DNA from: Actinomyces sp. AC-20-1
GTDB taxonomy: Bacteria > Actinomycetota > Actinomycetes > Actinomycetales > Actinomycetaceae
Direction: 5' to 3'
Length of the DNA stretch: 64,000 bases
Assembly: GCF_023369555.1 (NCBI RefSeq)
Contig: NZ_JACJVC010000008.1
Location: 1 to 64,000, forward strand
The notes beneath the pieces are model-generated. The model made no database searches. It was not told the DNA's origin and saw only the letters and a program-made list of their open reading frames with translations. This document shows positions 1 through 64,000 of the stretch, in pieces (position 1 is the stretch's first letter; every line of letters starts with the position of its first letter). A program made the translations under genes and the position numbers.

Positions 1-678
1 CCGGGTGGCGGCGCGGGCGGCCTCGTCGGCGGCGATGGCCGCGCGCAGGGCCGCGCCGGGCCGGCTCTCCGGCGCACCGGGGTCCTCGACGCGCCCCAGG
101 CGGCCGGAGGCGTAGGTGTCCATCTCCTTCTTGCCGAAGGCGGCCATGTCCTGGGTCCACATGAGGTCGCCGGCCACGAGGCCGAGCATGCGGCTCATCT
201 GGGTGACCTCGGCGCTCGTGCGGGTGCGTCCGACGGCCTGGGTGCCGACCTGGGCGCGCGGGCCCTGGATCCAGCCCTCCCAGACGGCGACCTGGCCGGC
301 CGGGTCGGCCGAGATGAGCTCGAGGCGGGTGATGGGGGTGGTCGTGTCGGCGTCGTCGGCGTCGGGCTCCTCCTGGCCGACGGGGCGCCAGTAGGTGGTC
401 TCGGTGGACCAGACCTGGGCGGGTGCCAGGCGCCCGGCGCCCTCGAGGCCGGGCATCTCGAAGTCGAGGTCCTGCGAGCGGGTGGCGTCGACGGTCCAGG
501 TGGTGGTCACCTGGCGCAGGTAGGGGCCGCCGTCGTGGTCGAAGACCATCTCCTGGTAGACGGCCTGCTGGGGCACCTGCTCGCCGTAGGTGAGGATGCC
601 GTAGCCGCGCCACGTGCCCACGAGCCAGGCGAGCGGGTAGGCCTCGGGGGCCAGGTCGTCAGGAAGGGAGAAAGCCAT
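1..678 (-). CDS. FABP-family heme-binding protein (nitrobindin-like), C-terminus cut by window edge
   Basis: The reading frame is open from ATG at 678 to base 1, giving at least 226 residues without a stop. Near the N-terminus it has GTWRGYG (residues 21-27), which fits the GxWxGxG signature of nitrobindin/THAP4-like ten-stranded beta-barrels. The sequence after it alternates in the way such barrels do (for example TTTWTVDATRSQDLDFEMPG). Family members bind ferric heme through a C-terminal His; that part lies outside the window, so heme binding cannot be confirmed here. It is transcribed away from its neighbour glnR's far end, with a 260-bp gap between them that holds a palindromic repeat. 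No strong ribosome binding site is visible before the ATG, so the start is only probable. Confidence 0.75.
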   Translation of the reverse strand, partial: MAFSLPDDLAPEAYPLAWLVGTWRGYGILTYGEQVPQQAVYQEMVFDHDGGPYLRQVTTTWTVDATRSQDLDFEMPGLEGAGRLAPAQVWSTETTYWRPVGQEEPDADDADTTTPITRLELISADPAGQVAVWEGWIQGPRAQVGTQAVGRTRTSAEVTQMSRMLGLVAGDLMWTQDMAAFGKKEMDTYASGRLGRVEDPGAPESRPGAALRAAIAADEAARAATR

Positions 679-725
679 GGCCGCAGGGTACGTGGCGCCG
701 ACCCGGCCCTGCCACAGCCCCGAGA

Positions 726-785
726 TCCTCGGTTTGCGCGCGATTGTACGCCGAAACCCCAGGGAGCTCGCGCGCAAACCGAGGA
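726..785. repeat. 60-bp palindromic element, copy 1 (18-bp perfect stem, 24-nt loop)
   Basis: TCCTCGGTTTGCGCGCGA (726-743) is the exact reverse complement of 768-785. The 24-nt loop contains GTACG followed by AAACCCCAGGG. A second copy with the same stem length, loop length and loop motif is at 43135-43194. It lies in the gap between the glnR 3' end and the nitrobindin-like gene start. No transposase is nearby. Confidence 0.85.
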
Positions 786-938
786 GGTGGGCTGAGGACG
801 TCGGGCCGGAGAGCGCCAGCGGCGCGTCGGCCGCTCGAGGCGGCGATATGTGGAGCCCGGGGCCCGTCACGGCCCGACGTCGCCCTCAAGGGTACAGGGT
901 GGCGACGGCGGGCCCCAGCCCCGGCCCAGACCCGGTAC

Positions 939-1610
939 TCAGGCCGCGTCCAGCGGGTCCAGACGGTAGCCGACGTTGCGCACCGTGCCGATGAGGTGGT
1001 CGTGCTCCGGGCCGAGCTTGGCGCGCAGACGCCGCACGTGCACGTCCACCGTCCGCGAGCCGCCGATGTAGTCCACGCCCCACACGTCGTCCAGGATCGT
1101 CTCGCGGGTGAGGACCTTGCCCTGGTGCTGCGCCAGGTACTTGAGCAGCTCGAACTCCTTGTAGGTCAGGTCGAGCACCGCCCCGTGCAGGCGGACCGTG
1201 TAGGCCGTGACGTCGATCACCAGGTCGCCGACCTCCAGGCGGTCCTCCGTCTGCGCCACCGGCTCCGCCCCGCGCGGGCGCAGCATCCTCAGGCGCGCCG
1301 AGACCTCCGCCGGGCCCGCGGACACGAGCACGAAGTCCGAGGCCCCCCAGTCCGTCTGCACGACGGCGGCCCCGCCCTCCTCCATGACGAGCAGCACCGG
1401 CGGGCAGGACATCGGCCCCGTCAGCAGCTGGCACAGGGCGCAGGCCCGCATGAGGTCCCCACGGGCGTCGATGATGACGACGTCGGCGCAGTCGAGCCGG
1501 GTGTAGGAGGACGGCACGGGGGCCAGGCAGGTGACCGTGAGGTCGAGCAGGGTCGCGGCCGGCAGGACGTGGGAGGGGTCGGTCTCGTGGGTGAGCATGA
1601 TGGCCCGCAT
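939..1610 (-). CDS. glnR: GlnR-family orphan response regulator (nitrogen metabolism)
   Basis: This 223-residue protein has an N-terminal receiver-like half (VVIIDARGDL, Asp48 at the usual phosphoacceptor position) and a C-terminal OmpR/PhoB winged helix. The winged helix reads LTYKEFELLKYLAQH, then SRTVDVHVRRLRAKLGPEH and LIGTVRNVGYRLDP, and matches streptomycete GlnR closely. GlnR is an atypical regulator with no partner kinase that controls glutamine synthetase, ammonium uptake and gdhA. The start at 1610 (MRAIMLTHE) is chosen because GGAG lies just upstream; an in-frame start at 1655 is possible. No sensor kinase is adjacent. In mycobacteria glnR also lies close to a pst ATPase gene, as here. 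A candidate target is the GlnR-box-like site upstream of gdhA at 42505-42520. Confidence 0.9.
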   Translation of the reverse strand: MRAIMLTHETDPSHVLPAATLLDLTVTCLAPVPSSYTRLDCADVVIIDARGDLMRACALCQLLTGPMSCPPVLLVMEEGGAAVVQTDWGASDFVLVSAGPAEVSARLRMLRPRGAEPVAQTEDRLEVGDLVIDVTAYTVRLHGAVLDLTYKEFELLKYLAQHQGKVLTRETILDDVWGVDYIGGSRTVDVHVRRLRAKLGPEHDHLIGTVRNVGYRLDPLDAA

Positions 1611-1699
1611 ACCGTCTCCTGCCTGCCGCCGGGTTCCCGACGCCCAGTGTTCCACACGCGCGCGGGCGCGGGCGCGTCACGGTGTGGGACGATGCGCCC

Positions 1700-2641
1700 G
1701 TGAGCGCCACCGACCCTGTCCCCGCGGGCCGCGCCGCACCCGCCCACCCGGCGCAGGCGCCGTCGGCCCCCCGGCCCGGCGCCCCGGCACGCTCGCGCCG
1801 CACCTCCGGCTACGGCACGCGCCGTGGCGGCAACAAGCCCATCACCCCGGGCCTGGCGGACCCGGCCTGGACGCGTCTGGCCGTCGCCGGCACCGTCCCC
1901 GCCCTCCTCGCCGCCACCGCGCCCCTGCCGACCTGGACGCGCCTGGCCCTCGTCGTCATCCTCGTCCCCCTGGCCGCCCAGGGCTGGCCCGCCCTGCTGC
2001 GCGCCCGCCACGACCCGGGCTCCACCGCCGTCATCACCCTCACCGGGGTGGCCGCCTCGGTGCTCGTCGCCGTGCGGGGGGACTTCGGCTCGGCGGGGGT
2101 CGTCATGGCGCTGAGCGTGCTGGCGGCCTTCGTCTCCCAGATGGTGAGGCGCGACGGGCGCCCCGGCCTCGTGGAGGACCTGTCCTCCACCGTCACGGGC
2201 AACCTCGTCGTCGTCTGCGGCGCCGGCTGGTGCGCGCTCGAGCCGGGGGTCGCGGACCCCTCCGTCATGGTGCCCTGCGCGCTGGCGCTGCTCGTGGGCG
2301 CCCTGCTCACCACCCTGGACGTGCCCGCCCCGGTGCTCGAGGCCCTCACCGTCACGGTCCCGGCCCTCGTCGCGGGTGCCGCGGGGGCCGTGCTCGCCGC
2401 CGTCGGGTTCTTCGGCCCCTCCCACGTGGGCACTGTCGTGGCCCTGCAGTCCGGTGCCGCCTGCCTGCTGACGGGCTTCGTCGCCGGGGTCCTCATGTCC
2501 GCCGGCAACCGGGTGCTGTGGACGCACCGCTGGGTCCCCGGCGGGCGGGCGGCGATCACGAGCGCGCTCGTGCCCGTGCTCGCCGTCGGCGGACCGGTCT
2601 ACGCCATCGCGCGCCTCATGGGGACCTTCCTGGCCGGCTGA
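1700..2641 (+). CDS. Multi-pass membrane protein of unknown function
   Basis: I do not recognise a named family. The product is about 313 residues. The first 45 or so are rich in Pro, Ala and Arg and probably cytoplasmic. About eight hydrophobic segments follow, starting at AVAGTVPALLAATAPLP and ending at ITSALVPVLAVGGPVYAIA. There is a GTG at 1682 and another at 1700; neither has a clear ribosome binding site, so the start is uncertain. It is divergent from glnR (gap about 90 bp) and convergent with pstB, so it belongs to neither unit. No signature residues hint at a substrate. Confidence 0.6.
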   Translation: MSATDPVPAGRAAPAHPAQAPSAPRPGAPARSRRTSGYGTRRGGNKPITPGLADPAWTRLAVAGTVPALLAATAPLPTWTRLALVVILVPLAAQGWPALLRARHDPGSTAVITLTGVAASVLVAVRGDFGSAGVVMALSVLAAFVSQMVRRDGRPGLVEDLSSTVTGNLVVVCGAGWCALEPGVADPSVMVPCALALLVGALLTTLDVPAPVLEALTVTVPALVAGAAGAVLAAVGFFGPSHVGTVVALQSGAACLLTGFVAGVLMSAGNRVLWTHRWVPGGRAAITSALVPVLAVGGPVYAIARLMGTFLAG

Positions 2642-2667
2642 GCCGGCGCCGTCCGGTCCTCCCGGGC

Positions 2668-3447
2668 TCAGCCGAAGCGGCCGGAGATGTAGTCCTCCGT
2701 CGCCTTCTCGCGCGGGTTGGAGAAGATGACGTCCGTCGTGTCGAACTCGATGAGCCGGCCCGGCCCGCCGGTCGCCTCCAGGTTGAAGAAGCCCGTCATG
2801 TCGGAGACCCGTGAGGCCTGCTGCATGTTGTGGGTGACGATGACGATCGTGTACGTCTGCTTGAGCCCGGCGATGAGGTCCTCGATCGCCAGGGTCGAGA
2901 TCGGGTCGAGGGCCGAGCAGGGCTCGTCCATGAGCAGCACGGAGGGCTTGACGGCGATCGCGCGGGCGATGCACAGGCGCTGCTGCTGCCCGCCCGACAG
3001 GCTCGAGCCCGGCCGGTCGAGCCGGTCCTTGACCTCGTCCCACAGGTTGGCCCCCCGCAGGGACTGCTCGACGAGCGCCTCGGCGTCGGACCTGCTCATC
3101 CGGCGGTTGTTGAGCCTGGCACCGGCCAGGACGTTCTCGGCGACCGACATCGTCGGGAAGGGGTTGGGGCGCTGGAAGACCATGCCGATCGCCCGGCGCA
3201 CCTGCACGGCGTCGACGCCGGGGCCGTAGAGGTTGACGCCGTCGACACGGACCTCCCCCTCCACGCGGGCGCCCGGGACGACCTCGTGCATGCGGTTGAG
3301 GGTGCGCAGGAAGGTCGACTTGCCGCAGCCGGACGGGCCGATGAGGGCCGTGACGGAGGCGGGCTGGATGGTGACGTTGACGTCCTTCACGGCCATGACG
3401 TCGCCGTAGTAGATGTTCTCGCGGTGGACGTCGATGCGCTTGGACAC
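2668..3447 (-). CDS. pstB: Phosphate ABC transporter ATP-binding protein PstB
   Basis: This is the ATPase subunit of the high-affinity phosphate importer. The 259 residues are a normal length. All nucleotide-binding motifs are present: Walker [10 protein letters not shown] (about residues 37-45), Q-loop VFQRPNPFP, signature LSGGQQQR, Walker [14 protein letters not shown] and H-loop VTHNMQQ. The reading [16 protein letters not shown] followed by V-D-G-V-N-L-Y is characteristic of PstB rather than other ABC ATPases. The start is GTG with GGAG in front. It is the last gene of pstS-pstC-pstA-pstB, 42 bp after pstA. No phoU follows it in this window. Confidence 0.97.
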
Positions 3448-3489
3448 GGGGGCTCCTTCGGGTGGGGGTGCGGTGGACGCCCAGGCGGC

Positions 3490-4638
3490 TCAGCGCCTGC
3501 CGCTCCTGGGGCTGAGGCGGGCGGACACGAGGCGGGCCAGCAGGTTGAGGAGCATGACGATGAGGATGAGCGTCAGCGCCCCGCCCCAGGCGCGCTCCAG
3601 GGAGGCGGAGTCGGCACGGCTGTACTGGTTGTAGACGAGCGTCGGCAGGGTCGCCATGGTGCCCTCGAGGGGGTTGAGGTTCGTCGTCAGCGGCAGGCCC
3701 ACCGTGATGAGCAGGGGCGCCGTCTCACCGATGACGCGCGCGATGGCGATCATGATGGAGGTCGTGATGCCGGCCACCGAGGTGCGCAGGACCACCTTGA
3801 TGATGGTGAGCCACTTGGGCACGCCCAGCGCGTAGGAGGCCTCGCGCAGCTCGTGGGGCACGAGCCGGAGCATCTCCTCGGTGCCGCGGATGACCACCGG
3901 CGTCATGAGCACGCTCAGGGCGACGGCGCCGATGACACCGGCCTGGTAGCGGGGGCCGGCCACGGCCAGGAAGAAGGAGTAGGCGAACAGGCCGGCGACG
4001 ATGGAGGGGATGCCCGTCATGACGTCGACGAGGAGGGTCACCGCCCTGGCCACCCAGCCGCCGTCGTACTCCACGAGGAGGATCGCGGTGAGCAGGCCCA
4101 GCGGGATGGAGATGAGCGAGGCCAGCGCGGTGATCTCCAGGGTGCCGACGATGCCGTGGTAGACGCCGCCGGTGGCCTCCTGCGCCCCGCGCATGTTCGT
4201 CATGAGGAACTCGACGCCGAAGCGCTCGGAGCCCTTGGACAGCACCATCCACACGAGCGACACGAGCGGGACCATGACGACGGCGACGCACAGGTGCACG
4301 AGCGTCGTGAGCAGGGTGTCGCGCCCCCGGCGCCCGCCCTCCGTCACCCAGGACACCGCGGTGGCGACGACGGGCCAGGACAGGGCGGTCACGACGAGGA
4401 CCGCGCCCAGCGACCAGCCGGCGAGCAGCCCGGTGCCTGCGACGGCGAGGAGGCAGCCGGCGAGCACGCCCCACACGAACCAGCCGGGCAGGCGCCAGGC
4501 GGTGAGCGGGACGCCCTCGAGCACGGGGGGCTCCGTCAGCGGGTCGACGGCGGCGCCCGGGTCGGTCATGCGCGAGGACAAGGGCGCGCGGGCCGGGTCA
4601 GCGGGGTTGTGGTCAGCGGGGTTGTGGTGAGCAGGCAT
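3490..4638 (-). CDS. pstA: Phosphate ABC transporter permease PstA
   Basis: This is the second permease of the phosphate importer, 382 residues from the chosen ATG at 4638. That start sits one base after the pstC stop, with GGAG about ten bases upstream. The open frame extends further into pstC, but those residues look like out-of-frame sequence. The first 90 residues are hydrophilic and Pro/His-rich, then several membrane segments follow. The BPD_transp_1 EAA-like loop is visible at LREASYALGVPKWLTIIKVV. The segment GGVYHGIVGTLEIT and the stretch MTGIPSIVAGLFAY are typical of PstA. It should pair with PstC in the membrane. Confidence 0.95.
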   Translation of the reverse strand: MPAHHNPADHNPADPARAPLSSRMTDPGAAVDPLTEPPVLEGVPLTAWRLPGWFVWGVLAGCLLAVAGTGLLAGWSLGAVLVVTALSWPVVATAVSWVTEGGRRGRDTLLTTLVHLCVAVVMVPLVSLVWMVLSKGSERFGVEFLMTNMRGAQEATGGVYHGIVGTLEITALASLISIPLGLLTAILLVEYDGGWVARAVTLLVDVMTGIPSIVAGLFAYSFFLAVAGPRYQAGVIGAVALSVLMTPVVIRGTEEMLRLVPHELREASYALGVPKWLTIIKVVLRTSVAGITTSIMIAIARVIGETAPLLITVGLPLTTNLNPLEGTMATLPTLVYNQYSRADSASLERAWGGALTLILIVMLLNLLARLVSARLSPRSGRR

Positions 4639-4639
4639 G

Positions 4640-5623
4640 TCAGCTGGCTCCTGAGAACTCGGAGCGTCGGGCGATGACCCAGCGGGCCAGGGAGTTGACC
4701 GCGAAGGTGATGAGGAAGAGCACCAGGCCGGTGGCGAGGAGCACCTCGCGCGACAGTCCGAAGGCCTCACGGAACTGGCCGGCGATGTTGGCGGCGATGG
4801 TCTGGTGCTGGCCGGGGGCCAGGATCCTGAGGCTCGTGGACAGGCCCGGGCTCATGATCATGAGCACCGCCATGGTCTCGCCCAGGGCGCGGCCCAGGCC
4901 GAGCATCGAGGCGGAGATGATGCCCGAGCGGGCGAAGGGCAGGACGGCCTGGCGGACCATCTCGTAGCGGGTGGCCCCCAGGGCGAGGGAGGCCTCCTCG
5001 TGGAGCACCGGCGTCTGGAGGAGGACCTCACGGGTGGTGGCGGTGATGATCGGCAGGATCATGACGGCGAGCACGAGGGAGGCGGTGAGCAGGTTCTTGG
5101 CCGGGGGCTGGTAGCCGGCGAACAGGGGGATGAGTCCGAGGTTGTCCGTGAGCCACTGGTAGACGGGGGAGAGCAGGGGCACGAGCCACAGGAAGCCCCA
5201 CAGGCCGAAGACGACCGAGGGGACGGCCGCCAGCAGGTCGACGAGGTAGCCCAGCGGCTGCGCCAGGCGTCGCGGGGCGATGTGGGAGATGAACAGGGCC
5301 ACCGCCACGCTCAGGGGCACGGCGACGAGGAGGGCGGTGCCGGAGGCCAGGAGCGTGCCGAGGACGAGCGTGGCCGCGTAGGACCAGAAGCTGCGGCCCT
5401 TCATGAAGCCGACCTCCTCGCTCAGCTCCTCGTGCGAGGCGGTGAGGGCCGGGAGGGAGTCCTTGAGGAGGAACAGCGTCACCAGGGTGAGAACGACCAT
5501 GATGAGCACGCCCGAGCCGAGGGCGAGGGCATGGAAGACCTGGTTGCCGGTGCGTCCGGGGGCCCGGCCGGTGAGCGCGCCTGCCGGTTCCCGGGGCGTG
5601 AGTGGGGTGGTGGGGCTTGCCAC
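4640..5623 (-). CDS. pstC: Phosphate ABC transporter permease PstC
   Basis: This is the first permease of the phosphate importer (327 residues, normal length). It has six predicted membrane segments, beginning at ALGSGVLIMVVLTLVTLFLL. The cytoplasmic coupling loop reads LHEEASLALGATRYEMVRQA, and LLAAVPSVVFGLWGFLWLVP is characteristic of PstC. It lies 80 bp after pstS, across a strong hairpin (5650-5682), and is followed by pstA after a single base. The four genes form one minus-strand operon. Confidence 0.96.
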   Translation of the reverse strand: MASPTTPLTPREPAGALTGRAPGRTGNQVFHALALGSGVLIMVVLTLVTLFLLKDSLPALTASHEELSEEVGFMKGRSFWSYAATLVLGTLLASGTALLVAVPLSVAVALFISHIAPRRLAQPLGYLVDLLAAVPSVVFGLWGFLWLVPLLSPVYQWLTDNLGLIPLFAGYQPPAKNLLTASLVLAVMILPIITATTREVLLQTPVLHEEASLALGATRYEMVRQAVLPFARSGIISASMLGLGRALGETMAVLMIMSPGLSTSLRILAPGQHQTIAANIAGQFREAFGLSREVLLATGLVLFLITFAVNSLARWVIARRSEFSGAS

Positions 5624-5649
5624 GCGTGGTCTCTCCTGGTGGTGGCGGT

Positions 5650-5682
5650 GGGCGGGTCCGCTCCCGGGGAGAGGGCCCGCCC
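5650..5682 (-). terminator. Hairpin between pstS and pstC (attenuator or mRNA stabiliser)
   Basis: GGGCGGGTCC (5650-5659) pairs with GGGCCCGCCC (5673-5682) with one G-T wobble. It lies just after the pstS stop and before pstC. A hairpin here would let the binding protein be made in excess over the permeases, as is common in pst operons. The role is inferred from position. Confidence 0.55.
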
Positions 5683-5703
5683 TCCGCGTCAGCGGTCTGG
5701 GTC

Positions 5704-6795
5704 TCAGGCGATCGTGGCGATGGCGGCGAGCACCTTCTCGCGCAGGGCGTCGGAGATCGGGGCGCAGCCGGCGGCCTCGGCGGCCGTCGCCTGCCCCTCG
5801 GGGGAGGCCATGTGCTCGAGGTAGGCCTTGACCGTGGCGGCGACGTCGGGGTCGTCGTAGGCGGTGCGGGCGATGAGGTAGGAGACGAGGATGATCGGGT
5901 AGGTGTTGTCGGCCTCGTAGTTGACCGAGTAGACGATGCGGGTGCTGGTGGCGTCGTCGGCCAGCTCGGAGGCGTCCAGCGTGGCGGCGGCGGCCTGGGC
6001 CGAGTACGGGGAGAAGGCGCCGTTGGAGCCGATCGCGACGGTGCCCAGGGCGTCCGTGACCTTGGAGGCGTCGGCGTAGCCGATGGCGCCCTCGGCTCCC
6101 TCGACGGTGGCGATCATGCCGGCCGTGCCGTCACCGGACTGGCCGCCGTCGACGGGCCAGGTCTCCCCGGCCTCGTAGGTCCACACGTCCCCGGCGGCCT
6201 TGCCCAGGTAGCGGGTGAAGTTCTTCGTCGTGCCGGACTCGTCCGAGCGGTGGACGACAACGATGGCCAGGTCCGGCAGGTCGGCACCGGCGTTGTCGGC
6301 GGCGATGGCCGCGTCGTTCCAGCGGGTGATCTCGCCCTTGAAGACCTTCGCGACCGTCTCGGGGGTCATGTTGAGGTGGGTGTCGCCGGTGAGCCCGGGA
6401 ACGTTGTAGACGACGGCGATCGGGGAGATGTAGAGGGGGACCTCGATGACCTCGCCGGCCTGGGCGAGCTCCTCGGCGCTCATCGCGGAGTCGGAGCCGG
6501 CGAAGTCGACCGCGCCCTGGATGAGCTTCTCGCGGCCGGCGCCGGAGCCCTCGGCGGCGTACTCGACCGAGGTGCCGGGGTGGGCGTCCATGAAGGTGTT
6601 CATCCAGGCGTCCTGGGCGTCGCCCTGGGAGGAGGCGCCGGCGCCCTTGATCCGGCCGGTGAGGGAGGAGCCGGTACCGCCGGAGCCCTCGCCGGAGGTG
6701 CTGGGGGACCCTCCGGCGTCGGAGCCGCAGGCGGTGAGTGCGGCGAGGGAGGTGACACAGAGCGCCGACACGGCGCTGCGACGGGTGAGGAGCAC
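5704..6795 (-). CDS. pstS: Phosphate-binding lipoprotein PstS
   Basis: This is the extracellular phosphate receptor of the Pst importer (363 residues). The N-terminus has two Arg, a hydrophobic stretch and the lipobox LTAC at about residues 20-23, followed by a Gly/Ser/Thr linker, so it is a membrane-anchored lipoprotein. Family motifs include GAGASSQGDAQDAWMNTF, VDFAGSDSAMSAEEL and RSDESGTTKNFTRYL, which hold the phosphate-contacting Ser, Asp and Arg residues. The start is GTG at 6795. It is first in the pst operon, and a PHO-box-like repeat array lies 85-125 bp upstream. Confidence 0.96.
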   Translation of the reverse strand: MLLTRRSAVSALCVTSLAALTACGSDAGGSPSTSGEGSGGTGSSLTGRIKGAGASSQGDAQDAWMNTFMDAHPGTSVEYAAEGSGAGREKLIQGAVDFAGSDSAMSAEELAQAGEVIEVPLYISPIAVVYNVPGLTGDTHLNMTPETVAKVFKGEITRWNDAAIAADNAGADLPDLAIVVVHRSDESGTTKNFTRYLGKAAGDVWTYEAGETWPVDGGQSGDGTAGMIATVEGAEGAIGYADASKVTDALGTVAIGSNGAFSPYSAQAAAATLDASELADDATSTRIVYSVNYEADNTYPIILVSYLIARTAYDDPDVAATVKAYLEHMASPEGQATAAEAAGCAPISDALREKVLAAIATIA

Positions 6796-6879
6796 GGGGA
6801 ACCGTCCTTCGTGGTGTGGGCAGTGGGTGCCCGCGGGGTGGCGGCCGGTCTGGCCGGTACCTCGGACGGTAGGAAGGAC

Positions 6880-6920
6880 GGGTGACCCGGCGGTGACGGC
6901 TCGGGGCCGGGCCGGTGAAG
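6880..6920 (-). promoter_or_regulatory. Putative PHO box (11-bp direct repeats) upstream of pstS
   Basis: On the plus strand GGTGAC occurs at 6881 and 6892 and GGTGAA at 6914. These are three of four positions on an exact 11-bp period (6881, 6892, 6903, 6914); the unit at 6903 is degenerate. Read on the pst strand the units are TTCACC/GTCACC, resembling the PhoP direct-repeat units (GTTCACC-like) of streptomycetes. It sits 85-125 bp before the pstS start. No phoP/phoR genes are in the window, so the regulator is inferred. Confidence 0.55.
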
Positions 6921-7006
6921 TCTTGGGAAACGTTGGCCGACGCCCGGGCGGCCCCCGGGTGAGCAGCGCGTGTCCCGGAGGGGCGCAGCGCGGCCCGCAG
7001 CGGCTC

Positions 7007-8047
7007 TCAGCGGCCCGTGGGCAGCGCGGGGCGCTGCTTCTCGATCGCGACGGCCCGGACGCGCCCGCGCGGGCGCCGGGCCATGTGGATGACCATGACC
7101 TCGCCCGTGCGCAGCCACGGGTCCCGGTCAGGCACGGCGCGCAGCAGCCGGCCCGGGGCGTGCTGGGCGACGGCCTCCATGACGGTGGGCAGCACCGGCC
7201 GGTGCGTGCACAGGGCCAGGGGCGCGTCCGGCACGCGCAGGGCCCGCTCGACCACCCGGCGAGCGTCCTTCGGCCTGGCCGCGTGCGCGTGCTCGGTGAC
7301 CGCCGGCTCGTGCAGAGGCGTGATGCCGGCCGCGCGGGCGTAGGGCGCGAGCGTGTCGACGCAGCGCCGCCACGGGCTGGTGACGGCGGCGGCCACGCCG
7401 TAGGCCGCGAGCACCGGGACGAGGGCGGCCGCCCGCAGCTCGCCCTGGTCGCGGGTCAGGGGGCGGGTCGCCTCGTCCTCCTCGGCGCTGCGCCTGCCCG
7501 GGCGGTTCCACACCGAGCGCTTGACCGCCCGGGCGTGGCGCACGAGGACAAGGGTCCACGTGTCGAGCCTGCCGTCCTCCCACAGGTCCCGCAGCTGGCC
7601 CAGCACCTGCCGGTCGATGTCGTGGGTCAGCCGCTCACGGGCCCGGCCCACCTCCACCCAGGCGACGTCGTCGATCTCCTGGGCGGGGGCCGGCTCCACC
7701 GGGGTCCGGGCCGCGAGGCAGGGGTCGTCGTCGGCCAGCGGACGGGCCGCCCAGTAGCGGACCTTCTTGCGCCGGCCGTCGGCGAGCGGGTAGCGAGCCG
7801 TCTCCAGGGGCTGCTCGAGGCGGACGGCGACGCCCGTCTCCTCCTGCACCTCGCGCACGGCGCAGGCGACCAGGGACTCCCCCGCCTCGAGCTTGCCCTT
7901 GGGGAAGGACCAGTCGTCGTAGCGGGGCCGGTGGACGATCAGGACCTCGATGCTGTCCCGGCCGCCCCCACCGCCCCGGCAGGGGCGCCACACGAGGGCG
8001 CCGGCGGCCAGGACGGTCCTGCGGCCGGAGGGGGCTGCGTCCGTCAC
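7007..8047 (-). CDS. mutT1: MutT1-type NUDIX hydrolase fused to a histidine phosphatase
   Basis: This 346-residue two-domain enzyme matches the layout of mycobacterial MutT1, which acts on 8-oxo-dGTP and diadenosine polyphosphates. Residues about 10-140 are a NUDIX domain with a complete box: GKLEAGESL followed by REVQEETGV. Residues about 165-330 are a SixA/phosphoglycerate-mutase-like domain starting LVLVRHARA, with a second catalytic His region at ALCTHRPVLP. The start chosen is GTG at 8047 because a GAGGAGGAG ribosome binding site lies at the right distance; GTG at 8062 is the alternative. It follows ppk by 28 bp, and pst-mutT-ppk clustering is known in streptomycetes. A role in nucleotide clean-up linked to phosphate metabolism is inferred. 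Confidence 0.9.
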   Translation of the reverse strand: MTDAAPSGRRTVLAAGALVWRPCRGGGGGRDSIEVLIVHRPRYDDWSFPKGKLEAGESLVACAVREVQEETGVAVRLEQPLETARYPLADGRRKKVRYWAARPLADDDPCLAARTPVEPAPAQEIDDVAWVEVGRARERLTHDIDRQVLGQLRDLWEDGRLDTWTLVLVRHARAVKRSVWNRPGRRSAEEDEATRPLTRDQGELRAAALVPVLAAYGVAAAVTSPWRRCVDTLAPYARAAGITPLHEPAVTEHAHAARPKDARRVVERALRVPDAPLALCTHRPVLPTVMEAVAQHAPGRLLRAVPDRDPWLRTGEVMVIHMARRPRGRVRAVAIEKQRPALPTGR

Positions 8048-8075
8048 GGTGCTCCTCCTCACCGGGCCCCGGGGG

Positions 8076-10505
8076 TCAGCGCCGTCCCTTGCGCCGGGTG
8101 GCGCGGTCCATGAGCGTGGCCTGGATGTCCTCCAGGCGCTCGCCGTTGGGGCCGTGGACGTGACGGGTCCAGGAGCCGTCGGGCTCGAGCCACCAGGAGG
8201 AGACCTCGTCGGAGGCCGAGTGGGTCACGAGCCAGGTCAGCTCCTCGACCATCTGCGGGGCCGTCAGGCGCACGAGCGCCTCCACGCGGCGGTCGAGGTT
8301 GCGGTGCATGAGGTCCGCAGAGCCGATGAGGACCTCGGTGTCGCCGTTGTTGCAGAAGGCGTAGACGCGCGAGTGCTCGAGGTAGCGGCCCAGGATGGAG
8401 CGCACGCGGATGTTCTCGCTCAGGCCCTTGACGCCCGCGCGCAGGCCGCAGATGCCGCGCACGACGATGTCCACCGGGACGCCCGCGCGCGAGGCCCGGT
8501 ACAGGGCGTCGATCGTCGTCTCATCGATGATGGAGTTGACTTTGAGCCGCACCCAGGCCTCGCGACCGGCGCGCTTGTTGGCGATCTCCCTCTCGATGCG
8601 CTCCACCAGGCCCGAGCGCACGGTGCGCGGGGCGACGAGCAGGCGGCGGAAGCGCGCACGGGGGGCGTAGCCGGACAGGAGGTTGAACAGGCTGGTGAGG
8701 TCCTGGGCGACGTCGCGGTCCGTGGTGAGCAGGCCCAGGTCCTCGTAGCCGCGGGCCGTCTTGGGGTGGTAGTTGCCGGTGCCGACGTGGCAGTAGCGGC
8801 GCAGGCCCTCGGCCTCCTGGCGCACGACGAGCAGGAGCTTGCAGTGCGTCTTGAGACCGACCATGCCGTAGACGACGTGGACGCCGGCCCGCTCGAGCTT
8901 GCGGGCCCAGCCGATGTTGTTCTCCTCGTCGAATCGGGCCTTGATCTCCACGATGGCGACGACCTGCTTGCCGGCCTCGGCCGCCTCGATGAGGGCGTCG
9001 ACGATCGGGGAGTCGCCACTGGTGCGGTAGAGGGTCTGCTTGATCGCCAGGACCTTGGGGTCCGCGGCCGCCTGGCGCACGAACTCCTGCACCGAGGTGG
9101 AGAAGGAGTCGTAGGGGTGGTGCAGCAGGACGTCGCGCTCGCGCATGGCGGCGAAGATGTCACGCGGCGTCGAGGACTCGCCCTCCCCCAGGCCCGGGGC
9201 GGTGACGGGCACGTAGCGCGGGTACTTCAGTGCCGGCAGGTCCAGGTCGTGGAGCTGGTTGAGGCACTTGAGGTCCAGGGGGGCGGGGAGCTCGAAGACG
9301 TCGTCGTCGTCCAGCCCGAGGGCCCGCACGAGCAGCCTGCGCACGAAGGGGCTGATGGTGTCCTCCACCTCCAGGCGCACGCAGTCGCCGAAGCGGCGCT
9401 TCTCGAGCTCCTTCTCCATGGCGGCCAGGAGGTTCTCGGCGTCGTCCTCCTCGACCTCGAGGTTCTCGTTGCGGGTGACCCGGAACAGGTGGTGCTCCAG
9501 GACCTCCATGCCGGGGAAGAGGTGGTCCAGGTGCGGGGCGATGACGGCCTCGATGGGGATGAGGGCGGTGCCCGCCTTCTTGTCGGCGGTGTCGAGCTCG
9601 CGCCCGGGCACGGTCACGAGCCGCGGCAGCGACGGCGGCACCTTGATGCGCGCGAAGTGCTCCTTGCCGGAGCGCGGGTTGCGCAGCAGGACGGCGAGGT
9701 TGAGCGAGAGCCCCGAGATGTAGGGGAAGGGGTGCGAGGGGTCCACCGCCAGCGGGGTGAGCACCGGGAAGATCTGGTGGCGGAAGTAGCGGGTCAGGCG
9801 CTCGTGCTGGGTCTCGTCGAGCTGGTCCCAGCCCAGGATCTCGATGTGGTGCTCGGCGAGCCTGGGGCGGATGTCCTTGTTCCACACGTCGGACTGGCGG
9901 GACGCGAGCACCTTGGCACGGCGGGTGATCTCGGCGACGACCTGGTGGGCGTCCAGGCCGGAGGCCCGCACGGGGGTCAGGCCCATCTTGATGCGGCGCA
10001 TGAGCCCGGCGACGCGCACCATGTAGAACTCGTCGAGGTTGGAGGAGAAGATCGACAGGAACCAGGCGCGCTCGAGCAGCTCGAGGTCCTGGTCCTCGGC
10101 CTGCTCCAGGACGCGCTCGTTGAAGTCCATCCAGGTGAGCTCGCGGTCCGTGAAGCGGTCCTCGAAGGAGTCCAGGGGGGGCAGGCCCTCCTCGGGGTCG
10201 GGGCCGAGGACCGGGGCGGGCTCCGCCGGCTCCTCGGGGCTCGCCTGGGGGGCGGGCTCGGTCAGGGGCGCGGTGTCCTCGGAGGGCTCGTCGAAGTCCT
10301 CGTCGGCGTAGGCGGGGCCGGCGTCGTCGGTGAAGTCGCGGGCGTCAGCGCTCTCCAGGACGTGCACCTCGGGGGTGGGGTCCGCCGGCTCCTCGGGGTC
10401 CGCCTGGGGCTCGGCCGCGTGGCGGGCCTGGGTGCGCGCCCAGCCGCCGAGGAAGCTCGACAGGGGCACCGGGGTGGGCGTGGTCTCGGCGTCGGAGGTC
10501 GTCAT
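8076..10505 (-). CDS. ppk: Polyphosphate kinase 1
   Basis: This enzyme polymerises the gamma-phosphate of ATP into polyphosphate and can run in reverse. The product is 809 residues. The first 130 or so are acidic and rich in Glu, Pro and Ala, longer than usual for the family. The catalytic core follows from [20 protein letters not shown]. Both phospho-histidine regions are visible: [20 protein letters not shown] and [18 protein letters not shown]. The ATP-binding Arg/Lys-rich parts ([19 protein letters not shown]) are intact. ATG at 10505 is used, with GGAG upstream; the longer open frame is Arg/Pro/His-rich and looks like an out-of-frame shadow. Its place beside pst and mutT1 supports a phosphate-storage role. 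Confidence 0.96.
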
Positions 10506-10540
10506 GGCCTCATGCTCCCACGTCCACGGCGGCGGGTGGC

Positions 10541-11170
10541 TCAGTCGAGGAGCCCCGCGGCGGCGCAGCGGGCGGCCTCGTCGAGCTCGTCGGCGGTGGC
10601 GGTGAGCGCCGAGCCCCGGCGGGTGACGGGGTCGGCGAGCTCGTCGGCGTCGTCCTCGATCCAGGTGGGGGTGGAGCCCGCGGCGAGGGCGCGCAGGAAG
10701 GTGGCGGTGGCGGACAGCAGCGGGGCGAGGGCGGTGACGGAGCCGGTGGTGCGCCCGGCGAGGACGGTGTCGAGGGCGGCGCGCACCTGCTCGGGCGAGG
10801 GGGCGGGGCGGGCCTCGGCGGTCTCGAAGCGGGCGGCGGCCTCGGCGTCGGTGCTGAGGTCGAGGACGGTGGCGTAGCGGCGTGAGATGAGCTCGGGGTC
10901 GCGGCGCAGCCACTCGCGCACGAGGAGGAGGCGCCACAGGGTCCCGGGCAGGGTGGTGGCCGGGGAGTCGGCCCAGAGCTCGGCGACCTCGTCGACGCCC
11001 CGGGCGGCGACGGCGCGCACGCCCTCGCGGGTGAGGCCGGTCTCCGGGAACCCGCCGACGAGGGCCTGGGCGGCACTGTGGGCGAGCTCGGAGGCCACGG
11101 CCGTGTCCTGGCTGCCCTCGATGGACTCGGCGTCCTCGAGCCGGGCGGGGCGGTGGAAGGGGCGGGTCAT
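10541..11170 (-). CDS. Conserved protein of unknown function upstream of ppk
   Basis: I do not recognise a family. The 209-residue protein is predicted to be mostly alpha-helical, with no signal peptide or membrane segment, and is Ala/Glu/Arg-rich. Notable stretches are [20 protein letters not shown] and [20 protein letters not shown]. The start at 11170 (MTRPFHRPA) has GAGG just upstream; an in-frame ATG at 11197 would lie inside the 120-bp repeat and is less likely. It ends 35 bp before ppk, so both genes may share a transcript. A 120-bp repeat element sits directly upstream and may carry or disturb its promoter. Confidence 0.65.
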
Positions 11171-11191
11171 GCGGGGCTCCTCGGGCGCGGG

Positions 11192-11311
11192 TGTCACGAT
11201 TCAGGCCATTGCTACCCTGGCACTGTCACGGCGGCGACGCAATCGGCGTGATGACGCGGATCAGCCCCATCCGGCTAGGACGGTGCCGGGCCAATGGCCT
11301 CAATCGTGACA
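11192..11311 (+). repeat. 120-bp interspersed element with 20-bp terminal inverted repeats, copy 1
   Basis: The left end TGTCACGATTCAGGCCATTG pairs with the right end CAATGGCCTCAATCGTGACA (one mismatch). The subterminal GGCAC/GTGCC also pairs. The right half carries GGTGCCGGG as in copies 3 and 4, which sets the orientation. It lies between the unknown gene 10541-11170 and tRNA-Lys. Other copies are at 20217, 55766 and 56868, all exactly 120 bp. Confidence 0.9.
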
Positions 11312-11342
11312 GCACGCGCTATGGTGGGGCCGCTGAGCCAGC

Positions 11343-11416
11343 GCCCCCTTAGCTCAGTTGGTCAGAGCTGCGGACTTTTAATCCGAAGGTCGTGGGTTCG
11401 AGCCCCACAGGGGGTA
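11343..11416 (+). tRNA. tRNA-Lys (anticodon TTT)
   Basis: A complete 74-nt cloverleaf is visible. The acceptor GCCCCCT pairs with AGGGGGT, with a G-T first pair and discriminator A. The D-stem is GCTC/GAGC, the anticodon loop is CTTTTAA with TTT, and the T-arm is GTGGG-TTCGAGC-CCCAC. CCA is not encoded. It is followed closely by a strong terminator hairpin. Confidence 0.95.
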
Positions 11417-11421
11417 CGAGC

Positions 11422-11453
11422 ACGGGCTCCCGCTGGTCTCAGCGGGAGCCCGT
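11422..11453 (+). terminator. Terminator after tRNA-Lys
   Basis: ACGGGCTCCCGCT (11422-11434) pairs perfectly with AGCGGGAGCCCGT (11441-11453) around a 6-nt loop, followed by TTCCT. It ends the tRNA transcript and may also serve the converging GlsB-like gene. Confidence 0.85.
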
Positions 11454-11467
11454 TCCTCATGGGGTGG

Positions 11468-11722
11468 TCACTTCTTGCGGGTGACGCCCAGGAAGACGCT
11501 GATGAGGACCATCGCGCAGACGATGGACAGGATCCAGCGGATCCAGTCGATGCCGGCGGTCTCCTGGACGCCGAGGACGCCCGCGCCCCAGCCGCCGAGG
11601 AAGGCCCCGAGGGCGCCGAGGATGATGGTCCACAGGACGGAGAGGCCCTGGTCGCCCTTCATGAAGAGGCGGGCGAGGGCGCCGACGACGGCACCGACGA
11701 CGATCATGCCGATGAGCTCCAT
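11468..11722 (-). CDS. GlsB/YeaQ/YmgE-family small membrane protein
   Basis: This 84-residue protein has three hydrophobic segments with the glycine-zipper pattern of the transglycosylase-associated (GlsB/YeaQ) family: MIVVGAVVGALARLFMKG, TIILGALGAFLGGWGAGVLG and WILSIVCAMVLISVFLGV. Members are small stress-linked inner-membrane proteins whose exact role is unclear. The start at 11722 (MELIGMIV) has AGGAGA in front; the longer frame adds only hydrophilic residues. It is monocistronic and converges with tRNA-Lys. The AT-rich upstream stretch (about 11783-11830) probably holds its promoter. Confidence 0.85.
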   Translation of the reverse strand: MELIGMIVVGAVVGALARLFMKGDQGLSVLWTIILGALGAFLGGWGAGVLGVQETAGIDWIRWILSIVCAMVLISVFLGVTRKK

Positions 11723-11908
11723 GCTGTTCTCCTGCCAGGTGGGTCGAGGTGCCGTAACGGCGCCATTAACAAACATCGTCAATCACTGACTGACAATTAA
11801 TAGTTTACCCTACGTCGACACAGAGGTCCATCCTCTTCACACTTCAACGACTGAAAGAACCACGAACGCGCGGGATTCTCACGGACCAGCCGTTTCGAAA
11901 CAGGCCGC

Positions 11909-13489
11909 TCAGCGCCCCCGACGCCCCTGACGACCCGCGGAGCCGTGCCCGGTGACGCGCGCGCCGCGCCCGGCAGCACCGCGCCCGGAGCCGGCAGGCC
12001 TCCCCGCCGTCCTGGCCGGCGTCTTCCCAGCCGCCGTCCCCGCCGCCCTGCCCGCAGCCTGCGCAGGCGCCTTCGCAGCGCCCTTCACAGCACCCTTCGC
12101 CGCGCCCTTCGAACGCCCCCGGCCCGAGCGTCCACGGCCGGCGCCGCCCACGCGCCCCTCCTTCGTCCGGCCCGGGTGCTCGCCCTTGAGGGCCACGCCC
12201 TGCGGCATGTCCTCGACCGCGACACGCGGCGCCTCCTCGCCCACGAGCACGGCCACGGCCTCGTCCGTGGGCCGCACGCGCTCGATGTCGGCCTTGATCC
12301 TGGCCTTCTTGAGCAGGACCTGGACGTCGTGCTTCTGCTCCGGCAGCACGAGGGTGACGACGACGCCCTCCGCGCCCGCACGGGCCGTGCGCCCCGAGCG
12401 GTGCAGGTAGGCCTTGTGCTCGGCCGGCGGGTCCACGTGCACGACGAGCTCGACCCCGGAGACGTCGATGCCGCGGGCGGCGATGTCGGTGGCGACCATG
12501 ACGTGCGCCTCGCCGGAGGAGAAGGAGGCCATGGCGCGCTCACGCGCGTTCTGGCTCATATTGCCCTGCAGCTCGACAGCCGGGATGCCGCTGAGCACCA
12601 GCTTGCGCGCCAGGCGGCGCGCCAGGTGCTTGGTGCGGGTGAAGAGGATGCGCTGCCCGGTGCCGGAGGCGAGGCGCACCACGACGGCGTCCTTGGCCGT
12701 CTTGTCCGCCACCATCCACACCCGGTGGTCCATGGAGCGCACGGGCGAGGAGGCGGGGTCGACGGCGTGGTGGAGCGGGTCGTGCAGAAACTCCTTGACC
12801 AGGGTGTCGACGCCGTTGTCCAGGGTCGCGGAGAACAGCATCCGCTGCCCCTTCGCCGGGGTGGCGCGCATGATGCGGCGCACGTTGGGCAGGAAGCCGA
12901 GGTCGGCCATGTGGTCGGCCTCGTCCAGGACGGTGACGCTCACCTCGTCGAGGTCGACGACGCCCTGCCCCATGAGGTCGAGGAGGCGTCCGGGGCAGGC
13001 GACGACGATGTCCACGCCGTCGGCCAGGGCCTTCTCCTGGGGCCTCTGGGACACGCCGCCGAAGATCGTCGTCACGCTCAGCCCGAGGGCCTGGGCGAGC
13101 GGGCGGATCGTGTCCGCGATCTGCAGGGCGAGCTCGCGGGTGGGGGCCAGGACCAGGCCAATGGGGTGGCCGGGGCGGGCCATGTCCTCCTCGGCGAGCC
13201 GCTGGACGAGCGGCAGGGCGAAGGCGAGGGTCTTGCCGCTGCCGGTGCGCCCGCGCCCCAGGACGTCGCGCCCTCGCAGGGTGTCCGGCAGGGTCGCCGT
13301 CTGGATGGGGAAGGGCGAGGTGAAGCCGCGGGCGTCGAGGTCGGCGACGAGGTCGGGGTCCACGCCGAGGGAGGCGAAGGTGGCCTGGCCGTCGGCGGGG
13401 AGGGAGGAGGAGGCGAAGGGCGCGCGGGTGGCGGGCCTGCGGGTGGTGGGCACGGGTGTCCGTTCGTTCGGGACCGCGGGCCCGCGCAC
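11909..13489 (-). CDS. DEAD-box ATP-dependent RNA helicase
   Basis: This 526-residue protein has all core helicase motifs: Walker A GRTGSGKT, PTREL, PGRLLDL, DEAD (VLDEADHMADLGF), SAT (LFSATLD), VATDIAARGIDV and HRSGRTARAG. The core is RhlE/CsdA-like. The last 90 or so residues form a low-complexity Lys/Ala/Gly/Arg tail, probably an RNA-binding extension. The start is uncertain: GTG at 13489 or GTG at 13453 (residues PTTRRPATRAPF follow), neither with a strong ribosome binding site. It is monocistronic. Roles of relatives in RNA remodelling and cold growth cannot be narrowed from the sequence. Confidence 0.93.
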   Translation of the reverse strand: MRGPAVPNERTPVPTTRRPATRAPFASSSLPADGQATFASLGVDPDLVADLDARGFTSPFPIQTATLPDTLRGRDVLGRGRTGSGKTLAFALPLVQRLAEEDMARPGHPIGLVLAPTRELALQIADTIRPLAQALGLSVTTIFGGVSQRPQEKALADGVDIVVACPGRLLDLMGQGVVDLDEVSVTVLDEADHMADLGFLPNVRRIMRATPAKGQRMLFSATLDNGVDTLVKEFLHDPLHHAVDPASSPVRSMDHRVWMVADKTAKDAVVVRLASGTGQRILFTRTKHLARRLARKLVLSGIPAVELQGNMSQNARERAMASFSSGEAHVMVATDIAARGIDVSGVELVVHVDPPAEHKAYLHRSGRTARAGAEGVVVTLVLPEQKHDVQVLLKKARIKADIERVRPTDEAVAVLVGEEAPRVAVEDMPQGVALKGEHPGRTKEGRVGGAGRGRSGRGRSKGAAKGAVKGAAKAPAQAAGRAAGTAAGKTPARTAGRPAGSGRGAAGRGARVTGHGSAGRQGRRGR

Positions 13490-13715
13490 CGGTACCGGGG
13501 CAGTCGGGCGCAGCGGTGCGTGGGGTGCCGGCGTTCGGGGCTCGACGGCTCACCTCCCGGGTGGGAGCGAGCCGGAGCCGGGGCACCAGCCTGGCCGGCG
13601 GGATGCCGGGCCGGGTGCCGAGTCTTCCAGACGGGCGGGCGGCCCGCCATGACGAAGACCTCGCCCAGCGCGGGCGCTCACGTGAGCCGCGTCTCGCATG
13701 ACGCACGCACACGTG

Positions 13716-13747
13716 CGGAGGGCCCCGGACAAGTCCGGGGCCCTCCG
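13716..13747 (-). terminator. Terminator downstream of the MmpS-like lipoprotein gene
   Basis: CGGAGGGCCCCGGAC (13716-13730) pairs perfectly with GTCCGGGGCCCTCCG (13733-13747). It lies 15 bp past the lipoprotein gene stop on the minus strand. The remaining 226 bp up to the helicase start show no gene. Confidence 0.8.
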
Positions 13748-13762
13748 ACCGGGTTCACAGGC

Positions 13763-14290
13763 TCACAGGCCGGCCCCCGCGGTCGCCTGGGTTGTGCCGG
13801 CGCTGTCGCCCTGCACCATCGCGGTGGCGAACTCGCCCTCCCCGGTCGCGGTGAGCGGCTCACCGTCGTCGATCGTCATCGAGACGGTCACGTCCGTGCC
13901 GTCCTTGACCTGGGCGAGAATGTTCGCGGCCGACACGTCGATGGTGAGCGCGCCATCGATCTCCAGCGTCTTGCTGAAGGGCAGCCCCTCATCGGTCAGC
14001 TGTTCCTGCGAGAGGGAACCATTGGCGTCGATGCTCGTCATCGTGATATCGGCCGTCGTCGCCGTCGTGCTCGTGACCTCGAAGACGATGACGTGGTTGT
14101 CCACGGAGGTGACGTCCTCGGAGGCCGGCTTCTCCTCCGCAGCGCTCTCAGGCGCCTGGGCCATCTCCTCGGACGTGCTCTGCGTGGAGGGGTCCTCGGA
14201 GCCGGAGGAGCCGCAGGCGGCGAGGCCGGCGGCAGCAACGACGCTGAGGGCTCCGAGGCCGAAGACGCGGCGGCGCAGGGTGGACGACAT
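13763..14290 (-). CDS. MmpS-like small secreted lipoprotein
   Basis: The protein has 175 residues. A signal peptide with two to three Arg and a hydrophobic core ends in the lipobox LAAC, followed by a Ser/Glu-rich linker. The mature part resembles the beta-sandwich of MmpS/transport-accessory proteins: VIVFEVTSTTATTADITMTS early and VTVSMTIDDGEPLTATGEGE late. The family position usually holding a disulfide Cys in the last strand is not Cys here. ATG at 14290 is the first sensible start. No MmpL partner is adjacent, so the function is open. A perfect terminator follows. Confidence 0.7.
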   Translation of the reverse strand: MSSTLRRRVFGLGALSVVAAAGLAACGSSGSEDPSTQSTSEEMAQAPESAAEEKPASEDVTSVDNHVIVFEVTSTTATTADITMTSIDANGSLSQEQLTDEGLPFSKTLEIDGALTIDVSAANILAQVKDGTDVTVSMTIDDGEPLTATGEGEFATAMVQGDSAGTTQATAGAGL

Positions 14291-14511
14291 GAGGACTCTC
14301 CTAGGAAATCGGGTAGAGAGGGGCAAAAGGAACGTACCCCCCGCGGACTTTTCGCAAGTCCCGTGAGGCTCCCTGGCGCCCACACCCAGTTGGACTCCGT
14401 CCACACCGGACACGACTGTGAGTTGTCGCGCCCACACATAGAGGTCGTGCTGAGGCACAAGGAAGCAGAGCAGGAACAGCTCCTTGGGTATGCGCTCCCA
14501 GCCGTGCCGGA

Positions 14512-15441
14512 TCAGAGCCGCCGACCCGGGACCCGGTTGCCGCCACCGGTGCCTCCCAGGGCGACGGCGCCGGAGACGAGGACGAGCCCCACGACCTCCC
14601 ACACGTTGGGCAGCTGGGCGAGCATGACGACCCCGACCACGAGCGAGGTCGCCGGGAACAGGGCCTGCAGGAGCGAGAAGGTGTCCGAGCGCAGGCGCCC
14701 GAGGACGACCTGGTCGATGACGTAGGGCACCACCGTGGACATGAGGGCCACGCCCAGCACCCTGAGGACGGTGGGCACGTCCACGAGGGCGGCGCCTGCC
14801 GTCGTCACCGCCAGCGGCAGGTAGAAGAGGCTGCCGGCCACGGAGGCGACGGCGAGGGAGTCGAGACCGGAGCCGGCGCCCGCGACCACCCGGCCGGTGA
14901 GGATGTAGGCGGCCCACGCTCCGCCGGCCGCCAGGGCCATGAGGACGCCGACGCGCTGGCCGGCGTCGGACATGTCCAGGCCGAGGCCCCCGATGGCGGC
15001 GACGCCCACGAGGGCCATGACACCGGCGACGCGCGGGCGCCAGCCCCGCCCGGTGGCCAGGGCGACGACGACGGGCCCGACGAACTCGATGGAGACCGCG
15101 GTGCCCAGCGGCAGGTGCTCGATGGAGGCGTAGAACAGGACGTTCATCGTGGCGGTGGCGATCCCGAAGGCGGCGCAGACGGCCAGGGCCCGCCCGGTCC
15201 AGCGCCGCCGCCACGGGCGCCGCCAGGCGAGCAGCACGAGGGCACCGATGGTGATGCGCCACCAGGCCACCGTCGCCGAGGGCATGAGGGCGGACAGGGT
15301 GACGGCGAAGCCGGCACCGACGTAGCTCGACAGCCCGGAGAGGATGACGAGCAGCGGGGCGGGGACGGCCCGCACGAGGCCGCCGGGCGCGCGGGACGGC
15401 GGATCGGGGCGGGGCGCGAGGGAGGCGGGCACGCACCCCAT
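14512..15441 (-). CDS. EamA/RhtA-type drug/metabolite exporter
   Basis: This 309-residue protein has about ten membrane segments arranged as two EamA repeats. RhtA-like stretches are FVGPVVVALATGRGW, MNVLFYASIEHLPLGTAVSI and VVPYVIDQVVLGRLRSDTFS. Family members export threonine/homoserine or related metabolites; the substrate here is not defined by sequence. ATG at 15441 is used; an in-frame ATG farther upstream adds about 13 residues. It is divergent from gluconokinase across a 93-bp gap that must hold both promoters. Confidence 0.8.
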   Translation of the reverse strand: MGCVPASLAPRPDPPSRAPGGLVRAVPAPLLVILSGLSSYVGAGFAVTLSALMPSATVAWWRITIGALVLLAWRRPWRRRWTGRALAVCAAFGIATATMNVLFYASIEHLPLGTAVSIEFVGPVVVALATGRGWRPRVAGVMALVGVAAIGGLGLDMSDAGQRVGVLMALAAGGAWAAYILTGRVVAGAGSGLDSLAVASVAGSLFYLPLAVTTAGAALVDVPTVLRVLGVALMSTVVPYVIDQVVLGRLRSDTFSLLQALFPATSLVVGVVMLAQLPNVWEVVGLVLVSGAVALGGTGGGNRVPGRRL

Positions 15442-15534
15442 TGTCAGCCCGTAGGTCCAGGATTGTGCATATGTTGTCATGCGAGTGGGCCGTGGGAAGC
15501 GGTCCACCGGGAGACAGGATGCGGAGGAGCCGTG

Positions 15535-16071
15535 GTGAGCAGGCACGTCGTCGTCATGGGGGTCTCGGGCTGCGGGAAGTCGAGCACGGCCCGCGCGGTC
15601 GCGCAGCGGCTCGGGCTGGCCCTCCTCGAGGGCGACGACGTCCACCCGCCGTCGAACGTGGCGAAGATGGCGGCGGGCGTCGCGCTGACGGACGAGGACC
15701 GCTGGCCCTGGCTGGAGCGGGTCCGGCTGTGGATGGAGGAGCGCGCGGCGGCCGGTGAGGCGGGGGTGGTGGCCTGCTCGGCGCTGCGGCGCGCCTACCG
15801 GGACGTGCTGCGCGGTGGGCACGACGACGTCGTCCTCATCGAGCTCGACGTGCCGCGCGCGGAGCTCGAGCGGCGCCTGGCGGGCCGTCGCGGGCACTTC
15901 ATGCCGGCGTCCCTGCTGGACTCGCAGCTGGCGGTGCTCGAGCCGCTGGGCGCCGACGAGCGCGGGGAGCGCGTCGCGGCCCAGGCGAGCCCGCGGCGCA
16001 CGGTCGAGGCCGTGCTGGCGGCCGTGCGCCGGTGCGGCGGCCCGACGGCGCCCGGGGACGCGGCGCGCTGA
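15535..16071 (+). CDS. gntK: Gluconokinase
   Basis: This enzyme phosphorylates D-gluconate to 6-phosphogluconate for the pentose phosphate pathway. The 178 residues match the thermoresistant GntK family. Walker A is GVSGCGKSS at residues 9-17, then LLEGDDVHPPSNVAKMAAGV (gluconate/ATP contacts), DEDRWPWLERV, VVACSALRRAYRDVLRGG and RRGHFMPASLLDSQLAVLEP. The start GTG at 15535 has GGAGG seven bases upstream. No gluconate permease is next to it. An EamA exporter gene diverges from it. Confidence 0.95.
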   Translation: MSRHVVVMGVSGCGKSSTARAVAQRLGLALLEGDDVHPPSNVAKMAAGVALTDEDRWPWLERVRLWMEERAAAGEAGVVACSALRRAYRDVLRGGHDDVVLIELDVPRAELERRLAGRRGHFMPASLLDSQLAVLEPLGADERGERVAAQASPRRTVEAVLAAVRRCGGPTAPGDAAR

Positions 16072-16149
16072 GCGCCCAGGGGCGGGTCCGTCCGGGCGCG
16101 CCCGGCCGGCGTCCCCTCAAGCCGGCGGCCCTCTCAGGCCGGTGGCCTC

Positions 16150-17208
16150 TCAGGTCAGGAGCGCGGCGGCCAGGAGCTCGACGGGAACGAAGCCTGCGGT
16201 GGTCAGCAGCACGCAGTCGCGGGCCAGGGCCTTGGCGTTGCCGTAGCGGGTGGCGTACATGAAGACGTTCTGCGCACTGGGCAGGGCCGCCGTCGTCACC
16301 GGCACCAGCAGCTCGCCGCCGCGCAGCCCCAGCGCCAGGCCGATGCCGACGGCAAGGGCCGGCACGAGCAGGAGCTTCCAGGCGACTGTGAGCCACAGGG
16401 CGGCCCCGCGCTCGGGCCGGTCCTCGTCGGCCTCCGGCGGCGCGAGCGGCGCGAGCGGTGCAACCGGTGCGGGCCCGTCGGCCCTCAGGCGGGTCACGCG
16501 GGCGACGGTCAGGCGCCGGCGCACGCGCGGGGAGGAGGCGGCCAGGCTCATGCCCAGCGAGATCATCATGACGGTGACGGCGAGGGAGCCGAGCGCGTCG
16601 AGGGAGCCGGCGACGAGCCCGCCGAGCCAGCCCTCCACCTGCCAGCCGGCGAGGTTGATGAGGAGCCCGACGGCGACGCCGAGCAGGAGGGGGTTGCGCA
16701 GGGGCGCGAGCCACACCCCGCGGCGCGAGGCGGGCTCCGGTCCCGCCCCGCCCGCCTGGCGCTGGGCCCCGGCCCAGTCGAGGACGGCGAAGGCCACCGG
16801 GGACAGGACGAGGAGCTGGAGCAGGAGGACCGGGGCGATGGCGGTGGCCTCGCCGAGCAGGACGACGAGCACGGGGATGCCGAGGTTGGCGGCGTTGACG
16901 TAGCCGCCGGCCAGGCCGCCGATGGTGGCCTCGGCGAGGGAGCGGCGCAGGACCCAGTAGTGCAGGGCGAAGGCGGACAGGACCCCGATGACCTCGGCGG
17001 CCAGCCCAGCGGCGGTCTGGCGCGAGACGACGGCGACGAGGTCCGCGTCGGCGATGGTGGTGACGAGCAGGGCGGGCGTGGCCGCGTAGAAGCACACGCG
17101 GGTGAGCACCGTGTCGCTGCCGGCGGGCACGGCATCGAAGCGCACGAGGGCCCACCCCACGGCGATGACGACGGCGAAGACGGCGAGCCCGGCCAGCACC
17201 TCAGCCAC
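16150..17208 (-). CDS. AEC-family (auxin efflux carrier-like) transporter
   Basis: This 352-residue membrane protein has about ten segments in two halves, typical of the AEC/membrane-transport family (MleP, MdcF and similar organic acid carriers). Typical stretches are VCFYAATPALLVTTIADADL near the N-terminus and the C-terminal QNVFMYATRYGNAKALARD, in which family members have a conserved Asn/Gly. A hydrophilic loop of about 45 residues lies in the middle. The GTG start overlaps the end of the upstream nuclease-like gene by 8 bp, so translation is coupled. The substrate is unknown. Confidence 0.85.
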   Translation of the reverse strand: MAEVLAGLAVFAVVIAVGWALVRFDAVPAGSDTVLTRVCFYAATPALLVTTIADADLVAVVSRQTAAGLAAEVIGVLSAFALHYWVLRRSLAEATIGGLAGGYVNAANLGIPVLVVLLGEATAIAPVLLLQLLVLSPVAFAVLDWAGAQRQAGGAGPEPASRRGVWLAPLRNPLLLGVAVGLLINLAGWQVEGWLGGLVAGSLDALGSLAVTVMMISLGMSLAASSPRVRRRLTVARVTRLRADGPAPVAPLAPLAPPEADEDRPERGAALWLTVAWKLLLVPALAVGIGLALGLRGGELLVPVTTAALPSAQNVFMYATRYGNAKALARDCVLLTTAGFVPVELLAAALLT

Positions 17209-18205
17209 GCGCGCTCACCGGCTCCAGGTCCACCCAGGTGGCGGCGTGGTCGGAGACGACGAGGCTGCGCGCGCCCCAGGCGGTGGCGCGCAGCGGGGCG
17301 GGCGCCGTCCCGGGCCCCAGCGGGAGGCCGTCGGCGCCCGTCGGCCAGGGGTCGGTGAGCAGGTGGTCGATGCGGTGGCGGGGCCCGGCGGCGGGGAAGG
17401 TGGCTCCGTCCCCGAGCGCGCGGGCGGTGCCGAGCCGGGCGAGGGCGTCGGCGCGCAGGTTGAGGTCCCCGGCGAGCAGGTGGTGCCCGGGCAGGCTCGT
17501 GAGGGCGGCCCAGGCGTCGACGAGCTGGGTGGTGGCGACGTCGGAGCGGGTGGCCAGGTGGGTGGAGCCGACGGCGAGGCACGGCTCCGGCCGGCTCCCG
17601 GCGGGCCCTGCCGGCCCTGCGGCTCGGCTGTCCTCCCCTGCCGGACGGTCCTTGAGCACCGCGGCGAGCAGGACCCGGGCCGTGGAGGTGTGGACCCGGT
17701 AGGCGCGCGGGTCCCAGGCGGCGCCGTCGTCGTGTGTGACGAGGGCGGGGCCGCGCCCGAGGCGGCGCACGTGCCACGAGCTGACACTCAGGCGTGAGAG
17801 CAGGGCGTTGCCGAATCCGGCGGGCGGCAGCCCGGCGCTCTCGCGCAGTCCCCCCAGGAGGTCGTCGGCGGGCGAGAGCAGGGCCGAGCGCCGCGGGCGT
17901 CGCCGCAGCCCGGCCACGGGGCCCGCCCAGGCGGCGGCGAAGCGGTGGTGGGCCCACCCCAGGTGGCGTGCCAGCTCGGCCGCCTGGTCGAGGCGGCCGG
18001 AGCGCGCCTGGCCGAGGTCCACCTCCTGCAGGGCGATGACGTCGGGGGTGAGAGCGCGCAGCTGGTCGGCCAGGGCGGCCAGGACCTCCCGGGCGGCGCC
18101 GGCGTCACGGATGTCGGCCCCGGCCAGGGGCGCGGTCGCGGGGTCGAGGGCGGCCCCGGCGCCGGGCCGGCCGTGCTGGAGGTTGAGGGTCAGGACGCGT
18201 GTCAC
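17201..18205 (-). CDS. Endonuclease/exonuclease/phosphatase-fold protein
   Basis: This 334-residue protein has the order of motifs of the EEP (DNase I-like) superfamily: TLNLQHG at the N-terminus, [11 protein letters not shown] (metal-binding Glu), [13 protein letters not shown] (GDLN), [10 protein letters not shown] and a terminal [13 protein letters not shown] (SDH catalytic His). It is probably a Mg-dependent phosphoesterase. The substrate (DNA, lipid or nucleotide) cannot be told. No signal peptide is seen. It starts at GTG 18205, overlapping the msrB stop by four bases, and its end overlaps the AEC gene, so msrB-EEP-AEC is one operon. Confidence 0.8.
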
Positions 18206-18636
18206 TCGTCGTCGGCCTCGAAGGTGAGGCTGACGGAGTTCATGCAGTAGCGCTGGCCGGTGGGGGTCTGGGGGGCGTCGTCGAAGACGTGGCCGAGGTG
18301 GCTGCCGCAGGCGGCGCAGCGCACCTCGGTGCGGACCATGCCGTGGCTGGTGTCGGTCAGGAGGGTGACGGCGTCGGAGTCGGAGGGGTCGTAGAAGGAC
18401 GGCCAGCCGCAGTGGGAGTCGAACTTGGTGGTGGAGCGGAAGAGCTCGGCACCGCAGCCGCGGCAGCGGTAGACGCCCTCGCGGTGCTCGTCGAGCAGGG
18501 CTCCGGTGAAGGGGCGCTCGGTGCCGGCCTCGCGCAGGACGTGGTACTCGAAGGGGTCGAGGACGGCGCGCCACTGGGCGTCGGTACGGGCGATGGCGGC
18601 GGGGTCGAGGCGGGGTGCGGAGTCGTTGCTGGTCAC
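18202..18636 (-). CDS. msrB: Peptide-methionine (R)-S-oxide reductase
   Basis: This enzyme repairs methionine-R-sulfoxide in proteins. The 144 residues form a complete MsrB. Zinc Cys pairs are CRGC and CAAC, the substrate motif is [13 protein letters not shown], then [12 protein letters not shown], and the catalytic Cys lies in [11 protein letters not shown]. The start is GTG at 18636. It is first in an operon with the EEP and AEC genes (4-bp stop/start overlap). The 133-bp gap to mscS holds several GC-rich inverted repeats. Confidence 0.97.
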
Positions 18637-18769
18637 GGTCCCATCGTGGACCGTGCGGGGCCGCTGGGGCGAGGGCGATCGCCCAGCGGGAACAGGACCG
18701 GCCCCGCGGCTCCGGCGCCCCGATCCCAGAACGGGCCCGGGGCGGCCCCAGCCCGGGCCCAGCCCGGGC

Positions 18770-20182
18770 TCAGTCGCCGGTGGCCGGGCTGCCCTTGCGC
18801 GCCTCGAGGTAGGCGTCCTGCTCCGCGGTCGAGATGACGACCGTCGCCTCCTCCCGCTGCGGCTGCTCGGCGCGCTCCTGGCGGGCGAGGATGCGCCGTC
18901 GGCGCACCTTGTCGCGGCGGGCGCGGCGCAGCGGGGAGCGGCCGCGGGCGGCGGCGCGCAGGCGGGCGGCCTCCACGGGGTCGGCGTCGACGCTCTCCTG
19001 GGGCGCCGTCGGCGCCTCGGCCGCGTCACCGGGCCGTTGGAGGGCGGCCAGCTCCTCGGCGAGCCGGGCGACCTGCTCGGGCTGCGGGTCCTGGGAGACC
19101 TCGACCTGCTCGATCTCGACGCGGGTGCGCGGCAGGGCGTAGGGCGCCTCGCGCTGGAGCCAGCGGACCAGCTCCTCGCGCAGGAGGCACTGCAGGCTCC
19201 ACACGCCCCCGGCGTCGGCGGCGGAGATGGCGACGCGCACGGTGACGGTGCCGCCGCTGGTGCCGGTGACGTCGACGTCGGCGGTCCGCCCGTCCCAGGC
19301 CTGCGAGCCCTGGATGACCCGCAGGGCCTCGGCGCGCAGGGCGGAGACGGGCACGCGCCAGTCGAGGTCGAGCTCGACGGTGCCGGTGTACTCGGTGGAG
19401 TGGCGCGACCAGTTCTCGAAGGGGTTCTGCGTGAAGTACGAGGAGGGGTAGATGAGCCGTCGCCCGTCCCACACGCGCACGACGACGTAGGTGAGCGTGA
19501 TCTCCTCGATGACGCCGCGGTCGGTGCCGACCAGGACGACGTCGTCGACGCGGATGGCGTCGGTGACGGCGAGCTGGATGCCGGCGAAGACGTTGCCGAG
19601 CGTGGACTGCGCGGCCAGGCCGGCGACGACGGAGACCAGGCCCGCGGAGGCGAGCAGGGAGCCCATCGCCAGGCGCGCGGAGGGGAAGGTCATGGCGGCG
19701 CCGACGAGCCCGCAGACGATGACGAGGGCCTGCGCGACGCGCCTGAGGACCTGGGCCTGGGTGGTGACGCGGTTGGCGCGGCCCTGGTCGCCGCCGGTGC
19801 GCACGCCCGTGACGACGGAGGACTCCACGGCCTTGAGCAGGGCGGTGGCGACGGCGGTGCCGGCGAGGATGACGCCGATGAGCAGGAGCTGGACGGCGAT
19901 GGCGCTCCAGGCGGGCAGGGCGAGGCCGAGGCGGGCGATGACGGCGCCGGTGTAGCCGCCGGCGAGGGCGCCGAGCGCGTAGAGGGGGGTGCGGGCGAAG
20001 CGGGCGGTCTCGCCGTAGAGGCTGCGGCGGTGGCCGAGGACCTTGAGGACGGCGACGAGGACGACGGCGAGGACGAGTCCCACGAGGGCGCCGACGCCGG
20101 TGTGGACGAGGAGCCCCAGGACGTCCTCGGTGGCCTCGGCGACGGCCTCGACGGCGTCGGCCGTGGGTGTGGGGGTGCTCAT
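18770..20182 (-). CDS. Mechanosensitive channel, MscS family
   Basis: This 470-residue protein has five or so membrane segments followed by the MscS pore and beta domain. The pore-lining helix and glycine-rich region read [20 protein letters not shown]. The beta domain follows: [20 protein letters not shown], then [18 protein letters not shown]. The C-terminal 80 residues are Arg/Glu-rich and charged, probably cytoplasmic. It should open under hypo-osmotic stress. ATG at 20182 is well placed. A 120-bp repeat lies in the divergent gap towards padR. Confidence 0.9.
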
Positions 20183-20216
20183 GGGGCCAGCGTAGGAGGG
20201 GTGCCTGTGGGGAGCC

Positions 20217-20336
20217 TGTCACGATCCAGGCCATTGCCGCTCCGGCACCGGGGAGAGCTTCGGAGGAACGGTGTGATTCCGGTCTTTGCGGTCCGGCCAT
20301 GAGGACGCCCCCGGGCCAATGGCCTGGATCGTAACA
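20217..20336 (-). repeat. 120-bp interspersed element, copy 2 (inverted relative to the others)
   Basis: Ends TGTCACGATCCAGGCCATTG and CAATGGCCTGGATCGTAACA are inverted repeats with one mismatch. The GGTGCCGG-like internal motif reads on the minus strand, so this copy is inverted relative to copies 1, 3 and 4. It sits in the divergent mscS/padR promoter region. Confidence 0.9.
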
Positions 20337-20347
20337 CTTACACTAGA

Positions 20348-20370
20348 CGTACTACGTCTCACGTAGTACG
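20348..20370. promoter_or_regulatory. Perfect 10-bp palindrome upstream of padR, probable PadR operator
   Basis: CGTACTACGT (20348-20357) and ACGTAGTACG (20361-20370) are perfect inverted repeats separated by CTC. They lie 38-60 bp before the padR start and next to the 120-bp repeat. PadR proteins bind such dyads and often repress their own operon, so autoregulation is inferred. Confidence 0.7.
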
Positions 20371-20407
20371 CTGAACGTATGAACTCATTGAGAGGAGGCG
20401 CACGGCA

Positions 20408-20737
20408 GTGATCAGCGCGGACGCCATTCGCGGCTACATCGACCTCATCGTGCTCAGCCTCCTGAGCGCCAGCCCCTCCTACGCCTACGAGCTCGCCAAG
20501 ACCATCACCGAGGTCGGCGACTACACGATCAAGCAGACCACCCTGTACTCGGCCCTCAAGCGCCTCGAGGCCTCCGGCCTCGTCGCCTCCTACGCGGGCA
20601 CCTCGGGCTCCGGCAAGCCCCGCACCTACTACCGGCTCACCGACGACGGCGCCGCCCACCTGAGCGAGAAGCTCAGCGAGTGGGAGGACACCAAGGCCCT
20701 CATCGACCGCTTCGCCGCCCGAGCCACCACCCTCTGA
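20408..20737 (+). CDS. PadR-family transcriptional regulator
   Basis: This 109-residue winged-helix protein matches the PadR N-terminal domain. Visible pieces are LIVLSLLSASPSYAYELAKT, TLYSALKRLEASGLVASYAG and PRTYYRLTDDGAAHL. The GTG start at 20408 has AGGAGG ten bases upstream. A ten-codon frame (ATG 20379, stop 20409-20411) ends across this GTG and could couple translation. It is followed after 25 bp by a gene whose N-terminal layout is typical of the DUF1700/HAAS-type partners of PadR. The pair probably responds to membrane or cell-envelope stress, by analogy only. Confidence 0.9.
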   Translation: MISADAIRGYIDLIVLSLLSASPSYAYELAKTITEVGDYTIKQTTLYSALKRLEASGLVASYAGTSGSGKPRTYYRLTDDGAAHLSEKLSEWEDTKALIDRFAARATTL

Positions 20738-20762
20738 CCCTCCCCACGAACGGACCACCCCG

Positions 20763-21817
20763 ATGGACACCATCACCACCTTCCTCGACGCCATGTTCGC
20801 CCCCTACCCCGCCACCCCTCGCCTGGCCGAGGCGAAGGCCGAGCTGCGCACGATGATGGAGGACGCCTACGCCGATGCGCTCAGCGCGGGCAAGACGCAC
20901 AACGAGGCCGTCGGCCAGGTCATCACCGACTTCGGCAACCTCGAGGAGCTGGCGCCCGTGCTCGGCATCCTCCCCGAGATCCGCGAGGCCCAGGCCGCAC
21001 CGGACAGCACCGCTGCGCGCAGCGCCGGCCCCTGGGGCCCGCCGGCCGTCACCCTGCCCGAGGCCCAGGAGCTGGCCGAGGCCAAGCGCACCACCGCCCG
21101 CGCCCTGGGCAACGGCGTGGCCCTGCTCGTCCTGGCCGCGGTCCCGCTCATGACGCTGTCCGGCATGGCCGGCGGCGAGGGCCTGTTCGCACTCACGCAG
21201 AACGAGGCCGGCCTCATCGGGCTGCCGCTCACGCTGGTCCTCGTCGCCGCGGGCGTGCTCGTCCTCGTCCAGCGCAGCCGGGCCTTCGTGAGCACACGGC
21301 ACCTGCTCAGCGGCCGCTTCACCCAGGACCCGATCGTCTCGGCCTGGGCGGTGCGACTGCGCATGGAGCACGAGGGGCCGCGCTCACGCGCCCTGGCCGC
21401 GGCCGTGGGCCTGTGGATCATCTCGGCGATCCCGCTCGTGAGCGCCGGCATCCTCTCCGACATGCCCGGGCACCGGGACTACTCCCCCCTCGGCGCGGCC
21501 CTCACACTGGTGCTCGTGGCGCTGGGCCTGCGGATCTTCCTGCCGACGAACTGGGCGGCCTCGACCCACACGACCCTCACCGAGGAGGGCCGTCCCGCCG
21601 ACGCCCCGGAGGGCTGGCGCAGCGCGGACGACCCATCGGCGTCATCGCCGCCGCCTACTGGCCGCTCACCATCATCATCTACCTCGTCTGGTCCTTCGCC
21701 TTCGACGCGTGGGAGACGAGCTGGGTCGTGTGGCCGGTCGCGGGCGTCCTCTTCGGCGGGATCGCGGCCGTCGTCTCGACGACGGCGCAGGCCCGGCGCA
21801 ACCGGGGCCTGAGGTGA
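20763..21817 (+). pseudogene. PadR-linked membrane protein, single-base frameshift
   Basis: The N-terminal region (residues 1-80, DTITTFLDAMFAPYPATPRL and following) is soluble and helical like the HAAS-type domain of PadR partners. Four membrane segments follow. From about 21632 the frame degrades to Ser/Arg-rich nonsense, while the next frame continues IGVIAAAYWPLTIIIYLVWS and WVVWPVAGVLFGGIAAVV to a stop at 21817. One extra C in GACGACCCATC would restore a 351-residue protein. This may be a real mutation, a phase switch or a sequencing error. Without the fix the ORF ends at 21812 with a nonsense tail. Confidence 0.75.
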
Positions 21818-21839
21818 GCACGCGCGGAGCATGAGCGAA

Positions 21840-21866
21840 GGCCCGGGTCCTTGTGGGACCCGGGCC
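21840..21866. terminator. Bidirectional terminator between the PadR unit and the tRNA cluster
   Basis: GGCCCGGGTCC (21840-21850) pairs perfectly with GGACCCGGGCC around a 5-nt loop (TTGTG). It lies between the plus-strand PadR unit and the minus-strand tRNA genes, which converge here. Confidence 0.8.
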
Positions 21867-21874
21867 TCTCGCAG

Positions 21875-21947
21875 TGGCTCCGACCGGCGTCGATCCGGTG
21901 ACCTTTCGATTTTCAGTCGAACGCTCTACCAACTGAGCTACAGAGCC
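21875..21947 (-). tRNA. tRNA-Phe (anticodon GAA)
   Basis: This is a full 73-nt cloverleaf on the minus strand. The acceptor GGCTCTG pairs with CGGAGCC apart from one mismatch, the D-arm is GCTC-AGTTGGTA-GAGC, the anticodon loop is CTGAAAA with GAA, and discriminator is A. CCA is not encoded. It is last in the Glu-Asp-Phe cluster. Confidence 0.95.
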
Positions 21948-21995
21948 GTGGACGCGCTCGGCCCGGCCATTGCTGACCGGGCCGATCCGCTTCCG

Positions 21996-22069
21996 CGACC
22001 TTGACGGGACTTGAACCCGCGACCTCCGCCGTGACAGGGCGGCGCGCTAACCAACTGCGCCACAAGGCC
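21996..22069 (-). tRNA. tRNA-Asp (anticodon GTC)
   Basis: A 74-nt cloverleaf with acceptor GGCCTTG/CAAGGTC, D-stem GCGC/GCGC, anticodon loop CTGTCAC (GTC), T-loop TTCAAGT and discriminator G. It is the middle gene of the cluster. Confidence 0.95.
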
Positions 22070-22090
22070 ATATGAAGTTCGCACGAGAGG

Positions 22091-22163
22091 TACCCCCAAC
22101 GGGATTCGAACCCGTGCTACCGCCGTGAAAGGGCGGGGTCCTAGGCCGCTAGACGATGGGGGC
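22091..22163 (-). tRNA. tRNA-Glu (anticodon TTC)
   Basis: A 73-nt cloverleaf with acceptor GCCCCCA/TGGGGGT, anticodon loop CTTTCAC (TTC), T-loop TTCGAAT and discriminator A. It is the first gene of the Glu-Asp-Phe cluster, an order common in actinobacteria. Confidence 0.95.
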
Positions 22164-22366
22164 CTGTTGCCCTTGGCGTCGTCGCGCCTCGAACCGGATA
22201 GAACACTAAGGGCAGGATCCTCGGGCGCGCAAATCCCTCCGAGGTGACGCTGCTCACCGGCCGGTCCCCCACGGGAGCGCAGCAGGATCCAGGGGCACGG
22301 CGCCGTCGGCACACCGCGGGCGGGGCCGCGCCCCCGTGGCCCCACCACCCGTGGCAGGCTGCCGCC

Positions 22367-22756
22367 ATGAGCCCTGTGAGGATGTCGGAGCCGGACTTCG
22401 AGCGCGCCGTCGAGGACGCGCTCGACCTCATCCCCGCCGACCTGCTCGACGCGATGGACAACGTCGTCGTCCTCGTCCAGGACGAGCCGGGGCCGGAGCA
22501 CCTGACCGAGGAGGACCACGACGAGCAGGGCCGGCCCGCGCTCCTGGGGCTGTACCTCGGCGTGCCCCTCACCGAGCGCGACGGCGGCTGGTCGGGGATG
22601 CTGCCGGACCGGATCCTCATCTTCAAGGGGCCGCTGGAGCGCTGCTGCCGCGACCGCGAGGAGCTGGTGGAGGAGATCTCGGTGACGGTCATCCACGAGG
22701 TCGCCCACCACTTCGGGATCGACGACGAGCGCCTGCACGAGCTCGGCTGGGGCTGA
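22367..22756 (+). CDS. Small zincin-like metallopeptidase family protein
   Basis: This 129-residue protein carries HEVAHHFGIDDERLHELGW at its C-terminus, an HExxH zinc site in the pattern of the actinobacterial zincin-1 (DUF1025-type) family. The preceding VDALDLIPADLL-like region (ALDLIPADLLDAMDNVVVLV) and LLGLYLGVPLTERD also fit the family. ATG at 22367 gives the family's usual length; longer frames are upstream noise. No signal peptide, so it is cytoplasmic. The substrate is unknown. It lies 31 bp before the GH3 lipoprotein gene on the same strand. Confidence 0.85.
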   Translation: MSPVRMSEPDFERAVEDALDLIPADLLDAMDNVVVLVQDEPGPEHLTEEDHDEQGRPALLGLYLGVPLTERDGGWSGMLPDRILIFKGPLERCCRDREELVEEISVTVIHEVAHHFGIDDERLHELGWG

Positions 22757-22787
22757 GCCGCCCGGCGCCCCCGCTAGGGTCGGCGCC

Positions 22788-23996
22788 ATGACAGAGCGAG
22801 CCCTGACCCGCCGCACGCTCCTCGCGGGGACCCTCGCGGCCGGATCCCTCGCCGCCTGCTCCGGGACCCCGCCAACCGTGCCGGCGGCAGAGCCCTCAGC
22901 GCCCTCGGTGGGGCCCTCACCCCGGGCCACGCCGTCGGCCACCCCCTCCCCCGAGCCGACGACGGCGCCCCCGCCCGCCTCGCCCTTGGAGGGCTGGACC
23001 TTGGAGGAGCGGGTGGGCCAGCTGCTCATGGTGGGCGTGCCGGCCCAGGGCGCCTCGCAGGAGCACGCCGAGATCGTCTCGGCGGTGCACGCGGGCGGCG
23101 TCTTCCTGCACGGGCGCTCCGCCGAGGGGGCCGAGGCCACGCGGGCCGTCGTCGCCTCCTACACGGCCCTGGCGTCCCGGGCGGCGCTGCTCGTCGCCAC
23201 GGACCAGGAGGGCGGCGCGGTCCAGGTCCTGTCCGGTCCGGGCCTGTCCACGCTCCCCGCCCCCGAGGAGCAGGCGCTGCTGGGCGCCGAGGCGCTGACC
23301 GCCCGCGCCGCCGGCTGGGGCGCGGAGCTCGCGGCGACGGGGGTGACGATGAACCTCGCGCCCTGCGCGGACCTCGTGGACACGCTGGCGCCGTCGGACA
23401 ACGCGCCCATCGGCGCCTGGGGGCGCCAGTACGGGACCGACGCCGGCACCGCCGTGGCCGGGGTCCTCGCCTTCAGCGCGGGGATGCGCTCGGCGGGCGT
23501 GGAGCCGGTGGTCAAGCACTTCCCCGGACTGGGGCGCGTCACCGGGAACACGGACACCACCGCCCAGGTGGTCGACGCGCTCACCGCCCGCGACGGCGAC
23601 CCGGCCGTGAGCGTCTTCGCCGAGGCGGTCAGGGCCGGGGCGCGCGCGGTCATGGTCTCCTCGGCCACCTACCTGCTCATCGACCCCGGCGCCCCGGCCT
23701 GCTTCTCCCCCGTCGTCGTCACCGACATGCTGCGCGGGGACCTCGGTTTCACCGGGGTGGTGATGACCGACGACGTCGCCGCGGCCGCCCAGGTGCGGGC
23801 CTGGTCCCCGGCCGAGCGGGCGGTGCTGGCCGTGCGGGCCGGCGTGGACGTGGTGCTGGCCTCCGCCGACGCCTCAGTGGTGCCCGAGATGGCGCAGGCG
23901 CTCGTGGCCGAGGCGCGCGCTGACGCGGACCTGGCGGCCCTGGTGGACCGGGCGGCGGAGCGGGTGCTCGCGCTCAAGGGCGTCCCGGGCGCCTGA
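22788..23996 (+). CDS. Glycoside hydrolase family 3 lipoprotein (beta-N-acetylhexosaminidase type)
   Basis: This 402-residue protein begins with TRRTLLAGTLAAGSL and lipobox LAAC. A twin-Arg start suggests Tat export, and the Cys suggests lipid anchoring. A Pro/Ser/Thr linker follows. The single-domain GH3 barrel shows LLMVGVPAQG, ATDQEGGAVQVL, KHFPGLGRVTGNTDTT (catalytic His region) and VVMTDDVAAAA (nucleophile Asp region), the layout of NagZ-like enzymes. It may cut N-acetylglucosaminyl bonds in cell wall or host glycans. It converges with the gene at 24048 across a terminator. Confidence 0.9.
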   Translation: MTERALTRRTLLAGTLAAGSLAACSGTPPTVPAAEPSAPSVGPSPRATPSATPSPEPTTAPPPASPLEGWTLEERVGQLLMVGVPAQGASQEHAEIVSAVHAGGVFLHGRSAEGAEATRAVVASYTALASRAALLVATDQEGGAVQVLSGPGLSTLPAPEEQALLGAEALTARAAGWGAELAATGVTMNLAPCADLVDTLAPSDNAPIGAWGRQYGTDAGTAVAGVLAFSAGMRSAGVEPVVKHFPGLGRVTGNTDTTAQVVDALTARDGDPAVSVFAEAVRAGARAVMVSSATYLLIDPGAPACFSPVVVTDMLRGDLGFTGVVMTDDVAAAAQVRAWSPAERAVLAVRAGVDVVLASADASVVPEMAQALVAEARADADLAALVDRAAERVLALKGVPGA

Positions 23997-24002
23997 GCGC
24001 GG

Positions 24003-24023
24003 CCGGGCCCGGAGCGGGCCCGG
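24003..24023. terminator. Convergent terminator hairpin
   Basis: CCGGGCCCG (24003-24011) and CGGGCCCGG (24015-24023) form a perfect stem with a 3-nt loop between the converging GH3 gene and the gene at 24048. No U-run follows. Confidence 0.6.
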
Positions 24024-24047
24024 TGAGACAGACCAGGGGCGTGCGTC

Positions 24048-25586
24048 TCAGCGCAGGACGGTCGTGCCCTCGCTGGAGCCGCCGACCTTGAGGTACTTGG
24101 CGAAGCAGTCGTCCCTGGACAGGCCCTGGGCGGTGCACCAGGCGTTGGCCTCCTCGGCGGTGGCGAAGGGCTCGGCGACGGCGACGACCCACCAGTGCCC
24201 GCCGGCGTCGAAGACGGACCAGTCGTCGGAGTACAGCAGGACGGCGCTCGGGTAGACCGCCTTGAGGCTCAGGTAGTGCTCCCAGACGGCGGAGGCGTCC
24301 CAGGTGGTGCCACCGAGGATGAGTCCCGGCTTCTTCGAGGACAGCTGCGGCACCCAGGTGCCGTCGAGCGGGCCGGAGACCGTGGCCGAGTCGGCGTCGG
24401 CCTGGTCGCGCAGGAGGCCCAGCCAGATGGCGTCCATGGTGGCGGCGTCCGGGGCGCCGGCCGTGTCGAGGCGGGCCGTGCCGGAGGCCGTGGTGGCCCT
24501 GGCCCCTCCCGACAGGTCGCGGGCGACGGAGAGCTCGGCGCGCTCGACGGCGATCTGGGCGGCGCTGACGTAGTTGAGGGAGGGCTCGAAGACGAAGGTG
24601 ACGTCCGCGCCCGACGCGGGGACGCCGACGGGCACCTGGCTCAGGTCGAAGACGGCGACGGCGGCGACCACGCGGGTGGACGAGCTCAGGCTCGTGCCCT
24701 TGAGGGCGGCGCTGAGGGTGACGAGGTTGGAGGCGCCGGCCAGGACGTCGCCGTCCTGGCAGGTGGGGGTCACGTGCACGTCCGCCTCGAGGCCGTCACC
24801 GCTGTCGCGCACGGCACGGACCTCGTAGACCGGGTCGGTGGCGCAGCGGGACACCTCGGTGGCGCTGGGCGTGGCGCCCGCCGTGGGTAGTGCGGAGGCC
24901 GGGGCCGAGGGCCCGGCCGAGCCGCTGGGGGCCGAGGTCGCGGGGCGCTCGCCCAGGCGCAGGAGGGCGATGACGGCCCCGGCGCCCACGAGGGCGAGGA
25001 CGAGGAGGCAGATGAGGAGGACGAGCCGGAGGCGGCGCCTGCGGGCAGGCCCACCGGGGGCTTGGGGCTGAGTCCCGGCGGGCGGGGCCTGGTGGACGGC
25101 GGGTGCCACCACCTGGATGGGCGCCTGCGGGCCTGGCTGCGGGAAGGCGCCCGGCCCTCCCCAGCCGTGGTCGGCGGCTCCGGCCGCGCCGTCGGCAAGC
25201 AGGGCGCCCACCGGCAGGACGGCCGTCTCGGCGGGCAGCGCGAGGGTGGTCTGCGTCCCGGCCGGCCCCTCAGCCGGCCCCTCCTGCCGCCCAGCCGCAA
25301 CGGTCTCGACGGGCCCGGCAGCGCTCCCGGTCGCCTCGACGGGCTCAGCGTCCGCGGGGGCGCCCGCCTCAGCCCCCGCGGTCCCGGCCGCCTCGGCCGC
25401 GGTCCTCCGGCTCGCCTCGGCCAGCCAGTCGCGCAGCCCCGGGTAGACCGCCGGGTTGGCCGCGAGCGCGGCGCGCAGGTCCGGGCGCTCGGCGGCGATG
25501 GCCGCCTGCAGGTGCTGGTCCGTCGTCGTCGCAGCGATGAGGGGGGAGGCGGCGCGGGCGGCCGTCAGGAGCTGTTCGGGACCCAT
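24048..25586 (-). CDS. Single-pass membrane protein with helical repeat-like N-terminus and secreted domain
   Basis: This is a 512-residue protein with three parts. Residues 1-55 are helical (ALAANPAVYPGLRDWLAEAS) and resemble the variant leucine-rich-repeat segment found at the N-terminus of many Actinomyces and bifidobacterial envelope proteins. Residues 60-180 are Pro/Ala/Gly-rich. One membrane helix follows (LVLLICLLVLALVGAGAVIA, about residues 187-209). The last 300 residues are extracellular and contain a Cys pair. I do not recognise this domain. ATG at 25586 is used. The gene is divergent from an ABC exporter. Confidence 0.7.
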   Translation of the reverse strand: MGPEQLLTAARAASPLIAATTTDQHLQAAIAAERPDLRAALAANPAVYPGLRDWLAEASRRTAAEAAGTAGAEAGAPADAEPVEATGSAAGPVETVAAGRQEGPAEGPAGTQTTLALPAETAVLPVGALLADGAAGAADHGWGGPGAFPQPGPQAPIQVVAPAVHQAPPAGTQPQAPGGPARRRRLRLVLLICLLVLALVGAGAVIALLRLGERPATSAPSGSAGPSAPASALPTAGATPSATEVSRCATDPVYEVRAVRDSGDGLEADVHVTPTCQDGDVLAGASNLVTLSAALKGTSLSSSTRVVAAVAVFDLSQVPVGVPASGADVTFVFEPSLNYVSAAQIAVERAELSVARDLSGGARATTASGTARLDTAGAPDAATMDAIWLGLLRDQADADSATVSGPLDGTWVPQLSSKKPGLILGGTTWDASAVWEHYLSLKAVYPSAVLLYSDDWSVFDAGGHWWVVAVAEPFATAEEANAWCTAQGLSRDDCFAKYLKVGGSSEGTTVLR

Positions 25587-25729
25587 GGGGGAGCCTTCCG
25601 GTGCAGGAGCGCCCCGGCTCGCACCGGTCGCGCCCCCGATAGTAGCCACCGGTGCCCACCGAGGCGTCCGAAACCACAGCGAACGGGCCTGCCGCGCGCC
25701 GCAGGGGTCTCGATAGCCTTGAGCGCACC

Positions 25730-27745
25730 ATGCCCGTTGCACCGCAGGCCCCTCGGCCCTCCGCCGGCGCGGGAGGACGCCTCCTGCCCGTGCCCGACGC
25801 CCCACTGCCCCAGCCACCCACCCGCTCCGCCGGCGCCCTCCTGCGCTGGCTGCTCGTGCGCGCCTGGAAGCCCGTGCTCGTGGCGACCCTCGCGGCGACG
25901 ACGTCGAACGTCATCCAGGCCATCGTGCCCGGCTTCCTCGGCGCCGCCCTCGACTCCGGCATCGAGAACGGCCTCAACCCCCGCCTGTGGGCCATCGGCC
26001 TGGGCCTGCTCCTCCTGTTCTGCGTGTACGCCGTCGGCGACACGGGCCTGTCCTACTTCCGCGTCCACGCCTGGATGCGCGTGAGCTTCGACGTCGACCG
26101 GCTCGTGGCCCGGCAGGTCTCCACCACCGGCACGGACCTGGGCCGCCAGACCTCCACCGGCGAGGTCGCCGCCATCGTGGCCTCCGACGCCCAGTACCTG
26201 GGCAACGTCGTCGAGCGCCTGCCGGGCCTCATCGGCGCGGCCGTGTCCTTCCTCGTCGTCGCCGTCCTCATGCTCGGCACCTCCGTGCGCCTGGGCCTCA
26301 TCGCGCTCATCGGCATGCCGCTGGTCGCCTGGATCGTCACACTCGTCATCAAGCCCCTGCAGAGGCGCCAGGCCCACCAGCGCGAGGCCCAGTCCCAGGT
26401 GACCACCATCACGACGGACACGGTGGCGGGCCTGCGCATCCTGCGCGGCATCGGCGGCGAGGACGTCTTCGCCCGCCGCTACCGGGACGCCTCCCAGGAG
26501 CTGCGCCGCCGGGGCGTGTCCGTCGCCGGGACCCAGTCGGTGCTCATGAGCCTGCAGGTGCTGCTGCCCGGGCTGTTCGTCGCCGTCGTCGTGTGGGCGG
26601 CGGCCCGCATGGCCGTGGCCGGGCAGATCAGCGCCGGTGAGCTCGTCACCTTCTACGGGTACACCGCCTACCTGTCCTGGCCGCTCATGGAGTTCTCCAA
26701 CTCGGTGCAGGACCTCACGCGCGCCCGCGTCGGCGCCCGGCGCCTGCTGCGGCTGCTGACGGTCTCGCTCACCGCCGGCAGCGTCACCGAGCGCCTCGAC
26801 CTGGACCCGGCACAGGGCACCGCCGTCGCCGGGGCGCTCGTCGACCACGCCTCGGGGGTGCGGATCGAGCCGGGGCGCATGACCGCGCTCGTCGCCGCCG
26901 ACCCGGACCTGTCCGCCGCCCTGGCGACCCGCCTGGGGCGCTTCCACGACGACGGCCCCGTCGTCACCCTCACGAACCGTCCCCTGACCGACATGCCGCT
27001 GGCGGACGTGCGCGCCAGCGTCGTCGTCTCCGGGGCCACCGCCCAGCTCTTCACGGGCACGCTGCGCCAGGCCCTCGACGTGCGCGGCGGCCGGGCGCCG
27101 CAGCCGGTCGGGGTCGCCGCCCTGGTCGCGGCGGAGGACGAGCGGGCCGGCTCCGCCCTCGACCAGGACGTGCGGGCCCCCGTCCTGAGGGCCGACGGCG
27201 ACGACCGTCTTCTCGCGGCCCTCGAGGTCGCGGACGCCCACGACGTCCTGTCCTCGCTCGAGCACGGCCTGGCGGGGATGGTGACCGAGAAGGGCCGCTC
27301 CCTGTCGGGCGGGCAGCGCCAGCGCGTGGCGCTCGCCCGGGCCCTGCTCACCGAGGCCCCCGCCCTCGTGCTCATCGAGCCGACCAGCGCCCTGGACTCA
27401 CACACCGAGTCGCGCGTCGCCCGCCGTGTCCACGCCGCGCGGCGCGGACGCACCACCGTCATCGTCACAGAGTCCCCGCTGGTGCTGGAGGCCTGTGACG
27501 AGGTGGTCCTGCTCGACGACGAGGGCCGCGAGCGCGTGCGCTCCACGCACCGGGACCTGCTCGCCCGGGCCCGGCAGGGGCAGGCCGACGCCCTCGCCTA
27601 CCGGGCCGTCGTCGCCCGCGCCTCGGGAGAGGCGGAGCCCGGGGCCCCGACACCGGGAGGGACGGAGCCCACGGCCCCGCCGACCGGGCCGGACACCGTC
27701 GGACGGGTCCCAGCGCACCCAGGCACCACCGAGGAGGGACGCTGA
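25730..27745 (+). CDS. ABC exporter subunit with degenerate nucleotide-binding domain
   Basis: This 671-residue fused permease-ATPase has six membrane segments in residues 50-350. The signature loop SLSGGQRQR is intact (about 525-530), and the ATP domain ends with a long Pro/Thr-rich tail. However, the Walker A position (about 382-400) reads ALVAADPDLSAALATR with no GxxGxGKT. Walker B reads LVLIEPTSALD with the usual Asp replaced by Ile. The H-loop reads VTESPL with no His. So this subunit probably cannot hydrolyse ATP at its own site but can supply the signature to its partner. Its stop overlaps the next gene's ATG (TGATG), so the two subunits are made together. Substrate unknown. Confidence 0.88.
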   Translation: MPVAPQAPRPSAGAGGRLLPVPDAPLPQPPTRSAGALLRWLLVRAWKPVLVATLAATTSNVIQAIVPGFLGAALDSGIENGLNPRLWAIGLGLLLLFCVYAVGDTGLSYFRVHAWMRVSFDVDRLVARQVSTTGTDLGRQTSTGEVAAIVASDAQYLGNVVERLPGLIGAAVSFLVVAVLMLGTSVRLGLIALIGMPLVAWIVTLVIKPLQRRQAHQREAQSQVTTITTDTVAGLRILRGIGGEDVFARRYRDASQELRRRGVSVAGTQSVLMSLQVLLPGLFVAVVVWAAARMAVAGQISAGELVTFYGYTAYLSWPLMEFSNSVQDLTRARVGARRLLRLLTVSLTAGSVTERLDLDPAQGTAVAGALVDHASGVRIEPGRMTALVAADPDLSAALATRLGRFHDDGPVVTLTNRPLTDMPLADVRASVVVSGATAQLFTGTLRQALDVRGGRAPQPVGVAALVAAEDERAGSALDQDVRAPVLRADGDDRLLAALEVADAHDVLSSLEHGLAGMVTEKGRSLSGGQRQRVALARALLTEAPALVLIEPTSALDSHTESRVARRVHAARRGRTTVIVTESPLVLEACDEVVLLDDEGRERVRSTHRDLLARARQGQADALAYRAVVARASGEAEPGAPTPGGTEPTAPPTGPDTVGRVPAHPGTTEEGR

Positions 27746-29481
27746 TGGCGCTGCCGCTCGCCCCCGGCAAGGTCGCGATGCGCAAGACCCTCGGGATCAT
27801 GGCCTCCTACCGGGCGCGCTTCTGGTGGGTCCTCGCGCTGCAGGTGACGGCCGTGCTGGCGACCCTGGTCGCCCCTCAGCTGCTCGGCCGGCTCGTCACC
27901 CGGGTCTCGGCGGGCACCGCGACCATCGACTACGTGGACAAGGTCGTGCTCACGATCATCCTCGTGACCGTCGTCGGCGCGGTCATCAACCGGTACGCGC
28001 AGATGCACGCGCGCACGCTCGGCGAGTCCGTCTTCGCGGGCCTGCGCGAGCGGATGATGAACCGCGTCGTCCACCTGCCGCTGAGCGCCGTCGAGTCCGC
28101 CGGCACCGGGGACCTGGTGGGCCGCACCACCAACGACGTCTCCCGCATCGAGTTCCTCGTGCGCGTCGGGATCCCCCAGATCATGGTGTGCACCGTGACG
28201 ATCATCTTCACGATCGTCGCCGCCGCGCTGTCCGACCCGCTGCTGGCGCTGGGGCTGCTCGTCGTCGGGCCTCCCGTGTACCTCATGATGAGCTGGTACC
28301 TGCCGCTGTCGGTGCCCGCCTACCGGGCCTCCTCCTCCGCCTACGCGCGCCTGAACGGAGCCGTCTCCGAGACGGTCGAGCACGCGCAGACCGTTGACGC
28401 CCTGGGCATCGGCGCCCGCCGCGAGGAGGCGATCCTCACCCACGTGACCGAGGCGTGGAGCCTGGAGAGGTACACGGCGGGCCTCAGGGTGCGCCTGTTC
28501 CTCGTGCTCGACGTCGCCTGGCGCGCGCCCGTCGTCGTCATCCTCCTGTGGGGCGCCTTCCTCGCCGGCCACGGCCTGGCCTCCCTCGGGGCGATCACGA
28601 CGGTGGCCCTGTACGCGATGGAGCTGCGCAAGCCCATCGGCCAGCTCATGTTCTGGATCGACCAGGTGCAGGTGGGCCAGGCCTCCCTGTCGCGCATCCT
28701 CGGCGTGGAGGAGGTCCCGGCGGACCGCACCCCCACCGGGGCGGTCCCGCAGGGCACGCGCATCGTGCTGCGCGACGTGCGCTTCTCCTACCGCGAGGGC
28801 GTCGAGGTGCTGCACGGTGTGAGCCTGGAGCTGCGTCCCGGGGAGCGGCTGGCCGTCGTCGGGCCCTCCGGCTCGGGCAAGTCCACACTGGGGCGGATGC
28901 TCGCGGGCATCCACCCACCGACCTCCGGGTCGGTGACGGTGGGCGGGGTGGCGCTGACGGACCTGCCGGAGGAGGAGCTGCGCCGGCACGTCGCGCTCGT
29001 GACCCAGGAGCACCACGTCTTCGTCGGCACCGTCGCGGACAACGTCCGCCTGGGCCGCCCGGACGCCGACGACGCCACGATCCGCCGGGCGCTCGAGGCC
29101 ATCGGCGCCTCCTCCTGGGTGGACGCGCTCGAGGATGGCATGTCCACGATGGTCGGCTCCGGCCACCTGGAGCTCACCCCGGCGCAGGCGCAGGAGGTGG
29201 CGCTGGCCCGTCTGGTCCTGCTGGACCCGCACACGCTCATCCTCGACGAGGCCACGAGCCTGCTGGACCCGCACGCGGCCCGCACGCTCGAGCGGACCCT
29301 GTCGACGGCGCTGGCCGGGCGCACGGTCATCGAGGTGGCGCACCGGCTGTACACGGCGCAGGACGCGGACCGGGTGGCGGTCGTCATGGACGGGCGGGTG
29401 GTCGAGCTCGGCACGCACGACGAGCTCGTGGCGCTGGGCGGCGAGTACGCGAGCCTGTGGGAGGCCTGGAGCCAGGAGTAG
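27745..29481 (+). CDS. ABC exporter subunit with intact Walker motifs and degenerate signature
   Basis: This 578-residue partner of the previous gene has six membrane segments, Walker A VGPSGSGKST (about 372-381), Walker B LILDEATSLLD and H-loop VAHRL. Its signature motif is altered to LTPAQAQE in place of LSGGQ. Combined with the partner's defects, exactly one complete ATP site can form: Walker A/B from this chain and signature from the other. The membrane domain shows AVESAGTGDLVGRTTNDVSR, typical of type IV exporters. It is followed by 315 bp of repeats and no gene. Confidence 0.92.
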   Translation: MALPLAPGKVAMRKTLGIMASYRARFWWVLALQVTAVLATLVAPQLLGRLVTRVSAGTATIDYVDKVVLTIILVTVVGAVINRYAQMHARTLGESVFAGLRERMMNRVVHLPLSAVESAGTGDLVGRTTNDVSRIEFLVRVGIPQIMVCTVTIIFTIVAAALSDPLLALGLLVVGPPVYLMMSWYLPLSVPAYRASSSAYARLNGAVSETVEHAQTVDALGIGARREEAILTHVTEAWSLERYTAGLRVRLFLVLDVAWRAPVVVILLWGAFLAGHGLASLGAITTVALYAMELRKPIGQLMFWIDQVQVGQASLSRILGVEEVPADRTPTGAVPQGTRIVLRDVRFSYREGVEVLHGVSLELRPGERLAVVGPSGSGKSTLGRMLAGIHPPTSGSVTVGGVALTDLPEEELRRHVALVTQEHHVFVGTVADNVRLGRPDADDATIRRALEAIGASSWVDALEDGMSTMVGSGHLELTPAQAQEVALARLVLLDPHTLILDEATSLLDPHAARTLERTLSTALAGRTVIEVAHRLYTAQDADRVAVVMDGRVVELGTHDELVALGGEYASLWEAWSQE

Positions 29482-29796
29482 GGGCCGGGCGCGGCGGCGG
29501 CCTGGGACACACAGGACGCACGGGGCACACAGGGCACCTGGGACACACAGGACGCACGGGGCAGCGCGCCAGGACAACGTGCGTGCGCAAGGACAACCTC
29601 CTCGCGCAAGGACAACTAAAACGCTCAAGGACAACCTGTGCGACGCCACCAGGTTGTCCATCCAGCAGCACGTTGTCCTTGGCGCGTCACGTTGTCCTTG
29701 GCGGGCGCCCAGGTGTGAGAACCTGGCACAGGAAAAGACGCGCGGGTACCGTTGCGCGCAGCGTCCGCCACCCCCTCACCGAAGGCTCCGTCCCAC
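29482..29796. other. Repeat-filled 315-bp intergenic region
   Basis: No gene is seen. It holds a 27-bp direct repeat (29501-29527 and 29537-29563, 36-bp period, starting CCTGGGACACACAGG), then the GGACAAC array at 29572-29697. After the array, about 100 bp lead to the holin-like gene and probably hold its promoter. Confidence 0.8.
29572..29697. repeat. Palindromic array of GGACAAC on a 19-bp period (4 direct + 3 inverted), copy 1
   Basis: GGACAAC starts at 29572, 29591, 29610 and 29629, exactly 19 bp apart. Its complement GTTGTCC starts at 29653, 29672 and 29691, again 19 bp apart. The two halves are separated by a 17-nt centre (29636-29652). Most units are preceded by CAA. The inner units can pair as GGACAACCTG with CAGGTTGTCC. 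An array with the same spacing is at 61031-61099. Confidence 0.9.
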
Positions 29797-30237
29797 ATGA
29801 CCCAGTACCAGCCGCCCTCGGGCGCTCCCGGCTCCCAGCCCTCGCTTGGCGAGCTCGTCGCCCGGATCTCGGAGAACGTCACCGGTCTCGTCAAGGGCGA
29901 GATCGAGCTCGCCAAGGCCAAGGGCAAGCGCATGGCCATCGCGCTCGGCCTGGGCGCAGGCCTGCTCGCCGCTGCCGCCGTGCTCGCCCTGTACGCCCTC
30001 GGGATGCTCCTGAGCGCGCTCGCCTGGGCCATCGCCGAGGCGCTGTCCCCCTGGGCCGGCCACCTCATCGTCGCCGTGCTCCTGCTCGTGGTCGTGGCCG
30101 TGCTCGCCCTCCTGGGCGTCAACCGCCTCAAGGCCGCCCAGGCGGACGTCCCCGCACCGCAGGAGGGGATCAAGGCCGACGTCGCCCTCGCCAAGGCCGC
30201 CCTGCAGGAGGGCCTGGAGAAGGGCAGCCTCAAGTGA
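29797..30237 (+). CDS. Actinobacterial holin-like (phage holin family) membrane protein
   Basis: This 146-residue protein has the layout of the Act_holin/DUF1469 family. A short hydrophilic N-terminus with SLGELVARISENVTGLVKGE and IELAKAKGKRM is followed by two long membrane helices (GAGLLAAAAVLALYALGMLL and HLIVAVLLLVVVAVLALLGV), then a helical tail. Despite the name, chromosomal members are not known to lyse cells. ATG at 29797. Its stop overlaps the next gene's GTG by four bases, so three genes form an operon. Confidence 0.85.
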   Translation: MTQYQPPSGAPGSQPSLGELVARISENVTGLVKGEIELAKAKGKRMAIALGLGAGLLAAAAVLALYALGMLLSALAWAIAEALSPWAGHLIVAVLLLVVVAVLALLGVNRLKAAQADVPAPQEGIKADVALAKAALQEGLEKGSLK

Positions 30238-30782
30238 GCACCCACGCGCAGCAGCCCACCGTCCCCCAGAACCCCTCGGGCGTGCGGGTCCCTCCCGCCC
30301 CCCTGCCGGTCAACACCCCGGGGACGGGGCCCACGGGCCCCTCCGCCGCCGAGCTCGCGGCTCAGGCCCGCGCCCGGCAGGCCGCCAAGGCCGCTCTCTC
30401 CCCCGAGGGGATCGAGGCCGAGCTCGCCGCCCGCCGTGCCTCCCTCACCGCGGACCTCACCGCCCTGGGCACCCGCCTCGCCCCGGAGGCGCTCATGACG
30501 CAGGCAGTCGCCTCGGCACGTGAGGCCGTCGCCCAGGCACGGGCCGGCCTCACCTCGGCCCTCTCCTCCGCCCGGGCCGGCACGACCGGTCAGGCCGACG
30601 GCGCCGCCACCGCCTACGGCTCCGTGCCGCTCGCTCCGGCCCCGAGCGTCCTGGACCGTGTCAACCGTCTGCTCGACGACGCCCGTGACGGGGACCCGGC
30701 CTCGCTGGGGATCGTCACCGGCGCGGCGCTCGTCCTGGCGGGCGTGAGCGTGTTCGCCGCTGTCAAGGCGCTGCGCCGATGA
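30234..30782 (+). CDS. DUF3618-like protein with C-terminal membrane segment
   Basis: This 182-residue protein starts at GTG 30234 inside the stop of the holin-like gene. It has a disordered Pro/Gly N-terminus, then a helical DUF3618-type stretch (IEAELAARRASLTADLTALG) and a C-terminal hydrophobic segment (LGIVTGAALVLAGVSVFAAV). The family is of unknown function and commonly sits next to holin-like genes in actinobacteria. It overlaps the next gene by four bases. Confidence 0.75.
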   Translation: MSTHAQQPTVPQNPSGVRVPPAPLPVNTPGTGPTGPSAAELAAQARARQAAKAALSPEGIEAELAARRASLTADLTALGTRLAPEALMTQAVASAREAVAQARAGLTSALSSARAGTTGQADGAATAYGSVPLAPAPSVLDRVNRLLDDARDGDPASLGIVTGAALVLAGVSVFAAVKALRR

Positions 30783-31126
30783 GCGAGTCGATGAGTGAGG
30801 CGCGGCCCTCCACCCCGGAGGAGATCGAGGCCCGCCTGCGGGACACGCGGGCCCAGCTCGCGGCCAGTGTCGACGCCCTGGCCGAGCGCGTCTCGCCTCA
30901 GGCCCAGGCCCGTGCGGCGGGCGAGCAGCTGGGCGCGCGGCTGGCTCAGGAGCGCGACAGGCTCGTGGACCGGGTCAGCGAGGTGCGCCGCCGCGCCGTG
31001 GAGACGGTCGAGCGGGCCCAGGAGGGCGACGAGGCCGCGCGGCGCACGGTCGCGGTGGTCGCGGGTGGTGCCGTCGCCGCTGCGGCGGCTCTCGGCTCAC
31101 TCCTGCGCCGCGGCTCGCGCCGCTGA
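30779..31126 (+). CDS. DUF3618 family protein
   Basis: This 115-residue protein carries a clearer DUF3618 motif: EEIEARLRDTRAQLAASVDA followed by LAERVSPQAQARAAGE. A charged coiled-coil-like helix and a short C-terminal hydrophobic stretch (VAVVAGGAVAAAAALGSLL) follow. It is third in the holin-like operon, with ATG overlapping the previous stop. The two DUF3618 proteins could pair through their helices at the membrane (inferred). Confidence 0.85.
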   Translation: MSESMSEARPSTPEEIEARLRDTRAQLAASVDALAERVSPQAQARAAGEQLGARLAQERDRLVDRVSEVRRRAVETVERAQEGDEAARRTVAVVAGGAVAAAAALGSLLRRGSRR

Positions 31127-31443
31127 GCGTCACTGAGCGGCACTGAACGCCGCCGCCACGGACTGGGAGCCGCTGAGACGCTGCGAAGAGGCGCTGCACC
31201 GCGCTGAGCAGCACGACGAGGGGGAGGCGGCAGCCATCACCCACCGCACCGCCCGGGCTGTCCGCGCCGTCCACGGCCTCACGGCCTCACGTCGGTCTCA
31301 CGGCTCACGTCCCACGGGGCGTTCTCCCTCACATGGCGCCGAATAGCCATTTGCCGGGGCGTGGATATAGGCTCGCCCCACGACACATTTGCCCACGTGA
31401 TGCGCGCCTCGCGCGCCAGAGATTGTTGGAGGGGGTCGAGCCT
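31127..31443. other. 317-bp intergenic region before the DUF3073 gene
   Basis: I see no gene. There are short direct repeats (CACGGCCTCACGGCCTCACG near 31270) and a GGGGCG/CGCCCC inverted repeat flanking a TATAGG-like element near 31360. The latter probably marks the DUF3073 promoter. Confidence 0.5.
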
Positions 31444-31647
31444 ATGGGGCGCGGCCGTCAGAAGGCCAAGGCGACGAAGGTCGCCCGCAAGCTCAAGTAC
31501 TTCAGCCCGGAGACCGACTACGCGGCTCTCGAGCGCGAGCTCGTCAGCGCGTCCAGCGGCGCCGAGGCTGACGACGAGATCGACTACGAGGAGCTGGCCT
31601 CCAAGTACAACGTGGACGACGACTGGGACGACTCCGAGGAGGAGTGA
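31444..31647 (+). CDS. DUF3073 family protein
   Basis: This 67-residue protein starts MGRGRQKAKATKVARKLKYF and ends in a strongly acidic tail (DDDWDDSEEE), the full layout of the actinobacterial DUF3073 family. The basic N-terminal half and acidic C-terminal half suggest an interaction with nucleic acid or ribosomes, but the function is unknown. GGAGGGGG precedes the ATG. It converges with purM, and this DUF3073/purM/purF neighbourhood is conserved across actinobacteria. Confidence 0.93.
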   Translation: MGRGRQKAKATKVARKLKYFSPETDYAALERELVSASSGAEADDEIDYEELASKYNVDDDWDDSEEE

Positions 31648-31692
31648 CCCGCTCACTATCACCGCTCCTGCGAGCGTGAGCACCGCTCGCAG

Positions 31693-31728
31693 GCAAGGGC
31701 CGGCAGGGACTCCCCTGCCGGCCCTTGC
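31693..31728. terminator. Strong terminator between DUF3073 and purM
   Basis: GCAAGGGCCGGCAGGG (31693-31708) pairs perfectly with 31713-31728 around a 4-nt loop. It serves the DUF3073 transcript and possibly purM, which converge here. Confidence 0.85.
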
Positions 31729-31892
31729 GCTGTCTCACGCTCCGCCGTCCCGCACCCCTGCGCCGTGAGCCGGCCCGGGGGCAGGCCGGGTGGGCAGGCC
31801 CCCGGCTCCCGGGACCGGCCGGGTCAGCCGGGCCGGCGGGACCCAGCCGGGCCAACCGAGCCGGCCTCCGGTCGTGGCCCCAGGCCCGGCTC

Positions 31893-33044
31893 TCAGACGG
31901 TGCGGTAGCTGCCGTGGATGTCGACGGCGCCGCCGTCGACCCCCTTCGTGCCCGCCACCACGCGCCCGCGCGACCGGTAGCCCTCAGCGCCGTGCACCGA
32001 TCCGAGCACCCAGGCCGGCACGCCCGCCGCTGCCGACTGGCGCAGGACCTCGTCCACGGCCTCGGGGGCGACGACCACGACCATGCCCACCCCGAGGTTG
32101 AGCGTGGACTCCAGGTCGTCCCACGGCACGGAGCCGAGCGTGCGCACGAGGTCGAAGACGGCCGGGACCGTCCAGGAGGCGCGGTCGACGTCGCCCACGA
32201 GGCCGGCGGGCAGGACGCGGGCGAGGTTGGCGGCCAGGCCGCCGCCGGTGACGTGGCTGAAGGCGCGCACGCGCAGCGCCGCGGGGTCGGCGCCGGCCGG
32301 GTCGATGGCGTCCACGAGGTCGAGGCACAGGGCCGAGTACAGGCGGGTGGGCTCCAGCAGCTCCTCGCCGAGCCTGCGCCCGAGCCCGGGAACGTGGCGG
32401 TCCAGGGCCCACCCGGCGTGCTCGACGACGCGGCGCACGAGGGAGTAGCCGTTGGAGTGCAGGCCGGAGGCCGCCAGGGCGACCAGCACGTCGCCGGCGC
32501 GCACGCGCTCGGCGCCGAGCATCCGGTCGGCCTCGACCACGCCCGTGGCGGCGCCGGCGACGTCGTACTCGTCCGGAGCCATGAGGCCGGGGTGCTCGGC
32601 GGTCTCCCCGCCCAGCAGCGGGGTGCGCACCTGGGCGCAGGCCTGGGCGACCCCGCGCACGATGTCAGCGACACGCTCGGGCACGACGTGCCCGCAGGCG
32701 ATGTAGTCCGTCATGAGCAGCGGGCGCGCCCCCGTGACGGCGATGTCGTCGACGACCATGCCGACGAGGTCCTGGCCGATGGTGTCGTGCACGTCCACGG
32801 CCTGGGCGATGGCGACCTTCGTGCCCACGCCGTCGGTGGAGGTGGCCAGCAGGGGCCTGCGGTAGGAGCGCAGCTCGGAGACGTCGACCATCCCGGCGAA
32901 GCCGCCCACGCCGCCGACGACCGCCGGGGTCATGGTCGCGGCCACCGAGGCCTTCATGAGCTCGACGGCGCGGTCGCCGGCCGCGGTGTCCACGCCCGCG
33001 AAGGCGTAGGTGATGCCGGAGGGCTGGGTGGGTGCGGTGCTCAC
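31893..33044 (-). CDS. purM: Phosphoribosylformylglycinamidine cyclo-ligase
   Basis: This enzyme makes aminoimidazole ribotide (AIR), the fifth step of purine synthesis. The 383 residues include YAFAGVDTAAGDRAVELMK, STDGVGTKVAIAQ, GQDLVGMVVDDIAVTGARPL, GGETAEHPGLM and FSHVTGGGLAANLAR, all hallmarks of PurM. GTG at 33044 overlaps the purF stop by four bases (GTGA), so the two are co-translated. The protein is slightly longer than typical at the C-terminus. Confidence 0.97.
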   Translation of the reverse strand: MSTAPTQPSGITYAFAGVDTAAGDRAVELMKASVAATMTPAVVGGVGGFAGMVDVSELRSYRRPLLATSTDGVGTKVAIAQAVDVHDTIGQDLVGMVVDDIAVTGARPLLMTDYIACGHVVPERVADIVRGVAQACAQVRTPLLGGETAEHPGLMAPDEYDVAGAATGVVEADRMLGAERVRAGDVLVALAASGLHSNGYSLVRRVVEHAGWALDRHVPGLGRRLGEELLEPTRLYSALCLDLVDAIDPAGADPAALRVRAFSHVTGGGLAANLARVLPAGLVGDVDRASWTVPAVFDLVRTLGSVPWDDLESTLNLGVGMVVVVAPEAVDEVLRQSAAAGVPAWVLGSVHGAEGYRSRGRVVAGTKGVDGGAVDIHGSYRTV

Positions 33045-34795
33045 GTGCGGGGTCCTTCGTCGGTGGGTGGGGTGGGCGCGCTGGGGCAGGCGGTGGTGGC
33101 GGCGGAGCCGTTGGCGAGGTCCGGCAGGGTGACGGTGCGGTGGGGGACGACGACGTCGCCCACCGTGGCCGGTCGCCTGCGGGCGGCGGTGGGGACCCGG
33201 TGGACGGGCAGGGTGCCCACGGGCACGCCCTCGACCGGCGGCGCGATGGGGTAGCGGCCGGTGAAGCAGGCGGTGCACAGCTCGCCGGCGGGCTGCGCGG
33301 TGGCCTCGACCATGCCCTCGACGGAGAGGTAGCCGAGGGAGTCGGCGCCGATGGACTGGTGGACCTCCTCCACGCGCATGCCGGTGGCGATGAGCTCGGC
33401 GCGGGTGGCGAAGTCGATGCCGTAGTAGCAGGGCCACAGCACCGGCGGGGAGGAGATCATGACGTGCACCTCGGCGGCACCAGCCTCGCGCAGCATCTTG
33501 ACCAGGGCGCGCTGGGTGTTGCCGCGCACGATGGAGTCGTCGACGACGACGAGCCGCTTGCCCTCGATGACCTCGCGCACCGGGTTGAGCTTGAGGCGGA
33601 TGCCGAGCTGGCGCAGCGTCTGGGTCGGCTGGATGAAGGTGCGGCCCACGTAGGCGTTCTTGAACAGGCCCTGGCCGTAGGGGATGCCGGAGGCCTGCGC
33701 GTAGCCGATGGCGGCGGGCGTGCCGGACTCGGGGGTGGCGATGACGAGGTCGGCGTCCACCGGGTGCTCGCGGGCCAGCGCGGCGCCCATGGCGTTGCGG
33801 GCGGCGATGACCGAGCGGCCGGCGATCTTGGTGTCGGGGCGGGCGAGGTAGACGTACTCGAAGACGCAGCCGGCGCGGCGGGGCTGGGCGAAGCGGGTGG
33901 AGCGCACGCCGTCGGCGTCGATCTCGAGCAGCTCGCCGGGCTCGATCTCGCGCACGAAGGTGGCGCCGACGATGTCGAGGGCGGCGGTCTCGGAGGCGAC
34001 CACCCAGCCGCTGCCGAGACGTCCCAGGACCAGGGGGCGCACGCCGTGCGGGTCGCGGGCGGCGTAGAGGGTGCGCTCGTCCATGAAGACGAGGGAGAAG
34101 GCGCCGCGCAGCATGGGCAGGACGCGGCGCGCCGTCTGCGAGACGGTGAGGGGCGGTGTGGTGGCGATGAGGTCGACGTCGGGCTCGACGCCGGTGGCGA
34201 GAAGGTCCTCGCCGTCGTCCCAGCCCTCGAGAAAGCCGCGTTCGGAGACCAGGGCCATGAGGGAGGCGAGGACGGCCGTGTCCGTCGAGGAGCCGCGGCC
34301 CAGCTCGCCGCGCAGGTCCTCGCCGTTCGTGGCGCGGATGCGGTCCATGAGCTGGCGGGTGTTGGTGAGGTTGCCGTTGTGGGCGACGGCGAGGGTGGAG
34401 CCGCCGGCGACGGGGCCGAGCATGGGCTGGGCGTTCTCCCAGGTGGTGGCGCCCTGGGTGGCGTAGCGGGTGTGCCCGACGGCGATGTGCCCGGGCAGGT
34501 TGGTGAGGATCTGGTCGTTGAAGACCTGGGAGACGAGGCCGAGGTCCTTGTAGACGAGGATCTTGGAGCCGTCCGTCGTGGCGATCCCGGCGGACTCCTG
34601 GCCGCGGTGCTGCAGGGCGAACAGGCCGAAGTAGCTCAGGCGGGAGACGTCCTCGCCCGGGGCCCACACGCCGAAGACGCCGCACTCCTCGCGGATGGAG
34701 GGCTCGACGAGGTCACCGGGGTTCATCGGGCTCGTGGGCAGGCCGTGGGACGTGGGGGCGGGGAGGGTGGTCTGGGTGGTGTCACCGACGCTCAC
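33041..34795 (-). CDS. purF: Amidophosphoribosyltransferase
   Basis: This enzyme catalyses the first committed step of purine synthesis: PRPP plus glutamine gives phosphoribosylamine. The 584 residues run from GTG 34795, which has GAGGATG-type pairing upstream. The nucleophile is Cys38 in REECGVFG after a 37-residue N-terminal part that is likely removed. Glutaminase motifs include QHRGQESAGIA and HNGNLTNTRQLMD; the PRPP motif is VVVDDSIVRGNTQ. The frame is open back to 34855, overlapping the broken RNB gene upstream. It is the first gene of purF-purM. Confidence 0.96.
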   Translation of the reverse strand: MSVGDTTQTTLPAPTSHGLPTSPMNPGDLVEPSIREECGVFGVWAPGEDVSRLSYFGLFALQHRGQESAGIATTDGSKILVYKDLGLVSQVFNDQILTNLPGHIAVGHTRYATQGATTWENAQPMLGPVAGGSTLAVAHNGNLTNTRQLMDRIRATNGEDLRGELGRGSSTDTAVLASLMALVSERGFLEGWDDGEDLLATGVEPDVDLIATTPPLTVSQTARRVLPMLRGAFSLVFMDERTLYAARDPHGVRPLVLGRLGSGWVVASETAALDIVGATFVREIEPGELLEIDADGVRSTRFAQPRRAGCVFEYVYLARPDTKIAGRSVIAARNAMGAALAREHPVDADLVIATPESGTPAAIGYAQASGIPYGQGLFKNAYVGRTFIQPTQTLRQLGIRLKLNPVREVIEGKRLVVVDDSIVRGNTQRALVKMLREAGAAEVHVMISSPPVLWPCYYGIDFATRAELIATGMRVEEVHQSIGADSLGYLSVEGMVEATAQPAGELCTACFTGRYPIAPPVEGVPVGTLPVHRVPTAARRRPATVGDVVVPHRTVTLPDLANGSAATTACPSAPTPPTDEGPRT

Positions 34796-34799
34796 CGGC

Positions 34800-36220
34800 T
34801 CATCCTCCCACAGGTCCACGGGGCCCTGCCGCGCGTGGGAGGAGGTGCGGCCCACTGCCGTGAGGGCCGACGGCGGCCGGGCAGCGAGTGGGGAGGGCGG
34901 CGGCCGGGCGGGCCGCCACGCACACCTCCTCGCCGTAGCGGTCCACGAGGCGTCGCAGGGGCGCGGTCACGTGCGCGTAGCGGGCGGCGATGGCGGCGTG
35001 GACCGCCTCCTGCCCCGTGGGCGCCGGAGCGCAGCCCGGGCCGAAGGCGAGGTATCCGGCGCCGCGGAACAGTCCGGCGGCCTGGTCCATGAAGGCCACC
35101 TGGGCGGGCACGCCCGGGTCGAGCGAGCGCACGAGGTCCGGGTAGGGCAGGTCCTCGGGCCAGTCGACGTCCAGGGCGCGGGCGACGCGCCGCACGCGCC
35201 GCAGGTCCCGGGGCTCGGCCGGAGGCATGGTGCGCAGGATGCCGGCGCCGGCCCGCACCATGAGCCGGGCCGCGCACATGCCGGTCAGGAGGGAGACCTG
35301 GGCGTTCCACCTCTCCACGGGCAGGGCGGCGCGGTAGGTGAGGCGGTAGCCGGGCTCAGTGCCGGCGGTGCTGGCAGAGCCGACAGTGCCGCCAGAGCCG
35401 GCAGCCGCGTCCGTCGGCGTGCGTGTGACCTCCTGCGCCGGCACGGACAGGGAGATGTCGCCGCGCAGGGCCTCCTGCTGCTCGCGCAGCCGGCCGACCT
35501 CGCTCAGCAGCGCGGGCAGGTCGGCCGGGACCGGTGCCGGCAGGCAGGCGCCGTCGTCGAGGGCGGCCTGGACCTGGGCGTAGCTGAGCCGGGCGTGTGA
35601 GCGCACGAGGGCGCGCTCGACGTGGGCGCTGGTGACAGCGCCGGCGGCGTCGAGGTCGATGGTCCACAGGTAGCAGGGGCGCTCGGCGTCCGGCAGGAGG
35701 GAGGAGGCTCCGTGGGAGAGCGGCACGGGGTGCAGCGGGGTGGCGCGGTCGGGGGCGTAGACGGTCTCGCCGCGCCGGTGCAGCTCGGTGTCGAGGGGGC
35801 CGCCGGGGGTGACGAAGGTGGCGGGTGAGGCGATGGCGTAGACGACCCGGTACCCGGCGCCGCCGGCAGCGCAGTCAGCACGGCCGGCCCCGCCCGCGCC
35901 GCCGTCATCACGGCCAGCGCCATGAGCACAGTCAGGGCCGGTCCGCTGGAGCAGGAGGGCCTGGTCGAGGTCGAGGGAGCGAGCAGGTCGATGGTGACGA
36001 GCGGGAGGTCGCGGGCGTCGCGCACCGGCAGGCCGTCGCCATGGTCCTGGGCGAGGAAGCGCTCGGCACCGCCCGCCTCCCAGGCCCGGCGGGCCGCCTC
36101 GGCCTCGGCGAGGGCCCGTGCCGGGAAGGCGTCGGGTACCCGGTGCTGCTCGCGCAGGGAGTCGCGGGCGGCGACGACGGCGGGCGGGGCGGTGTAGGCG
36201 GCGATCCGGGGACGGGGCAT
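34800..36220 (-). pseudogene. RNB-domain ribonuclease gene with frameshift and truncated C-terminus
   Basis: Two reading frames together give most of an RNB (RNase II-type) protein of the actinobacterial kind. The first starts at ATG 36220 and runs through LVTID. The second continues from LDLDQALLL through GYRVVYAIASPATFVTPGGP, RALVRSHARLSYAQVQAALD, VERWNAQVSLLTGMCAARLM and YAHVTAPLRRLVDRYGEEVC. The break is near 35970-35990, where one extra base would rejoin them. The catalytic Asp cluster sits at the break. After VCVAARPAAALP the usual last hundred residues are missing, and the frame runs into purF. It is probably inactive, unless the break is a sequencing error. Confidence 0.75.
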
Positions 36221-36277
36221 GCCCCGAACCTACCCGGGGGCGGTTCGGGGCATGCGTGCCGGTGGGGCGCTGTGCTC

Positions 36278-38428
36278 TCAGAGGGCCGGGGCGGCAGCAG
36301 CCTCCTCGAGAGCCGTCTCCCCGCGCGTGCGCGCCGCCATCTGCTTGAGCAGGAGGACTCCCGCGCAGGTGACGAGGGTGCCGGCGACGATGGACAGCAG
36401 GAACCAGAGGATGTTGTTGATCGCGAAGAACACGAAGATGCCTCCGTGCGGGGCCCGCGAGCCGACGTGCATGGCCATGGACAGCGCACCGGTGACGGCA
36501 CCGCCGACCATGGCGGGCGGGATGATGCGCAGCGGGTCGGCCGCGGCGAAGGGGATGGCGCCCTCGGAGATGAAGGAGGCGCCCAGCAGCCAGGCGGCCC
36601 GGCCGTTGTCGCGCTCGACCTCGGTGAACAGGCGCGGCCTCAGGGTCGTGGCCAGGGCGAGGGCGAGCGGCGGGACCATGCCTGCGGCCATGACGGCGGC
36701 CATGATCTCGTAGGAGGCGGTGGTGGCGGCGGCCAGGCCGGCGGTGGCGAACAGGTAGGCGGCCTTGTTGACGGGGCCGCCGAGGTCGAAGCACATCATG
36801 AGCCCGAGGATGACGCCGAGGATGACGGCGGATCCGTTGCCCGCCATGCTGGTCAGCGAGGTGGTGAGCCAGCTCATGAGGGACGACAGCGGGCCGGCCA
36901 GGATGACGTACATGACGGTGCCGACGACGAGGGTCACCGACAGCGGGATGACGACGACGGGCATGAGGCTGCGCAGCCAGCGCGGTGTGCTCAGCCCGGC
37001 GAGCCAGGCGGCCATGTACCCGGCGAGGATGCCTCCGATGAGCCCGCCGATGAAGCCCGAGCCGGTGGCGAGCGCGGCCAGGCCCATGACGAAGCCGGGG
37101 GCGATGCCGGGCCTTCCGGCCAGGCCGAAGGCGGTGTAGCCGGCCAGGGCGGGCACGAGCAGCCCCATGGAGGCGCTGCCGAGGAGGGAGAAGACGGCGC
37201 CGAGGTAGGCGGCCAGGGCGGAGCCGCCCAGGGCGTGGGGCGCCGCGTAGGCGGGGTCGGCCAGGTCGGGCAGGTTCCAGAGGCTGGCGGCGGCCAGGCC
37301 CTCACCGCTGTTGCCCATGACGATCGTCTGGGCGGTGGCGCCGATGTCGTAGCCGCCGAAGAGGAAGCCCAGGGCGGTGAGCAGGCCGCCGGCCGCGACG
37401 AAGGGGATCATGTAGGACACGCCGGTCATGACCGAGCGCCGGAGGCGGCGGGCCCAGTGGACCTTCTCCTCGGTGCCGGCCTCGCCCGTGGTGCCGGGGG
37501 TGCCGGCGGGCACCGTCGGGGCGGCGGGGTCGTCGATGGCGGCCAGGGCGCGGTCGATGAGGGAGGCGGCGTCGTTGACGGCGGCCTTGACACCGACGTC
37601 GACCACCGGCTTGCCGGCGAAGCGCTCGCGGCCCTTGACGGGCAGGTCGTGGGCGAAGACGACGGCGTCGGCGCGCTCGATGAGGGCGGGGTCGAGCCAG
37701 TCGACCCTGCCCGAGCCCTGACCCTCGATGTGGACCTCGACGCCGCGGTCCTTGCCGGCCTGCTCGAGGGCCTCGGCGGCCATGAAGGTGTGGGCGATGC
37801 CGGTGGGGCAGGAGGAGACGCCGACGATGAGGCGGGCGGGGCCCGTCGGGGCGGCGTCGTCGGCCCGGGGGGCATTGTCCGAGGCTGCTGGGGTGGCCGG
37901 GACGGCCTGGGCCGGCTGGGCATGGGGCGTCTCGGCGTCGTCGAGGAGCTCGGGCTGGACCTGCTCGGTGACGATGCGGGAGACCTCCTCGGCGGTCGCG
38001 GCCGAGCGCAGGGCGTCGGTGAAGTCGCTGCGCATGAGGCCGCGGGCGAGCTTGGCCAGGAGCTGGAGGTGGAGGTCGTCGGCGCCGTCGGGGGCGGCGA
38101 TCATGAAGACGAGGTCGGCTGGCTGGGAGTCGGCGGCGCCGAAGTCGACCGGCTCGCTCAGGCGGGCGAAGCCGAGGGAGGCGGTGAGCACGTGCGGGCT
38201 GCGGCAGTGCGGGATGGCGATGCCTCCGGGGATGCCGGTGGGTGCGGTGGCCTCGCGGGCGAGGGCGTCGGAGGCGAGTCCTTCGGCGGTGCGGGCGCGG
38301 CCGGCGGAGGCGACGACGTCGGCGAGGTAGCCGATGACGTCGGTCTTGCCGGAGCCTGCCGTGACGTCGAGGCGGATGAGGTCGGGGAGGATGAGCGGAG
38401 CGTTGTCCGCGTGCGAGGTGGGGGACAT
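36278..38428 (-). CDS. fruA: Fructose PTS enzyme IIABC
   Basis: This 716-residue fused PTS permease imports fructose as fructose-1-phosphate. The IIA domain (about 1-155) has His74 in AIPHCRSPHV. An Ala/Pro-rich linker leads to the IIB domain with Cys207 in VGVSSCPTGIAHTFMAAEAL, the fructose-type signature. The IIC domain (about 330-700) has eight or so membrane segments including FDLGGPVNKAAYLFATAG and HGGIFVFFAINNI. ATG 38428. It is last in the fruR-fruK-fruA operon, 64 bp after fruK. Confidence 0.96.
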   Translation of the reverse strand: MSPTSHADNAPLILPDLIRLDVTAGSGKTDVIGYLADVVASAGRARTAEGLASDALAREATAPTGIPGGIAIPHCRSPHVLTASLGFARLSEPVDFGAADSQPADLVFMIAAPDGADDLHLQLLAKLARGLMRSDFTDALRSAATAEEVSRIVTEQVQPELLDDAETPHAQPAQAVPATPAASDNAPRADDAAPTGPARLIVGVSSCPTGIAHTFMAAEALEQAGKDRGVEVHIEGQGSGRVDWLDPALIERADAVVFAHDLPVKGRERFAGKPVVDVGVKAAVNDAASLIDRALAAIDDPAAPTVPAGTPGTTGEAGTEEKVHWARRLRRSVMTGVSYMIPFVAAGGLLTALGFLFGGYDIGATAQTIVMGNSGEGLAAASLWNLPDLADPAYAAPHALGGSALAAYLGAVFSLLGSASMGLLVPALAGYTAFGLAGRPGIAPGFVMGLAALATGSGFIGGLIGGILAGYMAAWLAGLSTPRWLRSLMPVVVIPLSVTLVVGTVMYVILAGPLSSLMSWLTTSLTSMAGNGSAVILGVILGLMMCFDLGGPVNKAAYLFATAGLAAATTASYEIMAAVMAAGMVPPLALALATTLRPRLFTEVERDNGRAAWLLGASFISEGAIPFAAADPLRIIPPAMVGGAVTGALSMAMHVGSRAPHGGIFVFFAINNILWFLLSIVAGTLVTCAGVLLLKQMAARTRGETALEEAAAAPAL

Positions 38429-38492
38429 GGTGCTTCCTTCGGTGGTGGGGCGGGGTGGTGGTGCGGGTACCGGTGCTGGGGCCGCAGGCCGC

Positions 38493-39503
38493 TCACTCCA
38501 GGCGGGTGACGACGGCGGCTGTCGTGGGCAGGTCCTGCGGGGTCGGCAGGCGGGTGCCGGGCAGGGCGGCGGCGGCGGAGCCGTAGGCCATGGCGGTGGC
38601 GAGCCGGCCGGGCGCGTCCTCGCCCCGGGTGTCGGCCAGGACGTATCCGGCGACGGCGGAGTCCCCCGCCCCGACGGTGGAGCGCACGGCGATGTCGGGG
38701 GCGGTGGCGTGCCAGGCGGCCTCGTCGGTGACGAGGACGGCGCCGGCCGGACCGAGCGTGGCCATAACGGCGCTGATGCCGGCCCCGACGAGGACCCGGG
38801 CGGCGTCGACGACCGGGGCGAGGTCGCCGGCCAGGGCGCCCTGCTCGAGGGCCATGGCCCTCTCGGCCGGCAGCCCTGCGAGCTGGCCGAGCTCCTCGCC
38901 GTTGGGCTTGATGAGGTCGAGAGCGGCCCCGGGCAGGGCGGTGGCCAGGGCGGCGAGGGGGGCGTCGGAGGTGTCGACGGCGATGCGCACGCCGGGTGCG
39001 GCCCGTCTGAGCAGGCGCACGAGTCGCGCGTACCAGTCTGTGGGGGCGCCGGGTGGCAGTGAGCCGGACAGGACCGCCCAGGGGCGGGCCGTGTCCGTGG
39101 TGGAGGCGCGCACCGCTGCGAGCAGGGCGTCCTCGACGGCAGCGGTCTCGGCGGCGGTGAGGCCGGCGCCGGGCTCATTGAGCTTGGTCGTCGTCCCGTC
39201 GGGCTCGGTGACGGCGGTGTTGACGCGCACAGCCCCGGCGACGGAGACGGCGCGGGTCGTCACGCTGCCGGCGCCGGGCAGGGCGGCGGACTCGATGGCG
39301 GCCAGGAGCGGGTCGCCCGGTGGCGAGGGCAGGACGGCGGTGACCTCGGCCCCGCAGGCGGCGAGCACCCGGGCGACATTGAGGCCCTTGCCGCCGGGCT
39401 CGACGGTGACGGAGACGAGGCGGTTGACGCCACCGCGCTGGAGCGGGCCGGGCAGTGCGACGGTGCGGTCGAGTGAGGGGTTGGGGGTGAGGGTGGTGAT
39501 CAT
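38493..39503 (-). CDS. fruK: 1-phosphofructokinase
   Basis: This enzyme phosphorylates fructose-1-phosphate to fructose-1,6-bisphosphate. The 336 residues fit the PfkB fold: ITTLTPNPSLDRTVALPG at the N-terminus, PGGKGLNVARVLAACGAE, SLPPGAPTDWY, DLIKPNGEELGQL and the ATP/anion-hole motif STVGAGDSAVAGYV. ATG 39503 overlaps the fruR stop (ATGA). It links FruA import to glycolysis; the fba gene for the next step is at 62651. Confidence 0.95.
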   Translation of the reverse strand: MITTLTPNPSLDRTVALPGPLQRGGVNRLVSVTVEPGGKGLNVARVLAACGAEVTAVLPSPPGDPLLAAIESAALPGAGSVTTRAVSVAGAVRVNTAVTEPDGTTTKLNEPGAGLTAAETAAVEDALLAAVRASTTDTARPWAVLSGSLPPGAPTDWYARLVRLLRRAAPGVRIAVDTSDAPLAALATALPGAALDLIKPNGEELGQLAGLPAERAMALEQGALAGDLAPVVDAARVLVGAGISAVMATLGPAGAVLVTDEAAWHATAPDIAVRSTVGAGDSAVAGYVLADTRGEDAPGRLATAMAYGSAAAALPGTRLPTPQDLPTTAAVVTRLE

Positions 39504-40282
39504 GCGACAAGGACCTCTGTTCCCGAGTCGGTGAGGTGGTGGGTGAGGGCGGTGGCGGGTGGGGCGTCGGTCACGAGCAGGTCGACGTCGGACAGGTCGG
39601 CGAAGGAGACGAGGTGCTCCTGGCCGGTCTTGGTGGCGTCGGCGAGGACGACGACGCGGCGGGCGGCGCGGACCATGGCGGTCTTGACGGCCGCCTCGTC
39701 CGGGTCGGGGGTGGACAGGCCGTGCTCGGCGGTCAGGCCGTTGGTCCCCAGGATGGCGAGGTCGACGCGCAGTGGGGTGAGGGCGGCCAGGGCCTCGGGG
39801 CCGACGGCGGCCTGGGTGATGCCGCGCACCTGGCCGCCCAGTACCCGCACGGTGAGGCCGTCCCTGCCGGCGAGGCGGGCGGCGGTGAGGACGGAGGAGG
39901 TGATGACGGTGAGGGCGAGGCCCTCCGGCAGGATCCGGGCGAGGGCGCCGACGGAGGTGCCGGCGTCGAGGATGAGGGTGGTGTCGCTGGGGAGCAGCCC
40001 TCGGTCGAGCAGGGCGGTGAGGGCGGCTGAGGCGATGGCCTGCTTGGCGGGGGCGGCGTGGTGCTCGCGCTCGGCGACGGCGGTCTCGGGCAGAGTGAGG
40101 CTCGTGGCGGCGATGGCGCCGCCGTGGACCTTGCGCAGGGCTCCGGCGCGGTCGAGGGCCGTGAGGTCGCGGCGGATGGTCTCGACCGTGACGCCGTGGT
40201 CGGCGGCGAGGTCGACGACGGCGACGCGGCCGTCGCGGGCGACGGCGTCGATGATCGCCTGGTGTCGTTGCTCGGCGCCCAT
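39500..40282 (-). CDS. fruR: DeoR-family regulator of the fructose operon
   Basis: This 260-residue regulator has an N-terminal DeoR helix-turn-helix (RVAVVDLAADHGVTVETIRR with DLTALDRAGALRKVHGGA) and a sugar-phosphate sensor domain (LILDAGTSVGALARIL, DLAILGTNGLTAEHGLSTPD). It is first in the operon and probably represses it until fructose-1-phosphate appears (inferred from the family). ATG 40282 is preferred; the open frame extends 45 residues upstream, but with no DeoR character. Two inverted repeats upstream are candidate operators. Confidence 0.9.
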   Translation of the reverse strand: MGAEQRHQAIIDAVARDGRVAVVDLAADHGVTVETIRRDLTALDRAGALRKVHGGAIAATSLTLPETAVAEREHHAAPAKQAIASAALTALLDRGLLPSDTTLILDAGTSVGALARILPEGLALTVITSSVLTAARLAGRDGLTVRVLGGQVRGITQAAVGPEALAALTPLRVDLAILGTNGLTAEHGLSTPDPDEAAVKTAMVRAARRVVVLADATKTGQEHLVSFADLSDVDLLVTDAPPATALTHHLTDSGTEVLVA

Positions 40283-40300
40283 GGGACCTCCTTGCGCGGG

Positions 40301-40351
40301 GACAGCCACCATTGGCTGTCCGTTCAAGCACAATGATATGCCCGTTCGGGC
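40301..40351. promoter_or_regulatory. Inverted repeats upstream of fruR, candidate operators
   Basis: GACAGCCA (40301-40308) and TGGCTGTC (40313-40320) are a perfect dyad with a 4-nt spacer. GCCCG-TT-CGGGC lies at 40340-40351. Both fall in the first 70 bp before the fruR start, where an autoregulating DeoR protein would bind. Assignment to FruR is inferred. Confidence 0.45.
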
Positions 40352-40462
40352 GTTAGTGGAAGAGGTGGAGTCGTCAGATGTTCCGTTTTCGCGGTTCAGC
40401 AATGCCCGATCGGACACGATGACGCCGAGGGCGAGACGGGCGAAGAGGGCGCGCAGGGGCCG

Positions 40463-40499
40463 GCCGGCCCCGGGGTGGAGCGGCGCAGCCGGGGCCGGC
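40463..40499 (-). terminator. Probable terminator of the sterol-carrier-like gene
   Basis: GCCGGCCCCGG (40463-40473) pairs perfectly with CCGGGGCCGGC (40489-40499). It lies just past the stop of the gene at 40528 and faces the fruR upstream region. Confidence 0.6.
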
Positions 40500-40527
40500 G
40501 CACGGCCGGACAGCGGCTGCGGGACGC

Positions 40528-40947
40528 TCAGGCGCGCAGGAGCGGGAGGTAGGGGCTGAGGTCACAGCGCTCGCCGGAGGCGTGCAGGTCCCCGGCGGCG
40601 AGGGCGTCATTCCAGGCGAGGCGGCCGGTGGCGAGGGCGAGCCAGGTGGCGGCGTCGGTCTCGACGACGGAAGGCGGGGTGCCACGGCGGTGGACGGTGC
40701 CGGCCACGGCCTGGGTGACGCCGAAGGGCGGGACCCGGACCTCGACCGCGCGGCCCGGGGCGCAGGCGGCCAGCTCCTCGAGGGTGTAGCGCACGGCGGT
40801 GGCGTCGCGACGGCGTCGGGCCGAGCGCTCGGAGGGGCCAGGGTCCGCGGGTTGCCCACCGCCGTCCGTGCGGGCGTCGCGCTCGGCCGCCCACTCGCGC
40901 ACGGCGCGGGCGCCCGCCTCGGTGTCGATGCGTCGTCGTGCTGCCAC
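40528..40947 (-). CDS. Sterol carrier family protein
   Basis: This 139-residue protein fits the short actinobacterial SCP family often found near purF/purM: RYTLEELAACAPGRAVEVRV, then ETDAATWLALATGRLAWNDA and ALAAGDLHASGERCDLSPYL. The SCP2-like half suggests a hydrophobic ligand, but no function is established. The start is GTG at 40947. It is monocistronic and ends at a hairpin. In this genome purF lies 6 kb away, with the fru operon between. Confidence 0.8.
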   Translation of the reverse strand: MAARRRIDTEAGARAVREWAAERDARTDGGGQPADPGPSERSARRRRDATAVRYTLEELAACAPGRAVEVRVPPFGVTQAVAGTVHRRGTPPSVVETDAATWLALATGRLAWNDALAAGDLHASGERCDLSPYLPLLRA

Positions 40948-41005
40948 GACCCCGAGCGTAGCGGCCCGGGCGTCGGGTCCCTGTCCACCTCAGCGCACAC
41001 TGAGG

Positions 41006-41064
41006 CCTGAGCTCTCATACCGGGGCCTGACCAAAAGGTTCAGGTCTCAGCGTGAGAGCTCAGG
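41006..41064 (-). terminator. Nested hairpin downstream of gdhA
   Basis: CCTGAGCTCTCA (41006-41017) pairs perfectly with TGAGAGCTCAGG (41053-41064). The enclosed loop contains a second, smaller stem (CCTGACC with GGTTCAGG, one bulge). It begins 25 bp past the gdhA stop. Several CTGAG direct repeats surround it. Confidence 0.6.
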
Positions 41065-41088
41065 GCTCAGTAGCGTCAGAAGTGCAAC

Positions 41089-42438
<1,350 letters not shown>

Positions 42439-42504
42439 TCATCGAATCGTGTACGGCTGCCGGGGCTGTGCCGCGGCAACCACGCACAGGCTCCCACTCA
42501 GCCG

Positions 42505-42520
42505 GTAACTGAGAAGAAAC
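42505..42520. promoter_or_regulatory. GlnR-box-like site upstream of gdhA
   Basis: GTAAC-TGAGAA-GAAAC matches the actinobacterial GlnR consensus (gTnAC, six bases, GaAAC) exactly. It lies 79-94 bp upstream of the chosen gdhA start. The window encodes a GlnR at 939-1610. Only one a-site/b-site pair is clear; the usual second pair is not evident. Confidence 0.6.
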
Positions 42521-42612
42521 ATCTCATTCCGGGGGGGAGGTCGGGTGCGCCCACCTGCAGGGCGCCGCCGTCGGGCAGGTGCTGTCACGCGCCACGACGG
42601 CGGCCCCGCCGC

Positions 42613-43053
42613 TCAGAGCGCGCGGTAGTGCTCGTCGTCGACCGGCTCGAGCCACTCGTTCGAGGTGCTCTCACCGGGGACCGCAAGCGCGATGTGGCTG
42701 AACCACGAGTCCGCCTTGGCGCCGTGCCAGTGCTTGACCCCGGCGGGCGCGTAGACGACCGTCCCGGGCTCGAGGGAGACCGCCGGGCTGCCCTCCTCCT
42801 GGTACCAGCCGGAGCCGGCGGTGCACAGCAGGACCTGGCCGCCGCCGCTCGTGGCGTGGTGGATGTGCCAGTTGTTGCGGCAGCCGGGCTCGAAGGTGAC
42901 GTTGTGGACGCCGACGACGCAGCCGGGGTCCTCCACGAGGTTCTTCAGGAAGCTCTCGCCGGTGAAGTACTGGGCGTAGGCGGTGTTGGGCTCGCCCTTG
43001 CCGAAGACGTTGGCGGCGTCGAAGGCGGCCGCGTCCGGGGTGCTGGTGCTCAT
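42613..43053 (-). CDS. Cupin-domain protein
   Basis: This 146-residue single cupin has motif 1 WHIHHATSGGGQVLLCTAGS with metal-type His residues and motif 2 PGTVVYAPAGVKHWHGAKAD. The overall sequence resembles the cupins often linked to carboxymuconolactone decarboxylase or found alone in fermentative bacteria. No substrate can be assigned. It lies between gdhA (upstream region 187 bp away) and glgX. A copy of the 60-bp palindrome sits directly upstream. Confidence 0.85.
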   Translation of the reverse strand: MSTSTPDAAAFDAANVFGKGEPNTAYAQYFTGESFLKNLVEDPGCVVGVHNVTFEPGCRNNWHIHHATSGGGQVLLCTAGSGWYQEEGSPAVSLEPGTVVYAPAGVKHWHGAKADSWFSHIALAVPGESTSNEWLEPVDDEHYRAL

Positions 43054-43134
43054 GCTGTTCCCTTCTGCGCGGCCCCGCGGCCGCGCCGCACCCTCAGGAT
43101 AAGCGCCGCACCCCCGCCCTCACACTCCCCGAAT

Positions 43135-43194
43135 TCCTCGGTTTGCTCTCGAACGTACGGCAAAACCCCAGGGTGCTCGAGCGCAAACCGAGGA
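43135..43194. repeat. 60-bp palindromic element, copy 2
   Basis: TCCTCGGTTTGCTCTCGA (43135-43152) pairs with 43177-43194 with a single mismatch. The 24-nt loop shares GTACG and AAACCCCAGGG with copy 1 at 726-785. It lies between the glgX stop and the cupin start. Confidence 0.85.
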
Positions 43195-43212
43195 GTTAGG
43201 CGGGGATGCGGG

Positions 43213-45573
43213 TCAGGTACCGACGGGGTCACCGTGCGCGACCACGACCGACCAGCCGTGGACCACCTGCGGCCCGGCGAGCACCTCACCCGCGCCCTCG
43301 TCCCAGATGTTGCACTCGGGCTCCGCCCAGGCCGCCGTGTCCACGAGCCGGTGCCACACGAGCCCCTCCCCCGCCTCGGGCAGGGCGAACTCGACCGGCT
43401 CGTCGTCCATGTTGACCATGACCGCGAAGTGGTCGTCCGGGGCGTCGATGAGCAGGCTGACGACCCGGTCGCCCTCCTGCGGCGAGGACTCGCCGTCGGG
43501 ACGCCGGAACAGGTAGGACACGTCGTCGCCTCCGGGCTCGACGCCTCCCCACCGGGCCTGCTGCAGCGCCGGGTGACGCTGGCGCATCCGCATGATCGCG
43601 GTGGTGAAGCGGAACAGCGGGTTGACGCTCTCGGACGGGGAGCCGAGCTCGCCGAGGTTGTCGTGGTAGGCCCAGTCCTCGCCCTCGACCACCGGCACGC
43701 CCTGAGGCCGGTTGGAGGCGATCATCGCGTAGTTGTTGCGCATGGCGACGGAGTCCAGCGCCCAGGGGTTGTTGTTGCCGTTCTGGGTGCGGCCCATCTC
43801 GTCCCCGGCCACCACCATGGGCACGCCCCGCGAGAGCATGAGCACCGCCCACAGGTTGCGCAACCGCTGGCGGCGCAGCACCTGGCTGCCCCCGGAGTCC
43901 CAGGACAGGTTGTCGTCGCTGCCACCGTCCGAGGGGCCGAAGGGCCAGTCCTCGCCGTTGTTCTTCCCCTGGTAGGACACGAGGTCCGCGAGGTTGAAGC
44001 CGTCGTGGGCGACGACGAAGTTGACCGAGCGCTGGGGACCGTCGTTGTCCTGGAAGTGGTGGTAGTCGCCGTTGACGACGTCGATGAAGGAGCCGGTGTT
44101 GCCGTCGCCCTTGGTGAAGCGGCGCACGGCGTCACGGTAGCGGCCGTTCCACTCGCCCCAGCCGCGCGGGAAGTTGCCGACCTCGTAGCCCCACAGGTCC
44201 CAGGCCTCGGCGATGACCTTGATGCCCCGCTCTCGGGCCAGGTCCGCGATGGCGACCAGCAGAGGGTGGTCCGTGAAGAAGCGCTTGAGGTTGCCCCAGT
44301 CGTCAGGAGCGGCCTCCTCGGGCAGGCGGCCCAGGACGGTGGCCAGGTCGAAGCGGAAGCCGTCCACGCCCATCTGGTCGCTCCAGTAGCGCAGCGAGTC
44401 CAGGACGAGGGCGCGGGCCGTGCCGGAGGAGTAGTTGAGCTGGTTGGCGGTGCCGGTGGCACCGTCGACGAGGATCTTGTCGACCGTCATCTGGTAGTAC
44501 TCGGCGGTCGCCAGGCCCCCGAGGCTGGTGAAGCCGGTCGTGGCGACGTCGCCGTTCCAGTTGCCGCCCTCGGCCGTGTGGTTGTAGACGACGTCGAGGT
44601 AGACCTCGAGGCCGGCCGCGTGGAAGGCGTCGACCATCTCGCGGAACTCGCGGGTGGGCCCGCCCCAGGACTGGTCGGCGGCGTAGCGGCGCGAGGGGGC
44701 GAAGAAGGCCAGGGTCATGTACCCCCAGGAGTTGGTGGCGCCGTCGCGCCCGGACTCGGAGGCGTTGGTCTCGTGGACGGGCAGGAGCTCGAGGGTGGTG
44801 ACGCCCGCGGCCTTGAGGTAGGGGGCGAGCATGCCCACGCCCTTGTAGGTGCCCTGGTACTCGGCGGGGATGTCCGGCACGTCCTCGAAGCCGGGCTCCC
44901 CGGCCAGCAGCTCGGTGAGGCGGGCGGAGGAGGGGTGGCCGGTGAGCTGGTCCACCCCGGCCTCGTAGATGATCGTCTGCTCGGCGCGCAGCCCGGGCCG
45001 GTAGGGACGCCCCTCGGTGCCAGGCCCGCCCTGGGTGCCCTCCTGCGCGACGACGACGCCCTTGGGGGCGTAGCGGCCGGTGTCGATCAGACGTCGGGGC
45101 ACGCCGTCGACGTCGTCACCGCCGGTGCCGAAGACCCCGCCGTCCACACCGAGGTCGGCGAGGCGGTCGGTGAACAGCGTGTGGCTGACCTCGCGCGAGT
45201 AGGGGTCGAAGAGGACCTTGTTGGGGTTGAAGCGGTTGCCGTCGGCGTCGAGGTCGGCCAGGAAGCCGGCATCGGAGCCGGGCACCCAGGCCTCGTCGTA
45301 GGGCCAGTTGGGCCCCCAGACGCGCAGCCCGATGAGGCAGCCGGCGCCGAGGCCGCCCAGGCGGGCGCGCCACACGCCGTCCTCGCCGCGCGCGGCCGCG
45401 AAGGAGGCGACGGCGTCGGCCCCCAGGGCCTCGGGGTAGACCTCGACCTGGAGGCGGGTCGCGGCGGGGGCGCAGACGGCGACCGTCACGTCGCCCTCCT
45501 CGGTGAGGTGGGTCCCGAGGGACCAGGTGGCGTCAGCCCAGGTGTACTCGTCGAGCGCGGTCACGTGAGTCAT
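43213..45573 (-). CDS. glgX: Glycogen debranching enzyme GlgX (GH13)
   Basis: This 786-residue isoamylase-type enzyme removes alpha-1,6 branches from partly degraded glycogen. An N-terminal CBM48-like domain is followed by the GH13 barrel. Conserved regions are LDVVYNHTAEG, GVDGFRFDLATVLG (nucleophile Asp), VIAEAWD (acid/base Glu) and NFVVAHDGFNLADLVSY. GDEMGRTQNGNNN is typical of GlgX/TreX. ATG 45573 is used; the upstream extension is Arg/Pro-rich and not GlgX-like. A large nested inverted repeat lies in its 379-bp upstream gap. Confidence 0.93.
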   Translation of the reverse strand: MTHVTALDEYTWADATWSLGTHLTEEGDVTVAVCAPAATRLQVEVYPEALGADAVASFAAARGEDGVWRARLGGLGAGCLIGLRVWGPNWPYDEAWVPGSDAGFLADLDADGNRFNPNKVLFDPYSREVSHTLFTDRLADLGVDGGVFGTGGDDVDGVPRRLIDTGRYAPKGVVVAQEGTQGGPGTEGRPYRPGLRAEQTIIYEAGVDQLTGHPSSARLTELLAGEPGFEDVPDIPAEYQGTYKGVGMLAPYLKAAGVTTLELLPVHETNASESGRDGATNSWGYMTLAFFAPSRRYAADQSWGGPTREFREMVDAFHAAGLEVYLDVVYNHTAEGGNWNGDVATTGFTSLGGLATAEYYQMTVDKILVDGATGTANQLNYSSGTARALVLDSLRYWSDQMGVDGFRFDLATVLGRLPEEAAPDDWGNLKRFFTDHPLLVAIADLARERGIKVIAEAWDLWGYEVGNFPRGWGEWNGRYRDAVRRFTKGDGNTGSFIDVVNGDYHHFQDNDGPQRSVNFVVAHDGFNLADLVSYQGKNNGEDWPFGPSDGGSDDNLSWDSGGSQVLRRQRLRNLWAVLMLSRGVPMVVAGDEMGRTQNGNNNPWALDSVAMRNNYAMIASNRPQGVPVVEGEDWAYHDNLGELGSPSESVNPLFRFTTAIMRMRQRHPALQQARWGGVEPGGDDVSYLFRRPDGESSPQEGDRVVSLLIDAPDDHFAVMVNMDDEPVEFALPEAGEGLVWHRLVDTAAWAEPECNIWDEGAGEVLAGPQVVHGWSVVVAHGDPVGT

Positions 45574-45952
45574 ACCGGCATCGTCCCACGCGAGCGGGTC
45601 GCGCGGGTGGTGGGCGGTGCGCGCGGGGCTCGCCCTGAGGCTCAGAGACGGGGCGGTGGCACGCTCACGGTGCTCGGGCTTGTTCGGCGACCCGGGGTTT
45701 TCGTCGGTATTCCGCGGTTCACTCACCGGCGCCAACCTTGGTTGACACGCTCCCATGTGCGTACGCGACACGCACGCACATGGGAGCCGACAGACCCGAA
45801 ACAACCGGTCCGGAAAACCGCGGAATCACGCGGATCATGCGCACCAGCTCGTCACATGAGCGTGCGACGTGGGCAACGGGCCTGGCGATGCGGAGGCGCG
45901 GCGCCACTGTCCGGAGGCAGCGACATCCACCACGGCCGCACCCGCACCGTCC
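45574..45952. other. 379-bp gap upstream of glgX holding a nested inverted repeat
   Basis: No gene is seen. The gap spans the glgX promoter side and the end of the DUF4143 ATPase gene. Its main content is the nested structure at 45709-45826. It also has a short palindrome CAACC-TT-GGTTG at 45733-45744. Confidence 0.6.
45709..45826. repeat. Nested inverted repeat (11-bp outer, 14-bp inner stem)
   Basis: Outer arms are ATTCCGCGGTT (45709-45719) and AACCGCGGAAT (45816-45826). Inner arms are GCTCCCATGTGCGT (45749-45762) and ACGCACATGGGAGC (45774-45787) around an 11-nt loop. Both are perfect. It lies 136-253 bp upstream of glgX and past the ATPase gene's end, so it could be a terminator, an operator or a mobile-element relic. 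Confidence 0.75.
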
Positions 45953-47206
45953 TCACAGGCCGAGCAGGGCCAGCGGGACGACGGCGACGCCGTCGGCACG
46001 CCGGTAGGCGGCCGTGCCGGTGGTCACGACGACGAGGTCGGAGACCCGCTCCGGGACCTGCTCGCGAAGCCAGGTCAGGTGCCGGACATCGGAGTCCTGG
46101 ACATCCGCAGCCAGCTTGACCTCGATCCCGAGGACCTGGCCATCGACGCCCTCGACAATGAGGTCGACCTCGCGCTCACCGCCGCGAAGCCGCAGATGGC
46201 TGACCGTGGCCTCAGCGGCCTGGGCGAGGACCCGCACGGTGAGCGTGACAAGGGACTCGAACAGGGGCCCCATCATGTGCACCCCGGACGGGCCCAGCAG
46301 TGAGCCGGCGGACAGGCTGAGCAGCCGGGCCGCAAGCGCGGGATCCGCCAGATGGTGCTTGGGCGCCTGCTGTAGACGCCGGATCGGGCTGTTGGCCGGG
46401 CTCCACCCCGGGACCGGGTCGAGCAGCCACAGCCTGGTGAGGTGGTCGCGGTAGGTGATCGTCGTCGTCTTGGCCGGCTGGGTGCCGTCACCACCGGTCG
46501 TCGCGTCCAGCAGCCGGGAGTAAGAGGTCGTCGTCGACGACGCGGCAGCGTAGGCGGCCAGCCACCGTCGCAGCACCTCCGGGCGGCGCACCTCATATCC
46601 CTGGTCAGGCAGGTCGCGGTCGATGATGCGTGTGAGATAGGAGTCGAGCAGGTCTCGGCGCAGGCGTCCGGGGGCGACCATGATCCCCGGGAAGCCACTC
46701 GACGTCAGGGCCTCGACGTAGTCCCCCAGCACGAAGGACGTCTCACCGCCGATCTCCGCCGGCCGGCCCACACGCAGCAGGTCCCTCAGGGACACGGTCG
46801 GGGAGACGAGCCCCCGCTCGTGGAGCCCCATGGGTCGCATACGCAGGGAGAGAACGCGCCCGGCACCACTGTGGGTACCTGTCGCGTCAACGGGCGTAGC
46901 CGAGCCGGTGAGAAGGAAGCGTCCGGCAGGCGCACCCGCATCGACCTGACGGCGCACCGAGTCCCAGACCTGGGGCAGCTGCTGCCACTCATCCAGCAGC
47001 AGGGTCCCCGGCGGCACCGACGCCAGGCTGAAGTCGGCGCGAGCCACCTCCCGCTGGGCGGCGTCGTCGAGAAACCACGTCGTCGTTGCCCGGCGGTTGG
47101 CGGTGTCCGTCTTGCCGACCGCCTTGGGACCGTCGAGGGCGAGAGCCGGAGCGAGGGGCAGCAGCTCATCGAGCTCGTGGTCCACGGTTCGGCGCAGGTA
47201 TGTCAC
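45953..47206 (-). CDS. AAA-family ATPase with DUF4143 C-terminal domain
   Basis: This 417-residue protein has an AAA_14 domain with Walker A DGPKAVGKT (residues 25-33), Walker B GTLLLDEWQQLP and sensor FLLTGSATP. Its C-terminal DUF4143 region includes GEREVDLIVEGVDGQVLGIE, a PD-(D/E)xK-like fold with E-V-K following. Such proteins are common accessory genes of unknown role, perhaps in stress or defence. GTG 47206. The gene stands alone. Three 23-bp-period repeats lie directly upstream of a TATTCT box 17 bases before the start, so it may be tightly controlled. Confidence 0.88.
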   Translation of the reverse strand: MTYLRRTVDHELDELLPLAPALALDGPKAVGKTDTANRRATTTWFLDDAAQREVARADFSLASVPPGTLLLDEWQQLPQVWDSVRRQVDAGAPAGRFLLTGSATPVDATGTHSGAGRVLSLRMRPMGLHERGLVSPTVSLRDLLRVGRPAEIGGETSFVLGDYVEALTSSGFPGIMVAPGRLRRDLLDSYLTRIIDRDLPDQGYEVRRPEVLRRWLAAYAAASSTTTSYSRLLDATTGGDGTQPAKTTTITYRDHLTRLWLLDPVPGWSPANSPIRRLQQAPKHHLADPALAARLLSLSAGSLLGPSGVHMMGPLFESLVTLTVRVLAQAAEATVSHLRLRGGEREVDLIVEGVDGQVLGIEVKLAADVQDSDVRHLTWLREQVPERVSDLVVVTTGTAAYRRADGVAVVPLALLGL

Positions 47207-47237
47207 AAGGCCCCAGAATAGGCGCCGGATCGCGACT

Positions 47238-47297
47238 ACGCTACCGTTTGCAGCCTTTCTACGCTACCGTTTGCGGGCGTTCGACGCTACCGTTTGC
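47238..47297 (-). repeat. Three direct repeats of ACGCTACCGTTTGC on a 23-bp period
   Basis: The 14-bp core occurs at 47238-47251, 47261-47274 and 47284-47297, exactly 23 bp apart. It lies between the purL stop and the DUF4143 ATPase start, in the ATPase promoter region. On that strand each unit reads GCAAACGGTAGCGT, and the nearest unit ends 17 bases before TATTCT, where a -35 box would be. Confidence 0.85.
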
Positions 47298-47347
47298 CGG
47301 CAGCCGTCCCGGCTCCCGCACCCTGGTCCCACGGCCCGCCGCGAGGC

Positions 47348-49735
47348 TCAGAACAGCGCCGGCAGCGTGGCCTCGACACCCTCGCGCAGGTCGGCGAGGT
47401 CGAGCATGAGCGGGCGGCCGGAGCCGCCGTCGGCCAGCAGGTCCGTGCCGGAGACGACGAGCATGTCCCCGCCGGTGGTGCCGATGCGGGCCCACGGCAC
47501 GCCCTCGGCACCCGCAGCGGCCTCCACCACCGGCACGGCGGCCTCGTGGACGGCCACGAGCACGCGCGCCCCGGACTCGGAGAACAGGGCGGTGAAGTCG
47601 TCCACGCCGTCGCGGCTCTCGATGGGCGCCAGGTCCACGCTCGCGCCCACGCCGTGACGCAGCACGGCGTCGACGAGGCTCTGGACGAGACCGCCGGCGG
47701 ACAGGTCGTGGGCCGCGCGCACGAGCCTCGTGCCCTCGGGCAGGTCCGCCTCGCTCAGCGCCACGAGGACGCGGCCCAGGGCCATCTCCGCCTCCAGGTC
47801 CACCTTCGGGGGCAGGCCGCCGAGGTGGTCGTGGACCACGCGCGTCCAGGCCGAGCCGTCCAGCTCGTCGGCGGTGGCGCCCAGGGCGATGATGGCCAGG
47901 CCCTCCTCGAACCAGCCCGACGGGTTGGCGCGGCGCACGTCGTCCATGACGCCCAGGACGCCGACGACCGGTGTCGGGTTGATGGAGGAGTCGATGAGAC
48001 CCTTGACCTTGCCGTGCGAGTTGTACAGGGAGACGTTGCCGCCGGTGACCGGCACGCCCATCTGCCGGCAGGCGTCGGCCAGGCCGGTGATGGCCTCGAC
48101 GAGCTGCCACATGGCGTCCGGGTCCTCCGGGGAGCCGAAGTTGAGGCAGTCGGTCACCGCCCGGGGCGTCGCGCCGACGGTGCAGACGTTGCGGTAGGAC
48201 TCGGCCAGGGCCTGGGCGGCCCCGGTGGCCGGGTCGAGCTTGGTGAAACGCCCGTTGGCGTCCGTGGAGATGGCCACGCCGCGGCCGGTGGCCTCGTCGA
48301 CGCGGATGACGCCGGCGTCGTCGGGCTGGGCCAGGGCGGTGTCACCGCGCACGAAGCGGTCGTACTGGTTGGTGACCCAGGCGCTGGAGGCCTGGTTGAC
48401 GCTGGTGACGACGGCGACGGCCTGCTCGGCGAGCTCGGTGGCGGTGGCGGGGCGGGCCAGACGGTCGGAGGAGTCCGCGTTGAGCGCGTCCTGCCAGGCG
48501 GGGCGGGCGTAGGGGCGGTCATAGGTGGGGCCCTCGTGGGCGACGGTGCGGGGGTCGACGTCGACGATGCGCTCACCGAAGTGGTCGATGGTGAGGCGGC
48601 CGGAGCCGTTGACCTCGCCGATGACGGCGGCCTCGACGTCCCACTTGTCGATGACGGCCATGAAGTCGTCGAGCCTGTCGGGGGCGACGACGGCCATCAT
48701 GCGCTCCTGGGACTCGCTCATGAGGATCTCGCCGGCGGTGAGGGAGGGGTCGCGCAGGAGGACCTTCTCGAGGTCGACGTGCATGCCGCCGTCGCCGTTG
48801 GAGGCCAGCTCGCTGGTGGCGCAGGAGATGCCGGCGGCGCCGAGGTCCTGGATGCCGAGGACGAGGTCGGCGGCGAACAGGTCGAGGCAGCACTCGATGA
48901 GGACCTTCTCCATGAAGGGGTCGCCGACCTGCACGCTGGGGCGCTTGGCGGGCATGCCGTCCTCGAAGGACTCCGAGGCGAGGATGGAGGCGCCGCCGAT
49001 GCCGTCGCCGCCGGTGCGGGCGCCGAAGAGCACCACCTTGTTGCCGGCGCCGGAGGCGTTGGCCAGGTGGATGGCGTCGTGTCGCAGCACGCCCACGCAC
49101 AGGGCGTTGACGAGGGGGTTCTCCTGGTAGGAGGGGTCGAACTCGGTCTCGCCGCCGATGTTGGGCAGGCCCAGGCAGTTGCCGTAGCCGCCGACGCCGG
49201 CGACGACGCCGTGCACGACCCGGGCGGTGTCCGGGTGGTCGACGGCGCCGAAGCGCAGCTGGTCCATGACGGCGACGGGGCGCGCCCCCATGGAGATGAT
49301 GTCGCGCACGATGCCGCCGACGCCGGTGGCGGCACCCTGGTAGGGCTCGACGAAGCTGGGGTGGTTGTGGGACTCGACCTTGTAGGTCACGGCCCAGCCG
49401 TCGCCGATGTCGACGACGCCGGCGTTCTCGCCCATGCCGACGAGCAGGTGCTCGCGCATCTCGGGGGTCACCTTGGCGCCGAACTGCTTGAGGTGGATCT
49501 TGGAGGACTTGTAGGAGCAGTGCTCGGACCACATGACGGAGTACATGGCGAGCTCGGCGTTGGTGGGGCGGCGGCCCAGGAGCTCCTTGATGGAGGCGTA
49601 CTCGTCGTCCTTGAGACCGAGCTCGCGGTAGGGCATCTCCTGGTCGGGGGTCGCGGCGGCGTCCTGGACCGTGTCCGGGTGCTCGACCGGGCGGAGGCTG
49701 TCGACGTCGGGGGTCTTCGCGGGCTCGAGTGCCAT
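47348..49735 (-). CDS. purL: Phosphoribosylformylglycinamidine synthase large subunit
   Basis: This is the ATP-dependent subunit of the fourth purine step, converting FGAR to FGAM with PurQ and PurS. The 795 residues are the size of the short PurL form that needs separate PurQ/PurS, both encoded at 51939-52894. Motifs include [39 protein letters not shown]-like [48 protein letters not shown] and [14 protein letters not shown] 49735 with CAGGAG upstream. It is separated from purQ by a plus-strand glycosyltransferase gene. Confidence 0.97.
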
Positions 49736-49887
49736 GCGGCTGCTCCTGTGGGCGGGTGAAGGGAGTGGGCCGCCTCAGAGGATACCCGGGCTCCGGCCGG
49801 GCGGGCCCACCGGGCGGGCGTGCGCCACGGGCCCAACACACCCCTGAAAGTGCTGCGTGTCACAGTCAAACAGGGCAGGATTCCGGC

Positions 49888-51312
49888 ATGAGAACCATCG
49901 ACGTCGCCCCACTCCCCCTGTCGGACCTCGAGAGCCACCTCGACGAGGTCGCCGCCCGCCGGCTGCACGACGGCGTCGAGGCCGCCCACGCCCTCCTCGA
50001 CAGCCGCACCGTCTGGACCATCACGCCGTCGGCCGCCGCCTCCTCCGGCCCCGCCGAGACCGTCGCGCCGCTCGTGGGCTACGCCCGGGGCCTGGGCATC
50101 GACGCCCGCTGGCTGGCGCTCGACGCCCCCGCCGAGTTCGTCACCCTCGCCACGCGCCTCAACGACTTCCTGCACGGCACGAGCGGCGACGGCGGCAAGC
50201 TGGGGGACAAGCAGCGCGACCTGTACGAGCACGTCCTGGCCTCCAACGCGGACAACGTCATCGAGGACGTGCGCGAGGGCGATGTCGTCATCCTCCACGA
50301 CCCGGCTACGGCGGGCCTGACCGAGGCCTTCACTCGCGCGGGCGCGACCGTCCTGTGGCGCCTGCACGCCGGTGTGGCCGACGCCGGTGAGGCCGGCCAG
50401 CACGCCTGGGCCTTCCTGGACGGCTACCTGGAGGAGGCCGACCTCATCATCGCCTCGCGGCCGGAGTACCTGCCCCCCTACGTCGAGGAGGAGCGCACGG
50501 CCGTCATCGCCCCCTCCGTCAACCCGGACTCGCCGAAGAACCGGGTCCTCGACCTCGACGAGGCCCGCTCGGTGGTGCGCCTGGCCGGGTACGTGGCCGG
50601 TCAGGCGCCCTTCGACGCCGTCCCCTTCATCCGTGAGGACGGGCGCCCCGACGCCTTCCGGGGGCTGGCCGAGGAGGACGCCTTCGGTCTCGACGCGCCC
50701 GTGCCGGAGGGCGCCCGGACGATCACGCAGGTCCAGCGCTGGGACCGCCTCAAGGGCGGCAAGGAGCTGCTGGACGCCTTCGCGGCGCACATCGGCGTGC
50801 TGCCGGCGGACGCGCACCTCGTCATCGCGGGGCCGGTGCCGGACCCGGAGCGCGAGCCGGCGGCGGTCGCCGTCCTGGAGGAGATCATGGAGCGGCTGGC
50901 CACGCTGCCGGAGTCGACGGCGGCCCGGGTGCACCTGCTGGGGATCCCGAGCACGGACCGCGAGGTCAACGCCACCATCGTCAACGCCCTGCAGCGCGTG
51001 AGCACGGTGGTGACGCAGCGCTCGCTGGTCGAGGCCTTCGGCCTGACGGTGGCGGAGGCGATGTGGAAGAAGGCGCCGGTGGTGGCCTCCGCCGTCGGCG
51101 GCATCCAGGAGCAGGTGGAGGACGGTGTCACGGGCTCGCTGGTGCCGGCGGACGACGACCTCGCGTGGGCGACGGCGGCGGCCGACCTGCTGCTGTTCAC
51201 GGAGCGGGCGCAGGAGATGGGTGACGCGGCCCACGAGGCGGTGCGTCGCCGCTACCTGCCGGACCGTCACCTCATCGAGGTGGTGGACGCGATCGCCCGG
51301 GCGCTGGGGTAG
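49888..51312 (+). CDS. GT4-family glycosyltransferase, trehalose synthase/phosphorylase-like
   Basis: This 474-residue protein resembles retaining GT4 enzymes of the TreT/trehalose phosphorylase kind. Acceptor-side stretches are VVILHDPATAGLTEAFTRAG, TVLWRLHAGVAD and IAPSVNPDSPKN. The nucleotide-sugar side has TQVQRWDRLKGGKELLDAFA and the EX7E region SLVEAFGLTVAEAMWKKAPV. ATG 49888 is chosen; upstream codons are noise. It is the only plus-strand gene within the purL-purQ stretch. The donor and acceptor are inferred from resemblance only. Confidence 0.8.
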   Translation: MRTIDVAPLPLSDLESHLDEVAARRLHDGVEAAHALLDSRTVWTITPSAAASSGPAETVAPLVGYARGLGIDARWLALDAPAEFVTLATRLNDFLHGTSGDGGKLGDKQRDLYEHVLASNADNVIEDVREGDVVILHDPATAGLTEAFTRAGATVLWRLHAGVADAGEAGQHAWAFLDGYLEEADLIIASRPEYLPPYVEEERTAVIAPSVNPDSPKNRVLDLDEARSVVRLAGYVAGQAPFDAVPFIREDGRPDAFRGLAEEDAFGLDAPVPEGARTITQVQRWDRLKGGKELLDAFAAHIGVLPADAHLVIAGPVPDPEREPAAVAVLEEIMERLATLPESTAARVHLLGIPSTDREVNATIVNALQRVSTVVTQRSLVEAFGLTVAEAMWKKAPVVASAVGGIQEQVEDGVTGSLVPADDDLAWATAAADLLLFTERAQEMGDAAHEAVRRRYLPDRHLIEVVDAIARALG

Positions 51313-51938
51313 TCGCCGGGGCTCCGGGACGATGGTGGGCTGGGTCCTTGGGCCCAGCCCACCGTGCTGCTCGGAGGACTTCTCTCGGGGGTCGCGTCCC
51401 GACGGCGAGGGGCGGGTTGCCGGGGACACGAACCCGGGTTATCCACAGCATGGGTCCACAGCCTTGTGCACACGGTGGGGGGAGTGACGGGATGACGCCG
51501 TTCTCCCTGTGGCTACCCGAGGACACCCCTCTCGCAGCGTCGGCAGGAGGGGCCCCGGGGCGCGCCGCCCGCCGTTCAAGCCGTGTAGCAGCCCGTCCGA
51601 GAGCGCGTCAAATCGTTGAGATCCCAACGATTCCCTGGGACACCTTCATCTGGGCACCCACAGTCATCAGCGTCATTCCGCGGCAAACACAGGCTCCGCG
51701 CAGGACGGCCCCCGGGCCGGCCCCACGTCCCTCCGCACAGGTGAGTCGCACCCGACATGTCCACAGCCCCACCGGATTATCCACAAGTCCCAGTCCCGGG
51801 CGCGCCCTCGCGCTGAGCTCGTGGAAGCAGGCACCCGCCCCGTAGGACCCCTGCCCCGGGCGCGCCCTCGCGCCGCCCCGTGGCAGCAGCAGGCGGCGCC
51901 ACCCTGAGGATGACGCCGCCGCGCGGGCCCTGGGCCCC
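51313..51938. other. 626-bp intergenic region with two perfect DnaA-box-like sites
   Basis: No convincing gene. TTATCCACA occurs at 51439-51447 and 51777-51785. Two near-identical CCCGGGCGCGCCCTCGCGC blocks lie at 51795-51813 and 51855-51873 (60-bp period). Short GTCCACAG motifs accompany the boxes. It separates the convergent GT4 and purQ genes, so it is not needed for a promoter. Confidence 0.7.
51334..51363 (+). terminator. Terminator after the GT4 gene
   Basis: GGTGGGCTGGG (51334-51344) pairs perfectly with CCCAGCCCACC (51353-51363), 22 bp after the stop codon. Confidence 0.8.
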
Positions 51939-52637
51939 TCAGGCCCCCACCAGCATGCTGATCGCCGACTGGAACAGCCTCAGTCCGTCCGTGCCCGTGC
52001 GCGGGCCCGCCTCGGAGTCCGGCCCGAAGCCCGGCTCCACCGCGTGCTCCGGGTGGGGCATGAGACCCACGACGTTGCCGCGCGCGTTGCGCACGCCGGC
52101 GATGTCGTTGACCGAGCCGTTCGGGTTGAGGCCCACGTAGCGGAACACCACGTGCCCCTCCCCCTCGAGGCGCTCGACCTCCTCCGGGGAGGCGATGAAG
52201 TTGCCCTCACCGTTCTTCAGCGGGACGGTGATCTCCTCACCCTCCTCGAACAGGCCGGTCCACGCCGTCGACACCGACTCCACCCGCAGGCACTGCTCCC
52301 GGCACAGGAAGCGCTGGTGGTCGTTGCGGATGAGCGCGCCCGGCAGCAGGTGCGCCTCAGCGAGGACCTGGAAGCCGTTGCAGATGCCCAGCACGGGCAT
52401 GCCCTTGCCCGCGGCCTCGATGACCTCGTCCATCACCGGCGCGAAGCGGGCGATCGCGCCGCAGCGCAGGTAGTCGCCGTAGGAGAAGCCACCGGGCACC
52501 ACGACGGCGTCGACCCCGCGAAGGTCCGCGTCCTTGTGCCACAGCGAGACGGGCTCGGCCCCGGCCAGGCGCACCGCGCGCAGGGCGTCGACGTCGTCCA
52601 GCGTGCCGGGGAAGGTGATGACGCCGATGCGGGCCAT
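51939..52637 (-). CDS. purQ: Phosphoribosylformylglycinamidine synthase glutaminase subunit
   Basis: This glutaminase supplies ammonia to PurL. The 232-residue class I amidotransferase has catalytic Cys86 in [10 protein letters not shown], the oxyanion motif [14 protein letters not shown] and the His/Glu end [10 protein letters not shown]. Its ATG overlaps the purS stop by one base, so PurS and PurQ are co-translated. It ends before a 626-bp gene-free region. Confidence 0.97.
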
Positions 52638-52894
52638 CAGGCCTCCTCGTCGTCGGCCCGCACGGACACGACGTCCTCGATGATCGGGTTCGACAGGAGC
52701 GTGGCGGCGGCCTCGGAGGCGGCGGCCAGGTGCTCGTCGGTCACCGGCCCCTCAACCGTCAGCTCGAAGCGGCGGCCCTGGCGGACAGCGGTGAACTGGT
52801 CGAACCCGAGCCGCGGGAGGCTTCCCACGACGGCCTTGCCCTGAGGGTCAAGGATCTCGGGCTTGGGCATGACCTCGACGACGATGCGTCCCAT
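52637..52894 (-). CDS. purS: Phosphoribosylformylglycinamidine synthase subunit PurS
   Basis: This 85-residue small subunit bridges PurL and PurQ. It begins [20 protein letters not shown], the standard PurS opening, followed by [11 protein letters not shown] and an acidic end. CAGGAGGA precedes the ATG. It is 75 bp after purC on the same strand and overlaps purQ. Confidence 0.95.
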
Positions 52895-52969
52895 CGGTCC
52901 TCCTGGTGACGGGGTGGGAACAGGAAGGTGCAGGGCAAGACTACCCGGCGCCGCGCGGCGGGCCCGACC

Positions 52970-53884
52970 TCACAGGGCGAGCGGCGCGCCCGTCAGGCGC
53001 TCGTAGGCCTCCAGGTAGCGCTCGCGCGTGCGCTCGACCACCTGCTCCGGCAGCGCCGGCGGCGCCTCGCCCGAGGCCCGGTCCCAGCCCGAGGCCGGGC
53101 CGGTGAGCCAGTCGCGCACGTACTGCTTGTCGAAGGACGGCGTCACCCGCCCCTCGACCCACTCATCCGCGGGCCAGAACCGGGAGGAGTCCGGGGTCAG
53201 CACCTCGTCGCCCAGCACCAGGGCGCCGTCCGCGCCCGCACCCAGCTCGAGCTTCGTGTCCGCCAGGATGATGCCGCGCTCGTGCGCGACCTCGGCCGCC
53301 CGCGAGTAGAGGGCGAGCGTCACCTCCCGCAGGGCCCTCGCCGTCGGCTCACCGACCATCTCGACCACCCGCTCGAAGGAGACGTTCTCGTCGTGGTCGC
53401 CCAGCTCCGCCTTCGCCGCCGGGGTGAAGACCGGCTGTGGCAGGCGCGAGGCCTCCACCAGGCCCTCGGGCAGGCTCACGCCGCACACCGACCGCGAGGC
53501 CTGGTACTCCACCAGCCCGGAACCGGTGAGGTAGCCGCGGGCCACGCACTCCACCGGGTACATGTCCAGGCGGCGGCACACCATCGCCCGGCCCGCCACC
53601 TCGGCGGGCACGTCCGTGACCGAGACCATGTGGTTCTCCACGACGTCCGCCAGCTGCTCGAACCACCAGGCGGACAGCGCCGTGAGCACCTTGCCCTTGT
53701 CCGGCACCGGGGTGGACAGGACGAAGTCGTAGGCGCTGACGCGGTCCGAGGCGACGACGAGGAGCACGTCCTGGCCGGCCCAGGGGCCGCCGTCGGGGGC
53801 GTAGACGTCACGGACCTTCCCGGAGGACACGTGGGTCCAGCCGGCGAGCACGGGGGCGGGAGGGATGACGGGGGCGAGGCTCAT
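52970..53884 (-). CDS. purC: SAICAR synthase (phosphoribosylaminoimidazole-succinocarboxamide synthase)
   Basis: This enzyme adds aspartate to CAIR using ATP. The 304 residues are the actinobacterial PurC length. Motifs are [60 protein letters not shown] and ADTKLELG. The start ATG 53884 is preferred to the frame's earlier in-frame codon at 53938. It is upstream of purS-purQ on the same strand. Confidence 0.97.
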
Positions 53885-53965
53885 GGGCACATCGTGCCAC
53901 CCGGGCAGCCCGACGGACGCGGCGCCCGCCCGGCGCACCCCGCCTCACGGGTCGCACGCCAGCCC

Positions 53966-54470
53966 TCAGGGCTCCTCCCGAGCCGCCAGCGACACCACCA
54001 CGCCGCTGCGCGGGTACCACGTGAGCAGGACATCGGCCTCCCCCTCCAGGCCGTGGCACAGGGCAGCCGGGTCCGCGCCGACCTGCGCGGAGTAGACGTC
54101 CAGCCACTCCAGCCGCTGCTCCTGCGCGGGCAGCCGCAGGGTGAGGTAGTCGTAACGCCTGCGCGGGACGAGGTTGGGCAGGTCGTCATAGCGGCAGGCG
54201 ACGGCGAGAGTCTGCGGGCCGTCGGCGAGGTCGGACGTGTAGTCCTCGACCCGGTCAACGCTCACGGCCAGGGCTGCCAACGGTGCGGCGGTGCACGCGA
54301 CGATGAGGGCAACCCCGCCGGCGAGGCGCGCCGCGCGCCGCCCTGGAGACGTCGCGCTCGTAGGTTGTGGGCGTGCGGGGAATGTAGGGGACCCAGCCGT
54401 AGAGCGATCCCGTTAGCACCCCGTCCGGGTGGCGATCCGGGTCGGGGATGTACCCGTAGCCCTCGCTCAT
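53966..54470 (-). pseudogene. Small single-pass membrane protein gene with probable frameshift
   Basis: From ATG 54470 a plausible start (MSEGYGYIPDPDRHPDGVL) runs to about TPTTYERDVS, then turns into Arg-rich nonsense. The neighbouring frame from about 54370 gives RRAARLAGGVALIVAC and LAALAVSVDRVEDYT (a membrane helix), then a globular domain ending LLTWYPRSGVVVSL at 53966. Removing one base would give one 167-residue protein with a short N-terminal part, one membrane helix and an external domain. Otherwise the second part would need a TTG start at 54280. The function is not recognised. It begins 8 bp after purD. Confidence 0.55.
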
Positions 54471-54478
54471 GGCACCGC

Positions 54479-55744
54479 TCAGCGGCCGGCGGCGATGTCC
54501 GTGCGGTACTGGGCACCCTCGAGGTGGATGCGCGAGACGGCCTCGTAGGCGCGGGCACGGGCCTGCTCGACGTCGTCCCCCAGGGCGACGACGGACAGGA
54601 CGCGCCCGCCCGTGGCCACGAGCTCGCCGTCGTCACTCAGTCCCGTGCCGGCGTGCAGGACGTGGACGCCCGCAACGGCCTCGGCGGCCTCGATCCCCGT
54701 GATGACACCGCCGGTGGTGACCGTGCCCGGGTAGCCGGGGGCCGCGAGGACGATGTCCACGGCCGCCTGCTCGGACCAGGTGGGGGGCTCGACCTCGTGG
54801 AGCCTGCCGGTCGCGCAGGCGAGCAGCAGCTCGGGCAGTGAGGAGGTCAGGCGCGCGAGCACGGCCTGGGTCTCCGGGTCGCCGAAGCGCACGTTGAACT
54901 CCACGACGCGCAGGCCCTGAGCCGTCAGGGCGAGGCCGCAGTACAGCAGGCCCGTGAAGGGGGTTCCGCGGCGGGCCATCTCGTCCACGACTGGCTGGGC
55001 GACCTCGCGCACGACCTGCTCGCCCAGGTCCTCGGGCGCCCACGTCAGGGGCGTGTAGGCGCCCATGCCACCGGTGTTGGGGCCGGCGTCGCCGTCGGCC
55101 AGGCGCTTGAAGTCCTGGGCGGGGGCCAGCGGCCGCACGGTGGCCCCGTCGCACACGCAGAACAGGGAGACCTCCGGGCCGTCGAGGAAGTCCTCGACCA
55201 CGACGCGCCCACCCTCCTTGCCCAGGCAGGCCAGGCCGTGCGCCAGGGCCGCCTCGCGGTCCGAGGTGACGACGACGCCCTTGCCGGCGGCCAGGCCGTC
55301 GTCCTTGACGACGTGGGGGGCGCCGAAGCGGTCCAGTGCCGCCTCGAGCTCCTCGCGGGTCGCGCACACCGCGGCCTCGGCCGTGGGCACGCCCGCCGCC
55401 TCCATGACCTCCTTGGCGAAGGCCTTGGAGCCCTCGAGGCGGGCCGCCTCGGCGCCGGGTCCGAAGACGGGCACGCCCGCCTCGCGCAGAGCGTCGGCGA
55501 CACCCGCGACGAGCGGGGCCTCCGGGCCGATGACGACGAGGTCGGCCTGCATCTCCCGGGCGAGGGGGACGACGTCCTCGGCGGAGGCGGGGTCGGCCTT
55601 GATGGTGGTGGCGGTGCCGGTGGGCAGAGCGACGGTGGCGATGCCGGGGTTGCCGGGGACGGCGACGAGCTCGGAGGCGGCGGGGGCGAGGGCACGGGCG
55701 AGGGCGTGCTCGCGCGCGCCGGAGCCCAGGAGCAGGATCTTCAC
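54479..55744 (-). CDS. purD: Phosphoribosylamine-glycine ligase
   Basis: This enzyme makes glycinamide ribotide, the second purine step. The 421 residues begin KILLLGSGAREHALARAL and show the ATP-grasp motifs VVKDDGLAAGKGVVV, GPNTGGMGAYTP, FTGLLYCGLAL and EFNVRFGDPETQAVL, all diagnostic. The start is GTG at 55744, 22 bp from a 120-bp repeat that fills much of the divergent gap to the DUF559 gene. The small membrane-protein gene follows after 8 bp. Confidence 0.97.
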   Translation of the reverse strand: MKILLLGSGAREHALARALAPAASELVAVPGNPGIATVALPTGTATTIKADPASAEDVVPLAREMQADLVVIGPEAPLVAGVADALREAGVPVFGPGAEAARLEGSKAFAKEVMEAAGVPTAEAAVCATREELEAALDRFGAPHVVKDDGLAAGKGVVVTSDREAALAHGLACLGKEGGRVVVEDFLDGPEVSLFCVCDGATVRPLAPAQDFKRLADGDAGPNTGGMGAYTPLTWAPEDLGEQVVREVAQPVVDEMARRGTPFTGLLYCGLALTAQGLRVVEFNVRFGDPETQAVLARLTSSLPELLLACATGRLHEVEPPTWSEQAAVDIVLAAPGYPGTVTTGGVITGIEAAEAVAGVHVLHAGTGLSDDGELVATGGRVLSVVALGDDVEQARARAYEAVSRIHLEGAQYRTDIAAGR

Positions 55745-55765
55745 GGTGGCAGCGTAGCGGGCCGG

Positions 55766-55885
55766 TGTCACGATCCAGGCCATTGGGGCCGGGGCACCCG
55801 CCAGAGGCCGGGCCCAATCGCAGCATCCTGCGGCTGCGGCTGGCAGCGCCCCGGTGCCGGGCGGGCAATGGCCTGGATCGTGACA
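55766..55885 (+). repeat. 120-bp interspersed element, copy 3
   Basis: Ends TGTCACGATCCAGGCCATTG and CAATGGCCTGGATCGTGACA are perfect 20-bp inverted repeats. The subterminal GGCAC/GTGCC also pairs. Internal sequence (CCAGAGG, GGGC, TCCTGCGGCT) is shared with copy 4 in the same orientation. It lies in the purD/DUF559 divergent gap. Confidence 0.92.
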
Positions 55886-56001
55886 GCCCGGGCCGTCCTC
55901 GGGCTCCACAGGCCCGGCCCGCAGGCCGCTCACGGGCGCGCGTCCACAGCAGCAGCCCCGCACCGTTGCCGCCCGGACGCGCCTGCGCTGCGATCACCCG
56001 T

Positions 56002-56889
56002 ATGAGACACGACCTCATTGACCGCGTCCGCCTCGCCGGCGGCGCCTCGCGCGTGCGGGACCTGCGCCTCAGCCGCACCGAGAGACGTCGGCTGGACCTC
56101 CTCATCGCGCAGCACGAGCTGCTCCCGCACCCCCACGGCACGGTGAGCCTGCCCGGCACGCACCCGGCGGTCACCCTCGCCCGGGTCCACGGGGGCTTCC
56201 TCTCCTGCACGGTCGCCGCACGCGCGCACGGGCTCGAGGTGCCCTCCTGGTGCCGGGGCGCCGACCACGTCATCGTCCCTCATGGACGCGGTTTCCCACC
56301 CGTGGCGGGCGAGCACGTGCACGTCTCGAGGCGGGTGCCGCGCCCGCCGAACGACCGCCCTCCGCTCCTGCCCCTCGAGGAGACGCTCGCCCACCTGCTC
56401 ATGTGCACCCGCGTCTCCACCCTCGAGGCGCTGTGCCCGGTGGACCAGGCCCTGCACGAGAGGCGGGTGAGCGTCGAGCAGCTCCGGGCGGCGCTCGGGC
56501 GGGGACGCGGCAGCGCCCTGGGGCGCCGGCGGCTGGCACTGGCGAGCGGGCGCTGCCGCTCACCGCTGGAGACCTCGGTGCGGCTCGACCTCATTGGTGC
56601 GGGGCTCAGGCACCGCGACGGCGTTCCGGTCCGCGGGGTCGGGGAGGTCGACTTCATCGTGGAGGGGGTCATCGTCCTGGAGACGGACGGCGCGTCCTAC
56701 CACTCGGAGCCGGAGCAGTTCGCCCGGGACCGGTGGCGCGACCGCCAGCTGACGAGGCTCGGCTACCGTCCGATGCGCTTCACGCGCCAGGAGGTCATCT
56801 CCCACCGGGTGGTGGAGGACGTGCGGGCGGTGCTGCGGCGCATCGCGCAGGAGCGTCACCACCCAGGTGTCACGATCCAGGCCATTTGA
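56002..56889 (+). CDS. DUF559-domain protein (restriction-endonuclease-like fold)
   Basis: This 295-residue protein has a helical N-terminal half with a winged-helix-like start (LIDRVRLAGGASRVRDLRLS). A C-terminal DUF559/Vsr-like nuclease fold follows: GVGEVDFIVEGVIVLETDG (catalytic Asp and Glu) and RDRWRDRQLTRLGYRPMRFT. This layout is common in actinobacteria, often read as a type IV toxin-like or nuclease protein. Its role is unproven. The gene lies between two same-orientation 120-bp elements; copy 4 supplies its last seven codons including the stop (VTIQAI). It has no operon partner. Confidence 0.85.
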   Translation: MRHDLIDRVRLAGGASRVRDLRLSRTERRRLDLLIAQHELLPHPHGTVSLPGTHPAVTLARVHGGFLSCTVAARAHGLEVPSWCRGADHVIVPHGRGFPPVAGEHVHVSRRVPRPPNDRPPLLPLEETLAHLLMCTRVSTLEALCPVDQALHERRVSVEQLRAALGRGRGSALGRRRLALASGRCRSPLETSVRLDLIGAGLRHRDGVPVRGVGEVDFIVEGVIVLETDGASYHSEPEQFARDRWRDRQLTRLGYRPMRFTRQEVISHRVVEDVRAVLRRIAQERHHPGVTIQAI

Positions 56890-56987
56890 GCAGGGGAACC
56901 CACCAGAGGGCGGGCACAACCGCGCAGTCCTGCGGCTTCGGCCCACAGCACCCCGGTGCCGGCCGGGCAATGGCCTGGATCGTGACA
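56868..56987 (+). repeat. 120-bp interspersed element, copy 4, overlapping the DUF559 gene end
   Basis: Left end TGTCACGATCCAGGCCATTT and right end CAATGGCCTGGATCGTGACA are inverted repeats with one mismatch. It begins 22 bp before the DUF559 stop codon. Internal similarity to copy 3 is clear and the orientation is the same. Confidence 0.92.
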
Positions 56988-57002
56988 GCCCCCGGCGCAC
57001 GC

Positions 57003-57034
57003 GACAGGGCCCCCGGCGAACCGGGGGCCCTGTC
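57003..57034 (-). terminator. Terminator downstream of pckG
   Basis: GACAGGGCCCCCGG (57003-57016) pairs perfectly with CCGGGGGCCCTGTC (57021-57034) around CGAA. It starts 21 bp past the pckG stop on the minus strand. Confidence 0.85.
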
Positions 57035-57054
57035 ACTCAGGCGGCTGAGGCGGC

Positions 57055-58899
57055 TCAGGCCTTGGCGGCCGCGATGCGCTCGCGGAACTTGGCGAGCTCC
57101 TCACGGATCGCCGCGGGGACCTTGTCACCGAACTTGGCGAAGTACTGCTCGGTGTCGTCCATCTCGGCGGCCCAGGCGTCCGGGTCGATGTCGTACATCT
57201 TGGCCCAGTCCTCCTCGGTCACGTCCGTGCCCTCGAGGTTGAAGTCCTCGCGCTTGGGGTAGATGCCCGTGACGCCCTCGACGCCCTCGACCTCGCCGGA
57301 GGCGCGGCGCACGATCCAGTCCAGGACGCGCGAGTTGTCGCCGTAGCCCGGCCAGAGGAACTTGCCGTCCTCGTCCTTGCGGAACCAGTTGACCTGGTAG
57401 ACCTTCGGGAAGCTCTCGCCCAGCTGCTCCTGGACCTCGAGCCAGTGGCCCCAGTAGTCGGCCATGTTGTAGCCGCAGAAGGGCAGCATGGCGAAGGGGT
57501 CGTGGCGCAGGGAGCCGGCCTTGACGTCCGTGGCGGCGGCGGTGACCTCGGAGGCCACGGAGGCGCCGATGAACACGCCGTGGGCGGGCGAGTACTGCTC
57601 GGCGACGAGCGGCACGTTGGTGGCGCGGCGGCCACCGAAGAGGATCGCGTCGATGGCGACGCCCTCAGGAGCCTCCCAGTCGGGGCAGATGATCGGGCAC
57701 TGCGCGGCCGGGGTGGTGAAGCGCGAGTTCGGGTGCGCGGCCTTCTTGCCCTCGGCGGCGTCCGCCTTGGTGAAGTCGTTGCCGTGCCAGTCGATGAGGT
57801 GCTCGGGCTGCTCGGCGTCGATGCCCTCCCACCACACGTCGCCGTCGTCCGTGAGGGCGACGTTCGTGAAGATGGTGTTGGCCTTCATGGTCTCCATGGC
57901 CATCGGGTTCGTCTTGTAGGACGTGCCCGGGGCGACGCCGAAGAAGCCGGCCTCGGGGTTGATGGCGCGCAGGCGGCCGTCCTCGCCCTGACGCATCCAG
58001 GCGATGTCGTCACCGACGGTCTCGACCTTGTAGCCCTCGATGGTGGGCTCGAGCATGGCGAGGTTGGTCTTGCCGCAGGCCGAGGGGAAGGCGGCGGTGA
58101 CGTGGTACTGCTTGCCGGACTTCTCGTCGGTCAGGCGCAGGATGAGCATGTGCTCGGCCATCCAGCTGTCGCGGCGGGCCATCGTGGAGGCGATGCGCAG
58201 CGCGTAGCACTTCTTGCCGAGCAGGGCGTTGCCGCCGTAGCCGGAGCCGTAGGACCAGATCTCGTTGGTCTCGGGGAAGTGGGTGATGTACTTCTCCTCG
58301 TTGCACGGCCAGGTGGTGTCCTCCTGACCGGGGGCGAGGGGGGCGCCGACGGAGTGGACGGCGGGGACCCACGGACGGCCCTCGTTGATGAGGTCCATCG
58401 CCTTGGTGCCGATGCGCGCCATGATGCGCATGTTGACGACGACGTAGGGGGAGTCGGTGATCTCGATGCCCAGCTGGGAGATCGGGCCGCCGAGGGGGCC
58501 CATCGAGAAGGGGATGATGTACATCGTGCGGCCGGCGTAGGTGCCGTCGAACTTCTCGTTGAGGATGGCCTTCATCTCGGCCGGGTCGTACCAGTTGTTG
58601 GTGGGACCCGCGTCCTCCTCCTTCTCGGAGCAGATGTAGGTGCGGGACTCCACGCGGGCCACGTCGCTCGGCAGGGAGCGGGCCAGGAAGGAGTTCGGGC
58701 GCTTCTCGGGGTTGAGGCGGGTGAACATGCCCGACTCGACCATCTCGGAGGTGAGGCGGTCCCACTCCTCGTCGGTGCCGTCAGTGAAGTAGACCTTCTC
58801 CGGCTTGCCGAGCTCGGCGATGCGGATCGCGAACTCGATAACGTCCTCGGGAGCGTTGGCGGGCGCCGCAGCGCGAACGTCCTGGGCGGTCACAGTCAT
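57055..58899 (-). CDS. pckG: Phosphoenolpyruvate carboxykinase (GTP)
   Basis: This enzyme interconverts oxaloacetate and PEP using GTP. The 614 residues are the normal length. The P-loop is [12 protein letters not shown], the substrate and Mn regions are [20 protein letters not shown] and [20 protein letters not shown], and the guanine-binding part is [22 protein letters not shown] 58899. Its upstream leader contains CCCATC/GATGGG and CTTAGG/CCTAAG inverted repeats, so control at transcription or leader level is possible. It ends with a strong hairpin. Confidence 0.97.
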
Positions 58900-58941
58900 G
58901 TGTGAGTCCCTTCCTTGGATTCTTGACTCTGGTGGTCAGGT

Positions 58942-58992
58942 CCCATCCTCTCTCAGATGGGTGCGGCTTTCACCTCCACTTAGGTCCCTAAG
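58942..58992 (-). promoter_or_regulatory. Two inverted repeats in the pckG promoter/leader region
   Basis: CCCATC (about 58942) and GATGGG pair over an 8-nt loop. CTTAGG (58979-58984) and CCTAAG (58987-58992) form a perfect 6-bp dyad with a 2-nt spacer. Both lie 43-93 bp upstream of the pckG ATG in the divergent gap. They are operator candidates only. Confidence 0.4.
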
Positions 58993-59081
58993 AGCGAAAT
59001 CGGCACCGGCCCGCCGCGTGGTCTCCATCACAGGACGGGAGGTCGTCGTTCCCCGGCTCCCGGCACCGCTAGCGTCGTCCC

Positions 59082-59837
59082 GTGCCCGACCTTCACCACC
59101 GCCCCTCGCCTCGCCCCATCCGCCTGCTCGCCGCGACTGGGCTGCTCGCGGCCGTCCTGGCGGGATGTACCGCGCACATGGACATGACGCTGAGCGAGAA
59201 CGGCACCTACGACGTCGTCCTCGACATGCGCGACTCGACCGGCACCGTCCTGACCGCGGACACCGACTGCGCCGACTACGCCGACCCCGCGCTCGTGGGC
59301 GCCTCCGAGGGAGCGAGCGTCACCTCCCGGCCGGTCGGGTCGGCCGATGAGGCGGGCGGCGTCGGCTGCGAGGTGACGATCAGCGGAGTCGCGGTCCCCG
59401 AGGCCTCCGCCGTTGGCGCGTCGCCGGACGGCTCCGCCCCGCTGGTGGTGCGCGACGGCGAGCTCTACGTCGTGGACCTGTCCGCGCTCCAGGGCCTCTC
59501 CGGGTCCGACGCCGCCGCCAGTGACGGTGCACCGTCGCTGGCGGGGGTGGTGGACGCCCGCGTCACCCTCACCTTCCCCGGTGCCGTGGTCGAGTCGGGT
59601 GGTGGTCTCGTCGAGGGCACGAGCGTCACCTGGTCCGACGCCGACGTCCTCTCCTCCGGTGTCTCCGCCTCCGGTCACGCCAGCCCCGGCGCCGGCCTGA
59701 GCGCCTGGGACAGGTACTGGGGCTGGGCCGTCGGCGCCGTGGCAGTGGCCGGCGCCGCCGTCGGGGCGGCCGCCTGGCGCCGGTGGTCGGGAGCCCGGTC
59801 CGGGGCGCTCGACCTCCTGAGGCCCGGCCGCGTGTGA
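59082..59837 (+). CDS. LppM-like lipoprotein
   Basis: This 251-residue protein has a signal peptide (PIRLLAATGLLAAVLAGC) with lipobox LAGC. The mature domain begins MDMTLSENGTYDVVLDM, a pattern of the mycobacterial LppM domain, and includes VDARVTLTFPGAVVES. A C-terminal membrane helix (GWAVGAVAVAGAAVGAAAW) precedes a short charged tail. GTG start at 59082. The next gene encodes a paralog with the same plan. The function is unknown; LppM relatives are cell-surface proteins. Confidence 0.8.
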   Translation: MPDLHHRPSPRPIRLLAATGLLAAVLAGCTAHMDMTLSENGTYDVVLDMRDSTGTVLTADTDCADYADPALVGASEGASVTSRPVGSADEAGGVGCEVTISGVAVPEASAVGASPDGSAPLVVRDGELYVVDLSALQGLSGSDAAASDGAPSLAGVVDARVTLTFPGAVVESGGGLVEGTSVTWSDADVLSSGVSASGHASPGAGLSAWDRYWGWAVGAVAVAGAAVGAAAWRRWSGARSGALDLLRPGRV

Positions 59838-59942
59838 CGCCTCCGGGAGGCTGCGAGCGGCGGGACGCGCGCACCTGGCCGGCGGCGCCCGTACCCGCCC
59901 ACTCCCCTCTCCTGTCACGACACGTACCAGTAGACTCCGTGC

Positions 59943-60920
59943 ATGAGCACCCACTCCCTGCGGCGCCGTCTGGCAGCGCTAGCCATCCTCCCCATGGTCC
60001 TCGCGATGAGCGCCTGCGGTCTGAAGTACGACGTCACCATCCACGAGGGGGAGACGGTCGACTTCTCCTTCCTCGCGTGGGGCAGCGAGGTCACCGAGGA
60101 CTCGTGCGACGACGAGAGCACCATGAGCGACTCCGGCTACGAGATGACCTCGACCTTCACCGAGCATGACGGGCAGCCGGCCTGCCAGTCCGTCGCCAAG
60201 GACCTGCCACTGTCCGAGGTCAACTCCGAGGGCTCCCCGCTCCAGGTCACGCACAAGGGAGACCTCTACCTCGTCAGCTTCGAGGCGGGCGACACCAGCA
60301 GCCAGGTGGACAGTTACGAGGAGCTGGCCGGCGAGGAGTTCTCGGACTTCGAGGCCACCCTCACCATGACCTTCCCGGGCAAGGTCACCCAGGCCTCGGG
60401 CAACGCCGAGATCTCGGGCAACACCGTCACCTGGAACCTCATGGAGGAGAGCGGCACGCTGCACGCCGAGGGCAAGGACTCCGCCGGGCTGCCGCTCACG
60501 TGGATCATCGGCATCCTCGTCGGGGTGCTGGCCGTGGCCGGCGTCATCGTCGGCGTCGTGCTGGTCTCGCGCAAGAAGAAGGCTCCCGCCGGCGCCGTTC
60601 CCGCGTACCCGGCCCAGGGCTACGCGCCGCAGTACGGCCAGCCGGGCCAGCAGCCCCAGGCCCCGCAGGGCTACGGTCAGCCGGGTCAGCAGTACGGCCA
60701 GCCTGCGCAGGGCTACGGCCAGCCGGGCGCGCAGCCGGCGCCTCAGTCCTTCGCCCCCCAGCAGCCCGGTCAGGCGCCTCAGGGTTACGGCCAGCCCAGC
60801 CAGCAGGCAGCGCCGCCGTCCTTCGCCCCCCAGCAGCCCGAGCAGCCCTCCCAGGGTTACGGGCAGGCACCCCAGGGCTACGGCCAGAGCGCTCAGCCCG
60901 GCAGCCCCGACGGCCAGTAG
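59943..60920 (+). CDS. LppM-like lipoprotein with Gly-Tyr-Gln-Pro repeat tail
   Basis: This 325-residue paralog of the previous gene has lipobox MSAC, an LppM-type domain ([17 protein letters not shown], then [20 protein letters not shown] and [12 protein letters not shown]) and a membrane helix ([20 protein letters not shown]). After KKKAP it has about 110 residues of low-complexity GYGQP/QQ repeats, a disordered cytoplasmic tail like those of many actinobacterial membrane proteins. ATG 59943. Tandem arrangement with the previous gene suggests duplication. Confidence 0.8.
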
Positions 60921-61030
60921 CCGAACGTCCCTCGTCCCGCCGCTGCCGGCCTCACGCACGGGCTGTGTCCAGCCCGAGTCCGGCCGCGCCCGTCCCACCT
61001 CCCACTGAGAGCCACAGCCCCCTCGGTCAA

Positions 61031-61099
61031 GGACAACGCATGAGAGCCTGGACAACCCGGTGGCATCAACCAGGTTGTCCAGGCTCCGTCACGTTGTCC
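61031..61099. repeat. Palindromic array of GGACAAC on a 19-bp period (2 direct + 2 inverted), copy 2
   Basis: GGACAAC starts at 61031 and 61050 (19 bp apart). GTTGTCC starts at 61074 and 61093 (19 bp apart). The centre is 17 nt (61057-61073), the same as in the larger array at 29572. CGTCACGTTGTCC followed by TGGCG is common to both. It lies between the converging LppM-like and purA genes. Confidence 0.88.
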
Positions 61100-61140
61100 T
61101 GGCGCGGACGGGCCGGTGCGGCCAGACCGGCGCTGGCCCG

Positions 61141-62625
<1,485 letters not shown>

Positions 62626-62650
62626 TCAACGGGCCGGGCGGGAGCCGGGC

Positions 62651-63706
62651 TCAGTGCTGCTTGGAGGCGGAGCCGACGGAGCCCAGGCGCTCGCAGGCCT
62701 CGACGACGCGGGCGGCCATGCCCTTCTCGGCGGCCTTGCCCCAGGCGCGCGGGTCGTAGGCCTTCTTGTTGCCGACCTCGCCGTCGATCTTGAGCACGCC
62801 GTCGTAGTTCTTGAGCATGTGGTCGACGACCGGGCGCGTGAAGGCGTACTGGGTGTCGGTGTCCACGTTCATCTTGATGACGCCGTTGCGCACGGCCGTG
62901 GCGATCTCCTCGGCGGTGGAGCCGGAGCCGCCGTGCATGACGAGGTCGAAGGGGGTCTTCTTGTCGCCGACCTTGGTGGCCAGGCGGTCACCGAGGCGCT
63001 GGGCGACCTCGGCCTGGATCTCGCCCAGGAGCTCGGGCTTGAGCTTGACGTGGCCGGGCTTGTAGGCGCCGTGCACGTTGCCGAAGGTGAGGGCGGTGGT
63101 GTAGCGGCCGTTCTCGCCCAGGCCCAGGGCCTCGACGGCGGCCCAGGCGTCGTCCGCCGTGGTGTAGAGGTTGGCGTTCTCGTCGCCCTTGATGCCGTCC
63201 TCCTCGCCGCCGACGGCGCCGATCTCGATCTCGAGGATGGTGTTGGCCTGCTTGGACAGGGCGAGCAGCTCGACGGCGATGCGGATGTTCTCCTCGAGGG
63301 TCTCGGCGGAGCCGTCCCACATGTGGGACTGGAAGGCGGTGGGCTCACCGCGCTTGGCCTGCTCGACCTCGATCTCGAGCAGCGGGCGCAGCCACGGGTC
63401 GATCATGCCCTTGGGGCAGTGGTCGGTGTGGAGCGCGAAGGTGATGGGGTACAGGCCCTCGATCGCGTAGGCGTACGCGGACATGGCGAGAGAGCCCTTG
63501 ACCTTGTCGCCGCGGGAGGAGCCGGACCAGTAGGCGGCGCCACCGTTGGAGACCTGGATGATGCCGTCGGACTCGGCCTCGGCGAAGCCCTGGAGGGCGG
63601 CGGAGAGGGTCTGGGACGAAGTCACGTTGATCGCGGGGATGGCGTAGCCGCCAGCCTTCGCGCGGTCGAGCATGTCGGCGTAGGACTCCGGGGTTGCAAT
63701 GGCCAC
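62651..63706 (-). CDS. fba: Class II fructose-bisphosphate aldolase
   Basis: This zinc enzyme splits fructose-1,6-bisphosphate into triose phosphates. The 351 residues begin (GTG at 63706, strong CAGGAGG upstream) AIATPESYADMLDRAKAGGY. Zinc/catalytic stretches are FALHTDHCPKG, EEDGIKGDENANLYT and VHGAYKPGHVKLKP. FDLVMHGGSGSTAEE and MNVDTDTQYAFTRP close the active site. It is preceded by the RNA methyltransferase fragment and followed by a terminator. Confidence 0.97.
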   Translation of the reverse strand: MAIATPESYADMLDRAKAGGYAIPAINVTSSQTLSAALQGFAEAESDGIIQVSNGGAAYWSGSSRGDKVKGSLAMSAYAYAIEGLYPITFALHTDHCPKGMIDPWLRPLLEIEVEQAKRGEPTAFQSHMWDGSAETLEENIRIAVELLALSKQANTILEIEIGAVGGEEDGIKGDENANLYTTADDAWAAVEALGLGENGRYTTALTFGNVHGAYKPGHVKLKPELLGEIQAEVAQRLGDRLATKVGDKKTPFDLVMHGGSGSTAEEIATAVRNGVIKMNVDTDTQYAFTRPVVDHMLKNYDGVLKIDGEVGNKKAYDPRAWGKAAEKGMAARVVEACERLGSVGSASKQH

Positions 63707-63820
63707 TGTGTGCCTCCTGAGTGTCAAAGTGCAGTGGTGCGTGCCGATTCTCCCACGGAACGCACCCGGCGGGTACCGGATCATGGTCCCGGGGCGCAGG
63801 CGCCCGGGCGGCCCGGGCGC

Positions 63821-64000
63821 TCAGTCCGGCGCCGGGCCCGCGTGCTGCAGGACCCACATGTGCATGGCGATGGCGCCCGCGGCCGCCACGTTGATCGAGC
63901 GCGTCGACCCGTACTGGCCGATCCGCAGCAGCCGTGACGCCCCCGCGAGCATCTCCTCGCTCAGGCCCGCCCCCTCCGAGCCCAGCACCAGCAGGCAGCG
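63821..64000 (-). CDS. SpoU/TrmH-family RNA 2'-O-methyltransferase, C-terminal part (cut by window edge)
   Basis: The last 59 residues are visible in the frame ending at 63821: RCLLVLGSEGAGLSEEML, then SRLLRIGQYGSTRSINVAAA and a short tail. The LGSEGAGL and S-x-NVA motifs are the SAM-binding knot of SpoU-type enzymes. The N-terminal part lies outside the window. It precedes fba on the same strand with a 114-bp gap. Confidence 0.85.
   Translation of the reverse strand, partial: RCLLVLGSEGAGLSEEMLAGASRLLRIGQYGSTRSINVAAAGAIAMHMWVLQHAGPAPD

Follow-up and report, generated by a model that had tools for sequence, protein, structure and literature searches.

The GGACAAC arrays in the window, the stretch of 64,000 nucleotides from Actinomyces sp. 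AC-20-1 that we analysed, are best explained, with a probability of roughly 0.6, as solo copies, scattered through the genome, of a palindromic repeat (P). In this reading P has a partner gene, which encodes an AbiEi-like/Vsr-type nuclease, in an organisation like that of REPIN-RAYT systems but with an unrelated protein. The arrays share one geometry, are intergenic and are dispersed; the gene is bracketed by P in its own genome and in most of the relatives examined across the class; the sequence of the unit varies by lineage while the period of 18–20 bp persists; and orthologous sites have P-gene-P in some genomes and solo P in others. By sequence, arrays 1 and 2 of the window are probably solo P of the subfamily to which the own family gene in Table 1 belongs. 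The gene link, the dispersal and the species-specific units go beyond the earlier note on this DNA, which had described the two arrays. Throughout, G000 is the own genome, G001 and upwards are other genomes, and L numbers denote fetched stretches or loci.

Table 1 Features of the window and the family gene of the own genome.
Feature	Position	Strand	Description
ABC-transporter gene	27745..29481	+	upstream neighbour of array 1
Array 1	29572..29697	.	putative solo repeat; 4 direct + 3 inverted GGACAAC; period 19; centre step 24
Small membrane gene (presumably holin-like)	29797..30237	+	downstream neighbour of array 1
Array 2	61031..61099	.	putative solo repeat; 2 + 2 units; geometry as array 1
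Own family gene	G000:C45:105083-105910 (L076 4384-5214)		276 aa from aligned start
Second family gene	56002..56889	+	295-aa protein; DUF559/MTES_1575 (Vsr-type) nuclease domain
P2 left copy	55764..55889	.	126 nt; 58-nt arms 71% complementary, 4 nt apart
P2 right copy	56866..56991	.	86% identical to left; overlaps gene 3' end
P2 solo copy	11189..11313	.	conserved outer arms, variable interior
P2 solo copy	20216..20337	.	conserved outer arms, variable interior

Geometry and surroundings of the arrays

Re-reading the positions bore out the two arrays as first described: heptamers start at 29572, 29591, 29610 and 29629 (+) and at 29653, 29672 and 29691 (-) in array 1, and at 61031 and 61050 (+) and 61074 and 61093 (-) in array 2. 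The pattern GGACAAC-N12-GGACAAC matches 7 times in the window versus 0 times in 100 dinucleotide shuffles, and 48+52 = 100 times in the own genome versus 1+1 = 2 times for the reversed pattern. The proposal of a selected rather than a chance geometry stands. Exact centres of the form GGACAAC-N17-GTTGTCC number 23 in the own genome (each listed on both strands), and the reversed pattern has none. Defining an array as a group of at least two exact GGACAAC heptamers, we found 30 in the own genome, 2 of them in the window and 28 in stretches fetched around pattern matches. Their 110 same-strand steps measure 19 bp (100), 20 bp (6), 38 bp (3) or 57 bp (1), and the exact 19-bp spacing claimed at the outset is therefore strict in the window but only nearly strict across the whole genome. 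Steps at a change of strand are 24 bp (23) or 43 bp (6) and every change runs from + to -. Both arms are present in 29/30 arrays, array lengths range from 69 to 166 bp with 19-bp units, and in several arrays degenerate outer units, e.g. GGACCAC, extend the period. By simple arithmetic, with 10.5 bp to each helical turn, 19 bp makes 1.8 turns, which places adjacent units ~68 degrees apart rather than on one face of the DNA as had been supposed. Judged from the sequence alone, DnaA boxes and CRISPR are improbable identities for the arrays, since the bases 3' of GTTGTCC vary.

None of the 30 arrays lies within a called gene, by our own gene calling, under which 84% of these stretches is coding; array 2 sits in the space where two convergent genes meet. 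Among intergenic spaces of at least 80 bp in the own array stretches, arrays occupy 14/72 co-directional, 10/23 convergent and 4/31 divergent ones, and thus do not favour promoters. The arrays lie closer to stops (median distance of 92 bp, n = 25) than to starts (median distance of 176 bp, n = 18). Single strands of the arrays fold strongly (z of -7.1 to -9.6) because of the heptamers themselves; mirror-paired spacers agree at 5.30/12 positions, as against 5.37 for non-mirror pairs of the same arrays and 5.37 for random pairs. A nested RNA hairpin maintained by pairing, one of the roles suggested earlier, was therefore rejected.

Among the comparisons listed, homology between own arrays mostly does not extend past the array edges. 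Two pairs of own arrays ~1 kb apart (L059 3987-5134 and L074 4003-5033) have 215 and 253 bp in common at 87% and 91% identity, and these are local duplications taking in the arrays. Directly before array 1, at ~29504-29563 of the window, a string like GGGACACACAGGACGCACGGGGCA stands twice in tandem.

Distribution in relatives and the site of array 1

A search of the genome and of relatives for the pattern, as the earlier note had proposed, yielded the 30 own arrays and relatives with similar geometry. In a genome-contig collection, in which near relatives of the window may be absent, the exact three-heptamer pattern occurs only in Actinomyces bovis (12 stretches). Viral contigs hold no match to it and no relative of the family protein either, and a phage origin was rejected on these grounds. 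Across 39 genomes (the own one, 24 of the genus and 14 of the order), the heptamer pair occurs in three, with 100 matches in the own genome, 9 in G021 and 1 in G018. The GGACAAC pair is absent (0 matches) from G014, G012 and G005; in these, TTGGACCGC-N10-TTGGACCGC matches 99, 71 and 33 times, and a family gene is flanked by a TTGGACCGC array in each. The TTGGACCGC pattern has 0 matches in the five other genomes searched for it (G000, G001, G008, G009 and G021). Relatives thus mostly retain the spacing and alter the heptamer, rather than carrying heptamers without the spacing as a coincidental geometry would have implied.

Immediately 3' of the orthologue of the ABC-transporter gene, five genomes (G005, G008, G012, G014 and G021) have a repeat-gene-repeat unit with an AbiEi/DUF559-like gene. 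In G008, G014 and G005 the arrays 3' of this orthologue keep the architecture of array 1 but use other units or a period of 20 bp, and the stretch read in G001, G003, G006, G007, G010 and G011 has no such array. In G021 a GGACAAC array also stands ahead of the holin-like gene, where array 1 lies in the window. Array 1 may consequently be the orthologue of that array and not what is left of a repeat-gene-repeat unit after loss of the gene.

The family gene and its product

The own family gene is bracketed by GGACAAC arrays at L076 4009-4115 and 5273-5379. It is the one close copy in its genome by single-sequence search (3 matches with a profile), while G008 has seven single-sequence matches, three close ones bearing different repeats. 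A profile search of the class gave family matches at E <= 1e-15 in 168/246 genomes.

The family protein appears to combine an AbiEi-like part with a C-terminal nuclease signature of Vsr/PD-(D/E)XK type. Residues 36-144 of the own protein match PADLOC AbiEi models (5.5e-6), Pfam gives it no significant match, and the L191 protein matches both PADLOC AbiEi (6.2e-14) and Pfam AbiEi_4 (1.9e-8). In an alignment of 15 homologues E163, E167, D200, E211, D213 and K217, among others, are invariant, and E167, D200, E211, D213 and K217 are a candidate PD-(D/E)XK/Vsr-like active-site pattern. The A. bovis homologue matches Pfam MTES_1575 at 3.7e-6, under the model cut-off. Pfam scans of 21 protein entries found no transposase family, including Y1 transposases; NCBIfam gave no match for 14/16 protein entries (E up to 0.1-1) or for L227, and no solved structure was matched in a profile search at E <= 10. 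The own gene has a 73-aa call upstream of it, and its downstream neighbour encodes an FtsX/MacB_PCD-type permease, not AbiEii.

Twin repeats around family genes

Palindromic arrays with locus-specific units lie on both sides of the gene in G000, G004 (2 loci), G005, G008 (2 loci), G009, G012 and G014, and such arrays also stand on both sides in A. bovis, G021, G018 and two loci of G028, a genome from another family of the order. We aligned the 600 bases on the left of each gene locally with the 600 on its right and took the best score; with a cut-off of at least 40, we found twin flanks at 48/61 family loci (27/34 in the first set and 21/27 in the second), compared with 2/108 control genes of 200-450 aa taken from the array stretches. 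The first set had 36 loci, of which 34 were matched and used, and the second, from the class search, had 29, of which 28 were used. L179 duplicates L128 and was dropped from these 62, which leaves the 61 distinct loci; they are best hits rather than a random sample and are non-independent as orthologues are included. Among the 13/61 loci below 40, L118 and L128 have arrays on both sides by eye. The two control outliers are the DUF559 gene of the window (56002-56889) and a TIM-barrel gene outside the family (L074 729-1754), whose flanks are strongly alike (score 243). For the second set, 0/28 loci fell in the top 1% of off-diagonal scores (95th percentile 34), owing to ~14/756 off-diagonal pairs from near-identical loci, and the comparison with control genes was used in place of this ranking.

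At the 48 twin loci the median distance from the end of the left repeat to the chosen start is 187 bp, and that from the stop codon to the right repeat is 16 bp. The best alignment between the two repeats is direct in 25 and inverted in 23, and palindrome z exceeds 3 in 34/46 twin-repeat loci. Direct repeats of at least 6 bases peak at lags of 19 (17 loci) and 20 (15 loci), with 0-6 at each other lag from 8 to 40. Such repeats at a lag of 18–20 bp are found in 33/48 twin repeats versus 2.7 after shuffling (Actinomyces 15/21, others 18/27), so the period first noticed in the window marks the whole class of repeats. Among 16 hand-chosen loci, the more alike the proteins are, the more alike P tends to be (Mantel r 0.56, p 0.0002; Spearman 0.31), which is what co-evolution would predict. 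L121/L140 is an exception: the proteins are 74% identical and the P score is at background.

Other flanks also carry repeats. At L145 in A. bovis, a more distant DUF559-like gene has CAAAGTACTGCAAACCG on both sides. In G021, the 3' flank of another family gene (L149) has CTCGTTC/GAACGAG units with a 20-bp period, and similar units form a dispersed array elsewhere in that genome (L087 7821-7945).

Dispersal and alternation of solo and full sites

Hand counts of dispersed P of the L140 type give at least ~18 sites in G011, 18 in G006, 14 in G003 and 9 in G001, all carriers of the gene, and at least 2 each in G007 and G010, whose gene copy lies elsewhere. For P of the L137 type there are at least ~16 sites each in G007 and G010, where the gene is present, at least ~15-16 in G003 and G006, where it is absent at the L137 locus, and at least 5 in G011 and 3 in G001. 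The L137 site is P-gene-P in G007, G010 and G011, a single P in G003 and G006, and a single diverged P in G001; the L140 site holds the gene in G011, G001, G003 and G006, and solo P with no gene in G007 and G010. The gene copies of G007/G010 and those of G003/G001/G006/G011 have 81-86% DNA identity, yet their surroundings are unrelated.

In the 20-kb stretches comparable between G007 and G010, 12/12 P sites are common to both, hence no recent movement of P is seen between these two genomes; the L212, L215 and L224 sites are outside this comparison, having no partner stretch. An allele without any P was found neither at these comparable sites nor at the L137 site in G001. Insertions or replacements of ~2.2, 1.0 and 6.9 kb with ordinary genes distinguish G007 from G010 (L209/L219, L214/L225 and L216/L226), and they start at the edge of P or within ~25 bases of it. 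P sites may be recombination hotspots.

Several observations weigh against our preferred reading, among them the P sites common to G007 and G010, the 13 loci that scored below 40 and the L121/L140 pair. A. bovis has GGACAAC arrays, but the best family gene there has a different P, and in G021 a close family gene is flanked by GGACCAC/GGACCGC-type arrays despite the 9 GGACAAC matches of that genome; such orphan arrays would be populations that have outlived their gene. Likewise, P of the L137 type is abundant where the gene is missing at that site.

A second repeat-gene unit in the window

The window also holds a family gene between two copies of another repeat, P2, the sequence of which is unrelated to the GGACAAC arrays and which has two solo copies as well (Table 1). 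Its protein matches Pfam DUF559 (E 3.8e-6, 27.2 bits, cut-off 20.6) and, below the cut-off of 38.2, MTES_1575 (6.6e-9, 36.2); NCBIfam adds a weak Hhe match (E 0.017), and a single-sequence structure model had a pLDDT of 37.6 and was unusable. The A. oris plasmid NZ_CP116225.1 encodes a homologue, annotated as a 'hypothetical protein', whose gene also lies between twin repeats; these are 71 bp long, one 165 bp ahead of the start and the other 3 bp past the stop.

Proposed mechanism and alternatives

If the arrays are solo copies of P, the family protein would bind the units, spaced 19 bp apart, as an oligomer with its point of symmetry at the array centre, and would drive their spread, a role that we infer from sequence. 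Each unit would be recognised in double-stranded DNA, as the spacers of opposite arms lack covariation. The nuclease would nick or cut at P, repair would copy P into new intergenic places and, rarely, the gene as well, and recombination between the flanking copies would delete the gene to leave a solo P. Of the roles named in the earlier note, a multimeric DNA-binding protein and the end of a mobile element both fit a repeat found on either side of a nuclease-like gene and, in solo form, dispersed elsewhere, although binding is something we infer. A wider claim, to which we would give slightly less than an even chance, is that across the Actinomycetes AbiEi-like/Vsr-type nucleases each drive and maintain their own population of arrays with an 18–20 bp period and a co-evolving unit, a second, independent REPIN-RAYT-like invention with a private protein-repeat code in each lineage.

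An ordinary insertion sequence, in which P-gene-P transposes whole with P as its terminal repeats and solo P as MITE-like derivatives, would account for the bracketed gene, the solo copies and the gene copies of 81-86% identity in different surroundings. We consider it unlikely, as there is usually one close gene copy per genome, each P is a whole palindrome of iterated units in either direct or inverted relation, and the Pfam scans revealed no transposase family. The presence of P-gene-P in some genomes and of solo P in others at one site could also reflect homing, with solo P as the target, P duplicated as the gene inserts, and the nuclease as a homing endonuclease; both flanking P remain whole under that scheme, and so would still be targets, and deletion between repeats explains the alternation equally well. 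We consider homing very unlikely.

AbiEi proteins are DNA-binding antitoxins, and together with the matches to PADLOC AbiEi models and a left P ahead of the start this would suit an AbiEi-like autoregulator that binds P as an operator at its own gene and, via dispersed P, controls a regulon. The right P comes after the stop codon, the arrays are found mainly in co-directional and convergent spaces, and the nuclease-like signature is invariant in all 15 aligned rows; on this evidence we judge operator sites to be quite unlikely. RNA hairpins or terminators at 3' ends would match the strong folds and the closeness of arrays to stops, but mirror spacers without covariation, the 4 divergent spaces bearing arrays and a gene link left unexplained render them the least credible proposal, with little chance of being right.

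Significance and comparison with known systems

The solo-P reading describes what looks like a gene-and-repeat partnership of an undescribed kind. It would supply a functional context for a large, mostly unnamed protein family and, next to REPIN-RAYT, a second partnership of repeat and protein whose chemistry is unrelated; natural protein/unit pairs make DNA recognition and repeat spread directly testable, and the AbiEi annotation may conceal repeat-associated nucleases. In the open-access literature searched, no paper has GGACAAC or GTTGTCC as a word, AbiEi together with DUF559, or Actinomyces with an intergenic palindromic repeat element, and DUF559 with 'palindromic' returned only papers judged by title to be unrelated. 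We found no link of the MTES_1575/DUF559 domain to flanking or dispersed repeats described in that literature, including the available portion of PMC3710099.

Several known systems resemble parts of this arrangement. The MTES_1575/DUF559 Vsr-type REase domain is matched in Pfam by the window protein and the A. bovis homologue. The AbiE type IV toxin-antitoxin system has the AbiEi-like region in common with the family, according to the PADLOC and Pfam profiles; the family protein differs in its added nuclease domain, in the repeats bracketing its gene and, at the own locus, in a downstream permease gene instead of AbiEii. Insertion sequences and MITEs likewise place a gene between repeats and leave solo repeats, whereas here there is no known transposase and the ends are palindromic, iterated and in either relative orientation.

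The closest likeness is to REP/REPIN-RAYT systems, which excerpts of PMC3116915, PMC3733652 and PMC8049555 describe as palindromic, extragenic, dispersed repeats with a dedicated gene beside the same repeat, a lineage-specific sequence and persistence over divergence; REP sequences are palindromes of 20-40 bp, many with a GTAG or CGTC tag (PMC3733652, in part). Measured against those excerpts, P is similarly extragenic, palindromic and dispersed, also flanks its gene, has a lineage-specific sequence and likewise persists across diverged lineages. In contrast, the family protein is AbiEi-like/Vsr-type without a Pfam match to a Y1 (HUH) tyrosine transposase, and P consists of arrays at 18–20 bp, 69–166 bp long in the own genome, with unpaired spacers. 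Judged on the open-access literature, the organisation is similar to a known one, and what is new here is the unrelated protein and the geometry of the repeat.
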